Shown: in pieces, positions 1 to 64,000 of the stretch
Layout of the letters: each line of letters opens with the position of its first letter
How positions within the stretch are numbered: the stretch's first letter is position 1
Source: Natronomonas salina
Lineage (GTDB): Archaea; Halobacteriota; Halobacteria; Halobacteriales; Haloarculaceae
Assembly (NCBI RefSeq): GCF_013391105.1
Contig: NZ_CP058335.1
Location: 2,232,001 to 2,296,000, forward strand
Length of the DNA stretch: 64,000 nucleotides
Direction of reading: 5' to 3'
The notes under the pieces: generated by a model
Told to the model about the DNA's origin: nothing
What the model saw: only the letters and a program-made list of their open reading frames with translations
The model's database searches: none
Translations under genes and position numbers: made by a program

Positions 1-819
1 GCACTCCCCGAGGAGGCGACCGAGGAATTGCCAGATTCTGCGTCGAACCATAGCGACCAGCAGCACTGGACCCCCGCGCAACGACAACAGCTCCTCGATT
101 ATACGCGCCAGCGAGCGCACGACGTCATCGACGAAGAGGGCCACAGTGCCGCAGCGATACAAGCGGCTCGAGATCGGGCGCTCGTGGCGATGCTCTACTT
201 CGCGGCCGTACGTGGGGCCGAGGTCCTGCGTCACCGACGTGATTCTCGGGAAGGCCGTCAGGGTCTCCGCTGGGACCGGGTTTCACTCTCCGACGGGACT
301 GTCGAGCTATTAGGAAAAGGCGAGCAAGCATGGGTCAAACACCCGTTGCCAGGGCCCACCACAGAGTATCTAAAGCAATTGAAGCGCGTGCAGCGACCGG
401 CTTCGGACTCCTGGCCGGTGTTTCCGACAAGTCACGCGCCATCGAAGTGGTCGGTTGCCCGAGAAGCCCTTCCTGAGCAAGACGTTGACGTGCTTGTCGA
501 TGAAATGGGGAGTATCGATGCTGTACTGCGTGAGTACGATGTCTCGCCCCCATCGCTGACGACGGATGGTGCCCGAAGCCGCCTCCAGACGCTGACTGCG
601 AACACAGGCGTGGACCTCGGCGAGAGTGCTGACTACCTCCAGCCGCACGGAGCTCGGCGTGGGATGATTGGGGAGGTTTTCAAGCGAGATCGTGGAGAGG
701 CCCAGGACCTGGGTCGCCATAAGGACATGTCGACGACCGAGGAATCCTATCGCCATCTAGAGGTGGAAGAGCAGCGAAAACGGCTTGATGGACTCATCGA
801 AGACATCGACTCCACGTGA
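1..819 (+). CDS. Tyrosine recombinase/integrase, 5' end cut by window
   Basis: This is a site-specific recombinase of the phage-integrase superfamily, which cuts and rejoins DNA through a tyrosine. The frame is open back to base 1; the first in-window start is a TTG at 28, so the gene almost certainly begins upstream and lacks its N-terminal SAM-like domain here. Visible motifs are the box I arginine (AVRGAEVL), the HGARR box II and a C-terminal ESYRHLE with the likely nucleophilic tyrosine. Spacing between the arginine and HxxR is somewhat long. It probably mobilises the 1-7792 element, although it sits far from the tRNA-Cys end. Confidence 0.75.
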   Translation, partial: ALPEEATEELPDSASNHSDQQHWTPAQRQQLLDYTRQRAHDVIDEEGHSAAAIQAARDRALVAMLYFAAVRGAEVLRHRRDSREGRQGLRWDRVSLSDGTVELLGKGEQAWVKHPLPGPTTEYLKQLKRVQRPASDSWPVFPTSHAPSKWSVAREALPEQDVDVLVDEMGSIDAVLREYDVSPPSLTTDGARSRLQTLTANTGVDLGESADYLQPHGARRGMIGEVFKRDRGEAQDLGRHKDMSTTEESYRHLEVEEQRKRLDGLIEDIDST

Positions 820-1039
820 ATCGTGGTAGAGGTGCCCGGGACCGCCGACTTAGGCAACTTGGACAACGATTTCCGGGATCTGAGTCAGTCGTTCGTTAAA
901 GGGAGCATTTCATGGCGGACGCCGATATAAACCATATACTGATATATAAAATAGTGGCACGGCTCCTACGGAGGTCCCTCGTAAACGCTTCAGATCACCG
1001 CTTTAGACGGTCTCAGAGCGAGAATCCCACTAATTGCAA

Positions 1040-1222
1040 CTACATTCGGGAGTGGGCGTTAGCAAACTCCTCAACGTGTGCGTGAATCCCTTCAGCTAGC
1101 TCGTGCATCGCGGGCGCTAGGTCACGACCAGGGAGATCGATATCGTAGTAGATCCATGGTGTCGCGGCGGAACGCATCTTGAGTACCGACCGGTATCGGG
1201 ATGCAGACGTGGGTTCCGTCAT
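1040..1222 (-). CDS. Hypothetical small protein (60 aa)
   Basis: I do not recognise this protein. It has a fairly acidic C-terminal half with a plausible helix (AMHELAEGIHAHVEEFANAH) and no membrane segment. The only support is an acidic composition like halophilic proteins and a perfect palindrome (1238-1254) just upstream of its start. It lies alone in the AT-rich 820-1479 stretch, where no other gene is convincing. It could be a chance ORF or a remnant. Confidence 0.3.
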   Translation of the reverse strand: MTEPTSASRYRSVLKMRSAATPWIYYDIDLPGRDLAPAMHELAEGIHAHVEEFANAHSRM

Positions 1223-1237
1223 CCAAGTCCGGTGATT

Positions 1238-1254
1238 GAACCGGATTCCGGTTC
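1238..1254. promoter_or_regulatory. Perfect palindrome GAACCGGA-T-TCCGGTTC
   Basis: Two 8-bp arms around a single T, running into a second palindrome GTTCATGAAC (1251-1260). It sits 16-32 nt upstream of the minus-strand ORF at 1222, so an operator is possible; no regulator is assigned. Confidence 0.35.
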
Positions 1255-1428
1255 ATGAACGGGCAGGTGGTTCAGTGTCCTTTAGACATTACACCCACGC
1301 ACGCAACCGTATACGCCGACGTGTGCGAACGGTTCGTTCCTATGAGGAGTGGGATTTCGTCGCTGCAAACTCCGCTTCGCCATGGAGAATCATAGTCTGC
1401 AGAGGTTACGTTCTAAGCGTTCATTTGC

Positions 1429-1453
1429 CGTTCGAACGAGCCAAACCCTTTAG
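1429..1453 (+). promoter_or_regulatory. hicBA promoter with palindrome CGTTCGAACG
   Basis: A 10-bp palindrome (1429-1438) lies directly before a box A-like CCCTTTAG (about 1446-1453), which is about 30 nt upstream of the hicB ATG. That spacing fits a leaderless haloarchaeal transcript. HicB antitoxins commonly repress their own promoter, so the palindrome is a candidate operator (inference). Confidence 0.45.
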
Positions 1454-1479
1454 CCTCTCAACTCGTAACCACAGACAGC

Positions 1480-1749
1480 ATGGCCAGCTCGACTCGGGAT
1501 ACGGAGCCCCACGATGGGGAAATCCACCTTTGGGAGGAGGACGACTGGTGGATCGCGAAGGATATCGAGACGGGGGTGACAACCCAGGGGCAAACGCGTA
1601 CGGCTGCACTTTCAAATCTTGATGAGGCGATTGTGCTATCGAACAACGAAGCAGGGCGCGAGCCCACCGACGAAGAACTCCGCGAGATCGGTATCGACCC
1701 CGAGGACAACATCACCGGTAGCCAGGAACCACCGGACGTTCTCGAGTAG
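1480..1749 (+). CDS. hicB: HicB-family antitoxin
   Basis: This is the antitoxin of a type II HicAB pair: it binds and neutralises HicA and usually represses the operon. The 89-residue protein begins with a beta-rich stretch (EDDWWIAKDIETGVTTQGQT) followed by the helix TRTAALSNLDEAIVLS, the typical HicB partial RNase-H-like core. The tail is acidic, without an obvious DNA-binding domain. hicA follows with no gap (stop at 1747-1749, next start at 1750 or 1753), so the two are co-transcribed. The order is antitoxin first. Identification rests on motif resemblance and the neighbour. Confidence 0.8.
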   Translation: MASSTRDTEPHDGEIHLWEEDDWWIAKDIETGVTTQGQTRTAALSNLDEAIVLSNNEAGREPTDEELREIGIDPEDNITGSQEPPDVLE

Positions 1750-1752
1750 TTG

Positions 1753-2004
1753 ATGAGTCGGCGGACGTTTTCTGGCCAAGAAGTCGCGAAGGTCCTCGTG
1801 AATGCCGGCGGCTTCAAATGGCGACGCACGACTGGCGATCACGCTCAGCTATACTACGAACATCCCACAAATGAGGAGGATAAACGCCAGGTGACCGTGC
1901 CATTGCACGACGAACTCAGGACGGGAACCCTTCGGAGTATCGCTGAGGATGCAGGGGCGAACGATTTCAATGCCTTCTGTGATTGGATCGACACCAATTC
2001 GTGA
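1753..2004 (+). CDS. hicA: HicA-family mRNA interferase toxin
   Basis: This is a small ribosome-independent RNase toxin with a dsRBD-like fold. Visible family signatures are the G-F-x-W-x-R-x-x-GDHAQLYY region containing the catalytic histidine, then QVTVPLHDELRTGTLRSIAEDAG, the canonical HicA C-terminal strand and helix. The ATG at 1753 was chosen; a TTG at 1750 abuts the hicB stop codon. Length (83 aa) is normal. A palindrome CCAATATTGG (2021-2030) lies 16 nt past the stop. The toxin appears intact. Confidence 0.87.
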   Translation: MSRRTFSGQEVAKVLVNAGGFKWRRTTGDHAQLYYEHPTNEEDKRQVTVPLHDELRTGTLRSIAEDAGANDFNAFCDWIDTNS

Positions 2005-2211
2005 CTCTATAGCCGGATGCCCAATATTGGAACATATTGAGGCGACTCGACCTACACCTATTCCCCTCGGGCGCCGTATATAGCAGAAGGGATAATTTCG
2101 TAGTACCCTATCCGAATCAGCCTGTCGTTCGATCCTGCGAACAGACCGTGTGACCCGCCTATAATATATGGTTAAAACTGTATCTGTTGCCCGAGACCTA
2201 CTTACGTCTAT

Positions 2212-2340
2212 ATGGGTGAACTGTGTCCGCGGTGTCAACAACCGGTTTCAGAAACGGAGGATAGAGAGCTACTCGAATACGGCATAAAGCGGATATATGT
2301 GTGCGGAGATTGCGATAACCGATTCTCAGTGAAAGTCTGA
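2212..2340 (+). CDS. 42-aa double-CxxC zinc microprotein
   Basis: This very short ORF starts ATGGGTGAACTGTGTCC and encodes a protein with two metal-binding knuckles: CPRC near the N-terminus and CGDC near the C-terminus, a one-site zinc ribbon. Haloarchaeal genomes encode many such CPxCG-type microproteins, mostly of unknown role. A box A-like ATAATATAT (about 2161-2169) lies upstream. The 3' end overlaps the 3' end of the convergent gene at 2326-2496, and both share a hairpin. The function is unknown; protein partner or nucleic acid binding is speculative. Confidence 0.65.
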   Translation: MGELCPRCQQPVSETEDRELLEYGIKRIYVCGDCDNRFSVKV

Positions 2341-2496
2341 CCTACGCTCAGACTTCACGGGTTTTTTGCAATTTGTGTTAATCGAATAATGGTGTGTCTC
2401 CATCGCATGCTCGATGGCGTGGTTGCTGACTTGTTCTGGTGTGAGTTCATCGGCAGTACGTAGTTCCCAGTTGCATTGTTCACACCATGCTCGCAT
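2326..2496 (-). CDS. Small C2H2-like zinc-finger protein
   Basis: This is a 56-residue protein starting at MRAWCEQC. CEQC followed by NHAIEH and METHH gives a plausible Cys2-His2 zinc site, and EQVSNHAIEHAMETHH is likely one helix. The ATG at 2494-2496 was preferred over an upstream start at 2523 because a CTTATG-like box lies about 30 nt before it (leaderless). It converges on the 42-aa zinc protein with a 15-nt overlap. The role is unknown; small zinc fingers of this kind are common in archaeal mobile elements. Confidence 0.55.
   Translation of the reverse strand: MRAWCEQCNWELRTADELTPEQVSNHAIEHAMETHHYSINTNCKKPVKSERRSDFH
2330..2367. terminator. Shared bidirectional terminator hairpin
   Basis: An 8-bp perfect stem AAGTCTGA / TCAGACTT (2333-2340 and 2348-2355) with loop CCTACGC; with one bulged A it extends to about 11 bp. 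A T-rich run (GTTTTTTG, 2361-2368) follows on the plus strand. The stem lies inside the overlapping 3' ends of the two convergent zinc-protein genes. Confidence 0.55.
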
Positions 2497-2580
2497 AGAT
2501 ATAATTTGGAGTCGAAACAACATAAGTAGATGGGAGTGAATGGTATTTAGATTTACAAAAGTGCCGCGGAAGATTCCAGT

Positions 2581-2817
2581 ATGGACATTGTGCTCAGTAT
2601 CCTCGAAGAAGTCGCCGATGCCGAGGAGTCCCGCCCTCTTGATTTACCTCCCCTCAATGATGCTATCGACGTAGATTCTCTGGAACAGCTCATTGACTCC
2701 TTAGACCAATTCGAGACGATTCAGTTTACGTACTGTCACTACAGAATCACCGTTAAAGGAGACGGTACCATTTTCATCGATACAAGCGAGACTGCGATGA
2801 TAACCGATGTACAGTGA
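2581..2817 (+). CDS. HalOD1 output-domain protein
   Basis: This is a stand-alone haloarchaeal output domain (HalOD1), a small alpha/beta domain seen alone or at the end of haloarchaeal signalling proteins; its ligand is unknown. The 78-residue ORF shows the family pattern: helix ILEEVADAEE, the DLPPLNDAIDVDSLEQLI core, then strands IQFTYCHYRITVKGDGTIFI. It stands upstream of the histidine kinase at 3037 on the same strand but 219 nt away, so a functional link to signalling is suggestive only. Confidence 0.75.
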   Translation: MDIVLSILEEVADAEESRPLDLPPLNDAIDVDSLEQLIDSLDQFETIQFTYCHYRITVKGDGTIFIDTSETAMITDVQ

Positions 2818-3036
2818 ACCAATGGGCATTCCCGTTTGAGGAATACTTGCACGGTTGACCAGCTTTACCGACCGATTTGAGAAGAAGTTGGTGCCAATAC
2901 GGCGAGACTGGGTCAGTCGACTGATTGGTCCTGCTTATTAATCAGGTCCACGCCCCGCCCTTGTCCATTTTCCACGCTCCATATGTAGCTATAAACTATA
3001 GGAGAGTATACCTGAACCTATGTCGTAACTATATGG

Positions 3037-4071
3037 ATGGTTGAGATACCAGGGGAGGAGATAGAGACGAGGCAATCGGAGGCGGCGGATTATCAACGCC
3101 TCATCGGAGCCCCACAGGAAATTGCCCAGTTCATACTCGATCCAAACGGAGAGATCGTCGAGTGGCCATCAGGAGCCCAAGACGTCTATGGGTTCGACGA
3201 GAACGAGGTCTTGGGTCAATCGTTGGAGTATCTCTACGCAGAGGGGAAAGATCAACCGTCACCCGAGACATTGCTGACGGAGGCGGAACAGGATTCGATC
3301 ACCCGTCAGAACTGGCAGGAACGAGCCGATGGCGACGTGTTTTGGGCTCGGTTCAGCGTGTCTCCGCTGACCAACGACTCGCTGCAGAGATATGTTGTCG
3401 CCAGCCAGGATATCACGGTACAGAAACAGTACGAACAGATGCTCGAGCGGCAGAACGATCGCCTCAAGGAGTTCACCGATATGCTGGCACACGACTTGCA
3501 GTCACCACTGTCGGTCCTCGATGGTCGCATCGAACTGTATCAACAAACCGGCGAGGACGCACATCTTGACTCCATTCAGGAGACGACCGAGCGGATGAAG
3601 CGACTCGTCGAGGACCTGCTTCGGGTTTCTCGCCAGGGCAGGGTGGTCCAGGATCCGGAACCGACCGAGCTTGAATCACTCATCGAGACGGCGATGGAGG
3701 GGACGCTCCCGGCAGGTGCGAACATCGAGTACGAGTCCATGCCGGAGGTATTGGCTGACCGAGACCGACTCATCGAAGTCTTCGAGAACCTCTTTCAGAA
3801 CAGTGTGACTCATGGCGGGGAGGACGTGACAATTCGGATCGGACCGCTTCAGAACGGGTTCTATATCGAAGATGATGGCCCGGGGATTCCCGAAAAGGAT
3901 CATGGGTCAGTGTTCCAGCACGGGTTCTCGACGCGGGAAGACGGGACGGGATATGGGTTATCGGTTGTCCAATCGATCATCGGTGCACACGATTGGGATA
4001 TCGAGGTGACAGCTGCCGCAGATGGCGGCGCTCGGTTCGAAGTCACGGGACTCGAATTCGTAAGTGAGTAA
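3037..4071 (+). CDS. PAS-domain sensor histidine kinase
   Basis: This is a soluble two-component sensor kinase of 344 residues. A PAS domain (about residues 20-130, with VEWPSGAQDVYGFDENEVLGQ-type PAS core) is followed by a HisKA dimerisation helix with the phospho-acceptor His152 in LAHDLQSPL, and a HATPase_c domain with N-box ENLFQNSVTHG, DDGPGIP and the GTGYGLSVV lid. No transmembrane segment or signal peptide is present, so it should sense a cytosolic cue through PAS. No response regulator is adjacent. It converges with the primase/helicase gene. All catalytic motifs look intact. Confidence 0.9.
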   Translation: MVEIPGEEIETRQSEAADYQRLIGAPQEIAQFILDPNGEIVEWPSGAQDVYGFDENEVLGQSLEYLYAEGKDQPSPETLLTEAEQDSITRQNWQERADGDVFWARFSVSPLTNDSLQRYVVASQDITVQKQYEQMLERQNDRLKEFTDMLAHDLQSPLSVLDGRIELYQQTGEDAHLDSIQETTERMKRLVEDLLRVSRQGRVVQDPEPTELESLIETAMEGTLPAGANIEYESMPEVLADRDRLIEVFENLFQNSVTHGGEDVTIRIGPLQNGFYIEDDGPGIPEKDHGSVFQHGFSTREDGTGYGLSVVQSIIGAHDWDIEVTAAADGGARFEVTGLEFVSE

Positions 4072-4130
4072 CGTGTAAAATTAGAGTGCTGCGGCTCATC
4101 ACCATCCTTCGAACACGGAATCCCGCGGGT

Positions 4131-7100
4131 CTACTCCGGTGGCGGACCTCCCTGGAATGCAGCCAATGACACGGCACGTGTGGCTACTACGGAGCCACCT
4201 CGCTGATTTCTGCTATATTGTTCCACCGCAACATCCTCAATCGGGAACGACCACGTATAGGAGCCCCATACGGGGCTGTTCGTGATGTCGTCGATCTCGA
4301 GGTCAGCGATTCCACTCGCTGGAGCGTCTTCAGCGGTGAACACATCCGCTCCATAGTCACCGACGCCCTCGCGACAGCTGATCAGGCCGTCCTCGTAGAG
4401 TCGAGCGAGCGTCTTCGCGACGTGTCGCTTGGACACATCGGTAGCGTCCGCCAGTTCTCGGGCGGTCGCGGATTCACGAGCCCGGAGGGCCTCGATCACG
4501 GTTCGCTGAGCGTCAGTGGCGACCCATTCGACGCCTGATACCTCGTGGTCGGCGAAGCCATTCGGCATCGCATTCGTGTGGACGAAGACGAGTGCGTGGT
4601 TTTCGGGGTCGTCTGCATCACGTGCATACCGGCCAGCGGACTGGGCGACGTGGGCTTCACGGACGGACGCCAAGATTTCGCTGGCGGCGTCTGCGTCGGG
4701 GCCGACGAACCCGCGGCCGTGGGCGCGACGTTCGTTTCCGGCCGCCGTTTCGGTGGTCTCGGGTTCGGCGTGGAGATTGCACTCCGCCAGGAGATTCAAG
4801 ACGTAGTCGTCGCCGGGATCGATCGAACCGTGGACGAGCCCGACGTTCCGGTCGCCGAAGTCGTCTCTTGAGCGCTCTTCGCCGAAGTGCATGGTTTCCG
4901 GATCGGAGATGTCGGCCTCGCGCATCAGCTGGGCGACATCGGTCTCGACGCTGGCGGCGGTGATGCAGGTGTCGAAATCGTCGCCATACCGGTGTTCGAG
5001 ATGTTCGATGAGGACTCGCGTGGCATCGGGGTTGAAGTACTCGCCGCTGGCGAGTGGGCGAACGGCGTCCCCGACCTGGACGACGCGGAGCCCCCGCTCA
5101 TAGCGACGCCAGAGGCGGCGTTCGTCGGCGTCCAAAACGCGAGCCGGGAGGATGTCCGTGGTCGTGTTGCGTTCCCAGAGAGGGAGGCTTGGATGTGCGT
5201 CAAGCCCGATCACGCTTCGGGCATTCGAGAGATCGGGGACGCTTCGGACGCTCTGGACGCGGTTATTGTCGTCGATAACGACTGTGATCCAGGTGCGTGA
5301 CCAGCGGTCGTCATCGTGGGCGTTGGCGTCGAGTCGCGGCGGCGTGTAGGTGACGGTGCCGACGGCGCGTCCGTTGACGTCGTGGCCTTGCGCGAGCCCA
5401 GACCAGATGGCCTCTGCCAGCGCGGGCGCGAGGGTATGTGCGTCAGGATCCTCGAAGTACCACTCGAGATCCGGATCGTGGTCGAGGACGCCTCTCGTGG
5501 CGAAGGCTTCTCGAAGTAAATCGTCCTGAACTTGTTGTCGGTATGCGCGCCGGGCCATCGTTACGAAGGCCTCCCAAGTGGTGACAGGCGCGCCAGCTTC
5601 CTGGAGGAACGCCGTGACAGCGCGCTGGATGCGGTCGTTCGTGAGGTGCTCGCCGTCAACGGCGAAGTCAGGCTGCTCGTCGAAGATGACGTTACAATGC
5701 TGGGTGAGTCCGGGGACGTACGCGAACTGGTGGGTGGCGTGAATGACGTCGACGGCGGGGTTGCCGTCCTCGGTTCGAGGCAGGCTGTCCCACTGGCTGA
5801 TCGCGGGACAGGGATCGTCGCCGTGAGAGCACGGGAGGTCGATTCCTTGGTCGTTGTGTTCGGCGAGGTAGGCGTGTGCAGTCGAGAATGGGATGCCGCG
5901 GCCGTCACAGACGGCATCGAACCACTCAGAGGCGGGCGTCCGGTTCATCGTGATATCCGCGGTGTCGTCGTCTTCTTCCGAAGGATCGTGGATGCCGTGG
6001 GCGACTGGACAGGCTTCCTTCCGCCCGCGGAGCACAGCATGGGTCACGCAACTCGCCTCGCTGCTGTGTTCGGCTGCCGTGTCGCGCGCTTCCCGAGTGG
6101 GGCTGAACTGGACCACGGGTTGTTCGCCGGTGACGTTGGCGTGGTCCAGCCAGGGCTCGGTCGCGACGGTATAGCTCTTCCCGAGGCCAGTCGGCGCGTC
6201 GACGACGACGTCCTCCTGGTTTCGCACCGCCTCGAGCACCCGGTCACGCAGCCGATCGCGTGCCTCGTCGGTTGATGGCCATTCGACGTCGCGGTCAGCG
6301 GCAGCACGCGTTCGCTGCTCCTCGTCGAGCGCGTCGAGCTTTTCTAGCGGAACTGTACTCACCGGGTCGCCAGCTCCGGGCTCAGTTTCGTACTCGGGGA
6401 TGTGGGCGCCACGGTCACGTAGCGCCTCGACGGCGGCCCAGAATTCCTCACCGCTGGGATACGCAGTCTCGGTGGTGATGATGCCCTCCTCGAGGGCGAC
6501 AACCTGGAGAGCGTCAAGGCCGATCATCCCTTTGCGATACACCCAGCCATCGTCGACTTCCGCGAGTCGCGTACCGCTCTTCGACTGTGCCCAGCTGGGG
6601 TCGAGGTCCTTGCTTCCGTCGCTTCGCTCGTTGGTCACGCGCGACCGGAGACGGATGTCCGAAGGGCCTGTATGCTGGATGGCGTCGAAGACATCCTGCA
6701 TGTCGTCGGTGGTCTCGATATCTGCGAGTGCCTCTTTCGAGGTACTGGGTGTGGCGTCGAGGTCGTCCGGACGGGACGCAGGCGTGGAGGCTTGCGCAGC
6801 CTCGAGCGCGCCGGGGAAATTGGCCAGGATGTCGTCAACGATCCCCTGGATGTCTCGAGTCGACGACGCGGACTCAGGGATGTGATTGCCGGTGACGGTG
6901 GTGTATCGGCGGCCGGGATAGAGTTCGAGCTCGGCGTCCGGCCACTCGGGCGACGACAGATCAATCGTCAGGGTCTGAACGTCGTCAGGGAGCCGGAAGC
7001 CACCGAGGGCATGCGCGCCCGTGCCGGATGGCGACCACTCGCAGAAGGTCCCGGCGAGCTGGTCGAGTAGCGCCGCGGCGTCGGGGGCGACCTCACCAGT

Positions 7101-7691
7101 CTCTGGGTCACGGATGTCGTCGAAGTCTAGCAGGCCGACGTGGGGCTCGTCGGGGACGTCACGTGCGGGGTCTATCGATTGGTAGTTGGGGTCGTCGTCC
7201 CAGTCGGAGCGGTCGGGCGCCGTGAGGTAGTATGCAAGGCCGAGGTCGTCGTCGTGGTCGATCCAGTCGCGCGCGGATTCGAACTCGAGCCAGGCCTCAG
7301 GGTTCTTCGCGCCGACGAAGGCGTAGCCGTCATCCCGATCGGAACGTCCCCAGTGGGGATTCCGGGGGACCTTGCGCCCGTCGCTGTCCTGCCAGAGGAG
7401 CCAGCGCGCGCCCGCCTCGACGAGGTCCTCCGGATAGGTGTCTGGCTCGACGTCGTCGAGCTCGATCTCGTCGGGGCTGTACGCGCTGTCTTCACCGGGA
7501 ATGCGGTCGCCCGTAGCATCGTTTCTGGACTGCTCTGTCGTGGATTCATCGGCTGGCAGTGTCGGGTCGTCGGTGACGTCCACCATCTGCGCATGATGGG
7601 TCTCACAAAGCCCGCCACCATGCGAGGTATCGCGAGCCGCTCGATTGCAGTCGTCGAGGACACACTGCTGTTCGGGCGGAATCTGCGTCAC
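4131..7691 (-). CDS. Primase-polymerase/helicase fusion replication protein
   Basis: This 1186-residue protein is typical of haloarchaeal plasmids and proviruses. A cysteine/histidine knuckle (CVLDDC...CETHH, residues 10-34) precedes an acidic linker. A PrimPol-like region (about 85-290) carries GLLDFDD and SPSGTGAHALG. The helicase part has Walker A DAPTGLGKSYTVA (about residue 500), Walker B-like VIFDEQPDF (about 670) and the arginine-finger-like QSAGRYARD (about 1018). A winged-helix ATARELADATDVSKRHVAKTLARL region (about 1060-1105, quoted in part) lies near the end. It probably primes and unwinds element DNA. It begins about 100 nt from tRNA-Cys. Domain names are inferred from motifs. Confidence 0.8.
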   Translation of the reverse strand: MTQIPPEQQCVLDDCNRAARDTSHGGGLCETHHAQMVDVTDDPTLPADESTTEQSRNDATGDRIPGEDSAYSPDEIELDDVEPDTYPEDLVEAGARWLLWQDSDGRKVPRNPHWGRSDRDDGYAFVGAKNPEAWLEFESARDWIDHDDDLGLAYYLTAPDRSDWDDDPNYQSIDPARDVPDEPHVGLLDFDDIRDPETGEVAPDAAALLDQLAGTFCEWSPSGTGAHALGGFRLPDDVQTLTIDLSSPEWPDAELELYPGRRYTTVTGNHIPESASSTRDIQGIVDDILANFPGALEAAQASTPASRPDDLDATPSTSKEALADIETTDDMQDVFDAIQHTGPSDIRLRSRVTNERSDGSKDLDPSWAQSKSGTRLAEVDDGWVYRKGMIGLDALQVVALEEGIITTETAYPSGEEFWAAVEALRDRGAHIPEYETEPGAGDPVSTVPLEKLDALDEEQRTRAAADRDVEWPSTDEARDRLRDRVLEAVRNQEDVVVDAPTGLGKSYTVATEPWLDHANVTGEQPVVQFSPTREARDTAAEHSSEASCVTHAVLRGRKEACPVAHGIHDPSEEDDDTADITMNRTPASEWFDAVCDGRGIPFSTAHAYLAEHNDQGIDLPCSHGDDPCPAISQWDSLPRTEDGNPAVDVIHATHQFAYVPGLTQHCNVIFDEQPDFAVDGEHLTNDRIQRAVTAFLQEAGAPVTTWEAFVTMARRAYRQQVQDDLLREAFATRGVLDHDPDLEWYFEDPDAHTLAPALAEAIWSGLAQGHDVNGRAVGTVTYTPPRLDANAHDDDRWSRTWITVVIDDNNRVQSVRSVPDLSNARSVIGLDAHPSLPLWERNTTTDILPARVLDADERRLWRRYERGLRVVQVGDAVRPLASGEYFNPDATRVLIEHLEHRYGDDFDTCITAASVETDVAQLMREADISDPETMHFGEERSRDDFGDRNVGLVHGSIDPGDDYVLNLLAECNLHAEPETTETAAGNERRAHGRGFVGPDADAASEILASVREAHVAQSAGRYARDADDPENHALVFVHTNAMPNGFADHEVSGVEWVATDAQRTVIEALRARESATARELADATDVSKRHVAKTLARLYEDGLISCREGVGDYGADVFTAEDAPASGIADLEIDDITNSPVWGSYTWSFPIEDVAVEQYSRNQRGGSVVATRAVSLAAFQGGPPPE

Positions 7692-7792
7692 GGCCGACCA
7701 CCTCCGAGAACGCCGTCGCTACGGGAAAATGAGAGGTACAATCCCCCCGGAAGGACGGGGTTTATACCTTGGATTGTGAGGTTATTGGGGTA

Positions 7793-7868
7793 AGCCAAGG
7801 GCCGGATTTGAACCGGCGTATAGCTGCTCTGCAGGCAACCGCGTAAGGCCAGACTCTGCCACCTTGGC
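7793..7868 (-). tRNA. tRNA-Cys (GCA)
   Basis: The acceptor stem GCCAAGG/CCTTGGC, the anticodon arm GTTGC-CTGCAGA-GCAGC with anticodon GCA, and the T arm GCCGG-TTCAAAT-CCGGC are clear. The discriminator is T and no CCA is encoded. A box A TTTAAGC-like site lies about 30 nt upstream on the minus strand. The 3' end coincides with the boundary of the accessory element, making it the likely integration target. Confidence 0.95.
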
Positions 7869-7893
7869 GCAGGAGAGAGTAACGGTGTCGGCG

Positions 7894-7904
7894 GTTTAAG
7901 CGTA
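7894..7904 (-). promoter_or_regulatory. tRNA-Cys promoter box A
   Basis: On the minus strand CGCTTAAACC lies about 26-36 nt before the tRNA 5' end, so the tRNA has its own promoter rather than depending on the upstream acyl-CoA dehydrogenase gene, which ends at 7922. Confidence 0.5.
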
Positions 7905-7921
7905 GCGGTCCCCGGTCTCGG

Positions 7922-9118
7922 TCAGTACGACCGCGGCAGCCCCAGGGAGTGCTCGGCGACGTGGTTCCGCATCATCTCGGTCGAGCCGGGCGCGACCTTC
8001 CCGAGGCGCGAGCCCTTCCACATCTCGATGACGCCGTAGTCCCGGGAGAAGCCGTTGCCGCCGTGGGTCTGGACCGCGACGTCGGTCGCCTCGTGGCCGA
8101 CCTCCGTCGCACGGAGCTTCGCCATGTTCGAGACCTCCGCGGTCCGCTTCATGTCGTCCATACCCTCGGCGTCGTCGACCATCCAGGCGGCCTTCCGGAC
8201 GAGCAGGCCGGCGGACTGCAGCTTCGCCCAGGAGTCGGCGATGGGGTGCTGGACGCCCTGGTGGGCGCCGATGGGCTGGTCGAAGACCTCTCGCTCGTTG
8301 GCGTAGTCGACCGCGCGCTCGATGGCGCACTTGCCGACGCCGATGGCGCCGGAGGCGCCGAGCAGGCGCTCGGGATTGACCGTGTCAAACAGCTGGTAGA
8401 GACCCATCCCGGGGGTGCCGACGACGTCGTCCTCGTGGGCGCGGTAGCCGTCGATCGAGAGCTCGTACTGCTTCTCCGGCGTCGGGATGCCGACGTCGAG
8501 TTCGCGGGCCTCGATGGCCGGGTCCTCGGGGTCGACGAGGAACAGCGTGACGCCCTGCATCTTCGCCGACTCGTCCTTCGGCGAGGTGCGGGCGACCATG
8601 AGCATCTGGTCGGCGACGTCGACGCCCGAGATCCACTGCTTGGTCCCGTCGATGACGTATTCGTCGCCGTCCTGCTCGGCGAAGGTCGTCATGTTCGGTG
8701 CGTTGTGGCCGGCGTCCGGTTCGGTCAGCGCCATCGCGAAGTTCACCGAGCCGTCGCAGATGCCGGGCAGCCACTCCTCCTTCTGCTCCTCGCTGCCGTT
8801 CTCCGTGAGCGTGATGCCGCCGAAGCAGACGTTGACGACGAACAGCATCTCCGCGCCCATGCAGCCGTTGGCGCAGAGCTCCTCGACGATGGCCGACAGC
8901 TCCCAGAAGCCCATCCCCTCACCGCCGTACTCGGTGGGGATGGCCGCCCCGAGGAACCCCGCCTCGGCGCAGTCGTTCCAGAACTCCGTCGGCTCCTTCC
9001 CGTCGGCGACAGCCAGGAAGTAGTCGTCGTCGTAGTCCGAGGCGATCTCCCGGGCGGTCTCCCGGATCATCTCCAGTTCCTGCGATTCCTCGAAGGCGGG
9101 CGCGCTGGATCGTGCCAT
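7922..9118 (-). CDS. Acyl-CoA dehydrogenase
   Basis: This FAD-dependent acyl-CoA dehydrogenase catalyses alpha,beta-dehydrogenation of acyl-CoA in fatty or branched-chain acid breakdown. The 398-residue protein has the normal three-domain layout: N-terminal helices, a middle beta domain with MALTEPDAG and KQWISG, and a C-terminal helical domain with FDQPIGAHQGVQ and QTHGGNGFSRDYG. The usual C-terminal YEG glutamate is replaced (VAPGS), whereas NPERLLGASG keeps a helix-G glutamate, the position used by isovaleryl- and long-chain-type enzymes; substrate therefore cannot be assigned. The gene sits between the 5S rRNA and tRNA-Cys and has its own regulated-looking promoter. Confidence 0.92.
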   Translation of the reverse strand: MARSSAPAFEESQELEMIRETAREIASDYDDDYFLAVADGKEPTEFWNDCAEAGFLGAAIPTEYGGEGMGFWELSAIVEELCANGCMGAEMLFVVNVCFGGITLTENGSEEQKEEWLPGICDGSVNFAMALTEPDAGHNAPNMTTFAEQDGDEYVIDGTKQWISGVDVADQMLMVARTSPKDESAKMQGVTLFLVDPEDPAIEARELDVGIPTPEKQYELSIDGYRAHEDDVVGTPGMGLYQLFDTVNPERLLGASGAIGVGKCAIERAVDYANEREVFDQPIGAHQGVQHPIADSWAKLQSAGLLVRKAAWMVDDAEGMDDMKRTAEVSNMAKLRATEVGHEATDVAVQTHGGNGFSRDYGVIEMWKGSRLGKVAPGSTEMMRNHVAEHSLGLPRSY

Positions 9119-9145
9119 GTATACCGGTGACTAGCCGCGAGCGCA

Positions 9146-9179
9146 CTTAAACTGTGCAACTATCCACGTCTGGATAGTT
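9146..9179 (-). promoter_or_regulatory. Acyl-CoA dehydrogenase promoter with 22-bp operator-like palindrome
   Basis: On the minus strand a GTTTAAG box A (about 9146-9152) lies about 30 nt before the ATG at 9118, fitting a leaderless transcript. Immediately upstream is a perfect inverted repeat AACTATCCA-N4-TGGATAGTT (9158-9179), overlapping where the BRE would sit. The position and symmetry suggest binding of a dimeric regulator of fatty-acid genes. Confidence 0.6.
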
Positions 9180-9229
9180 TATCCGGGTGCAAAAGCGAAC
9201 GCCGCCGCTGGTCGCGATCGAGGACGACG

Positions 9230-9262
9230 AAAACCCCCACCCAGCTGTCGCTGAGTGAGGGT
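9230..9262 (-). terminator. rRNA operon terminator
   Basis: Downstream of 5S, on the minus strand, a 12-bp stem (ACCCTCACTCAG with CTGGGTGGGGGT, including two G-T pairs) with a 6-nt loop runs into TTTT. This resembles an intrinsic-type terminator closing the rRNA transcript. Confidence 0.6.
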
Positions 9263-9280
9263 CGAAACGGAATGAATGGC

Positions 9281-9400
9281 AGGCGGCGAACCAGATTTCC
9301 CAGAGGCTCGCGCACTCCAGTACTCGCTGGAACGCTGGCGGGCTTATCTTCCGTGTTCGGGATGGGTACGGGAGTCGCCCCGCCGCTGTGGCCGCCTTAA
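9281..9400 (-). rRNA. rrf: 5S ribosomal RNA
   Basis: The minus strand starts TTAAGGCGGCCACAGCGG, contains CCCGTACCCATCCCGAACACG and AGTACTGGAGTGCGCGAGCC, and ends near TTCGCCGCC: the haloarchaeal 5S sequence. Ends are accurate to a few bases. Confidence 0.95.
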
Positions 9401-9499
9401 CGCCGGCTCGTGGAGTCGAACCACGATGGTATACCAGTACCGGTGGTAGTTCCGTGTGTACGTGCGATCCAGTTTACGCCCGGACCCGTTTCATAGGGC

Positions 9500-12420
<2,921 letters not shown>

Positions 12421-12627
12421 GGTGTGTAATCGCTCCTAAACCCGATGAAACGGGTCCAGTGAGCGTCTGGATCGCACGTACACACGGTCTCATACACAGA
12501 TCCGGGGGTTACCGGACTGCGTCCACCCTTCCCACTCGCGCTTGCACGGAGTGGTGCATCGGTTCTTCGTACCCGAACGAATCGCGTCCCACACTTAAGG
12601 GGACCGGTTCGCGTCGGGCACGTGAGA

Positions 12628-12699
12628 TGGACCCACTGGGATTCGAACCCAGGGCATCCTCCTTGCAAAGGAGGCACTCTACCACTGAGCTATGGGCCC
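12628..12699 (-). tRNA. tRNA-Ala (TGC)
   Basis: Located in the 16S-23S spacer. The minus strand reads GGGCCCATAGCTCAGTGG at the 5' end, has anticodon loop TTTGCAA (TGC), the T arm with GTTCGAATC, and ends in discriminator A without an encoded CCA. A tRNA-Ala in this spacer is the standard haloarchaeal arrangement. Confidence 0.97.
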
Positions 12700-12803
12700 T
12701 ACCAGTTAGCCCTGGCAGTTCAAAGGTGCTCGATCGGTCACCGTCGACGAACGCAGATAGACGCCAAAGGTGGGCTGAGGACAACGCCTCAGTCCCGGAC
12801 GTT

Positions 12804-14270
<1,467 letters not shown>

Positions 14271-14312
14271 GTGTTCCCCGAACTTGTTACCCAGCTCGGG
14301 GAGGGTTTGGCG

Positions 14313-14338
14313 GGAACACACCCAAAGGGTGTGTTTCC
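14313..14338 (-). other. Hairpin in the 16S 5' leader
   Basis: GGAAACACACCC / GGGTGTGTTCC pair around a short loop in the leader between the last promoter and 16S. It may be part of the pre-16S processing structure. Confidence 0.45.
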
Positions 14339-14545
14339 ATCAATGTCTATCGGCGTTCGGCGACATCGGACCGACCGAGTGTCACCGAACTGCCAGGGCT
14401 AACATCAGATCCCATCTGTACGGCGGACCGCAGGGGTGGAATCCTCATTTCCTTCGGACCTAATCGTAGCCCGTGACGGGTCATAAACCCATCGGACTCC
14501 GTTGGTCCGTGAGTGAGCACAGGTTCGAACTGTGCTCAACCACGT

Positions 14546-14590
14546 CGTGTATCTTCCGAGCGCCCTCGTACTGATAAGGACGTCGGATTG
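14546..14590 (-). promoter_or_regulatory. rRNA promoter unit 5 (proximal)
   Basis: Minus-strand unit reading TCCGACG-TCCTTATCAGTACGAGGGCG, a divergent copy of the upstream units, closest to 16S. Box A is CTTATCAG. Confidence 0.6.
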
Positions 14591-14622
14591 GAGGCCAAAT
14601 CGGGCGGAGCCCGACTCGACCT

Positions 14623-14669
14623 TCGTACTTCAACACCAGCGCCCTATTACACTTAAGGGCTCCGATGCC
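14623..14669 (-). promoter_or_regulatory. rRNA promoter unit 4
   Basis: Minus-strand unit with box A CTTAAGTGTAA preceded by GGAGCC and followed by TAGGGCGCTGG and GAAGTACGAAGG, matching the neighbouring units base by base over most of its length. Confidence 0.7.
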
Positions 14670-14702
14670 AGGACGACGCCGGAACGCGATTCCGCGTCGC
14701 CC

Positions 14703-14749
14703 TGCGTACTTCAACCGAAACGCCCTGTTACACTTAAGGACGTCGGTTG
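14703..14749 (-). promoter_or_regulatory. rRNA promoter unit 3
   Basis: Minus-strand unit CCGACGTCCTTAAGTGTAAC followed by AGGGCGTTTCGG and GAAGTACGCAGG; box A CTTAAGTGTAA and a start region resembling the haloarchaeal TGCGA-type rRNA initiation site. Confidence 0.75.
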
Positions 14750-14780
14750 CCGGCCGCCCCGGGACGACCCCGGCGCGACC

Positions 14781-14827
14781 TGCGTACTCCAATCCGACTG
14801 CCCTGATATACATAAGGGCGTCGGAGA
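14781..14827 (-). promoter_or_regulatory. rRNA promoter unit 2
   Basis: Minus-strand unit TCCGACGCCCTTATGTATAT followed by CAGGGCAGTCGG and GGAGTACGCAGG. Box A CTTATGTATA is the best TATA match of the five. Confidence 0.75.
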
Positions 14828-14875
14828 CGAGACGACCCGGAGGGCCGTCCCGGCCGGGGCGTCGCGCCCCGCGTC

Positions 14876-14921
14876 GTTCGCATCCTATCGAAGGGGGTTG
14901 GATAGCATAAGTCCGTCGGAA
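14876..14921 (-). promoter_or_regulatory. rRNA promoter unit 1 (distal)
   Basis: Minus strand TTCCGACGGACTTATGCTAT with the start region GATAGGATGCGAACG, the classic haloarchaeal rRNA P1 initiation motif. It is the farthest from 16S and differs from the four internal units around the start site. Confidence 0.75.
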
Positions 14922-15253
14922 TATCCCCGCCACGTCATGCGGTTTCACGGTGATTGGTGCTTGGTGAGTCAACCCACAGGAGGCGCGTTGACAGGGTCCG
15001 CACTAACCACCTCCCGGCTCACGCGCGCAGCCGCTGTTTGCCACTTGGATACCTGTCGGTATCCGTATGTATATGTGGCGCGGCTGGAAGACGACCCCTC
15101 ATTCCGTGCGCGCGTACGCGTGGTCGGGGCGGGTGAGGGCCGCGCACCTCGACTAGACGGCCGGGCCCTCAATAGCGGTTCGGAACCGTCGTCGCGATAC
15201 CTGCGGCTCGGGAGGTGGCGTCTCGCTGAAAAAGCTGTGTGCGTCTGCGGCGG
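14922..15253. other. Intergenic region, no gene seen
   Basis: Between the distal rRNA promoter and the MC1 gene, about 330 nt hold no reading frame with haloarchaeal composition or a recognisable start. Only the MC1 3' end lies close by. Confidence 0.6.
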
Positions 15254-15568
15254 TCAGATCTCGTCGAGGTGCTTGATCCCCTTCTTGGAGACGTTCGCCT
15301 CGGTGATCTCCTCGGGCATCCAGTCGGGGCTGTCGTCGGGGGACTCCTCCTCCCACGCCCAGCCGTCGTAGATGTGGACCTTCTTCGTCCCCTTCTCCCT
15401 GAGCCGCAGCTCCGTCCTGTCGGCCGCGCTCTCGCTGCCGGCCGGGTCCAGCCGTCGGGCGGCCTTCAGCGCCGCCTGTCGCGGGGTCCGTCCCGAGAAG
15501 ACGCTGGACTCGTCCCCATTGCTCTCCCGAAGCGCGAAGTTCCGCTTGTCATCGTCGTCACGTGCCAT
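15254..15568 (-). CDS. MC1-family chromosomal protein
   Basis: This is an architectural DNA-bending protein of the archaeal MC1 family. The 104 residues contain the full core: KRNFALRESNGDESSVFSG, TPRQAALKAARRLD, LRLREKGTKKVHIYDGW, then PDWMPEEITEANVSKKGIK (each quoted in part). The start at 15566-15568 (MARDDDDK) was chosen because GGAGAGC lies 8-12 nt before it; an upstream start would add ten unrelated residues. A TATATTTATAA box A lies at about 15608-15620. The MC1 core is well conserved, with a short acidic N-terminal tail as in other halophiles. Confidence 0.92.
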   Translation of the reverse strand: MARDDDDKRNFALRESNGDESSVFSGRTPRQAALKAARRLDPAGSESAADRTELRLREKGTKKVHIYDGWAWEEESPDDSPDWMPEEITEANVSKKGIKHLDEI

Positions 15569-15802
15569 GGTTTGCTCTCCTCCGTGTGACTTCTGCACAC
15601 ATGGTGTTATAAATATATCCCCCGTTCGGCGTGTTCAGAACCCCTGACTTATAAGTGCGACCGCGCCCGCTGCCGGTAATCGGCCCGAATCCTGCGGATC
15701 CCCGGGGTCTCACCGCCGACTGCCGACTCGCGCGCGGTGTAACCGTGCGACTCGCACGGTACACTTATGTATCTCGTGTGGCGAACGACAGGACACAACG
15801 CG

Positions 15803-16000
15803 ATGGTGCGAAAGAAGAAGCTCAGCCCGAGCGGGGCGAAGGACGAGGACGGCGAGTACCACAACGTACACGTCAACCTCCACGAGGACGAACTCGCCGT
15901 CGCCGGACTCGACATCGGCGACGAGGTGTTCGTCCGCGTCCGGGACGGGAAGATCATCATCCAGAAGGCCGACCCCGACGATGTAGAACACGAGTTCTGA
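15803..16000 (+). CDS. AbrB/SpoVT-type small DNA-binding protein
   Basis: This 65-residue swapped-hairpin protein starts MVRKKKLSPSG. The core NVHVNLHEDELAVAGLDIGD followed by EVFVRVRDGKIIIQKA is the SpoVT-AbrB beta-hairpin pattern, preceded by a basic N-terminus suited to DNA contact. The ATG at 15803 was preferred over 15767; a CTTATGTA box A (about 15763-15770) lies 33-40 nt upstream. No toxin neighbour exists, so it is more likely a chromosomal regulator than an antitoxin. Target genes are unknown; pyrD follows 81 nt downstream on the same strand. Confidence 0.75.
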   Translation: MVRKKKLSPSGAKDEDGEYHNVHVNLHEDELAVAGLDIGDEVFVRVRDGKIIIQKADPDDVEHEF

Positions 16001-16081
16001 GCCGCCCGCGGCGTCTCGCCCACCGCACCCGACGTCTCCCGAACCGCGGGCCTTAAGCCGCTCCGCCGGCCTCACCCGCCA

Positions 16082-17134
16082 ATGGACTTCTACGACCTCG
16101 CGAAACCCCTCCTGTTCCGCCTCGACGCCGAGACGGCCCACCGGACCGTCCACGGCCTCCTCGCGACCCTCCAGGACACGCCCGCCGAGCAGCTGCTCGC
16201 CGACCACTACACCGTCGTCGACGCCCGACTCCGCGTCGAGGCCTTCGACCAGACGTTCCAGAACCCCGTCGGGGTGGCCGCCGGCTTCGACAAGAACGCC
16301 GAGATCCCGCCGGCCCTGGCGGCGCTGGGCTTCGGTCACGTCGAGGTCGGCGGCGTCACCGCCGACCCGCAGGCCGGCAACCCCCGCCCGCGGATGTTCC
16401 GCCTCCCGGAGGACCGCGCCATCGTCAACCGCATGGGCTTCAACAACGACGGCGCCGACGTCGTCGGCCACCGCCTCGAGACCACCGACTGCAGGGTCCC
16501 GCTGGGCGTCAACGTCGGGAAGTCGAAGGCCACGCCCAACGACGAGGCCGAGGACGACTACCTGTACACGTTCGAGCGCGTCCGCGAGGGCGGCGACTAC
16601 TTCGTCGTCAACGTCTCCTCGCCGAACACCCCCGGCCTCCGCGAACTCCAGCAGCGCGACCGCCTGGAGTCCATCCTCGAGACGCTCCAGGACGCCGGCG
16701 CCGCGCCGCTGCTCGTGAAGCTCTCGCCGGACCTCACCGACGCCGCGATCGAGGAGGCCGTCGAGGTGGTCGACGACCTGGACCTCGACGGGATCATCGC
16801 CACCAACACCTCGACCGAGCGGCCGCCCTCGCTCCGCGGCGGACACGCCGACGAGGAGGGCGGCCTCTCCGGGGACCCCATCGAGGGGACGGCGACGAGC
16901 ACGGTCCGGTTCGTCGCCGAGCGGACCGACAAGCCCGTCGTCGGCGTCGGCGGCGTCTCGGACGCCCAGGGCGCCTACGAGAAGATCCGCAACGGCGCCA
17001 GCGTCGTCCAGCTGTACACCGGGCTGGTCTACGAGGGTCCCGGTATCGCCCGCGATATCAACCGGGGGCTGCTCGAACTCCTGGAGCGTGACGGCTTCGA
17101 CTCCGTCGAGGACGCCGTCGGCGCCGACCTCTAG
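16082..17134 (+). CDS. pyrD: Dihydroorotate dehydrogenase (quinone), class 2
   Basis: It oxidises dihydroorotate to orotate in pyrimidine synthesis using FMN and passes electrons to the quinone pool at the membrane. The 350-residue protein has the class 2 N-terminal amphipathic extension (MDFYDLAKPLLFRLDAE), the NPVGVAAGFDKN substrate loop, NRMGFNNDG, VNVSSPNTPGLR (class 2 enzymes use a serine base), LVKLSPDL and the FMN phosphate loop GVGGVSDAQGAYEKI. Length and motifs are typical. It appears monocistronic; a short gap precedes the next membrane protein gene. Confidence 0.95.
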   Translation: MDFYDLAKPLLFRLDAETAHRTVHGLLATLQDTPAEQLLADHYTVVDARLRVEAFDQTFQNPVGVAAGFDKNAEIPPALAALGFGHVEVGGVTADPQAGNPRPRMFRLPEDRAIVNRMGFNNDGADVVGHRLETTDCRVPLGVNVGKSKATPNDEAEDDYLYTFERVREGGDYFVVNVSSPNTPGLRELQQRDRLESILETLQDAGAAPLLVKLSPDLTDAAIEEAVEVVDDLDLDGIIATNTSTERPPSLRGGHADEEGGLSGDPIEGTATSTVRFVAERTDKPVVGVGGVSDAQGAYEKIRNGASVVQLYTGLVYEGPGIARDINRGLLELLERDGFDSVEDAVGADL

Positions 17135-17209
17135 ACGGGACCCTCCGAAGCCACCCGCGCCGACCCGGCCACCGCCAGGATTTTGTTCGCGTGCGTGGCA
17201 CGCCCCTGT

Positions 17210-17902
17210 ATGTCATCAGGAGGACAGGAGCCGGCAGCCGTGGGTGAGCCCGCCTCCGCGTCGGACCGGCCATCAGAATCCGGACCCGGTTCAGACCCCG
17301 ACGCCGGCGGCTCGCGTTCGTGGACGCGCGAGGACCTGAAGCGAAGCGCGACTGCCGGCGTCGCGGCCTACCTCGCCGGCTACGCCCTCCTGTACCTCTG
17401 GTTCCTGACCCAGGGTCGCACGGCCAGCGAGGCCGTCGACTGGCGGTGGGTCGGGTGGCTCCTCTACCGCGGGCAGTTCGTCCCGCTGGACGTCCAGGCG
17501 AGCACCGCGCTCGTCGCGACCGGCCTCGGCGACCTGTCGAACGTGGCTCCGAGCCTGCTGCTGTCGGTCGCCGCAGTCGGAATCGCCGGGTTCCTCCTCG
17601 CGCGCGCCCGGGACCTTCTCGAGCCGAGCGCCGCGGCGACGACCGGCGGGAGCCTCGTCCTCGGCTACCTCCCGCTGGCGCTCCTGGGACTCGCGGTCTT
17701 CCGGGGGACGCTCCCGAACGGCGTCCACGTCGGCCCGAACCCCCTCTGGGGCGTCCTCGTGACCGGACTGGTCTTCCCGACCGTCGTGGGCGCGCTGGGC
17801 GGGCTCGCGTACTACTACCGCGAACGGCAGGCGAGCGAAGAAAACCGAGGGCGAGTAGACGACGAAGTCGCCGACGCCGACTCCATAGAGTCCCGGCCCT
17901 GA
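17210..17902 (+). CDS. Haloarchaeal membrane protein, unknown function
   Basis: I do not recognise a named family with certainty. The N-terminal 40 residues are polar and disordered (rich in S, G, D and P), followed by four likely transmembrane helices: AAYLAGYALLYLWFL, APSLLLSVAAVGIAGFLLA, LVLGYLPLALLGLAVF and WGVLVTGLVFPTVVGALGGLAYY. The tail is acidic and cytosolic. The ATG at 17210 was chosen because upstream residues are Cys/Arg-rich and unlike halophilic protein. It converges with pheT, 21 nt away. Confidence 0.7.
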   Translation: MSSGGQEPAAVGEPASASDRPSESGPGSDPDAGGSRSWTREDLKRSATAGVAAYLAGYALLYLWFLTQGRTASEAVDWRWVGWLLYRGQFVPLDVQASTALVATGLGDLSNVAPSLLLSVAAVGIAGFLLARARDLLEPSAAATTGGSLVLGYLPLALLGLAVFRGTLPNGVHVGPNPLWGVLVTGLVFPTVVGALGGLAYYYRERQASEENRGRVDDEVADADSIESRP

Positions 17903-17923
17903 GCCGGACGCGGCTGCCTCCTT

Positions 17924-19780
17924 CTACCGCAGGCCGTCCAGCCGGAACTCGAAGCCGGCGACCGGGACCTCCAGGTCGTGCTCGACGAGCACCCGCGGGT
18001 GGACCTCGCCGACGACGCCGACCGACTCCCCGTCCAGGACGACCTCTGCGGTCCGGCCGTCGATGAACGAGGGGTGCTCGGTGGGCGGCGTCTCGAGGTC
18101 CACCCCGAAGGCGTTCGCCAGCGCCTGGAGCCGCGCCTTGGCGTCCTCGTAGGAGGCGTCGGTCCGCGCGACGACGCCGGCGACGGAGCGGTGCTCGGCG
18201 ACGTTCGTCGGTTCGGACGCGTCGACGCCGGCGACGTGGCCGATCTCCGCGAGGTTCTGCGGGTACGCGCGGTGAGTGTTGTTCTCCAGAACCATCATGA
18301 GCGACGGGAGTGCCCACGTCCGGACGACGGTGTAGTCCTCGCTGTAGGGCTCGGTGATGGTCGGCGGTTCGCGGGCACCGAGAGCGTCGTCGTCCGGGTC
18401 GAGGCCCATCCGGTCGAACAGTTCGCGCTCGCTGGTCATGTGGAAGTTCAGCAGGTCCTCGAAGCCCAGCCCGACGAGCGCGTCGCGGGCGGCGTCCTCC
18501 AGCCGGGAGGTCTCGTGGCGGCCGCCGACCGTGGAGACGTCGGGGTACCGCGGCTCGAGGTCGTTGAAGCCGTAGGCCCGGCCCACGTCGTCGACGACGT
18601 CCATCGGGTGGAGGACGTCGACCCGGTACGGCGGGATCTCGACCTCGTAGACGAGGGGCCCGTCGGCGGCCCCGGTGTCGGTCTCGGTGTCCGCCGCTCG
18701 CACCGCCTCCTCGGCCGGCCCGGCCGTCCGGGTCGCCCGCGAGGGGACGTCCTCCAGTTCCACGTCGTCCTCGGCGGGCTGCTGGTCGTCCGAGCCGTCG
18801 CCGGCACCCTCCTCGGAGACCTCGGCGTCCAGCCCGGCCCGCTCCAGCAGGTCGACGACGTCCTCGCCGGCGATGTCGATACCCAGCGTCGTCTCGATCC
18901 GGTCGTGGGAGACCGTCTTGGTGTCGACGGCGAGGTCCGGCCGGACGAGCTCCTCTTCGGGGTACTCAACGCGGACCTCCTCAACGCGGCCGCCGCGGGC
19001 GTCGAGGGCGTAGCAGACGATGGTCAGCATCTTGTCGATGGTCCACTGGTCGGTCCCCGTCATCTCGATGAGGAGGTCGCGGGAGCCCTCCTCGACCTCG
19101 GTTCGCTTGCCGTTGATGACCGGCGGGAAGGAGAACAGCCCGACGTCGTCGTAGATGGCCGGGTAGCGGTCGAGGCCCTCGACGAGGTGGCCGTAGGTGT
19201 CGCCGGTCGGGTGGGTCTCGAGGACCTCGGCGGGCGTCCGCTCGGCGTCGTCGTCCAGCGGGACGAACCGGTCGTCGTCGGGTTCGACGCCGCGGTACTG
19301 GATGGTCTTCGGCTTGTCGTCGCCGGCGGCCCGACCCTTCAGCATCGTCAGGTCGTGGACGCCGATGGCGCCCTTCGCGCGGTTCCGGCCCATCGTCGCG
19401 TGGAGCTTCTCCTGCAGCTGGATGAGCGAGTCGAGTTCGGTCTCGTCGAGGTCCAGTCCGCGGACGACCGCGGCGGTGACGTAGGGCCGTTCCTCGGGGA
19501 CGGACTCGTCGACCTCGACGACCCACTCGGCGTCGTTGGTCTTCGGGAGGTAGACGCCGCGGTCCTCGCCGTACTGGTAGCGCAGCGAGCGGGCGATGCC
19601 CTCCACGGAGAGGCGGTCCAGCCGGTCGGGGGCGAACTCCAGTTCGAAGTCGCCCTCGTCGGTCTCGCCCTCGAACTCCAGGCCGAGGCTGAACAGGTCG
19701 TCCTTCAGTTCCTCATCGTCCTTCTCCTCCTTGCCTGTGAGCCGCCGCAGCTCGTCGGGGTCGACGTCGACGACGGGCAT
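17924..19780 (-). CDS. pheT: Phenylalanyl-tRNA synthetase beta subunit
   Basis: This is the beta subunit of the alpha2-beta2 PheRS. It carries B3/B4-like editing (LHATMGRNRAKGAIGVHDL), B5 and a synthetase-like domain. The 618 residues are somewhat long for an archaeal PheT because an acidic, low-complexity insert of about 55 residues (322-375) splits the B5 region between LLERAGLDAEV and LVYEVEIPPYRVDVLHPMD. The ATG at 19778-19780 overlaps the pheS stop codon (ATGA), so translation is coupled. The longer upstream frame is rejected because it reads pheS antiphase. Confidence 0.95.
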   Translation of the reverse strand: MPVVDVDPDELRRLTGKEEKDDEELKDDLFSLGLEFEGETDEGDFELEFAPDRLDRLSVEGIARSLRYQYGEDRGVYLPKTNDAEWVVEVDESVPEERPYVTAAVVRGLDLDETELDSLIQLQEKLHATMGRNRAKGAIGVHDLTMLKGRAAGDDKPKTIQYRGVEPDDDRFVPLDDDAERTPAEVLETHPTGDTYGHLVEGLDRYPAIYDDVGLFSFPPVINGKRTEVEEGSRDLLIEMTGTDQWTIDKMLTIVCYALDARGGRVEEVRVEYPEEELVRPDLAVDTKTVSHDRIETTLGIDIAGEDVVDLLERAGLDAEVSEEGAGDGSDDQQPAEDDVELEDVPSRATRTAGPAEEAVRAADTETDTGAADGPLVYEVEIPPYRVDVLHPMDVVDDVGRAYGFNDLEPRYPDVSTVGGRHETSRLEDAARDALVGLGFEDLLNFHMTSERELFDRMGLDPDDDALGAREPPTITEPYSEDYTVVRTWALPSLMMVLENNTHRAYPQNLAEIGHVAGVDASEPTNVAEHRSVAGVVARTDASYEDAKARLQALANAFGVDLETPPTEHPSFIDGRTAEVVLDGESVGVVGEVHPRVLVEHDLEVPVAGFEFRLDGLR

Positions 19781-21300
19781 CAGTACACCACCTCCACGTT
19801 CCGCAGGAGGTCGAGGTCGGCCAGCGTCCCGTGGACGTCGCGGATGTCCTCGAAGCCGTACATCAGCATGAGCAGGCGCTCGAGGGCCAGCCCCCAGGCC
19901 ATGACGTCGCAGTCGACGCCGAGGGGGGTCAGGACCTCCTCGCGGAAGATGCCGGAGTTGCCGATCTCGATGAGCTCGCCGGTCTCGGGGTGCTTGCCGA
20001 ACAGCTCGAAGCTCGGCTCGGTGTAGGGGTTGTAGTGGGGCTTGAACTCGATGTCGGTGATGCCGAACTGCTCGTAGAACTCCGTGAACGTGCCCATGAG
20101 GTCCCGCACCGAGAGGTCCTCGGCCATCACCCACCCCTCGATCTGGAAGAACTCCAGGAGGTGCGTCGGGTCGAGGGTGTCGTTGCGGTAGACCTTCTCG
20201 ACGGAGAAGTACCGCTGGGGCGGCTCCAGCTCCCCGACCTCGTGGCCGGAGAGGTAGCGCATCGACAGCGACGTCGTGTGCCCGCGGAGCGCGACCGCGC
20301 GGGCGAAGTCCTCACTCCACGGCGAGTGGTAGCCGTCGCCGTCCTCGCCGACGCCGTTGCGGTGGGCGTCCTCGACGCGGTCGACGAGGTCCGCCGGGAG
20401 GTCGTCCATCGGCGGGACGTCCAGCGCGAAGCGGTCCCAGTGGGTCCGCGCCGGGTGGTCCTGCGGCATGAACAGGCAGTCGTTGATCCAGAAGTCGGCG
20501 TCGGCGTGGGGGCCCTCCATCTCCTGGAAGCCCATGCCGACGAGGACGTCCTTCACGCGGTTGGCGGTCTGTCTGAGGATGTGCTCCTTGCCGCCGTCGA
20601 CGGTCTCGGCGTCGGCCTCGACGTTGTACTCGGTGAACTCGACGTCCTCCCACTCCCCGGAGGTGAGCAGTTCGGGCGTGACCTCGCCGACGGTCTCGGC
20701 GGCCTCGACGCCCTCCATCAGCGCCGTGACGCCGTCGTCGGTGAGCGTCACCGACCGGACGGTCGTCTCGGTGCGCTCGACGAGGCCGCGGGACTCGAGG
20801 CGGTCGAGGATGCCGCCGTCGATGTAGCCGGCGTTCCCGTCGGCGATGGCGTCGAGGGCCTCCGCCTCGGGGTCCTCGTCGGGGTCGTAGTCCGGCCCGC
20901 CCTCGAGGTCGACCGACACCTCGCCGCCGTCGATCTCGCCGAACCCCTTCCGGGCGAAGTTCGACAGGGCGACGTCGACTTCCTGGCCCTCGAGGCCCGA
21001 GGCGCCGATGAGCCGGCCCATCTCGACGGACTCGTCCTCGGCGCCGGCCTCGACGGCAGCCTCGTAGAGGCGGATCTCGGGGAGCCCCGCCTCCCGGTAG
21101 GTCTCACCCTCGTCGGTGACGGCGACCTCCTCGGCGACGTGCTCGTCGACCGTCAGCAGGCCCGCCTCCTCGAGTTCGAAGGCGGCCCGCGTGACGGCCG
21201 CGCTGTCCTCGCCGAGCTCCTCGGCGAGCTGTGCGACCGTTCTCGTCTCGGTCGCGCTGGCTGCCTCCAGCAGCGCGACCTGCGTCTCGGGTAGTCTCAT
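19780..21300 (-). CDS. pheS: Phenylalanyl-tRNA synthetase alpha subunit
   Basis: This is the catalytic alpha subunit that charges tRNA-Phe. N-terminal winged-helix modules (LLEAASATETRTVAQLAEELG) give tRNA contact, and the class II core follows. Motif 1/2 are around MGFQEMEGPHADADFWIN and the FQIEGWVM strand; HPARTHWD and the motif 3 GLALERLLMLMYG are clear. The length of 506 is typical of archaea. No Shine-Dalgarno sequence is seen before the ATG. The gene is preceded by a Phe-codon leader ORF (21398-21478) and strong alternative hairpins, suggesting its expression responds to charged tRNA-Phe. Confidence 0.96.
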   Translation of the reverse strand: MRLPETQVALLEAASATETRTVAQLAEELGEDSAAVTRAAFELEEAGLLTVDEHVAEEVAVTDEGETYREAGLPEIRLYEAAVEAGAEDESVEMGRLIGASGLEGQEVDVALSNFARKGFGEIDGGEVSVDLEGGPDYDPDEDPEAEALDAIADGNAGYIDGGILDRLESRGLVERTETTVRSVTLTDDGVTALMEGVEAAETVGEVTPELLTSGEWEDVEFTEYNVEADAETVDGGKEHILRQTANRVKDVLVGMGFQEMEGPHADADFWINDCLFMPQDHPARTHWDRFALDVPPMDDLPADLVDRVEDAHRNGVGEDGDGYHSPWSEDFARAVALRGHTTSLSMRYLSGHEVGELEPPQRYFSVEKVYRNDTLDPTHLLEFFQIEGWVMAEDLSVRDLMGTFTEFYEQFGITDIEFKPHYNPYTEPSFELFGKHPETGELIEIGNSGIFREEVLTPLGVDCDVMAWGLALERLLMLMYGFEDIRDVHGTLADLDLLRNVEVVY

Positions 21301-21347
21301 TGGTGCGGTGTGTGCGTGGCTCTCTGTTAGCGGTTCCGACTCGGCGA

Positions 21348-21427
21348 CGGGTTTCCCCGGCCGGCCGCCGGCGGGCGGCCGCCCGGTTCCGCGCCGTCTA
21401 CGCCGCGAAGAAGAAGCCGAACCCGGG
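21348..21427 (-). promoter_or_regulatory. Putative pheST attenuator: three mutually exclusive hairpins
   Basis: In the minus-strand RNA: hairpin 1 pairs CCCGGGTTC (21419-21427, over the Phe codons) with GAACCGGG (21382-21389). Hairpin 2 pairs CCGGGCGGCCGCC (21374-21386) with GGCGGCCGGCCGG (21357-21369), 12 of 13 pairs, loop CGCC. Hairpin 3 is CGGG-GAAA-CCCG (21348-21359). Hairpins 1 and 2 share bases, as do 2 and 3, the logic of an attenuator. No U-run follows, so the readout (termination or translation) is unknown. Confidence 0.55.
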
Positions 21428-21478
21428 GGTCGCGGGGCGGTCGGAGGCGACGCCGACGGCTTCGGGTCCGGATGCCAT
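21398..21478 (-). CDS. Phe-rich leader peptide upstream of pheST
   Basis: This is a 26-codon ORF with ATG at 21476-21478 and TAG at 21398-21400. Four of its last eight residues are phenylalanine (GFGFFFAA, all TTC codons). It lies 97 nt before pheS on the same strand, and a GCTTTTGC box A 26-30 nt before its ATG suggests that the pheST transcript begins at this ORF, leaderless. The arrangement mirrors bacterial pheST/pheA leader peptides, where ribosome stalling on Phe codons reports charged tRNA-Phe. I know of no established archaeal example. Reading frame was checked codon by codon; function is inferred. Confidence 0.6.
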   Translation of the reverse strand: MASGPEAVGVASDRPATPGFGFFFAA

Positions 21479-21501
21479 GTGCGAGCGGTGGTCAGCCGCC
21501 G

Positions 21502-21509
21502 GCAAAAGC
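21502..21509 (-). promoter_or_regulatory. Box A of the leader-pheST transcript
   Basis: Minus-strand CGCTTTTGC preceded by GTAA; about 26-30 nt upstream of the leader ORF ATG. The same kind of box precedes the RFC gene at 31411. Confidence 0.5.
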
Positions 21510-21619
21510 GTTACTCCCGCGTCGCGTGGGCGTGGAATACTGCACGCCTCGGCCGGTGGGGAGGGGAAGAACGTTCGTCACCGGGTCGCGGCCGGACGCC
21601 CCGTCGGCGCCGTCGCCGG

Positions 21620-21820
21620 TCACCGCATCCGACAGAGTTCGACGTACGAGTCCTCCTCGGCGGTGATCCAGCGGGTGGTCCGCTGGTCGTCGCAGACGTC
21701 GGCCGGGTAGATGGTACACTCGGTCGTCCCGTCGTCGTCGGTGGTCGTTCGCGCGCGGAGCTCCGGCCCGGTACCGCGTCGCTCCTCCAGGTCGTCGCCG
21801 TCGAACTCTGTCGGCGTCAT
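21620..21820 (-). CDS. Small haloarchaeal protein (DUF7511-like)
   Basis: This 66-residue acidic protein ends in a conserved-looking block: ECTIYPADVCDDQRTTRWI followed by AEEDSYVELCRMR. That pattern recurs in many small haloarchaeal proteins of a domain of unknown function (DUF7511, name from memory). No membrane segment or catalytic motif is seen. It stands divergent from nothing and upstream of the pheST leader promoter on the same strand, separated by about 110 nt. The function is unknown. Confidence 0.65.
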   Translation of the reverse strand: MTPTEFDGDDLEERRGTGPELRARTTTDDDGTTECTIYPADVCDDQRTTRWITAEEDSYVELCRMR

Positions 21821-22081
21821 CTTGCTGTCACCCGGGTACGGCTACGGCCACTCCAGACTTCAACCGGGTCGACTGTTGGTACTCGTTCACCCGATTAACA
21901 GTTCGATTACGCCGGTATAGCCGTGGCGTCCCCCGAATCTCGGGACGTCGGTGTCCCGGGAGAAATGGACTGGAACAGTGCGTTGAACGGTTTGAACGGA
22001 GTTACCCGCGGGAAAAGCTCGGAGATACAAAAGCCCTCTCGGGGCGGGCCGCCGGTCGCTGCGCCGCTCGTCCCGGTTCGT

Positions 22082-23362
22082 TCAGGTCCCGTGCTGCCAG
22101 CTGTCCATGTACTCGCGCTGCTCGTCGGACAGCTCGTCGATCTCGATGCCCTCCGCGGCGAGCTTCACCTCGGCGACCTCCCGGTCGAGTTCGTCCGGCA
22201 CCTCGTGGACGCCGGGGCCGTAGGTGTCGCTGTTCTCGACCATCTCGCGGACGCAGACGGCCTGGACGCCGAAGCTCTGGTCCATCACCTCGACGGGGTG
22301 GCCGAGCGCGACCGGCGCCGCGAGGTTGACCAGCCGGCCGTCCGCCAGAACGTTCAGCCGACGGCCGTCCGCCATCTCGAACTCCTCGACGCCGTCGCGG
22401 ACCTCCCGCCGGGAGACCGCCATGTCGTCGAGTTCGTCGAGGTCGATCTCGACGTTGAAGTGACCGGCGTTGGCCAGGACCGCGCCGTCGCCCATCTTCT
22501 CGAAGTGCTCGCCGACGATGACGTCGCGGTTGCCCGTCGTCGTCAGGAAAACGTCGCCGACCTCGGCGGCCTCCGCCATCGACATCACCTCGTAGCCCTC
22601 CATGTGGGCTTCCAGGGCCCGCCGGGGCTCGACCTCGGTGACGACGACGTGGGCGTTCTGGCCGGCGGCCTTCGAGGCGACGCCCTTCCCGCAGTAGCCG
22701 TAGCCGGCGACGACGACCGTCTTGCCGGCCCACGAGAGGTTCGTCGTCATCGCGATGCTGGACAGCGACGCCTCGCCCGTCCCGTGGACGTTGTCGAACA
22801 GCCGCTTCATCGGCGTGTCGTTGACGGCGAACATCGGGTACTTCAGCTCGCCGTCCTCGTCCATCGCGCGCAGGCGGTGGACGCCCGTCGTGGTCTCCTC
22901 GCAGCCGCCGATGACGGTCTCCAGCAGCTCCGGGTAGTCCTCGTGGATCGCCATCACGAGGTCGCCGCCGTCGTCGACCGTCACGCTGGGGTCGTGCTCC
23001 AGGGTCGACTCGATGGCGGCGTAGTACTCCTCGTCGTCGACCTCGCGCTTGGCGTAGGAGGTGATGTTGTCGACGTCGTCCAGCGCCGCGCTCACGTCGT
23101 CGTGGGTCGACAGCGGGTTGCAGCCCGTGATGGCGACCTCGGCGCCGGCCTCCGCCAGCACCTCGGTCAGCACCGCGGTCTTCGCCTCGACGTGCATCGC
23201 CATCGCGACGACCTCGCCCTCGAGGGGGCGCTCGTCGGCGAACTCCTCGGCGACGGACGTCATGATGGGCATGTGCTGTCGGGCCCACTCGATCTTCTTG
23301 CGGCCCGACTCGCGAGCGCTCGACGGATCGTCGAGCTGCTCGGTGATGGTGGGGTAGCTCAT
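22082..23362 (-). CDS. ahcY: Adenosylhomocysteinase
   Basis: This tetrameric NAD-dependent enzyme hydrolyses S-adenosylhomocysteine to adenosine and homocysteine, relieving methyltransferase inhibition. The 426 residues show the family's landmarks: GCNPLSTHDD, MFAVNDTPMKRLFDN (substrate lysine and Asp/Asn), the Rossmann loop VVAGYGYCGKGVA, TTTGNRDVI and ANAGHFNVEID (cofactor and catalytic His). The C-terminal tail ends in the usual EQREYMDSWQHGT-type segment. With the SAH/MTA deaminase at 24280 it forms a local S-adenosyl salvage group on the same strand, although a secreted protein gene lies between them. Confidence 0.96.
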   Translation of the reverse strand: MSYPTITEQLDDPSSARESGRKKIEWARQHMPIMTSVAEEFADERPLEGEVVAMAMHVEAKTAVLTEVLAEAGAEVAITGCNPLSTHDDVSAALDDVDNITSYAKREVDDEEYYAAIESTLEHDPSVTVDDGGDLVMAIHEDYPELLETVIGGCEETTTGVHRLRAMDEDGELKYPMFAVNDTPMKRLFDNVHGTGEASLSSIAMTTNLSWAGKTVVVAGYGYCGKGVASKAAGQNAHVVVTEVEPRRALEAHMEGYEVMSMAEAAEVGDVFLTTTGNRDVIVGEHFEKMGDGAVLANAGHFNVEIDLDELDDMAVSRREVRDGVEEFEMADGRRLNVLADGRLVNLAAPVALGHPVEVMDQSFGVQAVCVREMVENSDTYGPGVHEVPDELDREVAEVKLAAEGIEIDELSDEQREYMDSWQHGT

Positions 23363-23448
23363 ACCCGCCTCGACGGGAGTCGGGCGGAAAACGCTACCGA
23401 ACGACCGCGGCAGAAGGAGTCGTCGGGTCGTCGATCAATCGGCGCCGC

Positions 23449-24102
23449 TCACTTCGGCGGGCCGCCGCCGTTGCCGCCGCGGGCCTTCGACGGGCCCTTG
23501 TCGCCGCCGTTACCGCGGTCGGTCGAGGGACCCTTGTCGCCGTCGGGGCCGGCGTGCTCGGGCTTGTCCTTGGTCACGTTGTCCGGCTGGCCGGTCTCGT
23601 TACCGGGACCCGCGTGGGCCGGCTTGCCGGCGTCCGCCGACTTCTCGGTGTCGTTCTTCGGACCCGCGTGCTCGGGCGCGTTGCCGGGGTTGTTCGACGT
23701 GACGAACGTCGCGATCTTCTGGCCGATACTCATCTCGGCGTCGCTCGTCGCGTTCGTGTCGTTCGTCGTGTTCATCGACTCGTCGTCCGACCCGTTCATC
23801 ACGCTGTGGACGAACGCGGAGACGATCTGGCCGAACGTCTGACCACCGGACTCGGCCTCGTCGTCGGTCGAGTTCTCGTCGTCGGTCTCGTTCAGGCTGT
23901 CCTCCGTTTCGTCGTCCGTCTCGTTTTCGTCCGCGTCGTCCGACTCGTTCTCGGTCGGTTCGGGCGTCTCGTCGTACGTTACGTTATCGTCGACGGTCTC
24001 GTTCTCAGTGGTGTCCTGTGCCATCGCGAGGCCGGGCGCCAGTACCGACAGCACCAGTGCAGCCGACAGCGCGATTACCAGGGTTCGTGTCTTGGAGCTC
24101 AT
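23449..24102 (-). CDS. Secreted acidic, sequon-rich protein
   Basis: A clear Sec signal peptide (LVIALSAALVLSVLAPG then AMA-QD as the probable cleavage site) is followed by a 190-residue low-complexity chain. It has more than ten N-x-S/T sequons (NET, NVT, NES, NST, NGS, NAT and others), so N-glycosylation is likely, and a repeated PEHAGP / PAHAGP motif in the last third. The tail is glycine-rich and basic (GGNGGGPPK). No anchor or enzyme motif is present. A CTTTATGC box A lies about 30 nt upstream. Likely a cell-envelope or extracellular protein; exact role unknown. Confidence 0.75.
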   Translation of the reverse strand: MSSKTRTLVIALSAALVLSVLAPGLAMAQDTTENETVDDNVTYDETPEPTENESDDADENETDDETEDSLNETDDENSTDDEAESGGQTFGQIVSAFVHSVMNGSDDESMNTTNDTNATSDAEMSIGQKIATFVTSNNPGNAPEHAGPKNDTEKSADAGKPAHAGPGNETGQPDNVTKDKPEHAGPDGDKGPSTDRGNGGDKGPSKARGGNGGGPPK

Positions 24103-24279
24103 CTACACACGGACCCACACCGAAGAACTGCATAAAGGGGGACTCCTGTTCAGTTCGTTCAGGGATGGTTGTGAGTTACGAACCAATCAGTTAGAGACAG
24201 TTACACGGTTTATCGAGCGCGCTCGTCGTTCAACGACCGTCGGTTTCGGCACTCGTTTCGGTCGGTGAAACCGGCCATC

Positions 24280-25572
24280 TCACTTAATAGCCCGGTTAAT
24301 CGCGGCCTCGGCGTGGCGCTGGGCCTCCCGGCGGACGGCCCCCTCGTCCATCGCGAGCACCTCGCGATCGCGGACGAGGACCTCCCCGCCGACGACGGTG
24401 TGGCGGACGTCGGACCCCCGGACGGCGTAGGCGAGGTGGCTGACGAGGTCCGTCTGGGGCGTGAGGTGCGGGGCCTCGAGGTCGACGACCGCGAGATCCG
24501 CGAGCGCGCCCGCCTCGATGCGGCCGGCGTCGAAGCCCAGCGCCTCGGCGCCGCCTCGCGTCGCGGCCCGGACGGCGTCCTCCGCGGCGACGGCGCTGGC
24601 GTCCTCCGCGGCGAGCTTCCCGACCATGGCGGCGTCCCGGAGCTCGTCGAAGACGTCGAGGTCGTTGTTCGAGGCGGCGCCGTCGGTGCCGACCGCGACC
24701 GTGGCGCCGGCGTCGAGCATCGCCTGGACCGGCGCGATGCCGCTGGCGAGCTTCATGTTCGAGGCCGGGCAGTGTGCGACGGCGACGTCGCGGTCGGCGA
24801 GCAGTTCGATCTCCGTCTCGTCGACGTGGACGCCGTGGGCGATGAAGTCGCCGGACTCGAGCAACCCGAGGTCGTCGGCGAACTCCAGGGGCCGGACGCC
24901 GCGCTCCTCGACGATCGGGTCGACCTCCTCGGTGGTCTCGTTGGCGTGGTAGTGGACGGGCACGCCCGCGTCGCGGGCGCGCGTGACGAACTCCTCGAGG
25001 AGGTCGGCGTCGACGGTGGTCAGGGAGTGCGGCATCATCGCGGTCCGGACGCGGCCGTCGGCCGCGCCGTCGAGTTCGCGGGCGACCGCCAGTCCCTCCT
25101 CGAAGTCCGCGCGGGCCGCGGCGTCGTCCTTCCCGACGGTGACGACGCCGTGGCCGAGGCGGGCGCGCAGTCCGGCCTCCTCGACGGCGGCGGCGACCTC
25201 CGGGACGTGGAAGTACATGTCGCCGACGGCGGTGACGCCGTTCTTCAGCATCTCGACGAGGCCCAGCCGGGCGCCGGCCCGGACGTCCTCGGGGTCGAGT
25301 TCGCCCTCGACGGGCCAGATGTCCTCCTGGAGCCACGCGTCTAGCGGCTTGTCGTCGGCGTACCCCCGGAGGAGCGTCATCGCGACGTGGCAGTGGGCGT
25401 TGACGAGGCCGGGGACCACGAGACACCCCTCGGCGTCGAGGGTCTCGTCGCCGGCGGCCGTCTCGCCGACCTCGACGATTCGGCCCGTCTCTCGGTCGGC
25501 CAGCACGTCCGCCTCGCGGACCGCCAGGTCGGGCGTGAGGACCCGCCCGCCCGTTATCTGTACCGTGCTCAT
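24280..25572 (-). CDS. SAH/5'-methylthioadenosine deaminase (amidohydrolase)
   Basis: This metal-dependent amidohydrolase is of the MtaD/DadD group, deaminating S-adenosylhomocysteine, methylthioadenosine or 5'-deoxyadenosine. The 430 residues show the TIM-barrel set: VPGLVNAHCHVAMTLLRG (metal HxH), HYHANETTEEVD, FIAHGVHVD and VAVGTDGAASNNDLD (metal Asp). The start at 25570-25572 (MSTVQITGG) was chosen; the upstream extension is not haloarchaeal in composition. Its neighbour ahcY handles the same substrate class. Substrate preference cannot be read from sequence. Confidence 0.88.
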   Translation of the reverse strand: MSTVQITGGRVLTPDLAVREADVLADRETGRIVEVGETAAGDETLDAEGCLVVPGLVNAHCHVAMTLLRGYADDKPLDAWLQEDIWPVEGELDPEDVRAGARLGLVEMLKNGVTAVGDMYFHVPEVAAAVEEAGLRARLGHGVVTVGKDDAAARADFEEGLAVARELDGAADGRVRTAMMPHSLTTVDADLLEEFVTRARDAGVPVHYHANETTEEVDPIVEERGVRPLEFADDLGLLESGDFIAHGVHVDETEIELLADRDVAVAHCPASNMKLASGIAPVQAMLDAGATVAVGTDGAASNNDLDVFDELRDAAMVGKLAAEDASAVAAEDAVRAATRGGAEALGFDAGRIEAGALADLAVVDLEAPHLTPQTDLVSHLAYAVRGSDVRHTVVGGEVLVRDREVLAMDEGAVRREAQRHAEAAINRAIK

Positions 25573-25705
25573 GGCCGCCGGTTGACGCGACGGACGGTTG
25601 AAACTGCCGACACGCCGGCGGAGCGGGCCGCCCGCGCCCGGCGCGATGTTCAGTACGTGAGAACGCTGGATGGACTTTAGGGGTAGCGACCCCAAGGTCC
25701 CGGAG

Positions 25706-26080
25706 ATGAACGCCCTCCTGCTGCTCGTCGCCCTCCTGCTGTCGGTGCTGGCCGGCGCGTTCTTCCTGAGCGCGTACCTCTGGTACGTCTACGCCGCCCG
25801 GCTCCACGCCGAGTCGTTCTTCCCCGACGACTCCACCGGCGTCTGGATGCTGCGAAACGGCGTCGCCGCCGGGTTCGCCACCTTCGGCGGCTTCCTCCTG
25901 ACGTTCGTCCTCTCGCTGTTCGCGAGCAGCGTCGACGCCGCGGGCCCCGAACGGCCCCTCGTCGGCCTCCCCTTCGAGCCGGTCGCCGTGGGGCTGTTCC
26001 TGCTGGCGCTGGCGCTGTTCGTCGTCGCCGGCGCGGGCTACGCCGCCGACGCGCTCCGGGCGCGCTTCGACGCCCGGTGA
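25706..26080 (+). CDS. Small membrane protein
   Basis: A 124-residue protein with three probable transmembrane helices: [40 protein letters not shown] and [21 protein letters not shown] do not recognise a family. The ATG at 25706 was chosen over an earlier in-frame start because the membrane segment begins immediately. It precedes hisG by 86 nt on the same strand and may share its transcript. No functional residue is evident. Confidence 0.6.
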
Positions 26081-26166
26081 CCGGCACGGGCGAGGCGATG
26101 CCCGGTAACGGGTCCGGTCGCCGCGGCGTCCGACAGGACGAAGGCCCGCCGCCCGCAAGGCGGGGT

Positions 26167-27012
26167 ATGCGCATCGCCGTACCCAACAAGGGGCGTCTGC
26201 ACGACCCGGCGCTGGAGCTGCTGGAGCGGGCCGGCTTGCACGTACAGGACGGCGCCGACCGGAAGCTCTACGCCGACACCGTCGACCCCGAGGTCTCCGT
26301 GCTGTTCGCCCGCGCGGCCGACATCCCGGAGTACGTCGCCGACGGCGCCGCCGCCCTCGGCATCACCGGCCTCGACCAGGCCGAGGAGTCCGACGTCGAC
26401 CTCGTCGACCTGCTCGACCTGGAGTTCGGCCGCTGCCGGCTCGTCCTCGCCTCGCCGGAGGACGGCGGCGTCTCCTCGCCGGAGGAGCTCAGCGGCGGGA
26501 CCGTCGCCACCGAGTTCCCCGAGATCACCGAGAACTACTTCGAGGACGTCGGGGTGTACCCGGATATCGTCGAGGTGTCGGGCGCCACGGAGCTGACCCC
26601 GCACGTCGACATCGCCGACGCCATCGTCGACATCACCTCGACGGGGACGACCCTCCGGATGAACCGCCTCGAGGTCGTCGACGAGGTCCTCGAGTCGTCC
26701 GTGCGGCTGTTCGCCCACCCGGAGGTCGCCGACGACCCGAAGGTCCAGCAGGTCAGGACCGCCTTCCGGTCGGTGCTGGACGCCGAGGGCAAGCGCTACC
26801 TGATGATGAACGTCCCCGAGGACGCCCTCGATGACGTCGAGGAGGTCATCCCCGGGATGGGCGGGCCGACGGTGATGGACGTCGCCGGCCAGGACGCCGT
26901 CGCGGTCCACGTCGTCGTCGACGAGCGGAAGGTCTTCGAGGTCATCCCCGAACTGAAGGCCGCCGGCGCCAGCGACGTCCTCGTCACCGAGATCGAGCGG
27001 CTGGTCCCCTGA
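26167..27012 (+). CDS. hisG: ATP phosphoribosyltransferase (long form)
   Basis: It catalyses the first step of histidine synthesis, joining ATP and PRPP. The 281 residues fit the long HisG form: the N-terminal [20 protein letters not shown], periplasmic-binding-like lobes with [10 protein letters not shown] and [17 protein letters not shown] (PRPP loop), and a C-terminal PII-like regulatory domain ([19 protein letters not shown]) that mediates histidine feedback. The ATG at 26167 was preferred over the upstream frame start at 26077, whose extra 30 residues have no family match. No other his genes are nearby, and no His-rich leader ORF was seen. Confidence 0.94.
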
Positions 27013-27045
27013 TCCGGTCGGCGTCGCCGGGCCGAGTCGGGCCCG

Positions 27046-27264
27046 CTACCGCTGGATGGGGAACGCCACGTGGACCACGGTGCGGTACTGGGTTATCTGG
27101 CCGTCCTCGACCTCGGCGGTGTGGTCTTTGACCTCGATGCCGCTGACCCCTTCGAGCGTCTCGCTGGCGTCCGCGACCGCGTTCTCGGCCGCGTCCTGCC
27201 ATGATTCGTCCGATTCGCCGATCACTTCGATGACCTTGACGGTCCGGTTGTCGCTGGAAGACAT
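27046..27264 (-). CDS. Dodecin-family flavin-binding protein
   Basis: A 72-residue protein with the dodecin beta-alpha-beta-beta fold: VKVIEVIGESDESWQDAAEN, a helix ending ETLEGVSGIEVKDHTAEV and the last strand QYRTVVHVAFPIQ. Dodecins form hollow dodecamers that store flavins. The tryptophan that stacks on flavin in Halobacterium dodecin (at the IEV strand) is not present at that position, so flavin binding is uncertain and it belongs to the broader dodecin-like group. It converges with hisG across 33 nt. Confidence 0.75.
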   Translation of the reverse strand: MSSSDNRTVKVIEVIGESDESWQDAAENAVADASETLEGVSGIEVKDHTAEVEDGQITQYRTVVHVAFPIQR

Positions 27265-27328
27265 GATGCGGTACCACGTACCACGGCGAACGGATAGTGC
27301 CTATTGACCAGATGCCAGCCCGCCCCGC

Positions 27329-27679
27329 CTACGAGAGGAAGATGTTGCCGAACGCGAAGGCGAAGACGGCGCTGATGGCGAAGTAGAACAGCGAGACGAG
27401 GGCGGTGCCCTGGAGCGTCAGCTCGTAGACGTAGCGGATGGCGACGAAGGCGGCGGCGAAGGCCAGCACGGCCATCAGCAGACCGTTGTACTGGCTGAAC
27501 AGCATCGCGACGACGACGGGGACGGGCGCGACCTTCACCGCGTTCTGGTGGGGTTCGTCGCCGAGCACCCACAGCGCGGCGAGGTGCATCGTCACCGCCG
27601 AGAACAGCGTGGAGACGAGGAACGCCACGACGAGCGCGACGGGGCCACCCCCCACGAGGTCCACCTGCAGCGGGAACAT
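27329..27679 (-). CDS. Haloarchaeal membrane protein (DUF7473-like)
   Basis: A 116-residue protein with four likely membrane helices (ALVVAFLVSTLFSAVTMHLAA; VAPVPVVVAMLFS; LLMAVLAFAAAFVAIRYVY; LVSLFYFAISAVFAFAFGN) (longer helices given in part). Similar small proteins are widespread in haloarchaea; the DUF name is from memory. No charged catalytic residues lie in the membrane segments. It stands alone between the dodecin and tbp genes, all on the minus strand, with more than 60 nt on each side. Confidence 0.6.
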   Translation of the reverse strand: MFPLQVDLVGGGPVALVVAFLVSTLFSAVTMHLAALWVLGDEPHQNAVKVAPVPVVVAMLFSQYNGLLMAVLAFAAAFVAIRYVYELTLQGTALVSLFYFAISAVFAFAFGNIFLS

Positions 27680-27787
27680 AGCTCTCGTAGTCGTCGGCGA
27701 CGGGAGTAGGTATCGTTATCTCGCGGTCGCCGCCGCGTCCGGAGCGGGGCGCCGGGGTGTCGGGGTACCGGTGTGCGTCGAGTGGGG

Positions 27788-28351
27788 TTACCCGTCGAGC
27801 AGGCCGAGCTCCTCGAGGCGGGAGACGATCTTGTCGACGGCCTCCTCGGCGTCCTCGGGCTTCTTGCCGCCGGTGATGACGAGCTTCCCGGAGCCGAACA
27901 GCAGCGCGACGACGTCGGGGTCGTCCAGCCGGTAGACCAGCCCGGGGAACTGCTCGGGCTCGTACTCGATGTTCTCCAGCCCGAGGCCGATGGCGATCGC
28001 GTTGAGATTGAGGTTGCGTCCGAGGTCGGCGCTCGTGACGATGTTCTGGACGACGATCTCGGGGTCCTCGTCGACCTGGATCTCCAGGTCGCGGAGCTTG
28101 TCGAAGACGATCCGCAGCGACTCGTGGACGTCGTCGGTGGACTTCGCGCCGGTGCAGACGATCTTGCCGGAACGGAAGATGAGCGCGGCAGACTTCGGGT
28201 CCTGCGTCCGGTAGACGAGCCCCGGGAACTGCTCGGGGTCGTAGTCGGCGCCCTCGAGGTCCATCGCGACGCTCTGGAGGTCGAGTTCCTGCCCGATCCC
28301 CGTCGAGGCGACGACGTTCTCGATATTGATAGTCTCCTTGGGGTCCTGCAT
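27788..28351 (-). CDS. tbp: TATA-box-binding protein
   Basis: This is the core archaeal transcription factor that binds box A and recruits TFB. The 187 residues are two direct TBP repeats of about 90 residues: NIENVVASTGIGQELDLQSV and VQNIVTSADLGRNLNLNAIA start them, each followed by YDPEQFPGLVYR / YEPEQFPGLVYR and SGKIVCTGAKS / SGKLVITGGKK. The tail is short and acidic. Halobacteria carry several TBP paralogues; this one resembles the ubiquitous, chromosomally conserved type. Two TATA-like boxes lie before its ATG. Confidence 0.97.
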   Translation of the reverse strand: MQDPKETINIENVVASTGIGQELDLQSVAMDLEGADYDPEQFPGLVYRTQDPKSAALIFRSGKIVCTGAKSTDDVHESLRIVFDKLRDLEIQVDEDPEIVVQNIVTSADLGRNLNLNAIAIGLGLENIEYEPEQFPGLVYRLDDPDVVALLFGSGKLVITGGKKPEDAEEAVDKIVSRLEELGLLDG

Positions 28352-28357
28352 GACTCG

Positions 28358-28387
28358 ACTTAAAGCACGTATTTAAGGTTTATAAAT
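28358..28387 (-). promoter_or_regulatory. tbp promoter with clustered TATA-like boxes
   Basis: Three A/T boxes on the minus strand within 30 nt: TTTATAAACC (about 28378-28387), TTAAATAC (28370-28378) and CTTTAAG (28358-28364), before the ATG at 28351. The first is at leaderless spacing; the extra ones could let TBP occupy its own promoter (inference). Confidence 0.4.
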
Positions 28388-28467
28388 GTACGTGGTCGTT
28401 CTCCAGCCCTCGTCCCGCCGATACGGCGACCGCGCCGTTTATTCCCCCTCGGAAGTCACGGCCGGAC

Positions 28468-29427
28468 GTGTACCTGCTGGAACTCGCCGGCGACGACGAC
28501 GCCTTCGCGGTCCGGGAGGCCGCCAGCCGCTGCTCCGACGTCGAGTTGCTGGCCCCCGGGCTGGCGACTGCCCGCGGGGTGCGTCGCCCCGAGACGCTGG
28601 CCTACACCCGGCGGGTCTGCCGGCTGGTCGGCACCTGCGACCCCGCGGTCGAGGACGCCGTGACCCTGCTGAAAGCGGCCGACTTCGAGGCGGTCCGGGG
28701 CTCCGTCGCCGTCCGCGCTCGCGACGTGCGCGGGCGCACGGGCGTCGATACCCAGGCCGCCGAGGGCCGGCTGGGCTCGGTCCTGGTCGACCGCGGGCTG
28801 GCGGTCGACCTCGAGGACCCCGACCACACCCTCGTCGCGCTGTTCTCCGAGACCGCCGCCCTCGGGTGGCTCGCCGCCGAGAGCCGGCGGGACTTCGGCA
28901 CCCGCCAGCCGACCGACAAGCCGTTCTTCCAGCCCGGCAGCATGGACCCGATGGACGCCCGCGCCCTCGCCAACGTCGCCGGCGCCGGCCCCGACGCCCG
29001 GCTGCTCGACCCCATGTGCGGGACCGGCGGCATCCTCGTCGAGGCCGGGCTGGCCGGCGCGGAGGTCGTCGGCGTCGACGCCCAGCGGAAGATGGTCGAG
29101 GGCGCCCGGGAGAACCTCGGCCACTATCTCGAGGACGGGTTCGACGTCGCCCGCGGCGACGCCACCCGGCTGCCCTTCGCCGACAGGAGTTTCGATGCCG
29201 CCGTCTTCGACGCGCCCTACGGCCGGCAGTCGAAGATCGAGGGCGTCTCCCTGGAGGACCTCGTCGGCGACGCCCTCTCGGAGGTCCGCCGGGTCGCCGG
29301 CCGGGCCGTCCTCGTCGGCGACCGCCCCTGGAACGACGCCGCCGCGGCCGCGGGCTGGGACGTCGAGTCGCGGTTCGACCGCCGCGTCCACCGGTCGCTG
29401 ACGCGGTACGTCCACGTACTGGAGTGA
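28468..29427 (+). CDS. trmG10: tRNA (guanine-10-N2) dimethyltransferase
   Basis: It methylates G10 in tRNA with S-adenosylmethionine. The 319 residues have an N-terminal THUMP region (FEAVRGSVAVRARDVRG) for tRNA binding, then a Rossmann methyltransferase with LLDPMCGTGGILVEAGL (SAM loop), VGVDAQRKMVEGARENL, GDATRLPF and the catalytic AVFDAPYGRQSK (the DxPYG form of the N2-guanine motif). A GTG start at 28468 follows a GTTTATTC box by about 27 nt. Its product SAH would be cleared by the nearby ahcY. Confidence 0.92.
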   Translation: MYLLELAGDDDAFAVREAASRCSDVELLAPGLATARGVRRPETLAYTRRVCRLVGTCDPAVEDAVTLLKAADFEAVRGSVAVRARDVRGRTGVDTQAAEGRLGSVLVDRGLAVDLEDPDHTLVALFSETAALGWLAAESRRDFGTRQPTDKPFFQPGSMDPMDARALANVAGAGPDARLLDPMCGTGGILVEAGLAGAEVVGVDAQRKMVEGARENLGHYLEDGFDVARGDATRLPFADRSFDAAVFDAPYGRQSKIEGVSLEDLVGDALSEVRRVAGRAVLVGDRPWNDAAAAAGWDVESRFDRRVHRSLTRYVHVLE

Positions 29428-29441
29428 CGAGACCGGGCGGA

Positions 29442-29867
29442 TCACCGCCACGTCGCCCGGAGCCGCGCGCTTCCGAAGACCGCCGCGTACAGGACCACCG
29501 TCAGGACGCCCGTCGCCGAGGAGACGTACACGAGTTCACTCGGCAGGACGAAGCCGGTGTAGTCCCGCCCGACCCGGAGCGCGAACGCCAGCAGGAACCA
29601 CGGCGACGCCGGCGCCAGCGACCGGACGCTATCCCGGAGCCCGTCGACGACCGACGTCGGGTGCCGGACCGTCTCCACGCTGCGGCCGACCGCGGCGCCG
29701 CGGACGACGACGTAGAGCAGCGCCATCACGAGGCCGGCGTATCGGAGTCCCGACCCGAGGTCGTACCGAGCGAACACCGCGAGGAGCGTCCAGAGGAAGA
29801 CGACGGCGAAGACCGGGAGGGATTCCTCGAAGAGCTGGAACGAATCCTCCGAACTTGCGACTGGCAT
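29442..29867 (-). CDS. Hypothetical membrane protein
   Basis: A 141-residue protein with about four membrane helices: LPVFAVVFLWTLLAVFARY, YAGLVMALLYVVVRGAA, SPWFLLAFALRVG and VSSATGVLTVVLYAAVFGSA. I recognise no family. It converges with the tRNA methyltransferase gene (14 nt apart) and is separated from the phosphatase gene by about 70 nt. No signature residues suggest an activity. Confidence 0.55.
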   Translation of the reverse strand: MPVASSEDSFQLFEESLPVFAVVFLWTLLAVFARYDLGSGLRYAGLVMALLYVVVRGAAVGRSVETVRHPTSVVDGLRDSVRSLAPASPWFLLAFALRVGRDYTGFVLPSELVYVSSATGVLTVVLYAAVFGSARLRATWR

Positions 29868-29936
29868 GTGTTCTTTCGAGTCGATATCGGCGGATAATAA
29901 GCGTGTCCCGTTCTGATTGGCCCCGAAGATACCTGC

Positions 29937-30416
29937 CTAATCGGCGAGCAACTCCAGCAACGCCGCCTCCGTCGCGTTGCCGCACCGGACGGCCTCCCGC
30001 GGCGCCCGGCCCGCCTCCTCGACGGTCGTGACAGCGGTCTCGGGGTCGTACCCCTCCTCCCGGACGAGCCACGCCGCGGCGACGACGCCGGTTCGCCCCA
30101 GCCCGGCGTTGCAGTGCAGCGCGACCCGGCGGCCGGCGTCGGTCGCCGACCCGACCGCCTCCAGCGCCGCCGAGAGCGCCGCCTCGCTCGGCAGGTGTCG
30201 GTCCCGTATCGGCGCGTGGACGGTCTCGAATCGGTCGGCGTAGGCGTCGGGCAGCCCCCAGCGGATGGCCTCGGTGTTCGAGAGCAGACAGACGACCCGC
30301 TCGACGTCGGCGTCCAGGAGCGTCGCGGCCCACTCGTCGACGCCGCCGCCGAGGTGGCCGGGACGGCAGACGCCGTAGACGTCCGCGCCGGGCGCCACCG
30401 GCGCGAAGTTGGTCAC
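29937..30416 (-). CDS. Dual-specificity/tyrosine phosphatase-like protein
   Basis: A compact 159-residue phosphatase with the PTP loop HCNAGLGRTG (nucleophilic Cys, P-loop Arg). An upstream WGLPDAYADRFETVHAPIRD segment supplies the general-acid Asp. It would remove phosphate from protein Tyr/Ser/Thr or a small molecule. The GTG start at 30414-30416 overlaps the stop of the RFC-like gene (GTGA), so it is translationally coupled to a clamp-loader subunit. That pairing is unusual and could hint at phosphate control of replication factors, but this is speculation. Confidence 0.82.
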   Translation of the reverse strand: MTNFAPVAPGADVYGVCRPGHLGGGVDEWAATLLDADVERVVCLLSNTEAIRWGLPDAYADRFETVHAPIRDRHLPSEAALSAALEAVGSATDAGRRVALHCNAGLGRTGVVAAAWLVREEGYDPETAVTTVEEAGRAPREAVRCGNATEAALLELLAD

Positions 30417-31411
30417 CGGCCGAGCTCCGCGAGCAGCCGGCCGAGGTGGACCCGGTCGGAGTTCCCCTCCGACATCTCCAGGTCGATCTCGCCGGCGAGG
30501 GCGTGGACCCGCGCGAGCTCGTCGCCGTCGTAGCGGCCGCGGGCCGCGGCGAGCAGCTCCCGGAGGACCTCGTCGCCCTCGAACCCCTCGCTGAACAGCA
30601 GGTCGTCCAGGCCCTTGCGGGCGTCCTCGAACTCGCCGGCCTCGGCGTCGTCGAGGACGTCGTCCAGCCGGTCGCGCATCCCCACGTCGCCCAGCGCGTC
30701 GTAGGCGGCCTGCATCGTCACCTCGCCCTCGTCCTCGTAGGCCGTCTGGGCGCCCATGATCGCCTTCCGGAGGTCGCCGTCGCCGTAGCCCGCGACGTAC
30801 TCGATGCCGTCGGCGTCGTACTCCGCGCCCTCGCGCTCGACGATGCGCTCCAGCACCTCGACGGTCTCCTCGTGGGTCGGCGCCCGCACCGGGACGGGGA
30901 AGCACCGCGACTCGATCGGCGGGATGAGCTTGGAGGGCTGCCGCGTCGCGATGACGAACTGCGTCGCCTCGTAGTGCTGCTCCATCACCCGGCGCAGCGC
31001 CTGCTGGAAGTCCTCGCGGATGGCCTCGGCGTTGTCCAGCAGGATCGTCCGGAAGTCCCCCGAGACCGGCTGGTAGGCGGCCTGCTCCTTCAGGACGTGG
31101 CTGATCATGTCCCGCTTCGAGAGCCGCGAGCGGCCCTGCAGGAAGTGGGCGAACCGCGGGTCGTTCTTGATCTCCTTCTTCGTCCGGCCGAAGAAGTCCG
31201 CGACGTTGATCACGACGAAGTCGTTGTCGGGGTCGTCGTGGGTCGCCTCCGCGAGCGCGCGGACCGCGGCCGTCTTCCCGGCGCCGCGGGGGCCGAAGAC
31301 GACGAGGTTCATCGGCTCCTCGACGGCCCGCTCCAGGTGGTCGCGGACCTCGGCCTGGGGGAGTTCGGAGAGGTCCGGGGCGTGCTCCTCCGTCCACAGC
31401 GGCGCGTCCAT
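30413..31411 (-). CDS. rfcC: Replication factor C small-subunit paralogue
   Basis: An AAA+ clamp-loader subunit that helps load PCNA on primed DNA. The 332 residues show Walker A FGPRGAGKT, sensor 1 QFVIATRQPSKL, an SRC-like IESRCFPV and a C-terminal collar. The Walker B acidic pair is degenerate (TILLDNAEAI instead of DEAD), suggesting weak or no ATP hydrolysis, as in the second small subunit of halophiles. The ATG at 31411 was chosen because a GCTTTTGC box lies about 30 nt upstream. The canonical subunit is at 33717. Confidence 0.85.
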   Translation of the reverse strand: MDAPLWTEEHAPDLSELPQAEVRDHLERAVEEPMNLVVFGPRGAGKTAAVRALAEATHDDPDNDFVVINVADFFGRTKKEIKNDPRFAHFLQGRSRLSKRDMISHVLKEQAAYQPVSGDFRTILLDNAEAIREDFQQALRRVMEQHYEATQFVIATRQPSKLIPPIESRCFPVPVRAPTHEETVEVLERIVEREGAEYDADGIEYVAGYGDGDLRKAIMGAQTAYEDEGEVTMQAAYDALGDVGMRDRLDDVLDDAEAGEFEDARKGLDDLLFSEGFEGDEVLRELLAAARGRYDGDELARVHALAGEIDLEMSEGNSDRVHLGRLLAELGR

Positions 31412-31522
31412 GGACTGGGTTCGGGGGCCGGTCGGCAAAAGCCCTCCTCTCTCGGCGCGCCCTCGCCCGCCCCGGAGCCGGCCGACACAGCCCTTTTAGT
31501 CCGCGCCGGCCGACCCTCCGGC

Positions 31523-33001
31523 ATGGACATCGAGTTCGGCACCGACGGCTGGCGGACGACCGTCGACGAGTTCACGACGCCGCGGATCCGCGCCGTGGGC
31601 CAGGCCGTCGCGGACTATCTGCAGGAGACGACCACCGGCGGGGGCCCGGAGTTCGGGGAGGGGGATCTCGCCGTCGCGGTCGGCTACGACCCCCGGGAGG
31701 GCTCCCGGGAGGCCGCCGAGGAGCTCGCGCGGGTGCTCTGTGCCAACGGCGTCGACGCCCACCTCCCCGAGCGCGACACGCCGACGCCGGTGGTCGCGTG
31801 GACGGTCACCGACCGCAACCTCGACGGCGCCCTCCAGGTGACCGCGAGCCACAACCCGCCGGCGTACAACGGCATCAAGTTCGTCCCCGGCGACGGCGCG
31901 CCGGCCCTCCCCGAGGTGACCGACCGGCTGGCCGAGAACCTCCGGGAGCCGGAGCCGCTCGACGAGGCGGAGTGGGGCAGCGTCGAGGAGTCGGACTTCC
32001 TGGAGCCGTACTTCGAGCACGCCCTCGAGTTCGCCGCCGACGCGACGGGACGGGACGCACCCGGCGAGGGCGTCGACCTCTCGGGCGTGACGGTCGCCCA
32101 CGACGCGATGCACGGCAGCGGCCGCGGCGTCACCGACGAACTGCTCTCGCGGGCCGGCGCCGACGTCGTTCGGCTCCGCGGGGAGCGGGACCCCGAGTTC
32201 GGCGGCGAGTCCCCGGAGCCGGGCGCCGACCACCTCGGCGAACTGATGGACCGGGTCGAGGGCGGCGACGCCGACCTCGGCGTGGCCAACGACGGCGACT
32301 CCGACCGCATCGGCGTCGTCACGCCCGACCGCGGCTACGTCTCGCCGAACTGGCTGTTCGCCGCGCTGTACGACTACTTGCTGGAGAGCGAGGCGCCACG
32401 CGCCTCGGACTCCGCGAGCGGTGAGCGAAGCGAACCGCGAGCGGGCGACGCCATCAGGACCGTCTCGACGACGTTCCTCATCGACCACGTCGCCGAGGCC
32501 CACGGCCAGGCTGTCCACGAGACCCCGGTCGGGTTCAAGTGGGTCGGGAAGGCGATGGCCGACCACGACGCCCTCGTCGGCGGCGAGGAGTCCGGCGGCT
32601 TCGGCGTCCGCGGTCACCTCCGCAACAAGGACGGCGTGATGGTCGCGCTGCTGGTGGCGGCCGCCCACGCCGAGGAGCCGCTGGACGACCGCCTCGACCG
32701 CATCCGCGACGAGCACGGCGACATCGTCCAGGACCGCGTCAGCGTCGACTGCCCCGACGACCGGAAGGCCGCCGTCGTCGACACCCTCGAAGACGAGATC
32801 CCCGACCGCGTCGCCGGCACCGAGGTCGACCGCGTCGGCACCGCCGACGGCTTCAAGCTCCTGCTCGCCGACGGCTCGTGGCTCCTCGTCCGACCCAGCG
32901 GGACCGAGCCGAAGCTCCGCGTCTACGCCGAGGCCGGCGACCGCGACCGGGTCGAGGAACTGCTGGCCGCCGGCCGGGACATCGTCGAGCCGCTCATCTG
33001 A
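31523..33001 (+). CDS. Phosphoglucomutase/phosphomannomutase family protein
   Basis: An alpha-D-phosphohexomutase interconverting hexose 1- and 6-phosphates. The 492 residues have the four-domain layout: FGTDGWR, the phosphoserine loop TASHNPPAYNG, the metal loop GVANDGDSDRIGV, the sugar loop GGEESGGFG and the phosphate loop RPSGTEPKLRVY. A hydrophilic insert (SEAPRASDSASGERSEPRAG, 32388-32447) sits in domain 3. It coincides with a GAA-loop hairpin repeat, so it looks like a repeat inserted in frame. The 3' end overlaps the convergent GNAT gene by 8 nt. Confidence 0.9.
   Translation: MDIEFGTDGWRTTVDEFTTPRIRAVGQAVADYLQETTTGGGPEFGEGDLAVAVGYDPREGSREAAEELARVLCANGVDAHLPERDTPTPVVAWTVTDRNLDGALQVTASHNPPAYNGIKFVPGDGAPALPEVTDRLAENLREPEPLDEAEWGSVEESDFLEPYFEHALEFAADATGRDAPGEGVDLSGVTVAHDAMHGSGRGVTDELLSRAGADVVRLRGERDPEFGGESPEPGADHLGELMDRVEGGDADLGVANDGDSDRIGVVTPDRGYVSPNWLFAALYDYLLESEAPRASDSASGERSEPRAGDAIRTVSTTFLIDHVAEAHGQAVHETPVGFKWVGKAMADHDALVGGEESGGFGVRGHLRNKDGVMVALLVAAAHAEEPLDDRLDRIRDEHGDIVQDRVSVDCPDDRKAAVVDTLEDEIPDRVAGTEVDRVGTADGFKLLLADGSWLLVRPSGTEPKLRVYAEAGDRDRVEELLAAGRDIVEPLI
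32412..32446 (+). repeat. GAA-loop hairpin repeat inside the phosphohexomutase gene
   Basis: GCGGT and ACCGC (32418-32422, 32434-32438) pair around GAGCGAAGCGA, whose inner GA...GA and G-C GAA loop match the hairpins at 44.3, 54.5 and 61.3 kb. The direct repeats CCGCGAGCGG flank it. Confidence 0.6.
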
Positions 33002-33398
33002 GCGTCCCGCGGCAGCGCTCGGTGCCGTCGCCGCCGTCGTCATCTCCGCCGTCTTCGTCGCTCCCGTCCTCGCCGCAGTCGACCTCGAACCCCAGGGACT
33101 CGTAGAACGGTCGCACCCCGGGATCGAAGCTCGCGGTCACCTGCTCCCGCCGCGACGCGGCCGCCTCGACCAGCGCCGAGCCGACCCCCTGCCCGCGGCG
33201 GCCCGGCCGCACCGCGACGGCGTCTATCCTCTCGTCGTCGAGGACGAGCGCGCCGAGGACCCGACCGTCGTCGACTGCTACCAGCACCGTGGAGCGCTCG
33301 ACGGTCTCGTCGTCGACCTCCAGCATCGCGGCGTTGAGGATACTCCGGGCGGTCGGTTCCGCCTCGGCCGTCGCCTCGCGGACCACCACCCCGTTCAT
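32994..33398 (-). CDS. GNAT-family N-acetyltransferase
   Basis: An acetyl-CoA-dependent transferase of the GNAT fold, 134 residues. Motif A is VRPGRRGQGVGSALVEAA, followed by the alpha-4/beta-7 segment FYESLGFEVDCGE. The last 30 residues form an acidic low-complexity tail (DEDGGDDDGGDG) ending in GTLR. Its ATG overlaps the samp2 stop (ATGA), so it is coupled to the ubiquitin-like modifier gene. Substrate is unknown; an SAMP-related acetylation target is an attractive but untested idea. Confidence 0.85.
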   Translation of the reverse strand: MNGVVVREATAEAEPTARSILNAAMLEVDDETVERSTVLVAVDDGRVLGALVLDDERIDAVAVRPGRRGQGVGSALVEAAASRREQVTASFDPGVRPFYESLGFEVDCGEDGSDEDGGDDDGGDGTERCRGTLR

Positions 33399-33595
33399 CC
33401 GCCCTTGATGAGCCGCAGGACCCGGACCGAGTCGGCCTCGACGGGCGCGTCCTCCGGCACCGGGCTGCCGTCGACGAGCACCGACGCCTCGTGGCTGGAG
33501 AGCCCGACGGCCTCGAGGACGTCGCCGTAGGTCGCGCCGGCGTCCAGTTCGAGGTCGCGGGTGTCCTCGCCGACGACCTCACACGTCACGCGCAT
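33395..33595 (-). CDS. samp2: SAMP2-like ubiquitin-like small archaeal modifier protein
   Basis: A 66-residue beta-grasp protein with C-terminal LIKGG, the di-glycine tail needed for adenylation and conjugation or sulfur carriage. It aligns by eye with Haloferax SAMP2 ([12 protein letters not shown] start; [20 protein letters not shown] core, and [10 protein letters not shown] end). SAMP2 is used both for protein conjugation and for tRNA thiolation. The ATG at 33593-33595 was chosen; the upstream frame reads through the divergent rfcA promoter. It is coupled to the GNAT gene and divergent from rfcA. Confidence 0.9.
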
Positions 33596-33716
33596 ACGCC
33601 GGGTAGCGGACGGAGCGGTTTCAGCGTGCCGTTCGCCGTTCGGGCCCCGGGATTCTCGGCTCGCTCGTTCCCGCCCACTCGCATGGTTTATCACCGCCCG
33701 GGGCCACCCGTCGTGC

Positions 33717-34688
33717 ATGAGCGAGGCAGCCGCCGAGGGGCGCGGGCGCGAGATCTGGATCGAGAAGTACCGCCCGCAGACGCTCGACGACATCGTCGGC
33801 CACGAGGCCATCACCGAACGGCTCCACCACTACATCGAGCAGGACGACCTGCCCCATCTCATGTTCGCCGGGCCGGCCGGCGTCGGCAAGACGACGGCCG
33901 CGACCGCCATCGCCAAGCAGGTCTACGGCGACGACTGGCGGGAGAACTTCCTCGAGCTGAACGCCTCCGACCAGCGCGGCATCGACGTCGTCAGGGACCG
34001 CATCAAGGACTTCGCCCGCGCCTCCTTCGGGGGCTACGACCACCGCATCATCTTCCTCGACGAGGCCGACGCGCTCACCTCCGACGCCCAGTCGGCGCTC
34101 CGCCGGACGATGGAGCAGTTCTCCGACAACACCCGGTTCATCCTCTCCTGTAACTACTCCAGCCAGATCATCGACCCCATCCAGTCGCGCTGTGCCCTCT
34201 TCCGGTTCTCGCCGCTGTCCGACGACGCCGTCGAGGAGCAGGTCCGCATCATCGCCGACGAGGAGGGCATCGAGATCACCGACGACGGCGTCGACGCGCT
34301 CGTCTACGCCGCCGACGGCGACATGCGGAAGGCTATCAACGGCCTGCAGGCCGCCGCGGTCATGGGCGAGACCGTCGACGAGGAGGCCGTCTACACCATC
34401 ACCTCGACGGCCCGCCCCGAGGAGATCCGCGAGATGGTGATGAAGTCGATGGACGGCGACTTCACCGCCGCCCGCGCGCAACTCGACACGCTCCTGAAGG
34501 ACGTCGGCATCGCCGGCGGCGACGTCATCGACCAGATGCACCGCTCCGTCTGGGAGTTCGACCTCGAGGAGCGGCAGGCTGTCCAGCTGATGGAGCGCAT
34601 CGGCGAGGCCGACTACCGCATCACCGCCGGCGCCAACGAGCAGGTGCAACTCGAGGCGCTGCTGGCGTCGCTGGCCCTGGAGGAGTAG
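33717..34688 (+). CDS. rfcA: Replication factor C small subunit
   Basis: The canonical archaeal clamp-loader ATPase. The 323 residues contain RFC box [14 protein letters not shown], Walker [12 protein letters not shown], the DEAD Walker B ([11 protein letters not shown]), sensor 1 LSCNYSSQI, the SRC box QSRCALFRF (arginine finger) and a helical collar ending LASLALEE. The ATG at 33717 follows a GGTTTATC box A by about 27-30 nt, giving a leaderless mRNA. Its clamp partner PCNA is at 44972 and a degenerate paralogue at 30413. Not in an operon here. Confidence 0.97.
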
Positions 34689-34710
34689 GCGGTCGATCCG
34701 CAACCGCGAG

Positions 34711-35010
34711 CTACTCGCCGTCGAGCGGTTCCCCGCGGCGGTCGATGCGGGTGGCCGGAAGGCCCGCCCGCTCGGCGTGTTCTCTGACCGCGTCTTCGGT
34801 TTCGGCCTTGTAGTGGCAGAACGTCCCGGTTATCCGGCCGGATTCGTCCGTCATCACCTCGGATTCGACCCACCGGATGTCGACGCCCTCGTCCCGGAGC
34901 TCCTCGAGCGTCTGTCCGGACTGTTCACCGGCCGCCTCCAGTTCTTCTTCGGTTATCGGTTCGTCCAGCTCTCGGAGGATGAGGAAATCCTCCCACCCCT
35001 GGTCGGACAT
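34711..35010 (-). CDS. DUF4242-like small protein
   Basis: A 99-residue ferredoxin-like-fold protein: FLILRELDEPITEEELEAAG, then VDIRWVESEVMTDESGRITG and FCHYKAETEDAVREHAERAG (this last block is the DUF4242 signature: aromatic-Cys-x-Tyr, then a helix with His, then LPATRID). Some family members bind nickel through the His-rich region; here only a single His remains in the helix plus CHY. The start at 35008-35010 has a GTTAAC box A about 30 nt before it. It converges with rfcA. Function unknown. Confidence 0.7.
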   Translation of the reverse strand: MSDQGWEDFLILRELDEPITEEELEAAGEQSGQTLEELRDEGVDIRWVESEVMTDESGRITGTFCHYKAETEDAVREHAERAGLPATRIDRRGEPLDGE

Positions 35011-35238
35011 GGTCGCGCCCATATAGGGCGAGTAGGGTGTTAACCTTTCCCACAAGTGGGCGTAACTGGAGGCCAGCGACGGGAGCCATCGCCTGCGAAA
35101 CGACCGACACCGAAGAAGCGCTCACCTGGACCGGCCGACGCGACGCCGATCAGGTCGACCACGACAGCGCCATCCATCGGTTTCCACGGGGGCCCAGGCT
35201 CGAAAACCCTTTAGCCGGTCACGGGCCAATGGGACGTA

Positions 35239-38064
35239 ATGAGCGACCTCGAAGAGGAATATCAACTGGAGTACTTCCACGAGGAGGGGTTCGTCCGGAG
35301 GGAGTGTCCCTCCTGCGGGGACCACTTCTGGACCCGCGACGAGGACCGCGACCTCTGCGGGGAGCCGCCGTGTGCCGACTACGAGTTCATCGGCGAGCCC
35401 GGTTTCGACGACGAGTACAGCCTCGAGGAGATGCGCGAGGCGTTCCTCTCCTTTTTCGAGGAGCACGACCACGAGCGCATCGACCCCTACCCCGTGGCGG
35501 CGAACCGCTGGCGGGACGACGTGCTGCTGACCCAGGCGTCCATCTACGACTTCCAGCCGCTCGTCACGTCGGGGAAGACGCCGCCGCCGGCGAACCCCCT
35601 GACGATCAGCCAGCCCTGCATCCGGATGCAGGACATCGACAACGTCGGGAAGACGGGCCGGCACACGATGGCCTTCGAGATGATGGCCCACCACGCGTTC
35701 AACGCCCGCGAGGACCTCGATGACCCCGGCCAGTACGCCTACGAGGGCGAGGTCTACTGGAAGTCCGAGACCGTGCGGTACTGCGACGAACTGCTCGACT
35801 CGATGGGCGCCGACATCGAGGACGTCACCTACATCGAGGACCCGTGGGTCGGCGGCGGCAACGCCGGCCCCGCCATCGAGGTCATCTACCGCGGCCTCGA
35901 ACTCGCGACGCTCGTCTTCATGTGCATGGAGCAGGACCCCGAGGGCGACTACGAGCTGAAGGACGGGAACACCTACTCCTACATGGACACGTACATCGTC
36001 GACACCGGCTACGGGCTGGAGCGGTGGACCTGGATGAGCCAGGGCACCGCGACGGTGTACGAGGCGATCTACCCCGACATGATCGACTTCCTGAAGGACA
36101 ACGCCGGCCTCGAGTACACCGACGAGGAGGCCGAGGTCGTCAACCGGGCGGCGCGCCTGTCGGGGCAGCTCGACATCGACGACGTCGACGACGTGGAGGC
36201 CGCCCGCGACAACATCGCCGACAAGCTCGACGTCTCGACGACGGAGCTCCGCGACCTCGTCGAGCCGCTGGAGGACGTCTACGCCATCGCCGACCACTGC
36301 CGGACGATGGCCTACATGTTCGGCGACGGCATCGTCCCCTCGAACGTCGGGACGGGCTACCTCGCGCGGATGGTCCTCCGGCGGACGAAGCGCCTCGTCG
36401 ACAACGTCGGCGTCGACGCGCCGCTGGACGAACTCGTCGACATGCAGGCCGAGCGGCTCGGCTACGAGAACCGCGACACCGTCCGCGACGTCGTCCGAAC
36501 GGAGGTCGAGAAGTACCGCGAGACGCTGGAGCGCGGCGGCCGCCAGGTCGAGCGCCTCGCCAGCGAGTACGCCGAGAAGAACGAGCCCATCCCGCTGGAG
36601 GAGGTCATCGAGCTGTACGACAGCCGCGGCATCCAGCCCGACATGGTCGAGGAGATCGCCGAGGAGCACGGCGCCGACGTCGAGATCCCCGACGACTTCT
36701 ACTCGCTGGTCGCCGCGCGGCACGGCAGCGAGGACGCCTTCGAGGACGAGGACGAACCCGGCGGCCACGCAGCCGACGCGGACCGCATCGCCGACCTCCC
36801 GGACACCGAGAAGCTGTTCTACGAGGACCCCGAGCGCACCGAGTTCGAGGCGGTCGTCCTCGACGTCATCGAGCGCGAGCCCGCCGGCGCGGATGCGGAC
36901 GGCGACACGGTCTACGACGTCGCGCTCGACCAGACGATGTTCTACCCCGAGGGCGGCGGCCAGCCCGCCGACGTCGGGACGCTGTCTACCGACGACGTCA
37001 CCGTCGAGGTGACCGACGTCCAGGAGGTCGACGGCGTCGTCCTCCACCGGACCGACGAGGACCCGGGCAAGGGCGAGTTCGTCCGCGGCCAGATCGACGG
37101 CACGCGGCGCACGCGGCTGATGCAGCACCACACCGCCACCCACGTCGTCGGCTACGCGGCACGGGAGGTCCTTGGCGAGCACGTCCGGCAGGCCGGTGCC
37201 CAGAAGGGTACCGACTCCTCGCGGTTCGACGTCACCCACTACGACCGCATCTCCCGGGAGGAGGTCAGGCGCATCGAGCGTGTCGCCAACGACATCGTCA
37301 CCGACAACGTCCCCGTCAAGCAGGAGTGGCCGAAGCGCCAGGACGCCGAGGAGGAGCACGGCTTCGACCTCTACCAGGGCGGTATCCCGCCGGGAGAGGA
37401 ACTCCGGCTCATCCACGTCGCCGAGGACGTCCAGGCCTGCGCCGGCACCCACGTCACCCGGACGGGCGACATCGGCACGATCAAAATCCTCTCGACGGAG
37501 CGGGTCCAGGACGGCGTCGAACGGCTGGTCTTCGCCGCCGGCGACGCGGCCATCGAGGCCACCCAGCGCACCGAGGACGCGCTGTACGACGCCGCCGAGA
37601 CGCTGGACGTCTCGCCGCAGGAGGTCCCCGAGACCGCCGAGCGGTTCTTCGAGGAGTGGAAGGACCGGGGCAAGCAGATCGAGGACCTCAAGGAACAGCT
37701 CGCCGCGGTCCGCGCCCAGGGCGGCGGCGACGACGGCGAGGAGGTCGACCTCGGCGAGGCGACCGCCGTGGTCCAGCGCGTCGACGCCGACATGGACGAA
37801 CTGCGGGCGACCGCCAACGCCCTCGTCGAGGAGGGGAAGGTGGCGGTCCTCGGCAGCGGCGTCGACGGCGCGACGTTCGTCGTCGCGGTCCCGGACGCCG
37901 TCGACCTCAACGCGGGCGCGGTGGTCAGCGAACTCGCCGGCAAGGTCGGCGGCGGCGGCGGCGGCCCGCCGGACTTCGCACAGGGCGGCGGGCCCGACGC
38001 CGAGAAGCTGGACGACGCCCTCGCGGCCGCCCCGGACGTGCTGCGGCAGTTACGCGAAGCGTAA
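35239..38064 (+). CDS. alaS: Alanyl-tRNA synthetase (archaeal type)
   Basis: It charges tRNA-Ala and edits mischarged Ser/Gly. The 941 residues show an archaeal N-terminal zinc-like segment ([20 protein letters not shown]), the class II core with [30 protein letters not shown], the editing domain zinc motif HHTATHVVG ... CAGTHV (HxxxH and CxxxH), and the C-Ala domain with a [14 protein letters not shown] linker. The ATG follows a CCCTTTAG box by about 25-30 nt (leaderless). No alanine-rich leader ORF was found upstream, unlike pheST. The stop codon lies inside a GAA-loop hairpin. Confidence 0.97.
38050..38064 (+). terminator. GAA-triloop hairpin over the alaS stop codon
   Basis: TTACGC-GAA-GCGTAA, a perfect 6-bp stem closed by a GAA triloop and ending with the TAA stop. 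No T-run follows, so a role as an mRNA 3' end structure is possible rather than certain. Confidence 0.4.
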
Positions 38065-38276
38065 GCGGCGCTGCGGCCCTAGCCCGTGGCTTCCCGCCGG
38101 CCGGGCGGAGACCGGCCTCCGGCACCATTGCGGCCGCCCCGTCCGAGACCGACGCTACTGCGAATATCCCTCGGCTAACGTCGACGGGCGCCCACCGCCG
38201 TCCGGGCGTAACGTGACCGTTCTCGCTGGCCGGTCAGGGGCTTATACAACGCTGGTCGGCGTAGCATCGACCGGAC

Positions 38277-38630
38277 ATGGTAGCTGCAATCGTCGGTTCG
38301 CTCGTCGCGTTCGTCATCGCACTACTGATCGGCGGCCTGGCGATATACGTCAGCGCGAGGGTCATCGCCGACGTCGACGACTACGGTCACGCCGTCGTCA
38401 CGGCGTTTCTCGGCGCGGTCGCGTGGGCGCTGACGGCGTGGATTCCCCTCATCGGGCCCCTCATCGCGCTCGTGGCCTGGATCGGCGTCATCAACTGGCG
38501 CTACCGCGGCGGCTGGGGGACCGCTGCCCTCATCGGCCTGGTCGCGTGGCTGTCGGCGCTCGTCATCCTGTTCGCCCTCAACACGATCCTCGGGCTCGGC
38601 ATCGGCGCCTTTGGCGTCCCCGGGGCCTGA
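38277..38630 (+). CDS. Haloarchaeal integral membrane protein
   Basis: A 117-residue very hydrophobic protein with four likely helices: VGSLVAFVIALLIGGLAIYV; AVVTAFLGAVAWALTAWIPL; PLIALVAWIGVINW; ALIGLVAWLSALVILFALN. Only short loops carry charges (VIADVDDYG, WRYRGGWG). I know no function. A CTTATAC box about 35 nt upstream and the absence of close neighbours suggest it is transcribed alone. Confidence 0.65.
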   Translation: MVAAIVGSLVAFVIALLIGGLAIYVSARVIADVDDYGHAVVTAFLGAVAWALTAWIPLIGPLIALVAWIGVINWRYRGGWGTAALIGLVAWLSALVILFALNTILGLGIGAFGVPGA

Positions 38631-38796
38631 GGCCTCGTACCGGGGCTCTCGATCGAGATCCGGAAGATCTACTCGGTGATGGACGACCGACCGTCGCGGT
38701 CGCGTCCGGAATCGAGAACGGATGACCCTGAAGCGGAACGCGTGCTGTGAGGAAGCGCGTGTCGGGACGCGGATACAGTCGAGGCGGGCCGGCGGT

Positions 38797-38901
38797 CTAC
38801 TCGCCGCCGGGACTGGCCTCCTCGAGGAGGTCCTGAGACTGCCTGATCGTGTCTCGCTGCAGCTGGAAGAGCGTCTCTATCGGGTTGTTCTGGTCGCTCA
38901 T
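38797..38901 (-). CDS. 34-aa phasin-like N-terminal stub
   Basis: A short ORF below the usual annotation limit. It begins MSDQNNPIETLFQLQRDTI and continues RQSQDLLEEASPGGE before a TAG. The opening resembles the start of haloarchaeal phasin-type proteins (NP...LQR..I.QSQ), which coat polyhydroxyalkanoate granules and are normally over 100 residues. A GGAG lies about 10 nt before the ATG. No continuation in another frame is evident, so it is either a microprotein or a truncated remnant. Family resemblance is from memory. Confidence 0.4.
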   Translation of the reverse strand: MSDQNNPIETLFQLQRDTIRQSQDLLEEASPGGE

Positions 38902-39261
38902 CCGAGATCAGCTCCGTTCCGGATGGACGGCCGGCGACCGGCCGTGGGGTCGGCCGGGGCGTGACGGCCCGGTCCGAGGGGGAGCGACCGGGCGCCGGGG
39001 ACGCCTCGACACTGCGGGAGCCACGGAGCGGACCAGTGTCGAACGTCCGGTGGGTCGCCGGCCATCGTCGTCCACCCGCTCGGCGGTTTCGTGCGCGACC
39101 GACTTAATCCTTACCTCGAATTACCATTCGATGCCATCGAGTACCGCTGACCGGAGCCAGGATTGTCCTCGGAGTCGAGACAGGCAACAGCCGACCATCG
39201 CCAATCGACCACCGCCCATACGAGAGCGAACGGTTAAGTCCCCCAATCCGGATACCGAAAC
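38902..39261. other. Intergenic region without a convincing gene
   Basis: About 360 nt with no coding frame of haloarchaeal character. It contains A/T patches near 39100-39130 and a GGTTAAGTC box A at about 39231 that fits a transcript starting near the GTG at 39262. Confidence 0.5.
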
Positions 39262-39378
39262 GTGACGGATAGGGGCGGGCGGCCGGACAGGAGCGGCGTT
39301 GCGGGCAGTCCGCGGTCCGACGGTGGACGGGAGCCGGCCGCCCCGACCGGCGACCGCGGGAGGCGGACGGCGACGTGA
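39262..39378 (+). CDS. 38-aa upstream ORF overlapping the DUF445 start
   Basis: GTG at 39262 lies about 27 nt after a GGTTAAGTC box, and the frame ends at TGA 39376-39378, overlapping the GTG of the DUF445 gene (GTGA). The 38-residue product is basic and low complexity (RGGRPDRSG, GREPAAPTGDRGRR), not a typical halophilic protein. The placement suggests translational coupling rather than a functional peptide. It may also be coincidence. Confidence 0.3.
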   Translation: MTDRGGRPDRSGVAGSPRSDGGREPAAPTGDRGRRTAT

Positions 39379-40679
39379 CGCCCGTCGAGGTGCTGTCGGT
39401 GCTGCCCGGCTGGTTCGAGTGGCGGCTGCTCCTCATCCCGCTAATCACCGGCGTCATCGGCTACGGCACCAACTGGGTCGCCATCCGGCTGCTGTTCCGG
39501 CCGATCGACCTCGTCGGCGTCGAGGTGCCGGGGCTGGCGAGCCTCGCGCCGTCGCTGCCCCGGAAGCTCCGGCAGATCCCCGGCGTCGTCGAGGGACAGC
39601 TCGGCTGGCAGGGCATCGTCCCCTCGCGTTCGACCCGGATGGGGGCCATCGCTGCCGAGAAGGGGATCAGCAAGATGGCGACCGAACGCGAGTTCTACGA
39701 GGCCTTCGACCCCGACGCCATCGCGGCCCACGTCGTCGAGAACTCCCGGGCGGAGATCCACGACCTCGTCGACGAACTGCTCCGGGCGGAGTACCCGGAG
39801 CTGTGGGGCGAGGCTCCCGATCCGCTGCGCGAACTCGTCCACGCGCGGATCGACGCCCGGCTCCCCCACGTCGCGGCAGCGATAACCGAGGGCATCGGCG
39901 AGAACGTCGACCAGTTCCTGGACGTCAACGAGATGATCACCGAGCACCTCGGCGGGCACCCGGAGCTGCTCAACCAGCTGTTCCTGGAGGTCGGCCACCG
40001 CGAGCTACGGTTCATCGTCAACTCCGGGTTCCTGCTCGGGGGGTTCCTCGGTATTTTTACAATCCCGCTCTACGTATACATAGATAGCTGGTGGGTTCTG
40101 CCGGTCGCCGGCGTGGCGGTCGGCTACCTCACCAACTGGATCGCACTCAAGATAATCTTCCTCCCGATCGAGGAACGGCGCATCGGACCCTTCCGGCTGC
40201 AGGGGCTGTTCATCAAACGGCAGCCGGAAGCCGCCGCGGAATACGCCGAGATCGTCTCCGATGAGATCGTCACGATCGGCAACGTGGCAGGCAACCTCAT
40301 GCACGGAACCCAAGCCGACCGAACCCGAACGATGATACGCAACGCAATCCGCCCCGAGGTGGACAGAGCCGCGGGGCTGGCCGGACCGCTGGTCCGTCTC
40401 GCGACCGGAACCGAAGAGTACGAGACCCTGCGGGACACGCTCGCAAACGAGACCGTGTCACGCACGATGGCACCGCTGCGCGACCCCGAGTTCAACGAGG
40501 CGCGGAGCGGCGAGATCAGCGCACTGCTCTCCGAACGGCTCCGGGAGCTCTCCTCGGAGGAGTTCGTCGGCCTGCTTCGCCCGGCGTTCGTCGAGGACGA
40601 GTGGATGCTCGTCGTCCTCGGCGGGCTGCTCGGGTTCGTGGCCGGCTGGCTGCAGCTGCTGGTGGTGAGCGCCGTATGA
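39375..40679 (+). CDS. DUF445-family membrane protein
   Basis: A 434-residue protein with membrane helices at both ends and in the middle: LLIPLITGVIGYGTNWVAIR at the N-terminus, IFTIPLYVYIDSWWVLPVAG plus VGYLTNWIALKIIF near residue 220-260, and VVLGGLLGFVAGWLQLLVVS at the C-terminus. The repeated GYGTNWVAIRLLFRP / GYLTNWIALKIIFLP units are the DUF445 (YheB-like) signature and imply an internal duplication. The soluble parts are amphipathic helices. Starts at GTG; its stop overlaps the next gene (ATGA). Codon use between about 40040 and 40480 is less GC-rich than elsewhere. Function unknown. Confidence 0.85.
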   Translation: MTPVEVLSVLPGWFEWRLLLIPLITGVIGYGTNWVAIRLLFRPIDLVGVEVPGLASLAPSLPRKLRQIPGVVEGQLGWQGIVPSRSTRMGAIAAEKGISKMATEREFYEAFDPDAIAAHVVENSRAEIHDLVDELLRAEYPELWGEAPDPLRELVHARIDARLPHVAAAITEGIGENVDQFLDVNEMITEHLGGHPELLNQLFLEVGHRELRFIVNSGFLLGGFLGIFTIPLYVYIDSWWVLPVAGVAVGYLTNWIALKIIFLPIEERRIGPFRLQGLFIKRQPEAAAEYAEIVSDEIVTIGNVAGNLMHGTQADRTRTMIRNAIRPEVDRAAGLAGPLVRLATGTEEYETLRDTLANETVSRTMAPLRDPEFNEARSGEISALLSERLRELSSEEFVGLLRPAFVEDEWMLVVLGGLLGFVAGWLQLLVVSAV

Positions 40680-42058
40680 GCGAAGAGGAACAGCGGCGGA
40701 CGGCAGACGCCGACGCCGTCGAGGCGGAGTCGACCGTCAGCGCCGACGACATCGACGTCATCGAGGTCGACGTCGAGGACAACAGCTCGGAGCTGTCGGC
40801 CGAGGAGGTCGACCGCGTCTTCTCGCTGATGGAGCGGGCCATCGGCAACGACGCCCTGGAGGGCGCCCAGCTCGAGCGGCTGCTGACCGTCCTCGAGCAG
40901 TCCATCGTCGGCCCCTCGAGTACGAACCCCGAGACGGTCGCCGAACTCGTCTCCGTCCTCGAGGACGCCATCATCGAGCCGGAGGACCTCGAGAACGTCG
41001 ACGTCGACGGCATCCTCTCGGTCGTCGAGAACGCCATCGTCGGGACGACGGGCGCCAAGGAGGAGAACCTCGAGGAGGCCTTCGACGTCCTCGAGGAGGC
41101 CATCCGCGACCCGACCGGCCTGGACCCCGAGGACGTCGAGCGGTTCCGCTCCGGCCTCGAGAGCGCCATCCTCGACGTCACCGACCCCTCGCGGGGCGGC
41201 ATCGACGCGCTGTTCCCGCTGTTCGGGGGCGGCGCCAGCATCGACCCCGAGGAGGTCGAGGAGGTCGACGACGAGGACGCCCTCGACATGTTCCGCATCG
41301 CCCGCATCGGCGCCGGGATGACCCAGCGGGCGACGGGCTACTCGATGGAGTCGGGCGTCCGGACGGGCACCCGGATGGCCTACGCCGTCGCCAACGCGGA
41401 GTCGCCGGCCGAACTGCTCACCGAGACGCGGGCCATCTCGCTGGACGAGCTCCAGCGGGCCGGCGTCGACATCGGCGACCGCCGGACCGAGTGGCTCGAG
41501 GAGCACGACGAGGAGCTCGTCAGCGAGCGGCCGATGACCCGCGAGCGCCTGCAGGAGCACGGCGAGCGGCTCATCTCGAAGTCCGCCGAGGTGGGCCGCG
41601 AGGAGTCGTTCCACCCCGCGTTCCCGTCCATCCTCGACGAGCTCGCGCCCGACGAGGCGCGGATCCTCCGGCTGCTGGCCACCGAGGGCGAACAGCCGAC
41701 CGTCGACGTCCGGCACAACGAGTACGTCCCGCTGCAGTCGAGCCTCGTCGCCGAGGACCTGACGATGGTCGGCAGCGACGCCGGCTGCCGCCACCCCGAC
41801 CGCAGCCCGGTGTACCTCGAGAACCTCTCGCGGCTCGGGCTGGTGAAGTTCTCGGACGAACCGGTCTCCAACCTCAAGCGCTACCAGGTCCTGGAGGCCC
41901 AGCCGCACGTCGAGGCCGCTCGCGAGTCGGTCAAGCGGCCGAAGAGCGACTACGGCAGCGTCCGCCTCACGGAGTTCGGCGCCGAGTTCTGCGAGACCTG
42001 CCTGCCGGTCGACGTCGTCGCCGACCGGCCGGCCTCCCGCTTCCGGCGGGACGGCTAG
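40676..42058 (+). CDS. DUF4393 (Abi-alpha-like) protein with six helical repeats
   Basis: A 460-residue acidic protein coupled by an ATGA overlap to the DUF445 gene. Residues 45-172 hold six tandem repeats of about 22 residues (VFSLMERAI, LLTVLEQSI, LVSVLEDAI, ILSVVENAI, AFDVLEEAI, FRSGLESAI). The C-terminal half, from HPAFPSILDELAPDEARILR onward, resembles DUF4393, the Abi-alpha family linked to abortive infection in bacteria. No membrane helix, so it may act with the DUF445 protein at the membrane. The defence role is inference only. Confidence 0.75.
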   Translation: MSEEEQRRTADADAVEAESTVSADDIDVIEVDVEDNSSELSAEEVDRVFSLMERAIGNDALEGAQLERLLTVLEQSIVGPSSTNPETVAELVSVLEDAIIEPEDLENVDVDGILSVVENAIVGTTGAKEENLEEAFDVLEEAIRDPTGLDPEDVERFRSGLESAILDVTDPSRGGIDALFPLFGGGASIDPEEVEEVDDEDALDMFRIARIGAGMTQRATGYSMESGVRTGTRMAYAVANAESPAELLTETRAISLDELQRAGVDIGDRRTEWLEEHDEELVSERPMTRERLQEHGERLISKSAEVGREESFHPAFPSILDELAPDEARILRLLATEGEQPTVDVRHNEYVPLQSSLVAEDLTMVGSDAGCRHPDRSPVYLENLSRLGLVKFSDEPVSNLKRYQVLEAQPHVEAARESVKRPKSDYGSVRLTEFGAEFCETCLPVDVVADRPASRFRRDG

Positions 42059-42342
42059 AAGGAGAGCTGTTCGGGGCCGTCCTCTCCGATCGACGGCGCG
42101 TCGCGGTCGGAGTAGTTCGCCCGGCCGATGGCCTCGCGGGAGACCGCCGAGTACGCGGCGAGGCGGGCGTCCTCGGCGTCCTCGAAGGTTGTCTCGCCGA
42201 GCCGACCCAGCGCCTCGCCGAAGGTCTCGCGGCCGTTCGGGAGTTCCAGTTCCAGGTCGCCGTACTCGGCGACGAGTTCCTCGGCGGTCGCGGGGAAGGA
42301 GTGTGCAGCGATCTCGTCGTCGACGTTCGCGAGCAGTCGCAT
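42055..42342 (-). CDS. DUF5789-family small protein
   Basis: A 95-residue acidic protein, MRLLANVDDEIAAHSFPATA to GEDGPEQLSF. It contains the typical DUF5789 blocks TAEELVAEYGDLELELPNG, AVSREAIGRANYSDRDAP and the SF end. Proteins of this family are small, soluble and conserved in haloarchaea; function is unknown. The ATG at 42340-42342 was chosen over 42369 because a GATTATAGCC box lies about 36 nt upstream. Its stop overlaps the convergent DUF4393 gene by four bases. Confidence 0.75.
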   Translation of the reverse strand: MRLLANVDDEIAAHSFPATAEELVAEYGDLELELPNGRETFGEALGRLGETTFEDAEDARLAAYSAVSREAIGRANYSDRDAPSIGEDGPEQLSF

Positions 42343-42470
42343 ACCTACACCGAACCCGCTATCCTTCATGAACGTTGGCTATAATCCCCTTCCCTCGATA
42401 TAACCACCTCTAGGAGCATTAGTTCCGCGCGAAGCGAGGGGGCTTTTGCGGGCGGGCGCGAGGGTGGCGT

Positions 42471-43241
42471 ATGGTCGTCGCGGATCTCCACGTGCACACG
42501 ACGAACTCCGACGGGACGCTGACCCTCGAGACGCTGCCCGACGCGGCCGAGGCCGCCGACGTCGGGACCGTCGCCGTCACCGATCACGACCGCCTCCACC
42601 CGGACCTCCGGACGCCGGTCGCCCACCTCGACGGCGTCACCGTCGTCCACGGCATCGAACTGCGCGTCGAAGCGCCCGACGAGCGCGTCGACCTCCTGGG
42701 CTACGGCGCCCGGCGGACCGACGCCCTCGAGGCGCTCGTCGAGCACCTCCAGACCGACCGGATCGAGCGCGGCCGCGAGATCATCGAGCGCGTCGAGGAG
42801 CGCCTCGGCGTCGACCTCCCCGTCGAACCCCGCGAGGGGCTGGGCCGCCCCCACATCGCCCGCGCCATCGAGGAGGCCACCGAGTACAGCTACGGCGACG
42901 CCTTCGACGAACTCATCGGGAACGACGGTCCCTGCTTCGTCGCCCGCGACGTCCCCTCCTTCGAGGACGGCCTCGAGGTCCTCGACGAGGCCTGCGGCGT
43001 CGTCTCGCTGGCCCACCCCTACCGGTACGATGACCCGGAGGCGGCCCTGGAACTGTGCGCCGACCTCGACGCCGTCGAACGGTTCTACCCCTACGACCGG
43101 GACGTCGACCCCCGACCGCTGGAGCGGGCCGTCGAGCGACACGACCTGCTCGTCACCGGCGGGAGCGACGCCCACGACGAGACGCTCGGAAAGGCGGGGC
43201 TCGACCGGGACGCGTATCGCCGGTTTCGGGCCGCACTCTGA
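42471..43241 (+). CDS. PHP-domain metal-dependent phosphoesterase
   Basis: A 256-residue PHP-family hydrolase. The metal site residues are visible: DLHVHTTNSDG at residues 5-15, AVTDHDRL, VVHGIELRV, GVVSLAHPYR and the closing TGGSDAHDE. Such enzymes hydrolyse phosphate monoesters or 3',5'-bisphosphates (TrpH/RNase AM type), but the substrate cannot be read here. Start ATG at 42471. A zinc-finger microprotein follows 44 nt downstream on the same strand. Confidence 0.9.
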   Translation: MVVADLHVHTTNSDGTLTLETLPDAAEAADVGTVAVTDHDRLHPDLRTPVAHLDGVTVVHGIELRVEAPDERVDLLGYGARRTDALEALVEHLQTDRIERGREIIERVEERLGVDLPVEPREGLGRPHIARAIEEATEYSYGDAFDELIGNDGPCFVARDVPSFEDGLEVLDEACGVVSLAHPYRYDDPEAALELCADLDAVERFYPYDRDVDPRPLERAVERHDLLVTGGSDAHDETLGKAGLDRDAYRRFRAAL

Positions 43242-43285
43242 CCGCTAACGGTGGGTTCAAACCGCTCGGCCCCGTAGCCCCGGCC

Positions 43286-43450
43286 ATGCAGTGTCACTAC
43301 TGCGAGGACGACGCCGCAGTGGCCGTCGAGAAGGACCACGTCAAGGTCGGCCTCTGCGAGAGCCACCTCCGGGAGCGGATGGACGAACTCTCCGACTCGG
43401 AGTGGCTCGAAGACGTCCGGTCGCAGGTGGACGAAGCGCTCGACAACTGA
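43286..43450 (+). CDS. Small zinc-finger protein (DUF6757-like)
   Basis: 54 residues beginning MQCHYCEDDAAVAVEKDHV, then KVGLCESHLRERMDELSDSE. CHYC and CESH give a probable Cys3-His zinc knuckle, followed by an acidic helix. Small proteins of this type are conserved in haloarchaea (DUF6757, name from memory). It lies between the PHP and SDR genes, all on the plus strand with short gaps of about 45 nt, so a common transcript is possible. Function unknown. Confidence 0.7.
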   Translation: MQCHYCEDDAAVAVEKDHVKVGLCESHLRERMDELSDSEWLEDVRSQVDEALDN

Positions 43451-43496
43451 CGCGTCCCGGCGGCAGGCCTTTTAGCTACCCGCCCGTCTAGGGAGC

Positions 43497-44237
43497 ATGC
43501 TCGACTCCCAGACCTGTCTCGTCACCGGCGCCTCCAGAGGTATCGGTCGCGCTGTCGCGGAGGACCTCGGCCGCCACGGCGCCGAGGTGGTGGTCAACTA
43601 CCGCAGCTCCGACGAGGCGGCTCGCGAGGTCGTCGACGTCATCGAGTCCGAGGGCGGCAGCGCCATCCCCGTCCAGGGCAACGTCGCCGAGTACGACGAC
43701 GTCGAGGCGATGTGCGAGACCGTCCACGACGAGTTCGGCCGCGTCGACGTCCTCGTGAACAACGCCGGCATCACCGTCGACAAGAAGTTCGAGCACATGA
43801 CCCGCGAGGACTGGGACCGCGTGATGGACGTCAACCTCGGCGGCGTCTTCAACTGCACCCACTGCCTCTTCGACGACATCAAGGCCGCCGAGGACGGCCG
43901 GCTCGTCAACATCTCCTCGGTCGTCGGCCAGCAGGGCAACTACGGGCAGGCCAACTACGCGACCACCAAATCGGGGCTCTTCGGGTTCACCCGGACGCTC
44001 GCCCTCGAACTCGCCTCGAGCGGCTCGACCGCCAACTGCGTCGCCCCCGGTTTCGTGAAGACCGACATGCTCGAGACCGTCCCCGAGCGCGTCCAGGAGA
44101 AGATCCTCCAGCGCATCCCCCTCGATCGCTTCGCCACCCCCGAGGACGTCGCCGGCATCGTCCGCTTCGTCGCCGGCGAGGACGCCGGTTACATGACCGG
44201 CCAGATCCTGGCCGTCAACGGCGGCATGGAGTGGTAG
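43497..44237 (+). CDS. 3-oxoacyl reductase of the SDR family (FabG/PhaB-like)
   Basis: An NAD(P)H-dependent short-chain reductase for 3-oxoacyl-CoA/ACP. The 246 residues carry the cofactor motif TGASRGIGRAVAE, the NNAG motif, and the catalytic set: Ser in NISSVVGQQG and Tyr/Lys in YATTKSG. The RSS after the second strand favours NADPH. In haloarchaea such reductases act in polyhydroxyalkanoate supply or lipid metabolism, so the precise role is open. A composite palindromic repeat begins right after its stop codon. Confidence 0.9.
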   Translation: MLDSQTCLVTGASRGIGRAVAEDLGRHGAEVVVNYRSSDEAAREVVDVIESEGGSAIPVQGNVAEYDDVEAMCETVHDEFGRVDVLVNNAGITVDKKFEHMTREDWDRVMDVNLGGVFNCTHCLFDDIKAAEDGRLVNISSVVGQQGNYGQANYATTKSGLFGFTRTLALELASSGSTANCVAPGFVKTDMLETVPERVQEKILQRIPLDRFATPEDVAGIVRFVAGEDAGYMTGQILAVNGGMEW

Positions 44238-44238
44238 A

Positions 44239-44430
44239 CACCCACTTTTTGCACGCTCGGCGCGGCGGTACCGCGCCTCGCGGCAAAAACGTGGGGAAAA
44301 TATGCGCACCCTCCTCCTGTCGCGGGCCCTCACTTCGTTCGGGCCCGCGGTAGTCGTCGGGCGCTACCGTCGCCTCCCTTCGGTCGGCGACGGAGAACCG
44401 CCTCGTGGGCGACCAAAGGTCGCCCACTCG
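44239..44430 (-). repeat. Composite palindromic repeat, copy 1
   Basis: Starting just after the SDR stop, this stretch is the inverse complement of the repeat at 54.5 kb. On the minus strand: hairpin GTGGGCGACC/GGTCGCCCAC (44405-44427), hairpin CCGTCGCC/GGCGACGG (44367-44393) around GACCGAAGGGA, a core TAGCGCCCGACGACTACCGC, hairpin GCGGGCCC (44322-44348) around GAACGAAGTGA, ACAGGAGGAGGG, CATATTTTCCCCACG and a terminal pair TTTTTGC/GCAAAAA enclosing a variable palindrome. It is not protein-coding: only DNA-level identity is evident. Confidence 0.75.
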
Positions 44431-44509
44431 GCGGATACTCACAATTGAAACTGCAGTCAGCTATGCGACCAGGAAAACCTACTACGTCACCTCCGGATTA
44501 CACAGCAAG

Positions 44510-44962
44510 ATGCGCGTCTCCGTCATCGGCGGCTCCAGAATCGACGACGAGACCTACGAGACTGCACGCGAGGTCGGGCGACTGCTCGGCGAGCGCGGAC
44601 ACACGGTCGTCTGCGGCGGTCGCGGCGGAACCATGGAAGCCGTCTGCCGCGGCGCCCGCGAGCACGACGCCGAGACCATCGGCATCCTCCCCGGGGAGCG
44701 ACGGACGCAGGCCAACGAGTACGTCACCACGCCGGTCGCGACGGGGATGGGCAACGCCCGGAACGTGCTGGTGCCGATGAACGGCGACGCGGTGATCGCC
44801 GTCGACGGCGCGGCGGGGACGCTCTCGGAACTCGGCCACGCGCTTGACTTCCACCGGCCGGTCGCCGGGCTCGACACCCACCCCATCGAACTCGAGGGGT
44901 TCGAGGCGGTCGAGACGCCCGAGGCTGCGGTGGCGTTCGTCGAGGACGCGGTAGAAGGGTGA
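44510..44962 (+). CDS. LOG-like Rossmann protein (TIGR00725 type)
   Basis: A 150-residue single-domain Rossmann protein. RVSVIGGSRIDDETYETA, VVCGGRGGTMEAVCRGA, IGILPGERR and the end AVDGAAGTLSELGHALDFHR match the TIGR00725 group, relatives of LOG and lysine-decarboxylase-like proteins. LOG enzymes hydrolyse nucleoside 5'-monophosphates, and the catalytic PGGxGTxxE motif appears in altered form (DGAAGTLSE), so activity is uncertain. The ATG at 44510 was preferred over the frame start at 44405, which lies inside the repeat. It converges with pcn across 9 nt. Confidence 0.8.
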   Translation: MRVSVIGGSRIDDETYETAREVGRLLGERGHTVVCGGRGGTMEAVCRGAREHDAETIGILPGERRTQANEYVTTPVATGMGNARNVLVPMNGDAVIAVDGAAGTLSELGHALDFHRPVAGLDTHPIELEGFEAVETPEAAVAFVEDAVEG

Positions 44963-44971
44963 GTCGGAACC

Positions 44972-45715
44972 TCAGTCGCTCTGGATGCGCGGCGCCAGCA
45001 TGAACGTCACGTGGCCGTCGCCCTCCGCGAAGTCGAAGTGCATCTTGACGGGGAACTCCTCGCCGAGCTCCATCGTGACCTCCGCGTCGGAGGGGATGGC
45101 CTTGTTCATGTCCTTGAGGTAGTCCAGCGAGAACAGCGACCGGGCTTCGCCGGCGGTGAGGTCGATGAGGTCCTCGCGGCCCAGTTCGAGGTGGACGTCG
45201 TCGGTGTCGCCCTCCGCGTCGACGTAGAACTGCTCGGCGTCGGGGTCGACGCCCAAGGCGATGTGGTCGGAGACCATGTCGGCGGCCTTGACGGCGCGGG
45301 CGATGTCCTTGCCCTCGATGACGATCTCCGAGGAGAGGTCCAGGTCCGGCAGGTCGGGCTCCTGGCGGATGGAGTCGGGGTCGATGAGCGCCAGGGTGTA
45401 CTCGAGACCGTCCAGCGAGATGTGGAGCTTGCGGGTCTCCTCGTCCAGCTCGAGGTTGACGAGCTGGCCGGAGTCGGCCATTCCCACGATGTCCTCCAGC
45501 CGGTCGAGGTTGACGCCGATGATGCCCCCGTCGGTCTCGTAGGACTCGAAGGCGGACGCCGAGAGTTCGAGATCGACCATGCCGACGTTCGCCGGGTCCA
45601 CCGCCCGGATCGTGAGGCCCTCCTCCTCGAGGCGGATCTTGCACTCGTCGACCAGGACGCTGACGGAGTCCAGCGCCGCCCCGAGCGTGTCCGCACTCAC
45701 GATAGCCTTGAACAT
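44972..45715 (-). CDS. pcn: DNA polymerase sliding clamp PCNA
   Basis: The homotrimeric clamp that tethers replication proteins to DNA. The 247 residues have two similar domains ([40 protein letters not shown]). Also visible are the interdomain loop [18 protein letters not shown] and the C-terminal [20 protein letters not shown]. The start at 45713-45715 (MFKAI) was chosen over a GTG at 45724. Upstream on the minus strand TATATTTTTAAGG supplies box A. Its loader subunits lie at 33717 and 30413, and Hjc and Hef in this window are typical clients of PCNA. Confidence 0.96.
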
Positions 45716-45759
45716 ATAGGACACCGTACTTCCCGCCTCCTTAAAAATATACTTTTCAT

Positions 45760-45780
45760 CACGCGCGCGTCCCGCGCGTG
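45760..45780 (-). terminator. Terminator between E2 and pcn
   Basis: CACGCGCG/CGCGCGTG hairpin (8 bp, 5-nt loop) after the E2 stop, followed on the minus strand by TATATTTTTA. The same T-rich stretch doubles as box A of pcn. Confidence 0.55.
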
Positions 45781-45802
45781 AGATGCCGCCGCCCCCCGCC
45801 GG

Positions 45803-47377
45803 CTACTCCAGCAGGAGCAACTCGGGCGACTCGAGGTACTCCTTGAGGGTGTTGACGAACCGGGCGGCGTCGGCCCCGTCGACGACCCGGTGGTCGATGG
45901 ACAGCGAGAGGGTCATCACCTTCCGCGGCACCACGTCGCCGTCCACGACTCTGGGCTTGTCCTTGATGGCGCCGAGCCCCAGGATCGCCGCCTCGGGGTA
46001 GTTGATGATCGGCGTCGCGTACTCGCCGCCGATGGCCCCGAAGTTCGTGATGGTGAACGTCCCGTCCTGCATGTCCTCGCGGGCGATGGAGCGCTCGCGG
46101 GCCTTCCCGGTCAGCTCGTTCATCTCGTCGGCGATCTCGAGCATCCCCTTGCGGTCGGCGTGCTTCACGACGGGGACCATCAGACCGGCCTCGGTCGCCG
46201 TCGCGACGCCGACGTTGTAGTCGCCGCGAACGACGATCTCCTCGGCGTCCTCGTCGAGCTGGGCGTTCAGGATGGGGTGTTCCTTCAACCCCGCGACGAC
46301 GGCCTTGATGACGAACGGCATGTAGGTGAGCTTCGTCCCGCGCTCCTCGGCGCGCTCCTTGAGGCGTCCACGCGCCTCGACCAGCTCGGTCACGTCCACG
46401 TCGTCGTGGTGGGTGACGTGCGGCGCGGTGTACTTCGAGCGCTCCATCTGCTTGCCGATGGTGCGCCGGACGCCGCGGTAGGGGATGCGCTCGTCCTCGC
46501 CGGTCGCCTCGAGCGCCCGGCCGGCGCCGGCCGAGACCGCCTCGGCGTCGGCCTCCTGGGCGCGCTGCTGGGCCTCGGCGTACTGCTCGACCTGCTCGGG
46601 CGTGACGAACGCCTCGCCGTCCTTCGTCTCGTCGGTCGGGACGCTGTCGAGGTCGACGCCCTTCTCCTCGGCCAGCTTGCGGGTGGCGGGCGCCGCCAGC
46701 GTCCGGTCGCGGTCGGCCGACTCCGAGGGCGTGGCGGCCCCGGCGCCGCCCGCTGCGGCACCGTCGTCCGCGGAACCCGCGGCGGCGTCCTCGTCGGTGA
46801 TCTTCCGGGTGGCGGACTTCACTCCGGAGTCGCCGGCGTCGCCAGCGTCGGCGTCGGCCGCCGTCCCGGTCCCGTCTGCGTCCTCGGCCGCGGCCTGGAC
46901 GTCCGCCTCGGTGACGCGCCCGCCGGGACCGCTCCCGGAGACGCGCTGGATGTCGACGTCCAGTTCGCGGGCCAGCCGCTTCGTCGACGGCGAGGCGAAG
47001 ACGCGACCCGACGGCTGGTCGGACTCGCCCGTCTCGTCCGCCTCTCCCGTACCGGCCGGCGCCTCGTCGGTGCCGGCCGTCTCGTCGCGGGGTTCGTCCG
47101 GCTGTGCGCCCTCGTCCTCGACCGGTTCGGCCTCTTCGCCCTCCACGTCGAACGTGATGATCACCTCGCCGACCGGCACCATCTCGCCTTCCTCGGCGAG
47201 TATCTCTCGGACCGTCCCGTTGACCGGGGCGGGAACCTCGACGACTGCCTTGTCCGTCTCGACCTCGGCGACGGGCTGGTCCTCCGAGACCGTATCGCCC
47301 GGCTCGACCAGCCAGCTGACGATCTCGGCCTCGGTCAGTCCCTCGCCGACGTCGGGGAGTTTGAACTCGCGTACCAT
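45803..47377 (-). CDS. 2-oxoacid dehydrogenase E2 (lipoyl acyltransferase)
   Basis: The core acyltransferase of a pyruvate/branched-chain 2-oxoacid dehydrogenase complex, transferring acyl groups to CoA. The 524 residues contain a lipoyl domain (lysine 43 in VETDKAVVEVP). Two peripheral-subunit-binding-like segments (around residues 130-165 and 225-270) sit in acidic, alanine-rich linkers. The catalytic domain ends SLSIDHRVVDGADAARFVN (HxxxDG). Genes for E1beta and E1alpha lie directly upstream. No E3 gene is in the window, so dihydrolipoamide dehydrogenase must come from elsewhere. Confidence 0.93.
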   Translation of the reverse strand: MVREFKLPDVGEGLTEAEIVSWLVEPGDTVSEDQPVAEVETDKAVVEVPAPVNGTVREILAEEGEMVPVGEVIITFDVEGEEAEPVEDEGAQPDEPRDETAGTDEAPAGTGEADETGESDQPSGRVFASPSTKRLARELDVDIQRVSGSGPGGRVTEADVQAAAEDADGTGTAADADAGDAGDSGVKSATRKITDEDAAAGSADDGAAAGGAGAATPSESADRDRTLAAPATRKLAEEKGVDLDSVPTDETKDGEAFVTPEQVEQYAEAQQRAQEADAEAVSAGAGRALEATGEDERIPYRGVRRTIGKQMERSKYTAPHVTHHDDVDVTELVEARGRLKERAEERGTKLTYMPFVIKAVVAGLKEHPILNAQLDEDAEEIVVRGDYNVGVATATEAGLMVPVVKHADRKGMLEIADEMNELTGKARERSIAREDMQDGTFTITNFGAIGGEYATPIINYPEAAILGLGAIKDKPRVVDGDVVPRKVMTLSLSIDHRVVDGADAARFVNTLKEYLESPELLLLE

Positions 47378-47378
47378 G

Positions 47379-48380
47379 TCAGAACTCGTGGGTCTCGCGG
47401 ATCGCGTCCTCGATCCGCGTGTCCTCAGGCATGTAGTAGTCCTCCAGGGCGTAAAGTGGGTAGGGGACGTCGAAGCCGGTCACGCGCTTCACCGGCGCCT
47501 CCTGGTAGAGCAGCGCCTCCTCCTGGATGGTCGCGGTGATCTCGCCGGCGAGCCCGCCCGTCTTCGGCGCCTCGTGGACGACGACCGCCCGGCCCGTCTT
47601 CTCGAAGGACTCCAGGATGGCGTCGGTGTCCATCGGCTTCATCGTCCGGAGGTCGACGACCTCGACGTCGATGCCGTCCTCGGCGACCGACTCGGCGGCC
47701 TCGATGCTCGGCCGGGTCATCGCACCCCAGGTGAACAGCGACACGTCCGACCCCTCGCGCCGGACCGCGGCCTCGCCGAGGTCGACCGTGTAGGGCTCGT
47801 CCGGGACCTCCTCGCGGAACGCCCGGTAGATGAGCTTCGGTTCCATGAAGATGACCGGGTCGGGGTCGCGGATGGAGGCGGCGAGCAGCCCCTTCGCGTC
47901 GTACGGCGTCGAGGGGATGACGACCTTCAGGCCCGCCTCGTGGGTGTAGAAGGCCTCCTTGGACTCCGAGTGGTGCTCGGGCGCGCGGATGCCGCCGCCG
48001 TAGGGCGCTCGGACGACCATCGGGCAGGTGAACCGCCCGCGCGAGCGAGTCCGCATCCGGGCCGCGTGGGAGACGATCTGGTCGAAGGCCGGGTACATGA
48101 ACCCGGAGAACTGGATCTCGGGGACCGGCCGGAGGCCGTAGGCGGCCATCCCGATGGCGGTGCCGACGATGCCGGCCTCCGCCAGCGGCGTGTCGATGAC
48201 GCGGTCCTCGCCGAACTCCTCGTAGAGCCCCTCGGTGGCGCGGAAGACGCCGCCGTTCTTGCCGACGTCCTCGCCCATGACGACGACGTCGTCGTCCCGG
48301 TCCATCTCGCCGCGCATCCCGTCGCGGACGGCCTGTACGAGCGTCAGGTTCTGGCTCTCGCCCTGCTGTTCGGTGCTCAT
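47379..48380 (-). CDS. 2-oxoacid dehydrogenase E1 beta subunit
   Basis: The beta half of the thiamine-diphosphate-dependent E1. The 333 residues show [20 protein letters not shown] and the glutamate of the E1 active site region ([19 protein letters not shown]). Also seen are [20 protein letters not shown] and the C-terminal transketolase-like segment [16 protein letters not shown]. Its ATG overlaps the E1alpha stop codon (TCAT on the plus strand, ATGA on the minus), and the E2 start follows after only one base, so E1alpha-E1beta-E2 is one operon. Oxoacid specificity (pyruvate or branched-chain) is not determined by sequence reading. Confidence 0.94.
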
Positions 48381-49504
48381 TCCAGTAGTTCCTCGTCGCC
48401 GTGTCGTTCGCGGAGCTGTTCGAGGTACTCCCGCTGTTCGCGGAGCCGCTGGGGCATCTCCTCGTAGACGTGTTCGAACATGTCCGAGGGGTCCGGCCGC
48501 TCGATGCTCTCCGCCTCGCTGATGGCCTCGGCGACCTCGTCCTCGACGGACTGCCCGACGGCGTCGACGCGTTCGTCGTCGAGCAGCCCCCGGTCGCGGA
48601 GGTACGACTCCAGCCGCGGGATGGGATCCTTGGCCTTCCAGCGCTCGACCTCGTCGTCGTCGCGGTAGACCGAGGGGTCGTCGGCCGTCGTGTGCGCGCC
48701 GAAGCGGTACTGGATGGCCTCGATGAGCGTCGGCCGCGTGGCCCGCCCGGGCGCGTCGTCCGACGCGGGGTCGGGGTGCTTGGCCTTCTCGAGGGCCTCG
48801 TGGGTCACCTGGTAGACCGCCAGGGGGTCCATCCCGTCGACGAGGACGCCCTCGAAGCCGTAGGCGTGGGCCTTCTGGGCCAGCGTCGCCGACGCCGACT
48901 GCCGCTCCCGCGGCACCGAGATCGCCCACTGGTTGTTGTTGCAGAAGAAGACGGCGGGGACGTCGAAGACGCCCGCGAAGTTCAGCCCCTCGTGGAAGTC
49001 CCCCTCCGAGGTCGCGCCGTCGCCGAAGTAACAGAGGAACGCCTCGTCGGATTCACCCTGCAGGTCCGAGGCCCACGCCGCCCCCGTCGCGTGCAGGATC
49101 TGGGTGGCGATCGGCACCGCCACCGGGAAGATGTTCAGCCCCTCGAGGCTGTTGCCCCGCTCGTCGCCCATCCAGAGCCGGAGCGTCTGGTGGAGGTCCA
49201 GCCCGCGGGCGTAGGCGGCGCCGTGCTCGCGGTAGCTGGGGAACATCCAGTCGTCGTCGGCCAGCGCGGTCGCGCTGCCGATCTGGGCGGCCTCCTGGCC
49301 CGACAGCGGCGGGTACGTCCCCATCCGCCCCTGCCGCTGGAGGCTGACGGCCCGCTGGTCGAAGTGCCGGGCGAGCCGCATCTGCCGATACATCTCGACG
49401 AGTTCCTCGTCAGCGAGGTCGGGGACGTCGGCGCCGTCGACGACGTTCCCGTCCTCGTCGAGTACCTGCACCCGGTCGCGGGGGTCACGTTGCAGCGTAC
49501 TCAT
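48377..49504 (-). CDS. 2-oxoacid dehydrogenase E1 alpha subunit
   Basis: The alpha half of E1, which holds most of the thiamine diphosphate site. In the 375 residues the TPP motif [20 protein letters not shown] (residues about 168-195) ends in CNNN, and the phosphorylation-loop region [13 protein letters not shown] is visible. The N-terminus [15 protein letters not shown] is acidic. The ATG at 49502-49504 was chosen because GGAGGGAG precedes it by 4-10 nt; the longer frame start lies in the promoter. First gene of the E1alpha-E1beta-E2 operon. LipA is divergent-free and upstream on the same strand. Confidence 0.94.
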
Positions 49505-49552
49505 AGCTCCCTCCGTCGCATGACGGCACAGTCGGCGGCCGCCGGCATAGTG

Positions 49553-49562
49553 TTTACGTAAA
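49553..49562 (-). promoter_or_regulatory. Palindrome TTTACGTAAA upstream of the E1 operon
   Basis: A perfect 10-bp palindrome about 50 nt before the E1alpha ATG, set in AAATTTACG. It may be box A, an operator, or both; the regulator is unknown. Confidence 0.4.
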
Positions 49563-49754
49563 TTTTGCCACATCCACGATTTCCGAGACATACTGGTCGT
49601 TCGAACCCTCGATTCGCGTCGCTATCGACGAACGTACAGAAGTGCCGACGAACCCGAGACGGAATCTTACGAGTGAGAACTCTCGGAAGAGCGGTGGACG
49701 TCGTCCTCCGTCTGGCGGCCCCAGACGGTCCGCCACCGCCAGTCGAGGAACGTT

Positions 49755-50696
49755 TCAGTCCGCCTGTCCGCGGGTCTCGGCCCTGGAACGGGCGTCCTCG
49801 ACGCTCTCGCCGTCCCGCAACATCGCCTCGACGAAGAGTTCGCCGGCGCGGAACGACGACCGGACCATCGGCCCCGAGGCGCAGTAGCTGAACCCGAACT
49901 CCTCCTCGGCGACCGTCTTCCAGACGTCGAACTTGTCCGGGTGGACGTAGTCGAAGACCTCGAGGTGGGACCGCGAGGGCTGGAGGTACTGCCCGAAGGT
50001 GACGACGTCGACGCCGACCTCGCGGAGGTCCGACAGCGTCTGGTAGACCTCGTGGTCGTACTCGCCCACGCCGAGCATCAGGCTCGTCTTGGCGTAGACG
50101 TCGGAGTCGGCGGCGATCTGCTCGAGGACCGACAGCGACTGTTCGTAGCCGGCGCGGCGGTCCCTGACGGGCCACTGGAGCCGCTCGACGGTCTCGACGT
50201 TGTGGGCGACGACGTCCGGTTCCGCCTCGAGTATCTTCTGGACGTCGTCGGGGTCGCCCCGGAAGTCCGGGACGAGCGCCTCGACGAGGATGGAGGGGTC
50301 CCGGCGCTTGATCTCGCGGATGGTCTCCGCGAAGTGGCCCGCCCCGCCGTCGTCGAGGTCGTCGCGGTCGACGGAGGTGAGGACGACGTACTCCAGGCCG
50401 ATCTCGGCGACCGCCTCGGCGACGTTCTCCGGCTCGTCGGGGTCCAGCGGCGCCATGCCGCCGGTCTCGACGTCGCAGAAGTTACAGCCCCGGGAGCAGC
50501 GGTCGCCCATCAGCATGAACGTGGCTGTCCCCGGGCCGTTCCGCCCGCTCCAGCAGTCCCCGAGGTTCGGGCAGTTGGCCTCCTCGCAGACCGTGTGGAG
50601 GTCCCGCTCGCGGAGCGTCGCCTTGATCTCGGCGAACCGCTCGCCGCTCGGCGGGCGGGTCTTCAGCCACTCGGGCTTGCGGCGCCGGCTGCTCAT
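49755..50696 (-). CDS. lipA: Lipoyl synthase
   Basis: A radical-SAM enzyme that inserts sulfur at C6 and C8 of octanoyl chains on lipoyl domains. The 313 residues hold both iron-sulfur clusters: auxiliary Cys37, Cys42, Cys48 in CEEANCPNLGDC and radical-SAM Cys67, Cys71, Cys74 in CSRGCNFC. The conserved C-terminal serine appears in GPMVRSSFRAGE. The gene lies 250 nt upstream of the E1-E2 operon on the same strand, where its product would activate the lipoyl domain of E2. It depends on an octanoyl transferase elsewhere. Confidence 0.95.
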   Translation of the reverse strand: MSSRRRKPEWLKTRPPSGERFAEIKATLRERDLHTVCEEANCPNLGDCWSGRNGPGTATFMLMGDRCSRGCNFCDVETGGMAPLDPDEPENVAEAVAEIGLEYVVLTSVDRDDLDDGGAGHFAETIREIKRRDPSILVEALVPDFRGDPDDVQKILEAEPDVVAHNVETVERLQWPVRDRRAGYEQSLSVLEQIAADSDVYAKTSLMLGVGEYDHEVYQTLSDLREVGVDVVTFGQYLQPSRSHLEVFDYVHPDKFDVWKTVAEEEFGFSYCASGPMVRSSFRAGELFVEAMLRDGESVEDARSRAETRGQAD

Positions 50697-50788
50697 GTCC
50701 GTCCCTTCGGCCCCGCGGACTAAAACGTGCGGGACGGGATAATTTCACACCAAAAGGACTTTGTATTCTTCTTCGTATTTGCGTTTCG

Positions 50789-52228
50789 ATGGGCGCCCTC
50801 GACGTCTCGCCCGACGACGTGACCGCGGGGCCGATAGCCCGCACGCTCGTCCTGCTGGCGGTGCCGCTGCTCGTCCAGAACCTCGTCCACGTCGTCAACC
50901 AGCTCGTCGACACCTTCTGGCTGGGCCGCGTCGGCGAGGCGGAGGTCGCCGCCGTCGGCCTCGACTTCCCGATCCTCGCGATCATGTTCGGCGTCGTGGC
51001 CACGGGCGCCGTCGGCACGCAGATCCTGGTCGCCCAGCGCGTCGGCGCCGACGACCCCGCCGCCGCCCGACGGCTCGCGTGCAACGGCGTCGCGCTCTCC
51101 TTCTGCCTCGGCCTCGCGCTGTTCGGCGCCGTCGCGCTCGTCGGCGGGCGGGTCGTCAGGCTGCTCGGCGCCGGCCCGGAGATCGCGCCGCTGGCCGCAT
51201 CGTACCTGTTCGTCTACGCCGCGTTCTTCCCGCTGGCGGCCAGCAGCGACGCCGTCGAGCGGGCCTTCGTCGGCTGGGGCGACACCCGCGCGGCGCTGTA
51301 CGTCAACCTCGTGATGGTCGGGACGAACCTCCTGCTCGACCCGTTCCTCATCCTCGGCGTCGGCCCGGTCCCCGCACTCGGCGTCCGCGGCGCCGCCCTC
51401 GCGACCGGCGTCGGCTACGCCCTCGGGTTCGGGTTCGCCCTCCTCCTGGCGACCCGAGTCCGGGACTCGCTGTCGCTGTCGTGGAGCGACGCCCGCCTCT
51501 CGACCGACGATCTCCGCGAACTGGCGGACGTCGGCGCGCCGGTCTCCGGCCAGCAACTCGCCGGCCAGAGCGCCCGCGTCGCCATCGTCGGCGTCGTCGC
51601 GACGGTCGGCGGCGCGGCCGGCCTCGCGGCCTACACCGTCGGCGCCCGCGTCGCCACCGTCGCCTTCGTCCCTGCCTCCGGGTTCGGCAGCGCCGCCCAG
51701 AGCATGGTCGGCCAGAATCTCGGGGCCGACCGACCGGACCGCGCCCACGACACTGTCCGCAGCGGCGTCGCCATCGCCGGCGGCGCCCTGGGCCTCGTCG
51801 GCGTTCTCCAGTGGTTCCTCCCGGGCGCCCTCGCCGAGACCTTCGTCCCGACGCTCACCGACGCCGGGTTCGCCCTGACGGTCGACTACCTCGAGATCCT
51901 CGCGTACAGCTACTGGGCGATGGGCGCCTCCGCGGTCCTGCTGGCCGGCTTCAACGGCGCCTCGCGGACCCGGACCGGCTTCGTCGTCGACCTGCTGAAG
52001 TACTGGGGGCTGCGCATCCCCGCCGCGGTCGCCGCGCTGCCGGCCGCCGTCGTCGTGGTCCGCGGCGTCGAACTCGGCGGGGTCGGCCTCGGCGTCCACG
52101 CCGTCTTCTGGGCGGTGACGGTCTCGAACGTCGTCGCGGCCGTCGGCGTCGGCGCCTACTACCTCTGGCGGCGCGACCGGATGTTCAGCGCCGCCGCCCG
52201 GGAGGCAGCCGGCGCGACGGCGGACTGA
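50789..52228 (+). CDS. MATE-family efflux transporter
   Basis: A 12-helix antiporter of the MATE/polysaccharide-flippase superfamily, exporting drugs or metabolites against Na+ or H+. The 479 residues begin [10 protein letters not shown]-like, then [20 protein letters not shown] and [18 protein letters not shown], the MATE repeat start. The second repeat starts near [20 protein letters not shown]. The [16 protein letters not shown] signature is seen at [15 protein letters not shown]. It stands between lipA and hjc with its own upstream region and no regulator gene beside it. Substrate unknown. Confidence 0.9.
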
Positions 52229-52314
52229 AGCCGCGACCGACCGCGGCGCCCCAGTCGTTCACTTTCGCCCCGCCCTCGTCCGATTTAAGGCCGCCCGTCC
52301 CCGAGGTGCCGGCA

Positions 52315-52857
52315 ATGCCGAACTCGAACGCGAAGGGGGACCGCCGCGAGCGCGAACTCGTCAACGCACTCGACGATGCGGGCTTCGCGGTGATGCGGGC
52401 CCCCTCCTCCGGCAGCGCGACCGAGCGTGAACTGCCGGACGTGCTGGCCGGCGACGGCGAGACCTTCTACGCCATCGAGGCGAAGTCCTCCGCCGGCGAC
52501 CCAATCTACCTGACCGGCGAGGAGATCGAGGCGCTGGTGTACTTCTCCCGGAACTTCGGCGCGAAGCCCCGCGTCGGCGTCCGGTTCGACCGCGAGGACT
52601 GGTACTTCTTCCACCCCGGCGACCTCCACGAGACCGACGGCGGCAACTACCGCGTCAAGAAGGAGACGGCCCTCGAACGCGGCACCGACTTCGCTGAGTT
52701 CACCGGCGACTCGACGAAGGTGACCCTCGAGGAGGTGGTCGTCGGGAACGGACAGCAGGAGGACGACGAGGGCGACGACGACGAGCAGGTCCGGGACATC
52801 CTGGGCGCCCTCGAGCGCGGCGACCTCTCGGTCGACGACGCCGTCGAGATGCTGTAG
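52315..52857 (+). CDS. hjc: Holliday junction resolvase Hjc
   Basis: An archaeal structure-specific nuclease that cuts four-way junctions. The 180 residues show the PD-(D/E)xK set: [14 protein letters not shown] (Glu), [10 protein letters not shown] (Asp) and FYAIEAKSS (ExK). A C-terminal extension ([20 protein letters not shown]) with a short helix pair follows the nuclease core, as often in halophiles. A CGATTTAAGG box A sits about 25-32 nt before the ATG (leaderless). Its end is 4 nt from the stop of the convergent opsin-like gene. Hef in this window acts on related structures. Confidence 0.94.
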
Positions 52858-52861
52858 GCGG

Positions 52862-53539
52862 TCAGGCGGCGGGCGCGTCCGGGTCGGCGAGCGCCGAGAG
52901 GTTGCCGATCAGGAACCCGGCGAAGCCGACGCGGAGCAGGATGTTCACGTACTCGATGACCAGCAGCATCGTGAAGGTGTCGAGCCAGCCGACCAGCGAC
53001 AGGCCGATGGCGACGAAGACGAACCCCATCAGGAACACCAGCAGGTTCCGGAACTTCCAGTAGAGCAGCCGCCGGTCGTCGGACTGCCGCTTCGCCGCTC
53101 GCCAGACCGGGCCGAACAGCAGGTAGACGCGGGCCAGGTACGAGGCGACCATCGCACCGAGCACGAGCAGCGCCGTCCCGGCGCCGACGAGTTCGAGGAC
53201 CACGCTCGCGACCACCGACGCCACCGACAGCCCGACGAGCAGGCCAACCGAGCGGCGCGAGGCGCCGGCGACGACGGCCGCCAGGCCGAACACGACCGGG
53301 TACGCCACCAGGTCGTCGACCGTCGACGCCACGTCCAGGGGAACGTCGCCGACGGGGACCTGGAGGACGCCCAGCCCCGACAGCGCCGAACCGATCGCCG
53401 AGACGGCGACGACGCCCGCGAGGAGGTGACAGTACTTCCGCAGTTCGGGCCGCTGGAACCGCGACAGCGCGACGAAGACGACCGTCGAAAGCGCGTACAC
53501 CGCGGCGGCCGCCAGGCTGATCTGCACGTCCGTGAGCAT
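52862..53539 (-). CDS. Microbial-rhodopsin-like protein lacking the retinal lysine
   Basis: A 225-residue protein with seven predicted helices and type-1 rhodopsin landmarks. Helix C reads VDDLVAYPVVFGLAAVVAGA (aligned with DWLxTTPLLLLDL), helix E has LFGPVWRAAKRQ and KFRNLLVFLM, and helix G has EYVNILLRVGFAGFLI. In helix G the Schiff-base lysine position of bacteriorhodopsin (DVxAKVGFG) is arginine here, so retinal cannot be bound covalently. The helix C Asp85 counterpart remains, Arg82 and Asp96 counterparts do not. An alignment by eye, so a different 7-TM family is not excluded. Confidence 0.7.
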   Translation of the reverse strand: MLTDVQISLAAAAVYALSTVVFVALSRFQRPELRKYCHLLAGVVAVSAIGSALSGLGVLQVPVGDVPLDVASTVDDLVAYPVVFGLAAVVAGASRRSVGLLVGLSVASVVASVVLELVGAGTALLVLGAMVASYLARVYLLFGPVWRAAKRQSDDRRLLYWKFRNLLVFLMGFVFVAIGLSLVGWLDTFTMLLVIEYVNILLRVGFAGFLIGNLSALADPDAPAA

Positions 53540-53654
53540 ATCCGTGGCTACGCGGGAGCGCGACGATAAGCCCGGGCGTCGCTTCGGGGCTCGAAACAAC
53601 TGGTAGAACGCGGTCCGGCCGCACCGACGGCGCCGTCGGCCGGTTAGGTCGCCC

Positions 53655-54302
53655 TCACTCCACGATCATCTGGTCGCGGGGCGCCAGCCGCGAGTACGGG
53701 AAGGCGTAGCGGGGGCGCTCGTCGAGGTCGGCTTCCGCATCACCCGAGAACGGGTAGACGACCTCGACGACGGGGTCGGCGCGGGGATAGCCGTCGTTCT
53801 TCGGGTAGTCGGCGACGGTGGTGTCGGCGGCGTCGATGTATCGCTCGTCGGCCCGCTCGTCGGTGAGGCGGTAGACGACGACGGTGTCGCCGGTCTCGCG
53901 GTCGGTCGCGAGGTCGCCGCGCTCGAGCCAGCAGTCCGCACAGACCGCCGGCCCGGACTCGGGGACGAACGACTCGTGGCCGCAGATGGCGCAGTCGGCC
54001 GCCGTCATGCCGGGCGCGGGGACCCGGCGCTCGGTCACCTCGATGGCGACCCGGCGGATGTGCTTGCAGTGCTCGCCGCGGATCTCGTGGTCCGGGCAGG
54101 AGCAGTCGCTGTTCGGCAGGTCGACCAGGTACTCCGCGCCGGACTGGCTCTCGACGACGTAGCGGCCCTCGCCGACGGGCCGGACGGCCATCGACTCCGT
54201 CCAGGCGCGCGCGGAGCGTTCGTCGAGCCGTCGGGTATCGGGCGCCAGCGGGCGTCTCCGGTGAGAGTCCGATGACGCGGATGTGTGTTCCGGGTGCGTC
54301 AT
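53655..54302 (-). CDS. SWIM zinc-finger protein
   Basis: A 215-residue cytosolic protein. A SWIM zinc finger (CSCPDHEIRGEHCKH, residues about 83-97; CxC-x-CxH) is followed by a second zinc pair, CAICGHESF and CADCW. The C-terminal part is acidic with several conserved-looking tyrosines (YRLTDERADERYID; YPFSGDAEADLDERPRYAFP). SWIM domains bind DNA or protein. Similar proteins are found in many haloarchaea without assigned function. The start is immediately downstream of a long non-coding stretch carrying the composite repeat. Confidence 0.8.
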   Translation of the reverse strand: MTHPEHTSASSDSHRRRPLAPDTRRLDERSARAWTESMAVRPVGEGRYVVESQSGAEYLVDLPNSDCSCPDHEIRGEHCKHIRRVAIEVTERRVPAPGMTAADCAICGHESFVPESGPAVCADCWLERGDLATDRETGDTVVVYRLTDERADERYIDAADTTVADYPKNDGYPRADPVVEVVYPFSGDAEADLDERPRYAFPYSRLAPRDQMIVE

Positions 54303-54451
54303 GTTCCAGTCGAAGTGTAGGTGCTGCAGACGTATGAGTGACTCGGCGGAACGGTCCGCCTTCCCTTGGTTTCGACCACATTTACCTCGGTTTCGGGTTC
54401 GTTACTCGCTGCCGGAATCAGCCCGGCCGGTCAGGGCCAACATACCAGCAT

Positions 54452-54630
54452 CCGCGCGACCGAAGGGAGCGCGGTTCACGGCGACGAGCGACCGCAGGGA
54501 GCGAGTCGCCGTAGCGCCCGACGACTACCGCGGGCCCGAACGAAGTGAGGGCCTGCGACAGGAGGAGGGCGCGCATATTTTCCCCACGTTTTTGCCGGAC
54601 GGCCGGAGGCCGTCCGTGCAAAAAGTGGGT
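54452..54630 (+). repeat. Composite palindromic repeat, copy 2
   Basis: Plus-strand copy, inverted relative to 44239-44430. In order: CCGCGC/GCGCGG around GACCGAAGGGA (54452-54474); ACGGCGAC/GTCGCCGT around nested GA-GC-GACCGCAGGGA (54478-54512); the core starting TAGCGCCCGACGACTACCGC; GCGGGCCC/GGGCCTGC around GAACGAAGTGA (54530-54556); ACAGGAGGAGGGCGCG; and TCCCCACG-TTTTTGC paired with GCAAAAAGTGGG around a variable GGACGGCC-GGA-GGCCGTCC (54582-54630). The core is over 95 percent identical to copy 1 by eye, while stems differ. Confidence 0.75.
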
Positions 54631-54668
54631 CGAAGGCCTTAGTACGGAGGCGACGGAAGCGAGCAGGT

Positions 54669-55520
54669 ATGAACGTCGCAGACGCCATGACGCCGCGGTC
54701 GGACGTCGTGACCGTGGAACTCCCCGGCACCAGGGACGAGTGCCTCGAGTACCTGCAGGACCGGGGGTTCTCGTCGGTCCCCGTCGTCAAGCAGACCGCC
54801 GGCGGCGAACAGTTCCGCGGCCTGGTCACCCGCGAGTCCCTCATCGAGCAGCCCGACGAGGACCAGCTGGCGCTGCTCGTCCGGGAGGTGCCGACGACCG
54901 AGTCCGCGACCTCGCTGACGGAGCTGGCCGACCTGGTCTTCGAGACCGACGAGCGCCGGGTCCCGGTCGTCGACGACGGCGAACTGGTCGGTATCGTCAC
55001 CGTCACGGACGTCGTCCGCGCGATCGCCGAGGGCGAGGAGGACGGCGACACGGAGGTCGGCGAACTCGCGACGCTGGAGGTCAACACGGTCTACCAGGGG
55101 ACGCCGCTGCCGGTCGCCGAGCGCGAACTGTACCACTCGAACGTCCCCTACGCGGTCGTGCTCGGCGAGGACGGCGGCCTCGCGGGCATGCTCACCGAGG
55201 TCGACGTCATCGAGGTCGCCCGCGTCGTGCAGGGTGAGGACGACCCCGGCGACGCGCTCGCCAACGAGGACGACGAGTGGATGTGGGAGGGCATCAAGGC
55301 GGTCGGGAGCCGCTCCATCCCGACGCTGAACGTCGAGATCCCCGCGGAGCCGGTCACCGAGTTCATGACCGCGGACCTGATCACGGTGACGAGACAGAAG
55401 ACCGCCCGCGAGGCGGCCCAGCTGATGCTCTCGAACGACGTCGAGCAGATCCCGCTGGTCGCCGGCGGCGAGCTCGTCGGCATCGTCCGGGACGTCGACC
55501 TGCTGGAGGCGCTGCGATGA
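54669..55520 (+). CDS. CBS-domain protein with four CBS motifs
   Basis: A 283-residue cytosolic protein made of four CBS motifs in two Bateman modules: DAMTPRSDVVTVELPG, VTRESLIEQPD, VPVVDDGELVGIVTVTDVVR and EFMTADLITVTRQKTA with LVGIVRDVDLLEAL at the end. Such proteins sense adenine nucleotides or S-adenosyl compounds. Its stop codon overlaps the glyS ATG (ATGA), so the two are translated from one message. A link to glycyl-tRNA synthetase control is plausible but not shown. Start ATG at 54669. Confidence 0.92.
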   Translation: MNVADAMTPRSDVVTVELPGTRDECLEYLQDRGFSSVPVVKQTAGGEQFRGLVTRESLIEQPDEDQLALLVREVPTTESATSLTELADLVFETDERRVPVVDDGELVGIVTVTDVVRAIAEGEEDGDTEVGELATLEVNTVYQGTPLPVAERELYHSNVPYAVVLGEDGGLAGMLTEVDVIEVARVVQGEDDPGDALANEDDEWMWEGIKAVGSRSIPTLNVEIPAEPVTEFMTADLITVTRQKTAREAAQLMLSNDVEQIPLVAGGELVGIVRDVDLLEALR

Positions 55521-57253
55521 GCGAGCTGGCCGACCTCGCCGAGCTTGCGAAGCGACGCGGCTTCTTCTTCCCGTCGAACGAGGCCTACGGCGGCACCGCC
55601 GGCTTCTACACCTACGGCCCGGAGGGCGCGGCGCTGAAGCGCAACCTCGAGGACGCCTGGCGCGACATCTTCGTCCGCGAGGAGGGCCACATGGAGGTGT
55701 CGGCGCCGACCGTGATGCCGGAGGCCGTCTTCGAGGCCTCGGGCCACCTCGACGGCTTCGACGACATGATCGTCGAGTGCGCGGAGTGCGGGGCGACCCA
55801 CCGCGCCGACCACCTCGTCGAGGACGCCGTCGAGGACGTCGAGGACGCGGAGGCCTACGACCCCGAGGAGGTCGGCGAACTCATCGCCACCCACCACATC
55901 GAGTGTCCCTCCTGCGGCGCGTCGCTGGCCGGCGAGGAGGTCGACGAGTTCAACCTCATGTTCGGCACGAACATCGGGCCCGGTTCCTCCTCGCCCGGCT
56001 ACCTCCGGCCGGAGACCGCCCAGGGCATCTTCGTGGAGTTCCCGCGGCTGAAGGAGTACGCCCGCAACCAGCTGCCGTTCGGCGTCGCCCAGGTCGGCAC
56101 CGCCTACCGCAACGAGATCTCGCCGCGGCGGGCGCTCGTCCGCGTCCGGGAGTTCACGCAGGCCGAACTCGAGCACTTCATCGACCCGGAGAACGACGAG
56201 CCGCCGCTGGACCGCGTCGCCGACGTCGAGGTGCCGCTGTACTCCGCCGAGGCCCAGCACGCAGACGACGGCGGCCTCGAGACCTACACCGTCCGCGAGG
56301 CCGTCGACGAGGGCGTCATCGGCAGCGAGTGGGTCGCCTACTACCTCGGCCGCGCGATGGCGTTCTACGAGCGCGTCGGCGTCGACATGGACCGGTTCCG
56401 CTACCGCCAGCACCTCTCCGGCGAGCGCGCCCACTACGCCGCGGACTGCTGGGACGCCGAGACCGAACTCGGCGGCAACTGGGTGGAGGTGACCGGCTTC
56501 GCGTACCGCTCGGACTACGACCTCTCGAAGCACGGCGAGTACTCCGGCGACGACTTCACGCTGTTCCGGCAGTACGACGAGCCGAAGACGGTGGAGCGGG
56601 CGACCGTCGACCCGGACATGAGCTACCTCGGCCCCGAGTTCGGCGGCGACGCGGGCGACGTCGCCGACGCCCTCGAGTCGCTGGCCGGCCGCGACCGGTC
56701 GGCCTTCGACGGCGACGAGGTCACCGTCGAGATCGACGGCGAGGAGTACACCGTCCCCGTCGAGAAGACCGGCTTCGCCGTCGAGGAGCAGACCGAGGCC
56801 GGCGAGCATATCACGCCGCACGTCGTCGAGCCGTCCTTCGGCGTCGGCCGCCTCGTCTACAGCGTGCTCGTCCACTCCCACGGCGCCGACGAGGTCGACG
56901 GCGAGGAGCGCGCGTTCCTCGACCTGCCCGCCGAACTCGCGCCGACCACGGTCGCCGTCTTCCCGCTGATGACGAAGGACGGCCTCGACGACCGCGCCGG
57001 GGAGATCGCCCGAGAGCTCCGGCAGGCCGGCTTCGAGGTCGCCTACGACGACTCGGGCAACATCGGTCGGCGCTACCGCCGCCAGGACGAGGTCGGGACG
57101 CCCTACTGCGTGACCGTCGACTACGAATCCCTCGAGGAGGACACCGTGACGGTCCGGGAGCGCGACTCCACGGACCAGGCGCGGGTCGCGGTCGACGACC
57201 TCCCCGAGGCGCTCCGCCGGCTCGTCGGCGGCGAGACGCTGGCCGACCTGTAG
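55517..57253 (+). CDS. glyS: Glycyl-tRNA synthetase (dimeric archaeal type)
   Basis: Charges tRNA-Gly. The 578 residues have the class II core: motif 1 around KRNLEDAWRDIFV, motif 2 FGVAQVGTAYRNEISPR, and motif 3 VVEPSFGVGRLVYSVL. The anticodon-binding domain has LAPTTVAVFPLMTKDGL and GRRYRRQDEVGTPYCVTVDY. Two CxxC pairs in the insertion (VECAECGATH and ECPSCGAS) probably hold zinc. It is coupled to a CBS-domain gene by a 4-nt overlap. Length is usual. Confidence 0.96.
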   Translation: MSELADLAELAKRRGFFFPSNEAYGGTAGFYTYGPEGAALKRNLEDAWRDIFVREEGHMEVSAPTVMPEAVFEASGHLDGFDDMIVECAECGATHRADHLVEDAVEDVEDAEAYDPEEVGELIATHHIECPSCGASLAGEEVDEFNLMFGTNIGPGSSSPGYLRPETAQGIFVEFPRLKEYARNQLPFGVAQVGTAYRNEISPRRALVRVREFTQAELEHFIDPENDEPPLDRVADVEVPLYSAEAQHADDGGLETYTVREAVDEGVIGSEWVAYYLGRAMAFYERVGVDMDRFRYRQHLSGERAHYAADCWDAETELGGNWVEVTGFAYRSDYDLSKHGEYSGDDFTLFRQYDEPKTVERATVDPDMSYLGPEFGGDAGDVADALESLAGRDRSAFDGDEVTVEIDGEEYTVPVEKTGFAVEEQTEAGEHITPHVVEPSFGVGRLVYSVLVHSHGADEVDGEERAFLDLPAELAPTTVAVFPLMTKDGLDDRAGEIARELRQAGFEVAYDDSGNIGRRYRRQDEVGTPYCVTVDYESLEEDTVTVRERDSTDQARVAVDDLPEALRRLVGGETLADL

Positions 57254-57285
57254 TTTTTACCCGCCAGCGTCCGAACCCGGCACCC

Positions 57286-57828
57286 ATGACCGTCTACGAG
57301 TCCGACCTCCCGGGGGTCGGCAAGAAGTTCGAGATCGAACTCGGCGACGACGAGCGCCTCGTCGTCGTCATCCACAACACCGGGAAGCGGGAGGTGTTCC
57401 GCCGGACCGGCGACGAGGACTCGGTGAAGCTGTTCGAGCTCACCGACCAGCTCTCCCGGCAGGTCGGCTCCATCCTCGAGGGGGCGTACTTCCAGCCGGT
57501 GACGACCCAGGAGACGGAGACGATGCTCGACGAGAACACCTTACTGGAGTGGGTCAAGGTCGTCGACGGCTCGGACGTCGCCGGACGGACGCTGGAGGAC
57601 GTCGACTTCCGGAACCGGACGGGTGCCACCGTCGTCGCCATCCAGCGGGAGGACGAGGAGACCGAGTCCAACCCCGGCCCCGAGACCCGCATCCGCGCCG
57701 GCGACACGCTCATCGTGCTCGGCGCGCGAGACGCCTGCCAGACGGTCGAGTCGATGGTGTCGGCCACCGACGAGGCCGACCTGGAGACGCTCGAGGAACG
57801 GGACCCCGATTCCAGAGACGACGCCTGA
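57286..57828 (+). CDS. Cation:proton antiporter regulatory subunit (RCK-C)
   Basis: A 180-residue cytosolic protein. Residues about 1-70 form a small N-terminal domain (YESDLPGVGKKFEIELGDDE) and about 85-170 an RCK_C domain (VKVVDGSDVAGRTLEDVDF then TGATVVAIQRED, RAGDTLIVLGARD). The pattern matches accessory subunits of monovalent cation antiporters. The antiporter gene starts 3 nt after the stop codon, so they form an operon and probably a complex. Nucleotide or divalent binding is likely but unproven. Confidence 0.88.
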   Translation: MTVYESDLPGVGKKFEIELGDDERLVVVIHNTGKREVFRRTGDEDSVKLFELTDQLSRQVGSILEGAYFQPVTTQETETMLDENTLLEWVKVVDGSDVAGRTLEDVDFRNRTGATVVAIQREDEETESNPGPETRIRAGDTLIVLGARDACQTVESMVSATDEADLETLEERDPDSRDDA

Positions 57829-57831
57829 CGC

Positions 57832-59040
57832 ATGGCGGCGCTGCTCCTCGAAGCGGGCGCGATGTTCGCCGTCATCGCCCTCGCCGCGTCGGTCGCCCAG
57901 CGCGTCGGCCAGTCGGTCATCCCCTTCTACGTCGTCGCCGGGATGCTGGTCAGCCCCGCCGTCGCGGGGCGGTTCGACCTCCCCGCCCTTCAGAACCAGG
58001 AGTTCATCGAACTGCTGGCCGAACTCGGCATCGTCTTCCTGCTCTTCTTCCTCGGCCTGGAGTTCAGCCTCGACCGCCTGCTGGAGTCCAGCGGCGAGAT
58101 CGGGAAGGCCGGGACGCTCGACCTCCTGATCAACTTCCCGGTCGGCGTCGTCGTCGGCCTCGCCCTCGGCTGGTCCGTCCTCGAGGCGTTCGTCCTCGCC
58201 GGCATCGTCTACATCTCCTCGTCGGCGGTGATCACGAAGTCGCTCATCGACCTCGGGTGGATCGCCAACGACGAGGCCCAGCCGATGCTCGGGACGCTCG
58301 TCTACGAGGACCTCTTCATCGCCTTCTATCTCGCCGTGCTGTCGGCGGTACTGATCGACAGCGGGGACTTCGTGGACATCCTGCTGGACGTCGCCGTCGC
58401 GATGGGCTTCCTGCTGGTCCTGGTCGCCGCCGTCTACCTCGGGACGGAGTACTTCGAGGCCTACCTGGACGTCGACACCGAGGAGCTGTTCGTCATCCGA
58501 GCCGTCGCGGTGACGGTGCTCGTCGCCGGGGTGGCCCTGGCCATCGGCGTCAGCGAGGCCGTCGCCGCCTTCTTCATCGGCATGGGCTTCTCGAGCACCG
58601 ACCACCTGCACGACCTCGAGCGCCGGCTCATCCCGCTGCGGGACGTCTTCGCGGCCGTCTTCTTCTTCTGGATCGGCCTGAACACCGACCCCGCGGTGTT
58701 CGGCGACCTCGCCGTCGTGGCCGTCCTCGCCGCGCTGGTCGTCGTCACGACGCCGACGAAGGTCGTCTCCGGCTTCTTCGGCGGCCGCATCTACGGGCTC
58801 GACGACCGCCGGAACCTCCGCGTCGGCCTCGGGATGGTCACGCGGGGGGAGTTCTCGCTGATCATCTCGTCGCTGGCCGCGGGGGCCGAGGGGTCGGTCG
58901 TCCTCTCGGAGACCATCCCCGCGGTCGCCGTCGGCTACGTCCTCGTGATGAGCATCCTCGGGACGGTGCTCATGCAGTACGCCGGCAGCTTCGAGCGGTT
59001 CGTCGTCGACCGGGAACCCTCCGAGCCGACGGCGGACTGA
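57832..59040 (+). CDS. CPA2-family Na+(K+)/H+ antiporter
   Basis: A 402-residue membrane transporter of the CPA2 family, exchanging monovalent cations for protons. About 12 helices. Family motifs: VIPFYVVAGMLVSPAVAGR, LLAELGIVFLLFFLGLEFSL (quoted in full, 20 residues), VYISSSAVITKSLIDLGW, GMGFSSTDHLHDLE, and RGEFSLIISSLAAGAEG. The ND/DD-type ion site residues lie in the fifth helix area (LVYEDLFIAFYLAVL). It follows directly on its RCK-C partner. Relevant to salt and pH balance of a halophile. Confidence 0.92.
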   Translation: MAALLLEAGAMFAVIALAASVAQRVGQSVIPFYVVAGMLVSPAVAGRFDLPALQNQEFIELLAELGIVFLLFFLGLEFSLDRLLESSGEIGKAGTLDLLINFPVGVVVGLALGWSVLEAFVLAGIVYISSSAVITKSLIDLGWIANDEAQPMLGTLVYEDLFIAFYLAVLSAVLIDSGDFVDILLDVAVAMGFLLVLVAAVYLGTEYFEAYLDVDTEELFVIRAVAVTVLVAGVALAIGVSEAVAAFFIGMGFSSTDHLHDLERRLIPLRDVFAAVFFFWIGLNTDPAVFGDLAVVAVLAALVVVTTPTKVVSGFFGGRIYGLDDRRNLRVGLGMVTRGEFSLIISSLAAGAEGSVVLSETIPAVAVGYVLVMSILGTVLMQYAGSFERFVVDREPSEPTAD

Positions 59041-59086
59041 CCGCTCGCGGCGCTGGCGGGCGAGGAGGTCCGAAAGGAAAAGCGCT

Positions 59087-59374
59087 CTAGGCGTTGATGT
59101 GGCCTTCGCGGCGAAGCTGCGCGGCGTCCTGCTCGTCGTACCGCCACTCGATGTCCGCCTTCTCGTCCTGCCAGGACCACGGCTCGATGAGGACGATGTC
59201 GTCCTTGTTGACCCAGGTGCGGAAGCGCATGCGGCCGGGGATCCGACCCATGCGCTCCTTCCCGTCGTTACACCGGAGCCGCACGCGGCGGCCGCCCAGC
59301 ATCTCGGTCACGATGGCGAACATCTCGTCGTCCCCCGGCATCCGGAGGTTCTTCCGCTGTGTCTCTTCCGTCAC
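59087..59374 (-). CDS. eif1A: Translation initiation factor aIF-1A
   Basis: An OB-fold factor that occupies the A site during archaeal initiation. The 95 residues fit the family: [60 protein letters not shown] and [14 protein letters not shown] (each within 20 residues). A GTG start at 59372-59374 is used; a TTTATAG sits only about 6 nt upstream, while an ACTTAAACG box lies at leaderless spacing (about 28 nt). It converges with the antiporter gene and is divergent from hef. Confidence 0.95.
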
Positions 59375-59667
59375 ACTATAAAGAGACGGCGAAGACGTTT
59401 AAGTGGTCGGTTTTTTCGTGGTACGGAGTGGCGCACCAATGTCGCCGACGCCGGGGCGATTCGGGGGTGCTCGGGGCGAACAGACGGCGCTCTCCGGTCG
59501 GCAGTCCTCGCGCCGTGCTACCGCCTCGTCGGACTGCCGGCTCGCTTCAGGGCACGGGGGTTCTGGCCGCGCCTCCACTGATAAACCCCCGGGCGGCGCG
59601 GCCCCGTCCTTCACTTCCGCCGCGTTGGCCGAACCCTTATCCTGCAAAGCGACGAACGGAGGGGTAG

Positions 59668-62214
59668 ATGGCGACCGCCACCGACGAGCCGGAGTACATC
59701 GAGGGGCCGATGCTGGTCGACGGCCTGCTCGAGAAGCGCCGCTACCAGCTCCGGCTGGCGGAGACCGCCCAGCGCGACCACACGCTCGTCTGCCTGCCGA
59801 CGGGGCTGGGCAAGACGGCGGTGAGTCTGCTCGTGACCGCCGAGCGGCTGTCCGAGCACGGCGGCACGTCGCTACTGCTGGCGCCGACGAAGCCGCTCGT
59901 CCAGCAGCACGCGACGTTCTACCGGGAGGCGCTGACGGTCGACGACGACGAGGTGGTGGTCTTCACCGGCGACGTCCGACCCGACGACCGCGCGGAACTG
60001 TGGGACTCCGCGTCGGTCGTCTGCGCGACGCCGCAGGTCGTCGAGAACGACCTCGTCGGCAACCGCGTCTCGCTGGCCGACGTCACGCACGTCACCTTCG
60101 ACGAGTGCCACCGCGCGACCGGCGACTACGCCTACAACTACATCGCCGAGCGCTACCACGAGGACGCCCAGGAGCCGCTGGTCACCGGGATGAGCGCCTC
60201 GCCGGGCGGCGACAAGGAGGAGATACTCACCGTCTGCGACAACCTCGGGCTCCGGGAGGTCGCGGTGATGACCGAGGACGACGCCGACGTCGCCGAGCAC
60301 ACCTTCCAGACCGACGTCGAGTGGGAGCGCGTCGAGCTCCCGGAGACGGTCATCGAGATCCGGGACGCGCTCAACGAGGTGGTCTCCGAGCGCCTCGAGA
60401 AGCTCAAGCAGCTCGGCGTCACCAACTCGACGGACCCGAACATGTCCCAGAAGCAGCTGAACGCCATCCGCGCGAAGCTGCAGGAGCTCATCAACAACGA
60501 CAACGGGGACGGCTACAAGGGAATGTCCGCCCACGCGGAGATCATGAAGCTCCGGCGGGCCGTCGAGCTCGTCGAGACCCAGAGCGTCGAGTCGCTACGC
60601 CGCTACTTCGAGCGCCAGCGCGAGGACGCCCGCTCCTCGGGGTCCTCGAAGGCCAGCCAGCGGTTCGTCAGCGAACCCCGGGTGAAGGAGGCGATGCGCC
60701 GCGCCGAGGAGTTCGATGACCTCCACCCGAAGTTCCGCCGGACGCGCATCCTGCTGGCCCAGACCCTCGGCATCGAGGACGGCGAGCGCGTCATCGTCTT
60801 CACCGAATCGAGAGACACCGCCGAGACGCTCACGGAGTTCCTCGGCGAGCACTTCGAGACCCGGCGGTTCGTCGGCCAGGGCGACAAGGAGGGCTCCGAC
60901 GGGATGACCCAGACGGAGCAGAAGGAGACCCTCGACGAGTTCCGCGCCGGCGAGTTCGAGGTGCTCGTCTCGACGTCCGTCGCCGAGGAGGGCCTCGACG
61001 TCCCGGACGTCGACCTGGTGCTGTTCTACGAGCCGGTCCCGAAGGGCATCCGCTCCATCCAGCGGAAGGGCCGGACCGGCCGCGCCAGCGAGGGCCGCGT
61101 CGTCGTCCTCCTGGCCGAGGACACCCGCGACGAGGCCTTCTTCTGGATGTCCCGCAACGAGGAGAAGAAGATGGAGAAGGAGCTCCGGAAGCTGAAGAAC
61201 ATGGAGGGCGAGATCGAGGTCGAGATCGCCGAGCAGCGCGGTCTCGACGAGTTCGAAAGCGAGGGCGACCGAAGGGAGCCCTCGGAGCAGGCGAGCGGCG
61301 AAGCCGCGAGCCCGGACGATGAGTCCAGCGGGGCCGACGGGGACACCGCGGAGGCGGCGACGGCGACCGAAGACGCCGACGCTAGCGATGCCGACGGCCA
61401 GGCCGGCCTCGCCGACTTCGCGGGCGACGTGGCCGACGAAGGGGAGAGCACAGAAGACGACGCCGACACCGGCGACGGTGACGAGAACGAGGACGAGGGC
61501 GACGACCCCGAAGCCACCGTCGCGACGGCCGCCCCCGACGGCGAGACCGTCGAGGTCGTCGTCGACCAGCGGGAACTGGACTCCCACATCGCGCGGGACC
61601 TCTCGACCCGCGACGGGATCGAGACCCGCCTGGAGACCCTGGAGGTCGGCGACTACGTCCTCTCCGACCGGGTGGTCGTCGAGCGGAAGTCCGTCGCGGA
61701 CTTCGTGGACACGCTCGTCGGCGGCGACCGCTCGATGTTCGAGCAGGTCGGCGCCGCCGCCCGCTACTACGCGCGGCCGGTCGTGATCATCGAGGGCGAG
61801 GACCTCTACGGCGAGCGGAACGTCCACCCGAACGCCATCCGCGGCGCGCTCGCGTCGCTGGCGGTCGACTTCGGCGCGAGCGTGATGCAGACCGCCGACG
61901 CCGACGAGACGGCCGACCTGCTTGAGGTCGTCGCCACCCGCGAGCAGGAGACCGCCAGCCGCGACGTCTCCGTCCACGGCGAGAAGGGCGGCAAGACCCT
62001 CACCGAGCAGCAGGAGTACGTCGTCGGCGCCATCGCGGAGGTCGGTCCCGTCACCGCCCGGGGGCTGCTGGAGCACTTCGGCAGCGTCGAGGCCGTGATG
62101 ACCGCGGAGGAGGAGGACCTACTCGAGGTCGACGGCGTCGGCGAGGTGACCGCCGGCCGCATCCGCGAGGTCACCGGCACCGAGTACGCCGGCACCGACC
62201 GGCGGGACGACTGA
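59668..62214 (+). CDS. hef: Hef helicase-nuclease (FANCM/XPF family)
   Basis: An archaeal fork-processing enzyme, related to FANCM and XPF. The 848 residues hold an SF2 helicase (VCLPTGLGKTAVSL; FDECHRATG; TGMSASPGG; SVAEEGLDVP; IQRKGRTGRA), an acidic linker, an XPF-type nuclease with intact motif (GDYVLSDRVVVERKSVADF) and two helix-hairpin-helix units (ARGLLEHFGSVEAV; LLEVDGVGEVTAGRI). The linker, about residues 525-630, contains two GAA-loop hairpin repeats at 61261-61311. It starts 293 nt after the aIF-1A start, with no gene in the gap. Confidence 0.95.
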   Translation: MATATDEPEYIEGPMLVDGLLEKRRYQLRLAETAQRDHTLVCLPTGLGKTAVSLLVTAERLSEHGGTSLLLAPTKPLVQQHATFYREALTVDDDEVVVFTGDVRPDDRAELWDSASVVCATPQVVENDLVGNRVSLADVTHVTFDECHRATGDYAYNYIAERYHEDAQEPLVTGMSASPGGDKEEILTVCDNLGLREVAVMTEDDADVAEHTFQTDVEWERVELPETVIEIRDALNEVVSERLEKLKQLGVTNSTDPNMSQKQLNAIRAKLQELINNDNGDGYKGMSAHAEIMKLRRAVELVETQSVESLRRYFERQREDARSSGSSKASQRFVSEPRVKEAMRRAEEFDDLHPKFRRTRILLAQTLGIEDGERVIVFTESRDTAETLTEFLGEHFETRRFVGQGDKEGSDGMTQTEQKETLDEFRAGEFEVLVSTSVAEEGLDVPDVDLVLFYEPVPKGIRSIQRKGRTGRASEGRVVVLLAEDTRDEAFFWMSRNEEKKMEKELRKLKNMEGEIEVEIAEQRGLDEFESEGDRREPSEQASGEAASPDDESSGADGDTAEAATATEDADASDADGQAGLADFAGDVADEGESTEDDADTGDGDENEDEGDDPEATVATAAPDGETVEVVVDQRELDSHIARDLSTRDGIETRLETLEVGDYVLSDRVVVERKSVADFVDTLVGGDRSMFEQVGAAARYYARPVVIIEGEDLYGERNVHPNAIRGALASLAVDFGASVMQTADADETADLLEVVATREQETASRDVSVHGEKGGKTLTEQQEYVVGAIAEVGPVTARGLLEHFGSVEAVMTAEEEDLLEVDGVGEVTAGRIREVTGTEYAGTDRRDD
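61261..61311 (+). repeat. Two GAA-loop hairpins inside the hef linker
   Basis: First: GAGGGC/GCCCTC around GACCGAAGGGA (61261-61283). Second: GC, then GA, then GCGGC, triloop GAA, GCCGC, GA and GC (61291-61311). Both follow the same pattern as the repeats at 44.3 and 54.5 kb and encode part of the acidic linker (EGDRREPSEQASGEAAS). Confidence 0.65.
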
Positions 62215-62285
62215 CGCATCTCGGCGGTTTTCTGTAGGGTCCCGCGAGAGTCGGTATCCACGGGACCGCGACCGATTCGGCCGGG

Positions 62286-62438
62286 TCAGTCAGCCTCGAG
62301 CAGGGAGACTGGCGACCGACACTGGATCCAGGCCTCGTCGCCGTCGGGGTCGAAGAGCAGCAGCGTCCCGTCCTCGAGTTCGACGTGGTCGACCGCTCGG
62401 TCCCCCGGGTCGAAGTCGCCGGCGTCGGTGGAGTTCAT
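62286..62438 (-). CDS. Small DUF7331-like protein
   Basis: A 50-residue acidic ORF, too short for default cut-offs. It reads MNSTDAGDFDPGDRAVDHV, then ELEDGTLLLFDPDGDEAW and IQCRSPVSLLEAD. A DGTLLLFDP-type strand and DEAWIQ recur in small haloarchaeal proteins of unknown role (DUF7331, name from memory). Start at 62436-62438. It converges with hef, 71 nt away. Confidence 0.65.
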   Translation of the reverse strand: MNSTDAGDFDPGDRAVDHVELEDGTLLLFDPDGDEAWIQCRSPVSLLEAD

Positions 62439-62533
62439 ACCGGTCGTCAGAAGCCGAGCCTATAGCCAGTTTTCCGAACTTCGACCCGATTCGGACCCAA
62501 ATCTGCAGCGGCCAGAACGGCTGAGCGCCGGCG

Positions 62534-63238
62534 TCAGAGCCGGCGGAGTTCGCGGAGCGTCTCGGCGGCCTCGCGGGCGGCCGCGAAGAGGTCGCGCTTA
62601 CGGCCGACGTCGCGGGTGTCCTCCGCGCGGCGCGTCAGGGACGTGATCTCTCTGACCAGCGCCGCCTCGGCCTCGCCGAGGTCGCCGCCCTCCGCGGCGG
62701 TCGTCTCGCGGCCGCCGCGCGGCTCCTCGCGGCGGGCCGGCGGGTCGACGCGGGCCGGTCGTCGCTCGCCGGTGGTCGCCGGCCGCGTCTCGGCGGGGCG
62801 GTCCTCGCGGGACGGCGACGACTGCTCGGCGTCGGTCGGACCGGCGTCGGAGCCGTCCGCCGACGCCTCCTCGTCGGGCGTGAGGTCGGCCGGGTCCGGC
62901 GTCCCGGAGACCGGCTCCTGGTCCTGCTCGACGGCCTCGGCGGCCTCGCCGTTCGTCGCGGCGTCCGCGGGCGTGCCCTCCCCGGTCGGCGCTTCGGCTC
63001 CCTCCTCGCCGGCGAGTTCGCCCTCCTCGGTGACCTCGCGCTGGCAGGTCGGGCAGAACTCCGTCCCCTCGTAGCGGAACACGGGCGAGTGGCACTCGGG
63101 GCAGTGCTGGTTGGTCATCGTCGCCCCCTGCAGCAGCAGTTCGCTCATCTGTTCGGTGGCCTCCCGCTTCGCCTGGTCGCGCTCGTACTTCTCTCGAAGC
63201 TTCTCGCGCTCGGCCTCGCGGTCGAAGTCCTCGCTCAT
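62534..63238 (-). CDS. UPF0148/SSSCA1-like zinc-ribbon protein
   Basis: A 234-residue protein. Residues 1-70 match the UPF0148 (Sjogren autoantigen-like) pattern: an N-terminal helix EKLREKYERDQAKREATEQM, then MSELLLQGATMTNQHCPECH with CPECH and CPTCQ as a zinc ribbon. A long acidic, disordered middle (rich in P, A, E, S, T and G) leads to a helical C-terminus (EAALVREITSLTRRAEDT). Function unknown; a chaperone or nucleic-acid role has been proposed for relatives. Start 63236-63238. Confidence 0.8.
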   Translation of the reverse strand: MSEDFDREAEREKLREKYERDQAKREATEQMSELLLQGATMTNQHCPECHSPVFRYEGTEFCPTCQREVTEEGELAGEEGAEAPTGEGTPADAATNGEAAEAVEQDQEPVSGTPDPADLTPDEEASADGSDAGPTDAEQSSPSREDRPAETRPATTGERRPARVDPPARREEPRGGRETTAAEGGDLGEAEAALVREITSLTRRAEDTRDVGRKRDLFAAAREAAETLRELRRL

Positions 63239-63276
63239 ATCCAACGTACACGTGATTACCCGGGAAAAGGACTGCG

Positions 63277-63426
63277 CTAGGCGGACTCGTGGTCGTGGAG
63301 GCGGCGCATCCGCTCGGGGAGGTCGACGCCCTGCCGGCGGAACCGCCGGACGCGCCACCGGAAGACCGCCCAGCCGACGCAGAGCCAGCCGAAGACGACG
63401 GCGCCGATCCAGGGCAGTTCGGTCAC
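63277..63426 (-). pseudogene. APC-permease C-terminal-like fragment (49 aa)
   Basis: Starts with GTG at 63424-63426, overlapping the stop of the preceding fragment (GTGA). Product: VTELPWIGAVVFGWLCVGW, then a basic tail FRWRVRRFRRQGVDLPERMR. It looks like the last helix and tail of an amino-acid permease (ELPWIGA, helix, RWR). Together with the upstream fragment it resembles both ends of one transporter with the middle missing. A genuine small membrane protein is the alternative. Confidence 0.45.
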
Positions 63427-63620
63427 TGGAGGATCGTCAGGAGGCTGAAGATCAGCGGGACGCCCGCCAGCAGCATCGCGAGGACGACGCTCGGCCCGGC
63501 GTCGGCGGTCAGCGGCGCCGCGAGCACGAAGATGGCGATTCCGACGACGTTGCCGACGACCAGCCCCGTCGCGCCGACCAGCCCCACGCGCTGGTCGATG
63601 ACGCCGTGTTCGCTAGACAT
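63423..63620 (-). pseudogene. APC-permease N-terminal-like fragment (65 aa)
   Basis: The 65-residue product begins MSSEHGVIDQRVGLVGATGL and has two helices, VVGNVVGIAIFVLAAPLTA and SVVLAMLLAGVPLIFSLLTI, with the GN-x-x-G-x-x-IFVL signature of APC-superfamily amino-acid permeases (usually over 400 residues). The frame ends after helix 2. Whether it is a remnant of a deleted transporter or a fixed small membrane protein cannot be settled here. Start at 63618-63620. Confidence 0.5.
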
Positions 63621-63723
63621 TGACAGTCTCTCCTCTCGCGACGGACGGGTAACCGTAGCGCCTCGCCACGCTGGTCGTTTAAGCCCCCGGGAGGGTTTTG
63701 TCGCTGGCCGACGGCCTGCCGGT

Positions 63724-64000
63724 ATGGACGACCTGCACGACACCGTCGCCACCTGGACCTCGCTGTCTGACCCCGCCGTCGCGGAGATGGCCGCCGGCGC
63801 CGGCTTCGACTTCGTCGTCGTCGACACCGAGCACGCGCCGCTGGGCCTCGAGACCGTCGCCGACTGCCTCCGGGCCGTGGAGGCCGGGGGCGGAGCGTCG
63901 ATGGTCCGCGTGCCCTGGAACGACCCAGTCCGCATCAAGCGCCTGCTCGACCTCGGGCCCGACGCGCTGCTCGTCCCGATGGTCGGTACGGCCGCGGAGG
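63724..64000 (+). CDS. HpcH/HpaI aldolase family protein, 3' end cut by window
   Basis: Metal-dependent aldolase of the 4-hydroxy-2-oxoheptanedioate type, cleaving or forming C-C bonds of 2-oxo acids. In the 92 visible residues TWTSLSDPAVAEMAAGAGF, FDFVVVDTEHAPLGLE and VRVPWNDPVRIKRLLDLGPD match the HpaI pattern (DxEH with the catalytic histidine region, then RVPxND). The start ATG at 63724 is clear; the end lies past base 64000. It is divergent from the APC fragment. Substrate unknown. Confidence 0.85.
   Translation, partial: MDDLHDTVATWTSLSDPAVAEMAAGAGFDFVVVDTEHAPLGLETVADCLRAVEAGGGASMVRVPWNDPVRIKRLLDLGPDALLVPMVGTAAE

Follow-up and report, generated by a model that had tools for sequence, protein, structure and literature searches.

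Upstream of the phenylalanyl-tRNA synthetase operon pheST, Natronomonas salina and most other haloarchaea very probably carry a cis-acting leader-peptide element that tunes the operon to the supply of charged tRNA-Phe. A short leader ORF, its Phe codons, its promoter and the covarying stems of its RNA are all conserved, and the element is therefore more than a chance arrangement. Conservation does not extend to the bacterial terminator/antiterminator switch, and the comparative data appear to be best read as archaeal leader peptides of a ribosome-sensing, amino-acid-specific kind.

The Phe-codon leader and its distribution

The window, i.e., the whole 64,000-nt stretch of N. salina DNA that was analysed, contains pheS with pheT directly after it (Table 1). 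On the minus strand, the leader ORF sits between pheS and a small ORF downstream of the adenosylhomocysteinase gene. This small ORF is acidic (MTPTEFDGDDLEE..., window 21620-21820), and comparable small ORFs are also found 5' of the leader at two relatives' loci. The initial annotation had described a 26-codon ORF located 97 nt before pheS, in which four of the last eight codons are TTC, and all of these features are borne out in the sequence. The ORF reads from ATG to TAG, starts 178 nt upstream of pheS and ends 97 nt short of the pheS ATG.

Table 1. Features of the pheST leader region, in positions of the window
Feature	Position	Strand	Remarks
pheT, phenylalanyl-tRNA synthetase beta	17924..19780	-	TIGR00471; start overlaps pheS stop
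pheS, phenylalanyl-tRNA synthetase alpha	19780..21300	-	506 aa; PF01409; ATG at 21300
Candidate second promoter CGGAACCGCTAAC, BRE/TATA-like	21326..21338	-	-38..-26 of pheS
P2 outer stem, 3' arm	21346..21351	-	covariation
P2 internal loop, 3' side, GAAA	21352..21355	-	faces YGGA; conserved
P2 inner stem-loop	21357..21386	-	13 nt per arm, one mismatch; hairpin 2 of the initial annotation; covariation
P2 internal loop, 5' side, CGGA	21388..21391	-	YGGA in 117/123 relatives
P2 outer stem, 5' arm	21392..21398	-	begins on last base of stop codon; covariation
Leader ORF, MASGPEAVGVASDRPATPGFGFFFAA	21398..21478	-	26 codons; equivalent ORF in 128/155 distinct haloarchaeal pheS upstream regions
P1 3' arm CGGGTTCGG	21417..21425	-	Gly-Phe-Gly codons; covariation with 5' arm
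P1 5' arm CCGGACCCG	21463..21471	-	leader codons 3-6; covariation with 3' arm
Leader promoter AGTAACGCTTTTG	21503..21515	-	TTTT at -29..-26 of leader ATG, BRE part AAC ahead; predicted leaderless start 21478

A box A at leaderless spacing before the leader ATG had likewise been proposed, and both the promoter and its spacing are kept in 128 relatives. Their promoter logo shows the BRE as CG-AAC and the TTTT at 87-98% per position, with the consensus CG-AACGYTTTT. Such spacing is the norm in this genome, since AT-rich hexamers 5' of candidate ATGs, surveyed over 464 kb of it, peak at the same spacing as the TTTT of the leader.

When 155 distinct pheS upstream regions from haloarchaeal genomes were compared, a Phe-rich leader of 23-36 codons, with the Phe residues towards its C-terminus, was found in 128. 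The typical peptide reads M[AP]xE[PS]...GFGFFFxx, and the last ten codons contain a mean of 3.6 Phe codons. TTC and TTT are mixed (350:113), so that the codon meaning is kept and not the nucleotide sequence. The upstream neighbour genes differ widely and lie on either strand, whereas the leader is always found just 5' of pheS and on the same strand; thus, the leader moves together with pheS. Several haloarchaeal families have trpS a short distance 5' of pheS in the same orientation. With an RNA model based on 74 leaders, one strong match per genome was obtained, at pheS, across the whole haloarchaeal order, and outside the haloarchaea just two marginal matches (E about 1e-3). Among 40 pheS upstream regions sampled from other orders of the phylum, not one had a comparable Phe leader. 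The initial annotation had named a conserved Phe-rich ORF and compensatory stem changes in relatives as the features on which its idea depended; both were found, and the idea survived.

No leader was detected in 27 of the 155 regions, a few of which still fit the RNA model, and the element is therefore dispensable. It is absent in a Natronomonas subgroup and a few other lineages; in this subgroup (seven loci), a same-strand gene is located 62-138 nt upstream of pheS instead. Two loci match the RNA model (42.7 and 98.2 bits) with a broken leader ORF, one lacking the ATG and one with a one-base shift; as both come from metagenome assemblies, they are attributed to error or decay.

The leader also has a probable counterpart on a published map of transcription starts. 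Table 2 of the dRNA-seq study of Haloferax volcanii places a 26-aa uORF (pI 5.9) within the long 5'-UTR of HVO_2948 pheS and marks no additional start at pheS (Babski et al. 2016, PMC4983044). This map supports the location of leader and pheS on one transcript and disfavours a strong start at pheS itself, at least in the growth condition used (PMC4983044). In form, the leader matches the uORFs of that study, which are short, begin where transcription begins and lie 150-250 nt ahead of the main gene; the start itself is mapped only in H. volcanii (PMC4983044). The Haloferax leaders analysed here are 26 aa long and start 212 nt upstream, and the computed pI is 5.9 in three of five checked; their masses are 2792-2850 versus 2772 in the table, the values coming from other Haloferax sequences and not from that of H. 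volcanii itself. Neither the Phe or Trp codon content of these uORFs nor their RNA structure, conservation or regulation is described in that study (PMC4983044). The earlier statement that no archaeal case had been described holds for attenuation, of which no archaeal example was found in the literature searched (subscription papers and preprints excluded), and does not hold for the ORF as such, already tabulated without interpretation for H. volcanii pheS.

Conserved RNA helices P1 and P2

Comparison of each sequence's own arms with the arms of other species singles out three main helices: P1, P2 outer and P2 inner. P1, which joins codons 3-5 of the leader to its Gly-Phe-Gly codons, was overlooked in the initial annotation; P2 is a hairpin that begins at the stop codon. 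Among independent sister pairs taken from the pheS protein tree, own arms are favoured 12:2 for P1 (p 0.013), 19.5:3 for the P2 inner stem (p 0.0009) and 17:1 for the P2 outer stem (p 0.0001). When the sequences were aligned without reference to structure, 87.1% of cells proved to be paired and 19 of the 23 pairs showed changes on both sides, a result matched by none of 500 shuffles. The arms of P1 vary in concert, as in GTCGGACGC/GCGTCCGAC, CTCGAACGC/GCGTTCGAG and CCGAACTCC/GGAGTTCGG. Even the silent third base of a Gly codon varies with the first base of codon 5 in the pheS leaders, with U accompanying GGA and C accompanying GGG (44 CG, 19 UG, 13 UA, no CA).

Folding of the single sequence yields P1 and the P2 inner stem with an energy no better than that of shuffles (z -0.04); at 79% GC, folding energy is uninformative and was discarded as evidence. 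A wider pairing scan gave a few weaker signals besides P1 and P2, e.g., an extra, variable hairpin 5' of pheS in some lineages, and a candidate pairing of the Phe codons with an element near pheS was rejected, as the two do not covary. Another of these signals comes from Haloferax, where codons that follow the Phe run seem to lengthen the P2 outer stem (CTGACCG with CGGTCAG). Nine matches to a P2-like pattern occur elsewhere in the genome.

These helices replace most of the wiring drawn initially, in which three hairpins competed pairwise for shared bases. The first of them, between the Phe codons and GAACCGGG, can still be written in most sequences and may form there, but shows no covariation (R2 x R3 z +0.8; shuffled level in a second test; 2 wins, 2 losses among sister pairs). 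The second is present (21386-21374 with 21369-21357) and corresponds to the conserved inner stem of P2. The third, CGGG-GAAA-CCCG, occurs in this genome only, because its GAAA is part of the P2 loop, where it faces the near-invariant YGGA. The proposed competition of hairpin 1 with 2 and of 2 with 3 is not borne out: P1 and P2, the conserved helices, have no bases in common, and a U-run terminator is lacking. Since P1 and P2 are not mutually exclusive, the switch step is not visible in the sequence.

Possible modes of control

The core of the initial proposal, a Phe-codon leader ORF that lets a ribosome sense the Phe supply before pheST, is plausible and supported by these data. The median distance to P2 is 4 nt from the stop codon and 26 nt from the first Phe codon. 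Judging by its size, a ribosome at the stop codon must open the foot of P2, and one waiting on the first Phe codon would spare P2 and hold P1 open. Loading of a ribosome at the 5' AUG would precede transcription of the Phe codons. When Phe-tRNA is ample, this ribosome would reach the stop codon, where its leading edge would open the foot of P2; after its release, P1 could close 8 nt from the leaderless 5' end and block further initiation on the leader. When Phe-tRNA is scarce, the ribosome would wait on the Phe codons, with P1 held open and P2 left folded, and would thereby keep the start site open and the RNA covered by ribosomes, leading to more pheST.

No T run occurs from P2 to pheS in the window, and none was noticed in the relatives inspected; nor was any other output device recognised. 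For lack of a U-run, the candidate outputs are factor-dependent termination by FttA/aCPSF1 or translational control. The likeliest output would be more read-through into pheST, with the RNA or the polymerase shielded from FttA/aCPSF1-dependent termination. Exclusion of this termination by a coupled ribosome has been proposed as a hypothesis (PMC11616081).

Control of pheS translation would be nearly as likely as this termination route. Ribosomes finishing or waiting on the leader could control re-initiation at pheS, scanning to it or the stability there of one and the same full-length mRNA, with P2 acting as a barrier or a landing structure, and this explanation has a substantial, if less than even, chance of being correct. 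It is consistent with the absence of a terminator-like U-run from the leader and with the long 5'-UTR transcript of H. volcanii, for which no second start is listed at pheS (PMC4983044). The spacing from P2 to pheS varies freely among relatives (39-196 nt), as expected if only the passage of ribosomes counts. Distances of up to 196 nt and the absence of a conserved structure at the pheS start in the pairing scan of relatives speak against a direct masking of the start.

The internal loop of P2 raises the question of a protein ligand. Its letters are far more conserved than the P2 stems, which are kept as pairs and not as sequence: YGGA is found in 117 of 123 relatives, with C as first base in 68 and U in 49, and the opposite side is almost always GAAA or GAAC. 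Such a pattern would suit autoregulation, in which PheRS or another protein binds P2 with its YGGA/GAAA loop and the role of the leader ORF is confined to holding the RNA open. This explanation is nevertheless improbable, as it leaves the conserved Phe codons, their pairing within P1 and the parallel Trp leaders before trpS unexplained.

Still less probable is that the leader represents an independent small gene, acting by nascent-chain arrest or via a trans-acting peptide, with pheS expressed from its own promoter (21338-21326). The promoter-like CGGAACCGCTAAC before pheS is indeed conserved, even in species that have lost the leader, and at its leaderless spacing to pheS it may serve basal pheS expression. 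The constant position of the leader, just 5' of pheS and in the same orientation beside all kinds of neighbours, argues against an independent gene, and so do the peptide variants (DPFFFA, GPFFSA, EPFFD, GFGFVF), which retain only Phe; the pairing in P1 accounts for the N-terminal MASEP motif. No extra pheS start is marked in Table 2 of the H. volcanii study (PMC4983044).

The YGGA of the loop recalls the UGGN bulge of a T-box, and the UUC codons resemble a specifier. Direct sensing of uncharged tRNA-Phe by the leader RNA is nonetheless extremely unlikely, considering that the leader matches no Rfam family at or above the gathering threshold, that the first bulge base is C as often as U, that the fourth base, A, is not complementary to the A73 usual in tRNA-Phe, and that a stop-framed ORF would be left unexplained.

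Trp-codon leaders and known systems

Because the H. volcanii table also lists a 23-aa uORF before HVO_A0127, encoding a tryptophan--tRNA ligase (PMC4983044), the regions upstream of accessory (bacterial-type) trpS genes on haloarchaeal plasmids and genomes were examined. They contain 34 distinct Trp-codon leaders, mostly with WRW (also CWRW, WRWRW and WRWW), one of them upstream of trpS on the H. mediterranei plasmid pHME505. In an earlier search with crudely placed ORF starts, no leaders were seen before prephenate dehydratase, hisS or a first set of trpS genes, the later trpS search being the one that found the Trp leaders. The N. salina genome has no accessory trpS of this type.

In the Trp leaders, codons 2-6 form a stem with the stretch that directly follows the Trp codons. 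Its two arms were compared by a duplex test, as the MAFFT alignment misplaced the 5' arms, and they covary (own versus cross z -7.8, 0/300 permutations; kinship not controlled), e.g., in the variants GTCCACTTCCC/GGGAAGTGGAC and GTCCGCTCCC/GGGAGCGGAC. The leaders were chosen partly by an inverted repeat, which favours pairing as such, but not a difference between own and cross arms. A second stem follows (z -4.9). Trp and pheS leaders thus share cognate codons and a covarying stem from the first codons to the cognate-codon segment. They differ in that the Trp codons are located in the P1 loop, whereas the Phe codons are part of the 3' arm, and in their second stem. In the sequences compared, the identity of the leader codons tracks the downstream synthetase (Phe for pheST, Trp for trpS). 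The two sets probably represent a general haloarchaeal class of leaderless leader-peptide attenuators, for pheST and accessory trpS respectively, although confidence in this generalization is moderate. In this class, the position of the ribosome on the cognate codons would set whether a stem to these codons closes the 5' end of the RNA, and the output would be factor-dependent termination or translation coupling, not an intrinsic terminator.

If this reading is true, the order-wide Phe leader and the parallel Trp leader show that archaea sense aminoacyl-tRNA supply via leader translation. Archaeal transcription–translation coupling, for which the quality-control mechanism is still a hypothesis (PMC11616081), would become directly testable in H. 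volcanii. This species is a genetic model, and a leader of matching length is already on its start-site map.

Control by a ribosome that reads cognate codons of a leader peptide is textbook knowledge in bacteria, and the E. coli pheST attenuator with its pheM leader peptide, like the trp-type systems, works by ribosome-mediated attenuation. The haloarchaeal element resembles these systems in having a short leader ORF with cognate codons before synthetase genes and stems whose formation would depend on ribosome position; the codons of its ORF specify the amino acid of the controlled operon, as in an attenuator. It differs in being archaeal and leaderless, and in a P1 helix that joins the start of the ORF to its own Phe codons. 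Moreover, no base is common to P1 and P2, and a terminator hairpin with a U-run is absent. Mutually exclusive hairpins of the antiterminator versus terminator kind were not found, as only P1 and P2 covary, and since this feature and the intrinsic terminator are both defining, the element is not filed as a bacterial attenuator. T-box riboswitches also sense aminoacylation and often control synthetase genes, but they are bacterial, sense the tRNA directly without translation and depend on sequence elements that the leader does not share.

Follow-up and report, generated by a model that had tools for sequence, protein, structure and literature searches.

A lineage-specific family of extragenic DNA-hairpin mosaics at gene ends in Natronomonas, with a putative role as bidirectional terminators

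The stretch of 64,000 nucleotides analysed in this study (referred to below as the window; positions 2232001-2296000 of a genome consisting of one 3.75 Mb contig) contains two copies of a composite palindromic element, inverted and separated by about 10 kb, which raises the question of what kind of element this is and why it resides there. Both copies had been located, in inverted orientation, in a preliminary description; alignment and folding yielded slightly wider borders (Table 1). Blastn analysis of the two oppositely oriented copies, A and B, aligned 152 bp with 86.8% identity, and revealed exactly two differences in the part from TAGCGCCCGACG to CCACGTTTTTGC, in agreement with the estimate of about two given previously for this core. 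It was also correctly noted that the final palindrome, i.e. that between TTTTTGC and GCAAAAAGTGGG, does not have the same sequence in the two copies. As regards the overall anatomy, the previously reported order of hairpin, core and palindrome is shared by both copies, but each of them comprises four hairpins (HP1-HP4): what had been described as a long "core" consists of one of these, HP3 (59 nt), together with a linker. Read in the sense of the element, the modules are arranged as follows: AGCATCCGC/HP1, the GCGGTTC linker, HP2, the GTAGCG linker, HP3, the linker GCGCATATTTTCCCCAmGTTTTTGCC, HP4 (held between TTTTTGC and GCAAAAA) and the end GTGCAAAAAGTGGG. The RNA fold z-scores of the two copies were -9.0 and -10.1 (versus 200 dinucleotide shuffles), and the DNA fold z-scores of copy B were -6.6 for the plus strand and -6.0 for the minus strand.

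Table 1. Coordinates of the element copies, their parts and related features (positions within the window, unless a genome is named)
Feature	Position	Strand	Basis
Element copy A	44241-44439	minus	alignment and fold; refined border
Copy A, HP1 hairpin (GCCGAGTGGGCGACC...GGTCGCCCACGAGGC)	44398-44434	minus	fold
Copy A, HP2 hairpin, GA/GA internal loop and C-GAA-G triloop	44367-44393	minus	fold
Copy A, HP3 hairpin ("core")	44306-44364	minus	fold
Copy A, HP4 hairpin	44241-44295	minus	fold
Copy A, gene-sense T5 tract	44246-44250	sense of fabG-like gene (plus)	
Copy A, opposite-strand T5	44285-44289	read on minus strand	
fabG-like short-chain dehydrogenase gene, copy A at its 3' end	43497-44237	plus	
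Element copy B	54447-54629	plus	alignment and folds; refined border
Copy B, HP1 hairpin, GA/GA loop and C-GAA-G triloop	54452-54474	plus	folds
Copy B, HP2 hairpin, two GA/GA loops and C-GCA-G triloop	54478-54512	plus	folds
Copy B, HP3 hairpin ("core")	54514-54572	plus	folds
Copy B, linker with two plus-strand T-tracts (TATTTTCCCCACGTTTTT), terminator-like	54573-54593	plus	
Copy B, HP4 hairpin, between TTTTTGC and GCAAAAAGTGGG	54583-54629	plus	folds
Copies with promoter-like block upstream of HP1	own genome 513604 (L008), 1470129 (L054), 2473637 (L049); G002 264488 (L143)		
Own copies with extra module between HP2 and HP3	503478-503785 (L046), 513330-513572 (L043), 2406084-2406325 (L042), 78338-78571 (L045), 3379892 (L059)		
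Members of second subfamily	own genome 98399 (L066), 212442 (L068), 375483 (L065), 458322 (L062); also L132-L134		

The statement that the element is present twice holds for the window, but not for the genome, in which copy B gave 47 blast matches and at least 33 HP4 ends belonging to the family were identified. Matches were also obtained by blast in 24 of 40 relatives. In a collection of named genomes, the exact linker pattern was found only in Natronomonas species, in a genome named Halorarius litoreus and in Halobacteriales MAGs. Scanning of the genus with the HP4 pattern gave counts ranging from 0 to about 51 (in G002) and no matches to the reversed control; among others, the genomes taken for N. 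pharaonis and N. moolapensis scored 0, the former identity being our assumption for one of the element-free genomes. In the order as a whole (293 genomes), a pattern very similar to it was almost confined to Natronomonas and one neighbour; single occurrences turned up in a few others. Four genomes of another genus of the family (G043, G235, G246 and G287) each carry one identical HP4-type hairpin (CTTTTTGCACTTCACTCGCGCC...CAGGCAAAAAC). No match to the element was detected in plasmid and phage records at the sensitivity of blastn, and an origin from a plasmid or virus was rejected on these grounds. The open-access literature, to which our search was confined, contained no description of the element that we could find.

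Nearly all of the 30 occurrences of CCACTTTTTGC in the own genome are element ends, which indicates that the T-tract belongs to the element. Single hairpins are not diagnostic, since, across the order, a 15-mer GNA/GA hairpin pattern showed no enrichment relative to its reversed control. A GA/GNA/GA hairpin like those of the element matches at positions 9876-9894 of the window, within an apparent 23S rRNA gene; thus, this motif alone is not DNA-specific. Some variation in the modular structure was also observed. Five own copies contain an extra module (TTCGGAAATCGCC..GGCGATTTCCGCAGCCCATCAGAAGTGCTTCGCACTTCTGAGGACG) between HP2 and HP3, as if inserted into the element, and the members of a second subfamily have HP1, HP2 and the T-tracts in common with the others, carry a different HP4 (GCGAGGAGTGGTTCCCGC..GAGGAAACCCGACGAGTAAAAAG) and are devoid of HP3 (Table 1).

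The main new fact, absent from the preliminary description, concerns the location of these elements: the HP4 end immediately follows a stop codon. Copy A lies 3 bp past the stop codon (44235-44237) of the fabG-like gene, which reads into its HP4 end. With genes called on the basis of codon usage, the caller having been trained on the window, 24 of the 33 own HP4 ends were placed within 8 bp of the stop of the gene reading into them; three more lie within 25 bp of a stop, five are located 39-54 bp upstream of a start codon and one is more than 60 bp away from any called stop. Copy B is one of these five: its HP4 end precedes the start of a CBS-domain gene (54669-55520, plus strand) by 40 bp, a minority placement. 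In other species, 63 of 68 HP4 ends were found within 8 bp of a stop. The value expected under random intergenic placement and orientation is 1.8%, giving a binomial tail of 3e-35 for the own copies and of 5e-104 for those of the other species, although the latter overstates the significance because sister species share sites. None of the called genes is overlapped by an element copy. The codon scores of the occupied genes were above those of 185 neighbours (p = 2e-7), and most of these genes have housekeeping functions: they include those for EF-2, proline-tRNA ligase (NCBIfam), succinyl-CoA ligase alpha, aspartate kinase, EngB, Ndk, proteasome beta, TFB, NuoI and CDP-archaeol synthase.

Analysis of 71 copies, folded as the plus strand, revealed a high uniformity of loops. 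As many as 196 of 261 triloops were of the C-GNA-G type (with A, G, C and T as the central nucleotide in 102, 50, 33 and 11 cases, respectively), and 273 of 308 2x2 internal loops were GA/GA. Within hairpins, 92-97% of the stem levels were paired, compared with only 37-49% for arms taken from different copies; in the case of HP2, 97% of the levels within copies were Watson-Crick or G-A, while Watson-Crick pairing across different copies was 37%. When 25 HP2 apices were aligned, both sides varied in all ten pairs, and the covariation score was 0.595, versus 0.124 for shuffles and no more than 0.154 for slid versions. The hairpins are kept as structures, with conserved loops, GA/GA mismatches and linkers and free stem sequence. 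The preliminary description had assigned conservation to linkers and loops and variability to stems, which is true of the family as a whole, but not of HP3 in copies A and B, whose stems are nearly identical.

The 25 distinct HP2 apices contain no G-U pairs, a figure biased against G-U by the centring rule, which rewarded Watson-Crick and G-A pairs. Free folding of whole elements gave 120 G-U pairs on the plus strand versus 120 on the minus strand. The GNA loop rule is that of extraordinarily stable DNA mini-hairpins (PMC4686876). Taken together, the G-U data and this rule favour a structure kept at the DNA level, but they do not amount to proof, since the same motifs (GNA loops, tandem GA) exist in RNA.

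Comparison of species revealed a turnover of both sites and hairpins. Occupancy was scored at the stops of 14 element-bearing genes; at the orthologous stops the element was present, absent, or present with other hairpins. Occupied stops were recorded for 9 of 12 scored genes in G002 and for 4 of 11 in both G017 and G010; the genomes taken for N. moolapensis and N. pharaonis had none at the 10 stops scored in each. Except for one decayed-looking case (ndk in G017), the empty sites contained no recognisable remnant. The copies of G002 at the scored sites mostly represent its own subfamily, the HP4 foot of which is CGAAC/GTTCG rather than CCCAC/GTGGG. At nine loci common to sister species (approximately 93-95% identity), the flanking genes align smoothly, both linkers and loops are conserved, and individual hairpins have frequently been exchanged as a block (e.g. 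HP4 in L110 versus L117, and HP2 in L107 versus L121). Judging from these alignments, stem turnover consists in the replacement of whole hairpins. The same HP4 stem can be found at more than one locus within a genome, which suggests exchange among its copies. By comparing sister species, one can test directly whether the covariation originates from selection or from copy exchange, and how gene ends are targeted.

The locus of copy A was compared in the same way. Three relatives (G001, G010 and G016) share the collinear arrangement fabG, element, LOG-like gene, pcn; the element at their fabG-LOG junction has its T-tracts in common with copy A, but differs from it in its hairpins and lacks HP3. 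The earlier suggestion that the inverted pair could promote inversion of the 44-54 kb segment finds no support here, since the left border, which was the one compared, is in the common order. In G017 (C1:3418197-3418903) and G002 (C1:2094544-2095255), neither fabG nor its element is present between the neighbour genes; the two were possibly gained or lost together.

A possible function is suggested by the T-tracts. In gene sense, the first T-run lies a median of 8 nt past the stop of the 25 element genes; it lies within 20 nt of the stop in 24 of them, compared with 14 of 185 other genes, a contrast which describes the module and is not an independent test, because the recognition pattern contains the T-run. 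On the opposite strand, two T-tracts are found a few nt apart before HP4 in 64 of 71 copies, and the divergent G002 subfamily has TCTTTTTCATCGAAGTTTTTGCC at the same place, its letters being otherwise different. A T-stretch is the intergenic termination motif of Haloferax volcanii (PMC7237163). Considering this motif and the presence of T-tracts in both senses, including the G002 subfamily, we infer that bidirectional termination is the best-supported function.

We consider it most probable (roughly 0.58) that the elements form a non-autonomous, lineage-specific family of extragenic DNA-hairpin mosaics, which serve as gene-end modules and putative bidirectional terminators. The HP4 module would supply a T5 terminator approximately 8 nt past the stop in gene sense, and the other strand would present two T-tracts behind the hairpin series, so transcription should stop from both sides. 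Whole hairpins are replaced, probably by exchange through the conserved linkers among the many copies of a genome, and new sites would be gained by means of some enzyme or by recombination. Some observations count against this reading. Five own copies, including copy B, precede a start codon by about 40-54 bp, a position at which a gene terminator is less plausible, and most genes of the genome, as well as N. pharaonis as a whole, do without the element. The enrichment of TATA-like boxes before HP1 in a minority of copies and the occurrence of GNA loops and tandem GA in RNA also speak against it. If the terminator function holds, genomes with the element have exchangeable terminators behind their core genes, which would aid the understanding of archaeal termination and provide parts for haloarchaeal genetics.

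An alternative, which we regard as unlikely though worth serious attention, is that the element is a selfish mobile element of the single-strand type, related to IS200/IS605-derived PATEs or RAYT-mobilised REPs, which would be inserted at transcription ends by an enzyme recognising DNA hairpins, the terminator effect being a by-product that lets insertions survive. The preliminary description had already argued against a protein gene or an ordinary insertion sequence, and our data agree with this: gene overlap was not found, the ends AGCATCCGC and GTGCAAAAAGTGGG are unrelated, i.e. there are no terminal inverted repeats, and 71 copies showed no credible flanking direct repeats or target duplications. 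Its suggestion of a non-autonomous mobile element gains from the presence or absence of copies at orthologous gene ends, which supports a non-autonomous dispersed element. Mobility is also consistent with the lack of remnants at empty sites, with copy numbers of 0 to about 50 and genome-specific subfamilies within one genus, and with GNA mini-hairpins on one strand, which fit single-strand recognition. However, Y1 transposases (PF01797) do not track copy number (there are three in the element-free genome taken for N. pharaonis and none in the copy-rich G011, which is 88% complete), and the flanks of Y1 loci lack HP4 and linker modules; a Y1/RAYT mobiliser was rejected for these reasons. The missing short target duplications weigh against mobility as well, though IS200/IS605 types make none either, and insertion alone does not explain a retained site with exchanged hairpins.

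A locus in G003, probably N. moolapensis (L159, C1:2386224-2387024), is worth mentioning in this context. The last 83 bp of nuoI are duplicated there with 97.6% identity, and the two copies (positions 19-101 and 266-348) flank a related hairpin element that points the opposite way; another full element is located before the next gene. This duplication, which would suit a mobile element, recalls the rayt 3' ends captured in BIMEs (PMC2817692). More speculatively, and in our view doubtful, single-strand DNA hairpin cassettes, recognised not by their sequence but by the shape of their loops and GA mismatches, might be swapped and delivered by some enzyme to the ends of active transcription units, and would then constitute an undescribed archaeal mobile-mosaic class. 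If this is true, the terminators of one genome would be rewritten in concert.

It is improbable that the element encodes a structured non-coding RNA, as had been considered earlier, with a plus-strand transcript of HP1-HP3 ending at the two U-tracts before HP4. The position of these tracts after HP3 would fit, and the plus strand is the only one on which the GNA loops and GA/GA pairs are favourable. TATA-like boxes 20-30 nt before HP1 are about twelve-fold enriched, yet they occur in only 12 of 71 copies, and 44 copies of G002 showed a diffuse, partial excess upstream of HP1; consequently, a universal plus-strand promoter was rejected. Just upstream of HP1, a few copies have a promoter-like block (TCAGrkCACGGGCnGTCTGGnC..TATAAA; Table 1). 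This upstream block (GGGCnGTCTGGnC) was rejected as a promoter, since few copies have it and the pattern also occurs elsewhere. A plus-strand transcript may exist for a subset of copies, but it is not a family trait. A search of Rfam with E values up to 1 retrieved no match worth the name (the lone hit was a chance miRNA match elsewhere), and a known RNA family was rejected. With G-U pairs equally rare on both strands, i.e. without the plus-strand excess expected of an RNA, none in the HP2 set and no Rfam match, the RNA reading is not favoured; anchoring of the far end to stop codons would also be unexpected of an RNA gene. It is hardly credible that the family is non-functional debris, i.e. 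palindromes that template switching during replication (quasipalindrome correction) keeps perfect and that accumulate in intergenic spaces, since, even though template switching could replace whole stems at once and the elements are lineage-specific, such correction removes mismatches, yet GA/GA internal loops and GNA triloops predominate, the linkers and T-tracts are conserved across species, and the anchoring to stop codons is far from random.

A mosaic of putative terminators at gene ends invites comparison with known dispersed palindromes. Like MITEs, the element is short, dispersed and non-autonomous, but it has neither terminal inverted repeats nor target duplications. PATEs, which were described from Haloquadratum walsbyi together with IS200/IS605-type elements (PMC3119063), are likewise haloarchaeal and palindromic, and lack a transposase, terminal inverted repeats and target duplication (PMC3119063). 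However, their palindromes lie close to the termini and correspond to those of IS605-type transposons in the same genome, whereas here hairpins fill the element, and the Natronomonas Y1 loci, which were the loci searched, do not contain its modules. With the T-stretch terminators of haloarchaea it shares a T-tract behind the gene, and hairpins can add to termination in these as well (PMC7237163); ordinary terminators of this kind, however, are not dispersed repeats with 180-bp hairpin mosaics, and the element brings its own T-tract, placed much closer to the stop (median 8 nt).

The greatest similarity is to bacterial REPs and BIMEs, which are also extragenic, imperfectly palindromic, mosaic, dispersed and lineage-specific, often lie close behind stop codons and show compensated changes in their hairpins; the capture of a gene 3' end beside the element, found here in one case, is a further likeness. 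In contrast to them, the element is archaeal, combines several different hairpins in a fixed order and orientation, and has its own T-tracts. REPs usually exceed 100 copies per genome, compared with 33 HP4 ends in the own genome and up to about 51 in G002. Their association with a RAYT flanked by the same palindromes was not found for the element. REPs carry a GTAG-type tetranucleotide at the foot of each palindrome; in the element, GTAG(CG) is located at the HP2/HP3 junction only. By analogy, the element resembles REPs/BIMEs in the way it may work, yet it differs from them in defining features, namely RAYT association and copy number. Finally, about 11% of E. coli REPs are located within 15 nt of a stop (PMC12306157), whereas most copies of the element are within 8 bp. 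In this single lineage of archaea, hairpin-forming DNA mosaics are tied to the ends of genes: archaea thus have mosaic extragenic palindromes with conserved structure and free sequence, anchored to stop codons far more tightly than the cited figures for E. coli REPs.

Follow-up and report, generated by a model that had tools for sequence, protein, structure and literature searches.

In the SRII/HtrII complex, a break of the ion pair at the Schiff base drives a movement of helices F and G towards the transducer. Type-1 opsins that have lost the retinal lysine have been described in several independent lineages. Rh-noK of betaproteobacteria and the lysine-less FArhodopsins are linked to a working proteorhodopsin or to flotillin, not to transducers, and share with the protein described here the type-1 opsin family and the missing lysine (PMC10308929). 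The closest described class is that of the haloarchaeal lysine-less opsin-related proteins (ORPs) of Becker et al. 2016 (PMC4915679). Group A of that class has Arg for the lysine and Asp for W76, and a HAMP/MCP transducer adjoins 15 of 16 genes, an adjacency that is usual but is no condition of membership. Two ORPs of other species gave no retinal pigment in vitro, and the authors proposed that ORPs sense a non-light stimulus and that those without transducer linkage have non-motility roles (PMC4915679). Our literature search, covering a limited collection, turned up no functional study of haloarchaeal group-A ORPs after that paper.

A seven-helix opsin with arginine at the retinal lysine position

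We analyzed a 64,000-nucleotide stretch of the Natronomonas salina genome (the window), in which an ORP gene lies in the following setting:

52315..52857, plus strand: hjc (Holliday junction resolvase), tail-to-tail with the ORP gene (open reading frame list, locus comparison)
52862..53539, minus strand: group-A ORP, 225 amino acids, seven transmembrane helices, type-1 opsin fold (open reading frame, Pfam, AlphaFold2, alignment)
52931..52933, minus strand: Arg203 codon CGC at the Schiff-base lysine position, N. pharaonis SRII (NpSRII) K205 or BR K216 (alignment and base triplet)
53312..53317, minus strand: Asp75 and Asp76 codons in helix C; the counterion D75 is kept and NpSRII W76 is Asp (alignment)
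53565..53569, minus strand: TATA-like TTATC, centered 28 nt 5' of the ATG (read from the sequence)
53655..54191, minus strand: SWIM zinc-finger-type gene, the same-strand upstream neighbor of the ORP gene; this frame is also open to 54302 (CxCxnCxH-type motif by eye)

The ORP reading frame is intact on the minus strand, with its ATG at 53539, its stop at 52862 and 225 codons. It is coding-like by codon-position GC (0.73/0.43/0.96) and by a codon score that is positive in the ORP frame, with the same signature as the genes of this genome. The TTATC element would fit a separate ORP promoter and a leaderless transcript.

The original prediction described a seven-helix opsin-like protein and proposed a Pfam search and a structural overlay as checks, and both agree with it. 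The window ORP scores 34.2 bits (E 2.4e-8) with the bacteriorhodopsin profile PF01036, whose cut-off is 24.6; an NCBIfam search assigned no family. An AlphaFold2 model built with 20 relatives has a mean pLDDT of 91 and shows a B-C hairpin and seven helices (residues 4-26, 34-55, 70-90, 95-118, 120-142, 154-182 and 188-212). Foldseek ranks SRII/HtrII complexes at the top for this model (TM 0.86), and in VIA the model reaches Z of ~26-27 with archaerhodopsin, SRII and BR. By its profile match and its seven-helix fold with the B-C hairpin, the window ORP is a member of the type-1 opsin superfamily.

The closest relative of solved structure is NpSRII (E 6.5e-11), whose K205 aligns with Arg203, in keeping with the predicted arginine in place of the Schiff-base lysine. 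The only lysines of the window ORP are K35, K150 and K162; all lie outside helix G, which rules out a lysine shifted elsewhere in that helix. The other predicted landmarks were likewise recovered in the alignment: the LFGP, KFRNL and RVGFA motifs are present, the Asp85 counterpart is kept as D75, and the counterparts of Arg82 and Asp96 are altered to Ser72 and Leu86. The protein resembles NpSRII in fold (TM 0.86), D75, Y199 and the E-F loop motif at 22-23% identity, and it keeps D at 189 (NpSRII numbering). It differs from NpSRII in Arg203 for K205, Asn199 for D201, Ser for R72, the absence of an adjoining HtrII and the loss of the retinal cage, whose aromatics W76, W171, Y174 and W178 are D, M, V and I. 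Lacking both a Schiff-base lysine in helix G and the cage aromatics, the window ORP does not qualify as a retinal-binding rhodopsin, and from Arg203 and the lysine-free helix G we predict that a retinal Schiff base cannot form.

It is very improbable that the protein is a light sensor after all, holding retinal or another carotenoid-derived chromophore non-covalently. As such a role would have it, the protein retains both its opsin fold and the aspartate of the counterion, and lysine-less opsins can be reactivated by aminated retinal analogues, as discussed in PMC4915679. Against it stand the replaced cage aromatics, the absence of pigment in the two ORPs tested by others (PMC4915679), and the host genome, in which we found no match to Brp/Blh (PF15461), present in 118 of the 146 family genomes.

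The group-A family and the place of the window copy

We surveyed ORPs in 146 genomes of the family, in 392 of the order and in the GTDB contig collection and obtained 57 distinct group-A sequences after duplicate removal. Position 205 is Arg in all 57, so that the third check proposed, on whether the arginine is fixed among relatives, also agrees with the prediction. Tyr is equally invariant at positions 80 and 199 (57/57 each), the latter being the transducer-contact tyrosine of SRII, and Asp occupies position 76 in 50/57. In a tree of 73 opsins, the window ORP groups with the group-A rows, apart from SRII and other opsins, on a 60-row branch with support of 100/99; its own branch is long (1.28) and its inner position is not settled by the tree. 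Its nearest row is the second ORP of the same genome (47% identity), followed by an N. pharaonis ORP (44%). The residue set published for group A is matched at D76, Y199 and D189, with V at position 174 where the others mostly have L. The window ORP is a group-A ORP, and thus belongs to a published class: like the other members it is haloarchaeal, carries Arg at the Schiff-base lysine and Asp for W76, has lost the cage aromatics and keeps Y199 and D189 (PMC4915679). The original reading of the protein is supported overall; Arg for lysine is not novel in itself, because a class published in 2016 is defined by it (PMC4915679). That the position is completely fixed, and not occupied by a mixture of residues, suggests a use for the charge.

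In other branches of lysine-less opsins (L025, L026, L027, L056, L123, L088 and L121), the lysine is replaced by His, Met, Phe, Tyr or Ser. Several of these opsins are encoded next to MCP genes, and the three His-bearing sequences form one clade with full support. A plasmid search returned three distant records only, annotated 'bacteriorhodopsin' (NZ_CP096660.1, NZ_CP119990.1 and NZ_CP081960.1). At least the two Halobaculum copies match the group-A loci L119 and L114 and have Arg at the lysine position, so the label is misleading for these ORP-like plasmid genes.

Where the flank is long enough, a transducer gene lies directly upstream of almost every group-A ORP; this does not hold for the window copy, one N. 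pharaonis copy and sequences at contig ends. The original prediction had already remarked on the missing transducer neighbor, and indeed no MCP gene occurs within ~6.4 kb on either side of the window ORP, unlike in the published set (15/16; PMC4915679). The solitary N. pharaonis ORP (G122:C1:2563227-2563880, L034) is similar in its Arg at K205, its lack of an adjacent transducer and its 44% identity. It differs in adjoining cobalamin-type genes and a putative HTH regulator, and its genome has CheA, SRII and Brp, unlike the host of the window ORP; this genome, from the same genus group as the host, encodes a stretch 100% identical to NpSRII. The putative regulator (L034:5588-6655, bacterio-opsin-activator-like by eye) lies ~200 bp upstream of the solitary N. 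pharaonis gene on the same strand.

The window copy also stands out in its pocket. The helix-D positions 108 and 112 are both S, unlike the Q/M/L/I and F/Y of the other 56 sequences, and position 178 is I, mostly Ala in group A. Of 28 conserved columns it deviates at 6, one of the highest counts in the set; three other sequences depart at 5-6 columns and are MCP-linked in genomes with CheA. The invariant R203, Y80, Y197 and N213 and the K-x-R-N-L motif are all retained.

The tail-to-tail arrangement with hjc is as predicted, with hjc ending at 52857 on the plus strand and the ORP stop at 52862 on the minus strand, but this neighborhood is not conserved. In three congeners (G117, G118 and G131), hjc and the SWIM gene stand tail-to-tail ~320 bp apart with no ORP and no recognizable trace of an ORP remnant between them, and hjc is absent from the surroundings of all other ORP loci examined. 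We therefore rejected the hjc linkage as a functional clue: since the interval is ORP-free in congeners, the place beside hjc is lineage-specific and says nothing on function. In two draft genomes of the genus, the hjc–SWIM interval is filled by a GC-rich palindromic repeat (CCTCGAAAGCCCTCGCGGCGCTC ... GAGGGCTTTCGAGGT; L143:2007-2534 and L145:936-1503) that looks like a small mobile or repeat element.

Two ORPs in a genome with no CheA match

The host assembly is a single contig, 99.84% complete, from which a plasmid may be missing. PF01036 has exactly two matches in it, both with Arg at the lysine position, so that no lysine-bearing opsin is among them. The second ORP overlaps its MCP gene (L151:7789-9378) by 8 bp in an operon-like pair. 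This MCP has two transmembrane segments, its external loop is very short and it lacks a ligand domain, which makes the opsin-like protein the likely sensing part. Its conserved tip motif is largely kept. An insertion in the tip was considered as decay following CheA loss and rejected, because the ORP transducer of N. pharaonis, whose genome has CheA, contains a similar insertion. Only two MCPs of the host genome score over the cut-off, the ORP-linked one and a PAS-type one (L150:4801-6228), which is the sole other transducer in this genome without CheA or CheW matches. On the strand of the MCP–ORP pair, ~600 bp upstream of it, lies a gene for a membrane-type histidine kinase (L151:6103-7188), a possible alternative output in the CheA-less genome.

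Profile searches for CheA (PF02895), CheW (PF01584) and archaellin (PF01917) gave no match in the host genome; as a positive control, all three gave matches in Haloferax volcanii. The window ORP is thus unusual in standing alone, in a genome in which neither retinal-making nor chemotaxis genes were found. CheA occurs in 300 of 392 genomes of the order sample and in 52 of 53 genomes with group-A ORPs, the host genome being the sole exception. In a count that ignores relatedness, CheA is present in 49/50 genomes with a group-A ORP vs 251/342 others (Fisher p 2e-5), and group-A ORPs are missing from the other Natronomonas genomes that lack CheA.

These absences fit a relic, in which chemotaxis and motility were lost and both ORP loci drift under relaxed constraint, with the solitary copy furthest along. 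The unmatched CheA, CheW and archaellin in so complete a one-contig genome, the single exception among 53 and the lack of group-A ORPs in CheA-less congeners all favor it, as do the long branch, the six departures and the unique pocket residues. We nevertheless find a relic somewhat doubtful. The reading frame is intact with a strong codon signature (GC3 0.96), the fold is predicted with high confidence, the invariant residues and the K-x-R-N-L motif are kept, and so, largely, is the tip motif of the paralogue's MCP; moreover, the three sequences that depart equally are MCP-linked in CheA genomes.

A possible retinal-free sensor head and its alternatives

Our preferred reading, held tentatively, is that the window ORP is a retinal-independent seven-helix sensor subunit, related to the transducer-linked ORP and probably docking on that transducer. 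At the place of the protonated Schiff base in SRII, Arg203 would put a buried positive charge that is always present, and this charge could pair with the helix-C acids D75/D76. A non-light stimulus, either a ligand or a membrane state, would perturb the Arg–Asp pair and thereby move helices F and G in the way that light moves them in SRII. Docking in trans on the paralogue's transducer, the window ORP would offer an alternative input with a changed pocket. Identity between the two paralogues is 82% in the E-F loop, 62% in helix F and 68% in helix G, and 26% in helix A, 21% in B-C and 35% in helix E. The transducer-facing parts are therefore those most like the paralogue, which points to probable docking in trans, and together with the changed pocket (S108, S112 and I178) this favors a role as a second input to the one ORP transducer. 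The likeness of F and G is weak evidence for a shared partner, because these helices are conserved family-wide (means of 58% and 59% over all pairs). Docking, moreover, is something we infer, and the window ORP has no adjacent transducer. The absence of CheA, CheW and archaellin matches fits a relic equally well, and the long branch (1.28), the departures at 6/28 columns and the Asn at D201 also speak against a working sensor head. A relic, or a sensor acting outside taxis, is nearly as likely, and both are close rivals of the sensor-head reading.

Anabaena sensory rhodopsin, proposed to act with a partner outside taxis, offers an analogue for the second of these. The window ORP would then work alone or with a soluble partner or kinase and regulate something besides motility, which we regard as rather unlikely. 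The isolation of the gene, the TATA-like element 28 nt 5' of its ATG, the chemotaxis machinery not found in the genome and the second solitary group-A ORP in N. pharaonis are consistent with it, and so are the non-motility roles that Becker et al. propose for unlinked ORPs (PMC4915679). However, the two solitary ORPs differ in their surroundings and the hjc/SWIM neighborhood is not conserved, the invariant transducer-contact tyrosine is kept, and group-A ORPs are otherwise tied to CheA genomes (49/50 vs 251/342).

If the sensor-head reading holds, its output cannot be ordinary chemotaxis, since CheA and CheW are not detectable in the genome. The broader claim that group-A ORPs are here uncoupled from chemotaxis, as retinal-free receptors with another output and two ORPs sharing one transducer, we consider unlikely.

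To the published family, our survey adds the fixation of Arg, the association with CheA and one exception to that association, the host genome. That every group-A sequence has Arg (57/57) speaks for a positive functional role rather than a mere loss of lysine. Type-1 opsins free of retinal are candidates for a microbial counterpart of ligand-sensing GPCRs. As group A is tied to CheA genomes (52/53), the host genome is a natural test of the taxis hypothesis. If its ORPs are expressed and under selection without CheA, that hypothesis is not sufficient by itself; decay of these ORPs would instead support it.

Follow-up and report, generated by a model that had tools for sequence, protein, structure and literature searches.

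Hairpins of Natronomonas salina as exchangeable modules of a dispersed and possibly mobile element at gene ends

A set of hairpins in a 64-kb stretch of the Natronomonas salina chromosome (the window; G000:C1:2232001-2296000) belongs, for the most part, to a larger dispersed element. In this element four covarying hairpins are set between conserved linkers, copies exchange whole hairpins with one another, and the copy number ranges from 0 to about 40 within the genus. Its 3' end is placed immediately after stop codons, and duplications of gene 3' ends flank the element in several relatives. We propose a mobile, recombining DNA-hairpin element, of which the hairpins are exchangeable modules and which probably also serves as a bidirectional terminator, and we put the probability of this reading at about 0.5. 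The window has a GC content of 67.6%, contains an archaeal rRNA operon, and lies in a genome consisting of a single contig of 3,746,575 bases.

Hairpin centres and the element that contains them

The first-pass annotation had described hairpins with a shared centre in which N and N' pair, and all seven of the centres that it listed are present at the positions given. The centre is enriched both in the window, where GANCGMAGNGA occurs eight times (2.9 +/- 1.6 in dinucleotide shuffles, of which 1 in 100 reaches this number), and in the whole genome, with 125 occurrences of GANCGAAGNGA as compared with 36 of the reversed pattern. In an 864-kb sample GANCGNAGN'GA is found 59 times between genes, and N and N' form a Watson-Crick pair in 51 of these, which agrees with the covariation proposed; 30 of the 51 are enclosed by another stem of 4 bp or more, and none of the reversed controls had both features. 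The fold suggested for the centre, of tandem G-A pairs, N-N', C-G and a triloop, is also borne out in related genomes. The loop, described as GAA or GCA, is indeed a triloop but its middle base is free (GAA 20, GGA 15, GTA 9 and GCA 7 among the 51 intergenic centres). Outer stems, said always to pair, are absent from an eighth match in the window (6619-6629, minus strand), and the centre at 54490-54500 proved to be part of a longer stem broken by an additional GA/GA pair.

The hairpins at 44322-44393 and 54452-54556 are parts of two copies of the larger element, on which the annotation was silent, and the other two are solitary and intragenic (Table 1).

Table 1. Parts of the element and related hairpins in the window (window coordinates)
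Feature	Position	Strand	Structure	Remarks
Whole element, copy 1 (type 1)	54448..54629	+		46 BLAST matches in own genome (query 54440-54660); covariance-model match G000:C1:2286478-2286596, 99 bits
Hairpin H1 of copy 1	54452..54474	+	CCGCGC.GA.C.C(GAA)G.G.GA.GCGCGG	DNA fold
Hairpin H2 of copy 1	54479..54511	+	CGGCGAC.GA.GC.GA.C.C(GCA)G.G.GA.GC.GA.GTCGCCG	DNA fold; covarying stem columns, 98% paired (103 distinct copies)
Outer stem of copy 1, around H3	54514..54572	+	GCGCCC/GGGCGC, 54514-54519 with 54567-54572	Covarying in both alignments
Hairpin H3 of copy 1	54529..54557	+	CGCGGGCCC.GA.A.C(GAA)G.T.GA.GGGCCTGCG	
Conserved linker of copy 1	54573..54593	+	GCATATTTTCCCCACGTTTTT	Sense-strand T4C and T5 runs; T5 in 99/103 copies
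Terminal hairpin H4 of copy 1	54582..54629	+	CCCCAC-TTTTTGC-core-GCAAAAA-GTGGG	T5 runs on both strands; A5 in 100/103 copies
Whole element, copy 2	44241..44438	-		3' end 3 nt behind stop codon (44235-44237) of SDR-type gene
Solitary hairpin in phosphohexomutase-like gene	32418..32438	+		Within 14-16-aa insertion
Solitary hairpin in Hef-like helicase gene (59668-62214)	61261..61283	+		Within variable linker

The unit is about 200 bases long, and the copies read span approximately 180-310 bp with at least four hairpins. Its modules follow the order GCATCCGC-H1-GCGGTTC-H2-GTAG-outer stem around H3-GCATATTTTCCCCA-TTTTTGC-H4-GCAAAAA-GTGGG. Linkers are constant and hairpins variable, giving the linker consensus GCATCCGC-H1-GCGGTTC-H2-GTAGCG..outer stem..H3..GCGCATATTTTCCCCA(A/C)GTTTTTGCC-H4-GGTGCAAAAAGTGG. 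The outer stem is replaced wholesale between copies (GCGCCC/GGGCGC, GCGAGCGCC/GGCGCTCGC, GCGAGAACC/GGTTCTCGC and GCGACGAGC/GCGAGTCGC, the last with an internal GA/GA), and some copies have additional hairpins, such as TTCGGAAATCGCC..GGCGATTTCCGCAGCCCATCAGAAGTGCTTCGCACTTCTGAGGA, which lies between GTAG and the outer stem. Exchange of modules is seen in the pair L225 and L231, which are near-identical over H3 and an inserted block and differ in H1, H2 and the H4 core. Between copies, sequence identity does not extend past the borders of the element, and the two ends, GCATCCGC and GTGGG, are not inverted repeats. At one locus (L300, G029:C1:2763331-2763632) a 142-bp type-2-like unit is present as three head-to-tail tandem copies.

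Within genes, the hairpin at 32.4 kb lies in a 14-16-residue insertion (SEAPRASDSASGERSEPRAG) that six Natronomonas congeners lack (32400-32450); hairpin units may insert in frame into genes. The hairpin in the Hef-like gene lies in a variable linker and is, for this reason, at most a candidate coding insertion.

Covariation and the folding strand

Two alignments were used to assess covariation. Across 23 aligned copies the proposed structure pairs 81% of cells, against 66.5% with partners shuffled, and there are 69 double-change cells as compared with 24.8 in the shuffles. In 103 distinct model-aligned copies 87.5% of cells are paired (66.5% in shuffles), with 397 double changes against 114, and when the structure is slid by 1-3 columns only 17-53% are paired. 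The larger alignment is biased towards the structure on which it was fitted, so the unfitted 23-copy alignment is the safer test; the two agree, and the selection on folding that the first-pass annotation had argued for is upheld both genome-wide and in relatives. The linker flank of H4 also changes together with the element end (CCCA/TGGG, CGAA/TTCG, CGAC/GTCG and CGCA/TGCG), although in an automated test pairing of the flanks around T5 was no better than in shuffled sequence, the type-1 flanks being near-constant and compensation visible only between types.

Whether DNA or RNA folds had been left undecided, and the hairpins themselves favour DNA. They were extracted from all copies with no assumed loop sequence, the strand being set by the linkers. 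Triloops cap 268 of the 326 distinct hairpins, and 191 of the 326 have C(GNA)G loops; among the hairpins listed there is no C(GNRA)G or UUCG tetraloop, and no tetraloop preference was seen in intergenic hairpins. Double mismatches on the sense strand are GA/GA in 227 instances, AG/AG in 25 and TC/TC in 2. G-U pairs make up 2.75% of predicted pairs in the elements, whereas the same folding program gave 12.1% for SSU rRNA and 11.4% for LSU rRNA from the window, 10.7% when the elements were shuffled and 9.9% for coding DNA. In 82 of 88 cases DNA parameters give the sense strand the greater stability. The exceptional stability of DNA with GNA loops or sheared G-A pairs is established for oligonucleotides. 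It has also been invoked for Streptomyces telomeres (PMC7205883). Because the loops are GNA triloops rather than tetraloops, GA/GA is confined largely to a single strand and G-U pairs are few, selection most likely acts on the folding of one DNA strand. The low G-U content and the perfect stems could in part be due to template-directed repair of palindromes.

Position at gene ends

Gene positions were taken from a simple codon-based caller, as the genomes were unannotated. The next gene is convergent at 89 of 103 copies, and at 82 of the 103 a distance of 0-6 nt separates its stop codon from the 3' end of the element, a spacing expected in 1.5-4.3% under uniform placement in gaps. The 5' end is loosely placed. 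In the remaining 14 copies (about one in seven) the next gene is on the same strand, and for eight of these, including the window copy at 54448, it starts 39-45 nt away, so that the element would end just upstream of the expected promoter position. Four copies (L112, L119, L121 and L122) have a doubled end (..AAAAAGTGGGTGCCGAAAAGTGGG), with the stop codon 17-20 nt off. In other families of the order the 3' ends of L309, L313, L314 and L315 adjoin tRNA genes.

The T5 and A5 runs of H4 are retained in about 97% of copies while the rest of this hairpin varies freely. On the gene strand T5 begins approximately 4-10 nt past the stop codon in 82 of 103 copies, and in Haloferax volcanii T5C gives 95% termination (PMC7237163). 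Given the placement behind stop codons, the retention of T5/A5 and the behaviour of T5C in Haloferax, it is reasonable to regard the element as a putative bidirectional terminator. T5 was found within 40 nt at only 40 of 870 sampled gene ends. A generic T5GC terminator can be rejected as the insertion target, CTTTTTGC being present within 30 nt at only 9 of 870 gene ends.

Distribution and flanking duplications

A covariance model detected 37 copies in this 3.75-Mb genome, and within Natronomonas 40 in G087, 18 in G077 and a single copy in each of G029 and G041, with four further genomes giving no match. Other genera have smaller amplifications, and relatives of the element are thinly spread over further families of the order and through Halobacteria. 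When orthologues of 23 type-1-bearing gene ends were compared, about 15 were occupied in G087, 12 of them by type 2 (one of these 12, L110, is a paralogue match and should be discounted), for which the linker is ..CTTTTTCATCGAAG-TTTTTGC..GCAAAAA-GTTCG. No element was found at any of 17 orthologous gene ends in G029 or 14 in G009, where the gene ends are bare, and in some orthologous gaps the element is in the opposite orientation. One element is located behind the thermosome gene in several genera (L141-L145 and L317), a site that is perhaps ancestral.

Type-2 and type-3 copies at three gene ends, in several genera, are flanked by direct duplications of 43-93 bp of the gene 3' end. These copies (L288, L289, L305, L296 and L307, in G005, G053, G059 and G008) have the linker CTTTTTCATC(C/G)ACGTTTTT or close variants of it. 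Where the duplicated gene ends differ, the changes are mainly synonymous or affect the stop codon, as though one copy of the gene end had arrived with the insert. A recurrent duplication-flanked site is found behind a NuoI-like gene. Target duplication was not detected at type-1 copies, whose flanks were the same as in shuffled sequence.

The copies read (about 110-310 bp) are non-coding and encode no integrase, and no enzyme for insertion was found. Mobilisation by IS200/IS605 (Y1) transposases or RAYTs was rejected, as PF01797 counts are unlinked to element number (11 elements and no Y1 in G028, one element and four Y1 in G029). Nor does the element appear to be a MITE, since it has no terminal inverted repeats and its type-1 copies are without target-site duplication. 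A viral or plasmid origin was likewise set aside, viral contigs and phages giving no match and plasmids a single match of 35 bp.

Discussion

The strand that carries GA/GA and GNA would probably fold as single-stranded DNA, and it is rather likely that it would be recognised in this form when copied into gene ends. For the role at the site of insertion the chances seem about even: the T5 runs of H4, on two strands, would stop transcription of the convergent gene shortly past its stop codon, and the T4-5C and T5 runs would stop that from the opposite side. This rests on the keeping of T5 runs on both strands of H4 together with the T4-5C run. With such activity, an element that inserts behind a gene would be tolerated or of use. 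The copies followed by a same-strand gene count against a terminator, as they have no convergent gene to terminate.

It is also conceivable, though improbable, that the element is a structured RNA family, the transcribed sense strand acting within a 3' UTR or as an antisense small RNA against the end of the neighbouring gene. Strong strand-specific folding and covariation would be in keeping with this, as would the T4-5C run after the outer stem, which resembles the end of an RNA gene, and tandem G-A pairs are stable in RNA too. However, the frequency of G-U pairs is a quarter of that in rRNA of the same genome, and the listed hairpins have GNA triloops in place of GNRA or UUCG loops. Moreover, no conserved promoter was seen upstream of GCATCC, upstream genes are oriented half by tail and half by head, and Rfam matches in the window were limited to rRNA and tRNA, so that a known RNA family was rejected. 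No more probable than an RNA is a terminator without dedicated mobility, that is, a native cassette inherited with its gene, the stems of which drift under pairing and the copies of which are spread by ordinary recombination. The fixed placement behind stop codons, the retained T runs, the single copies behind the thermosome gene and tRNA genes and the sites held in common with G087 are what this would lead one to expect. On the other hand, it does not account for bare gene ends in G029 and G009, a range of 0-40 copies within one genus, opposite orientations at orthologous gaps or long flanking duplications, and a T-run terminator has no need of three of the four hairpins.

Far less probable than either is that the palindromes are a mutational by-product, kept perfect by intrastrand template switching during replication and not by selection for folding. 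The stems are nearly perfect, and module swaps and inserts do resemble template switching. Repair of this kind should nevertheless remove mismatches, whereas GA/GA persists at many positions and TC/TC is almost never seen on the same strand; the conserved linkers and fixed position are also unfavourable to it. We prefer a mobile, recombining DNA-hairpin element. Its extension to a mobile-element class of archaea not yet described, with a single-stranded DNA intermediate of tandem G-A and GNA hairpins, insertion at gene 3' ends, exchange of hairpins and supply of a new terminator through some enzyme, is put forward only tentatively.

Among known systems, REP/BIME sequences and REPtrons (TnpA-REP/RAYT) are dispersed intergenic palindromes with strand-specific mismatches or loops and a GTAG motif, recognised as single-stranded hairpins (PMC8266576, PMC3733652). 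The aligned copies of Natronomonas type have an invariant GTAG, which is absent in several other genera, and the sequence signature of the element would be compatible with strand-specific recognition of single-stranded DNA. In contrast to REPs of 20-40 bp, the element extends over about 180-310 bp with four unlike hairpins in fixed order and orientation, and unlike REPtrons it is tightly placed behind stop codons and its copy number is not tracked by Y1 transposases. BOX-type repeats of pneumococcus are modular, dispersed intergenic stem-loop elements. The element is like them in these respects (related paper: PMC3049150), but BOX has no known GNA/GA grammar or fixed stop-codon spacing and belongs to a different domain of life. 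Telomeres of linear Streptomyces chromosomes, of about 160 nt, have several palindromes with sheared purine loops (5'-GNA-3'), fold as single-stranded DNA and show compensatory changes (PMC7205883). These are located at chromosome ends and have terminal proteins, whereas the element is present as dozens of internal copies at gene ends in a single-contig assembly.

A T5 run just behind genes is shared with archaeal T-run terminators, which ordinarily have no conserved array of hairpins such as the four found here. Where the gene 3' end is directly duplicated to either side of the insert, the two copies differing synonymously, the element recalls integrative elements of gene and tRNA 3' ends, but the insert is only about 110-250 bp, has no integrase gene, and in most (type-1) copies is without a duplication. 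A search of the literature on haloarchaeal palindromic, MITE or stem-loop repeats, with most subscription papers outside its range, gave no description of the element. Dispersed intergenic palindromes are a known kind of sequence; in the papers searched, no description was found of the combination of an alternating GA/2-bp hairpin grammar, a fixed order of four hairpins, exchange of hairpins and stop-codon placement.

Extra-stable DNA hairpins with GNA loops and sheared G-A pairs have so far been known mainly from oligonucleotides and Streptomyces telomeres. If our reading is true, the element would be natural, genome-wide evidence of chromosomal selection for such hairpins. It would also provide a tractable example, in archaea, of mobile DNA that comes to rest behind genes and may alter the ends of their transcripts, and it poses the question of what enzyme recognises the hairpins.
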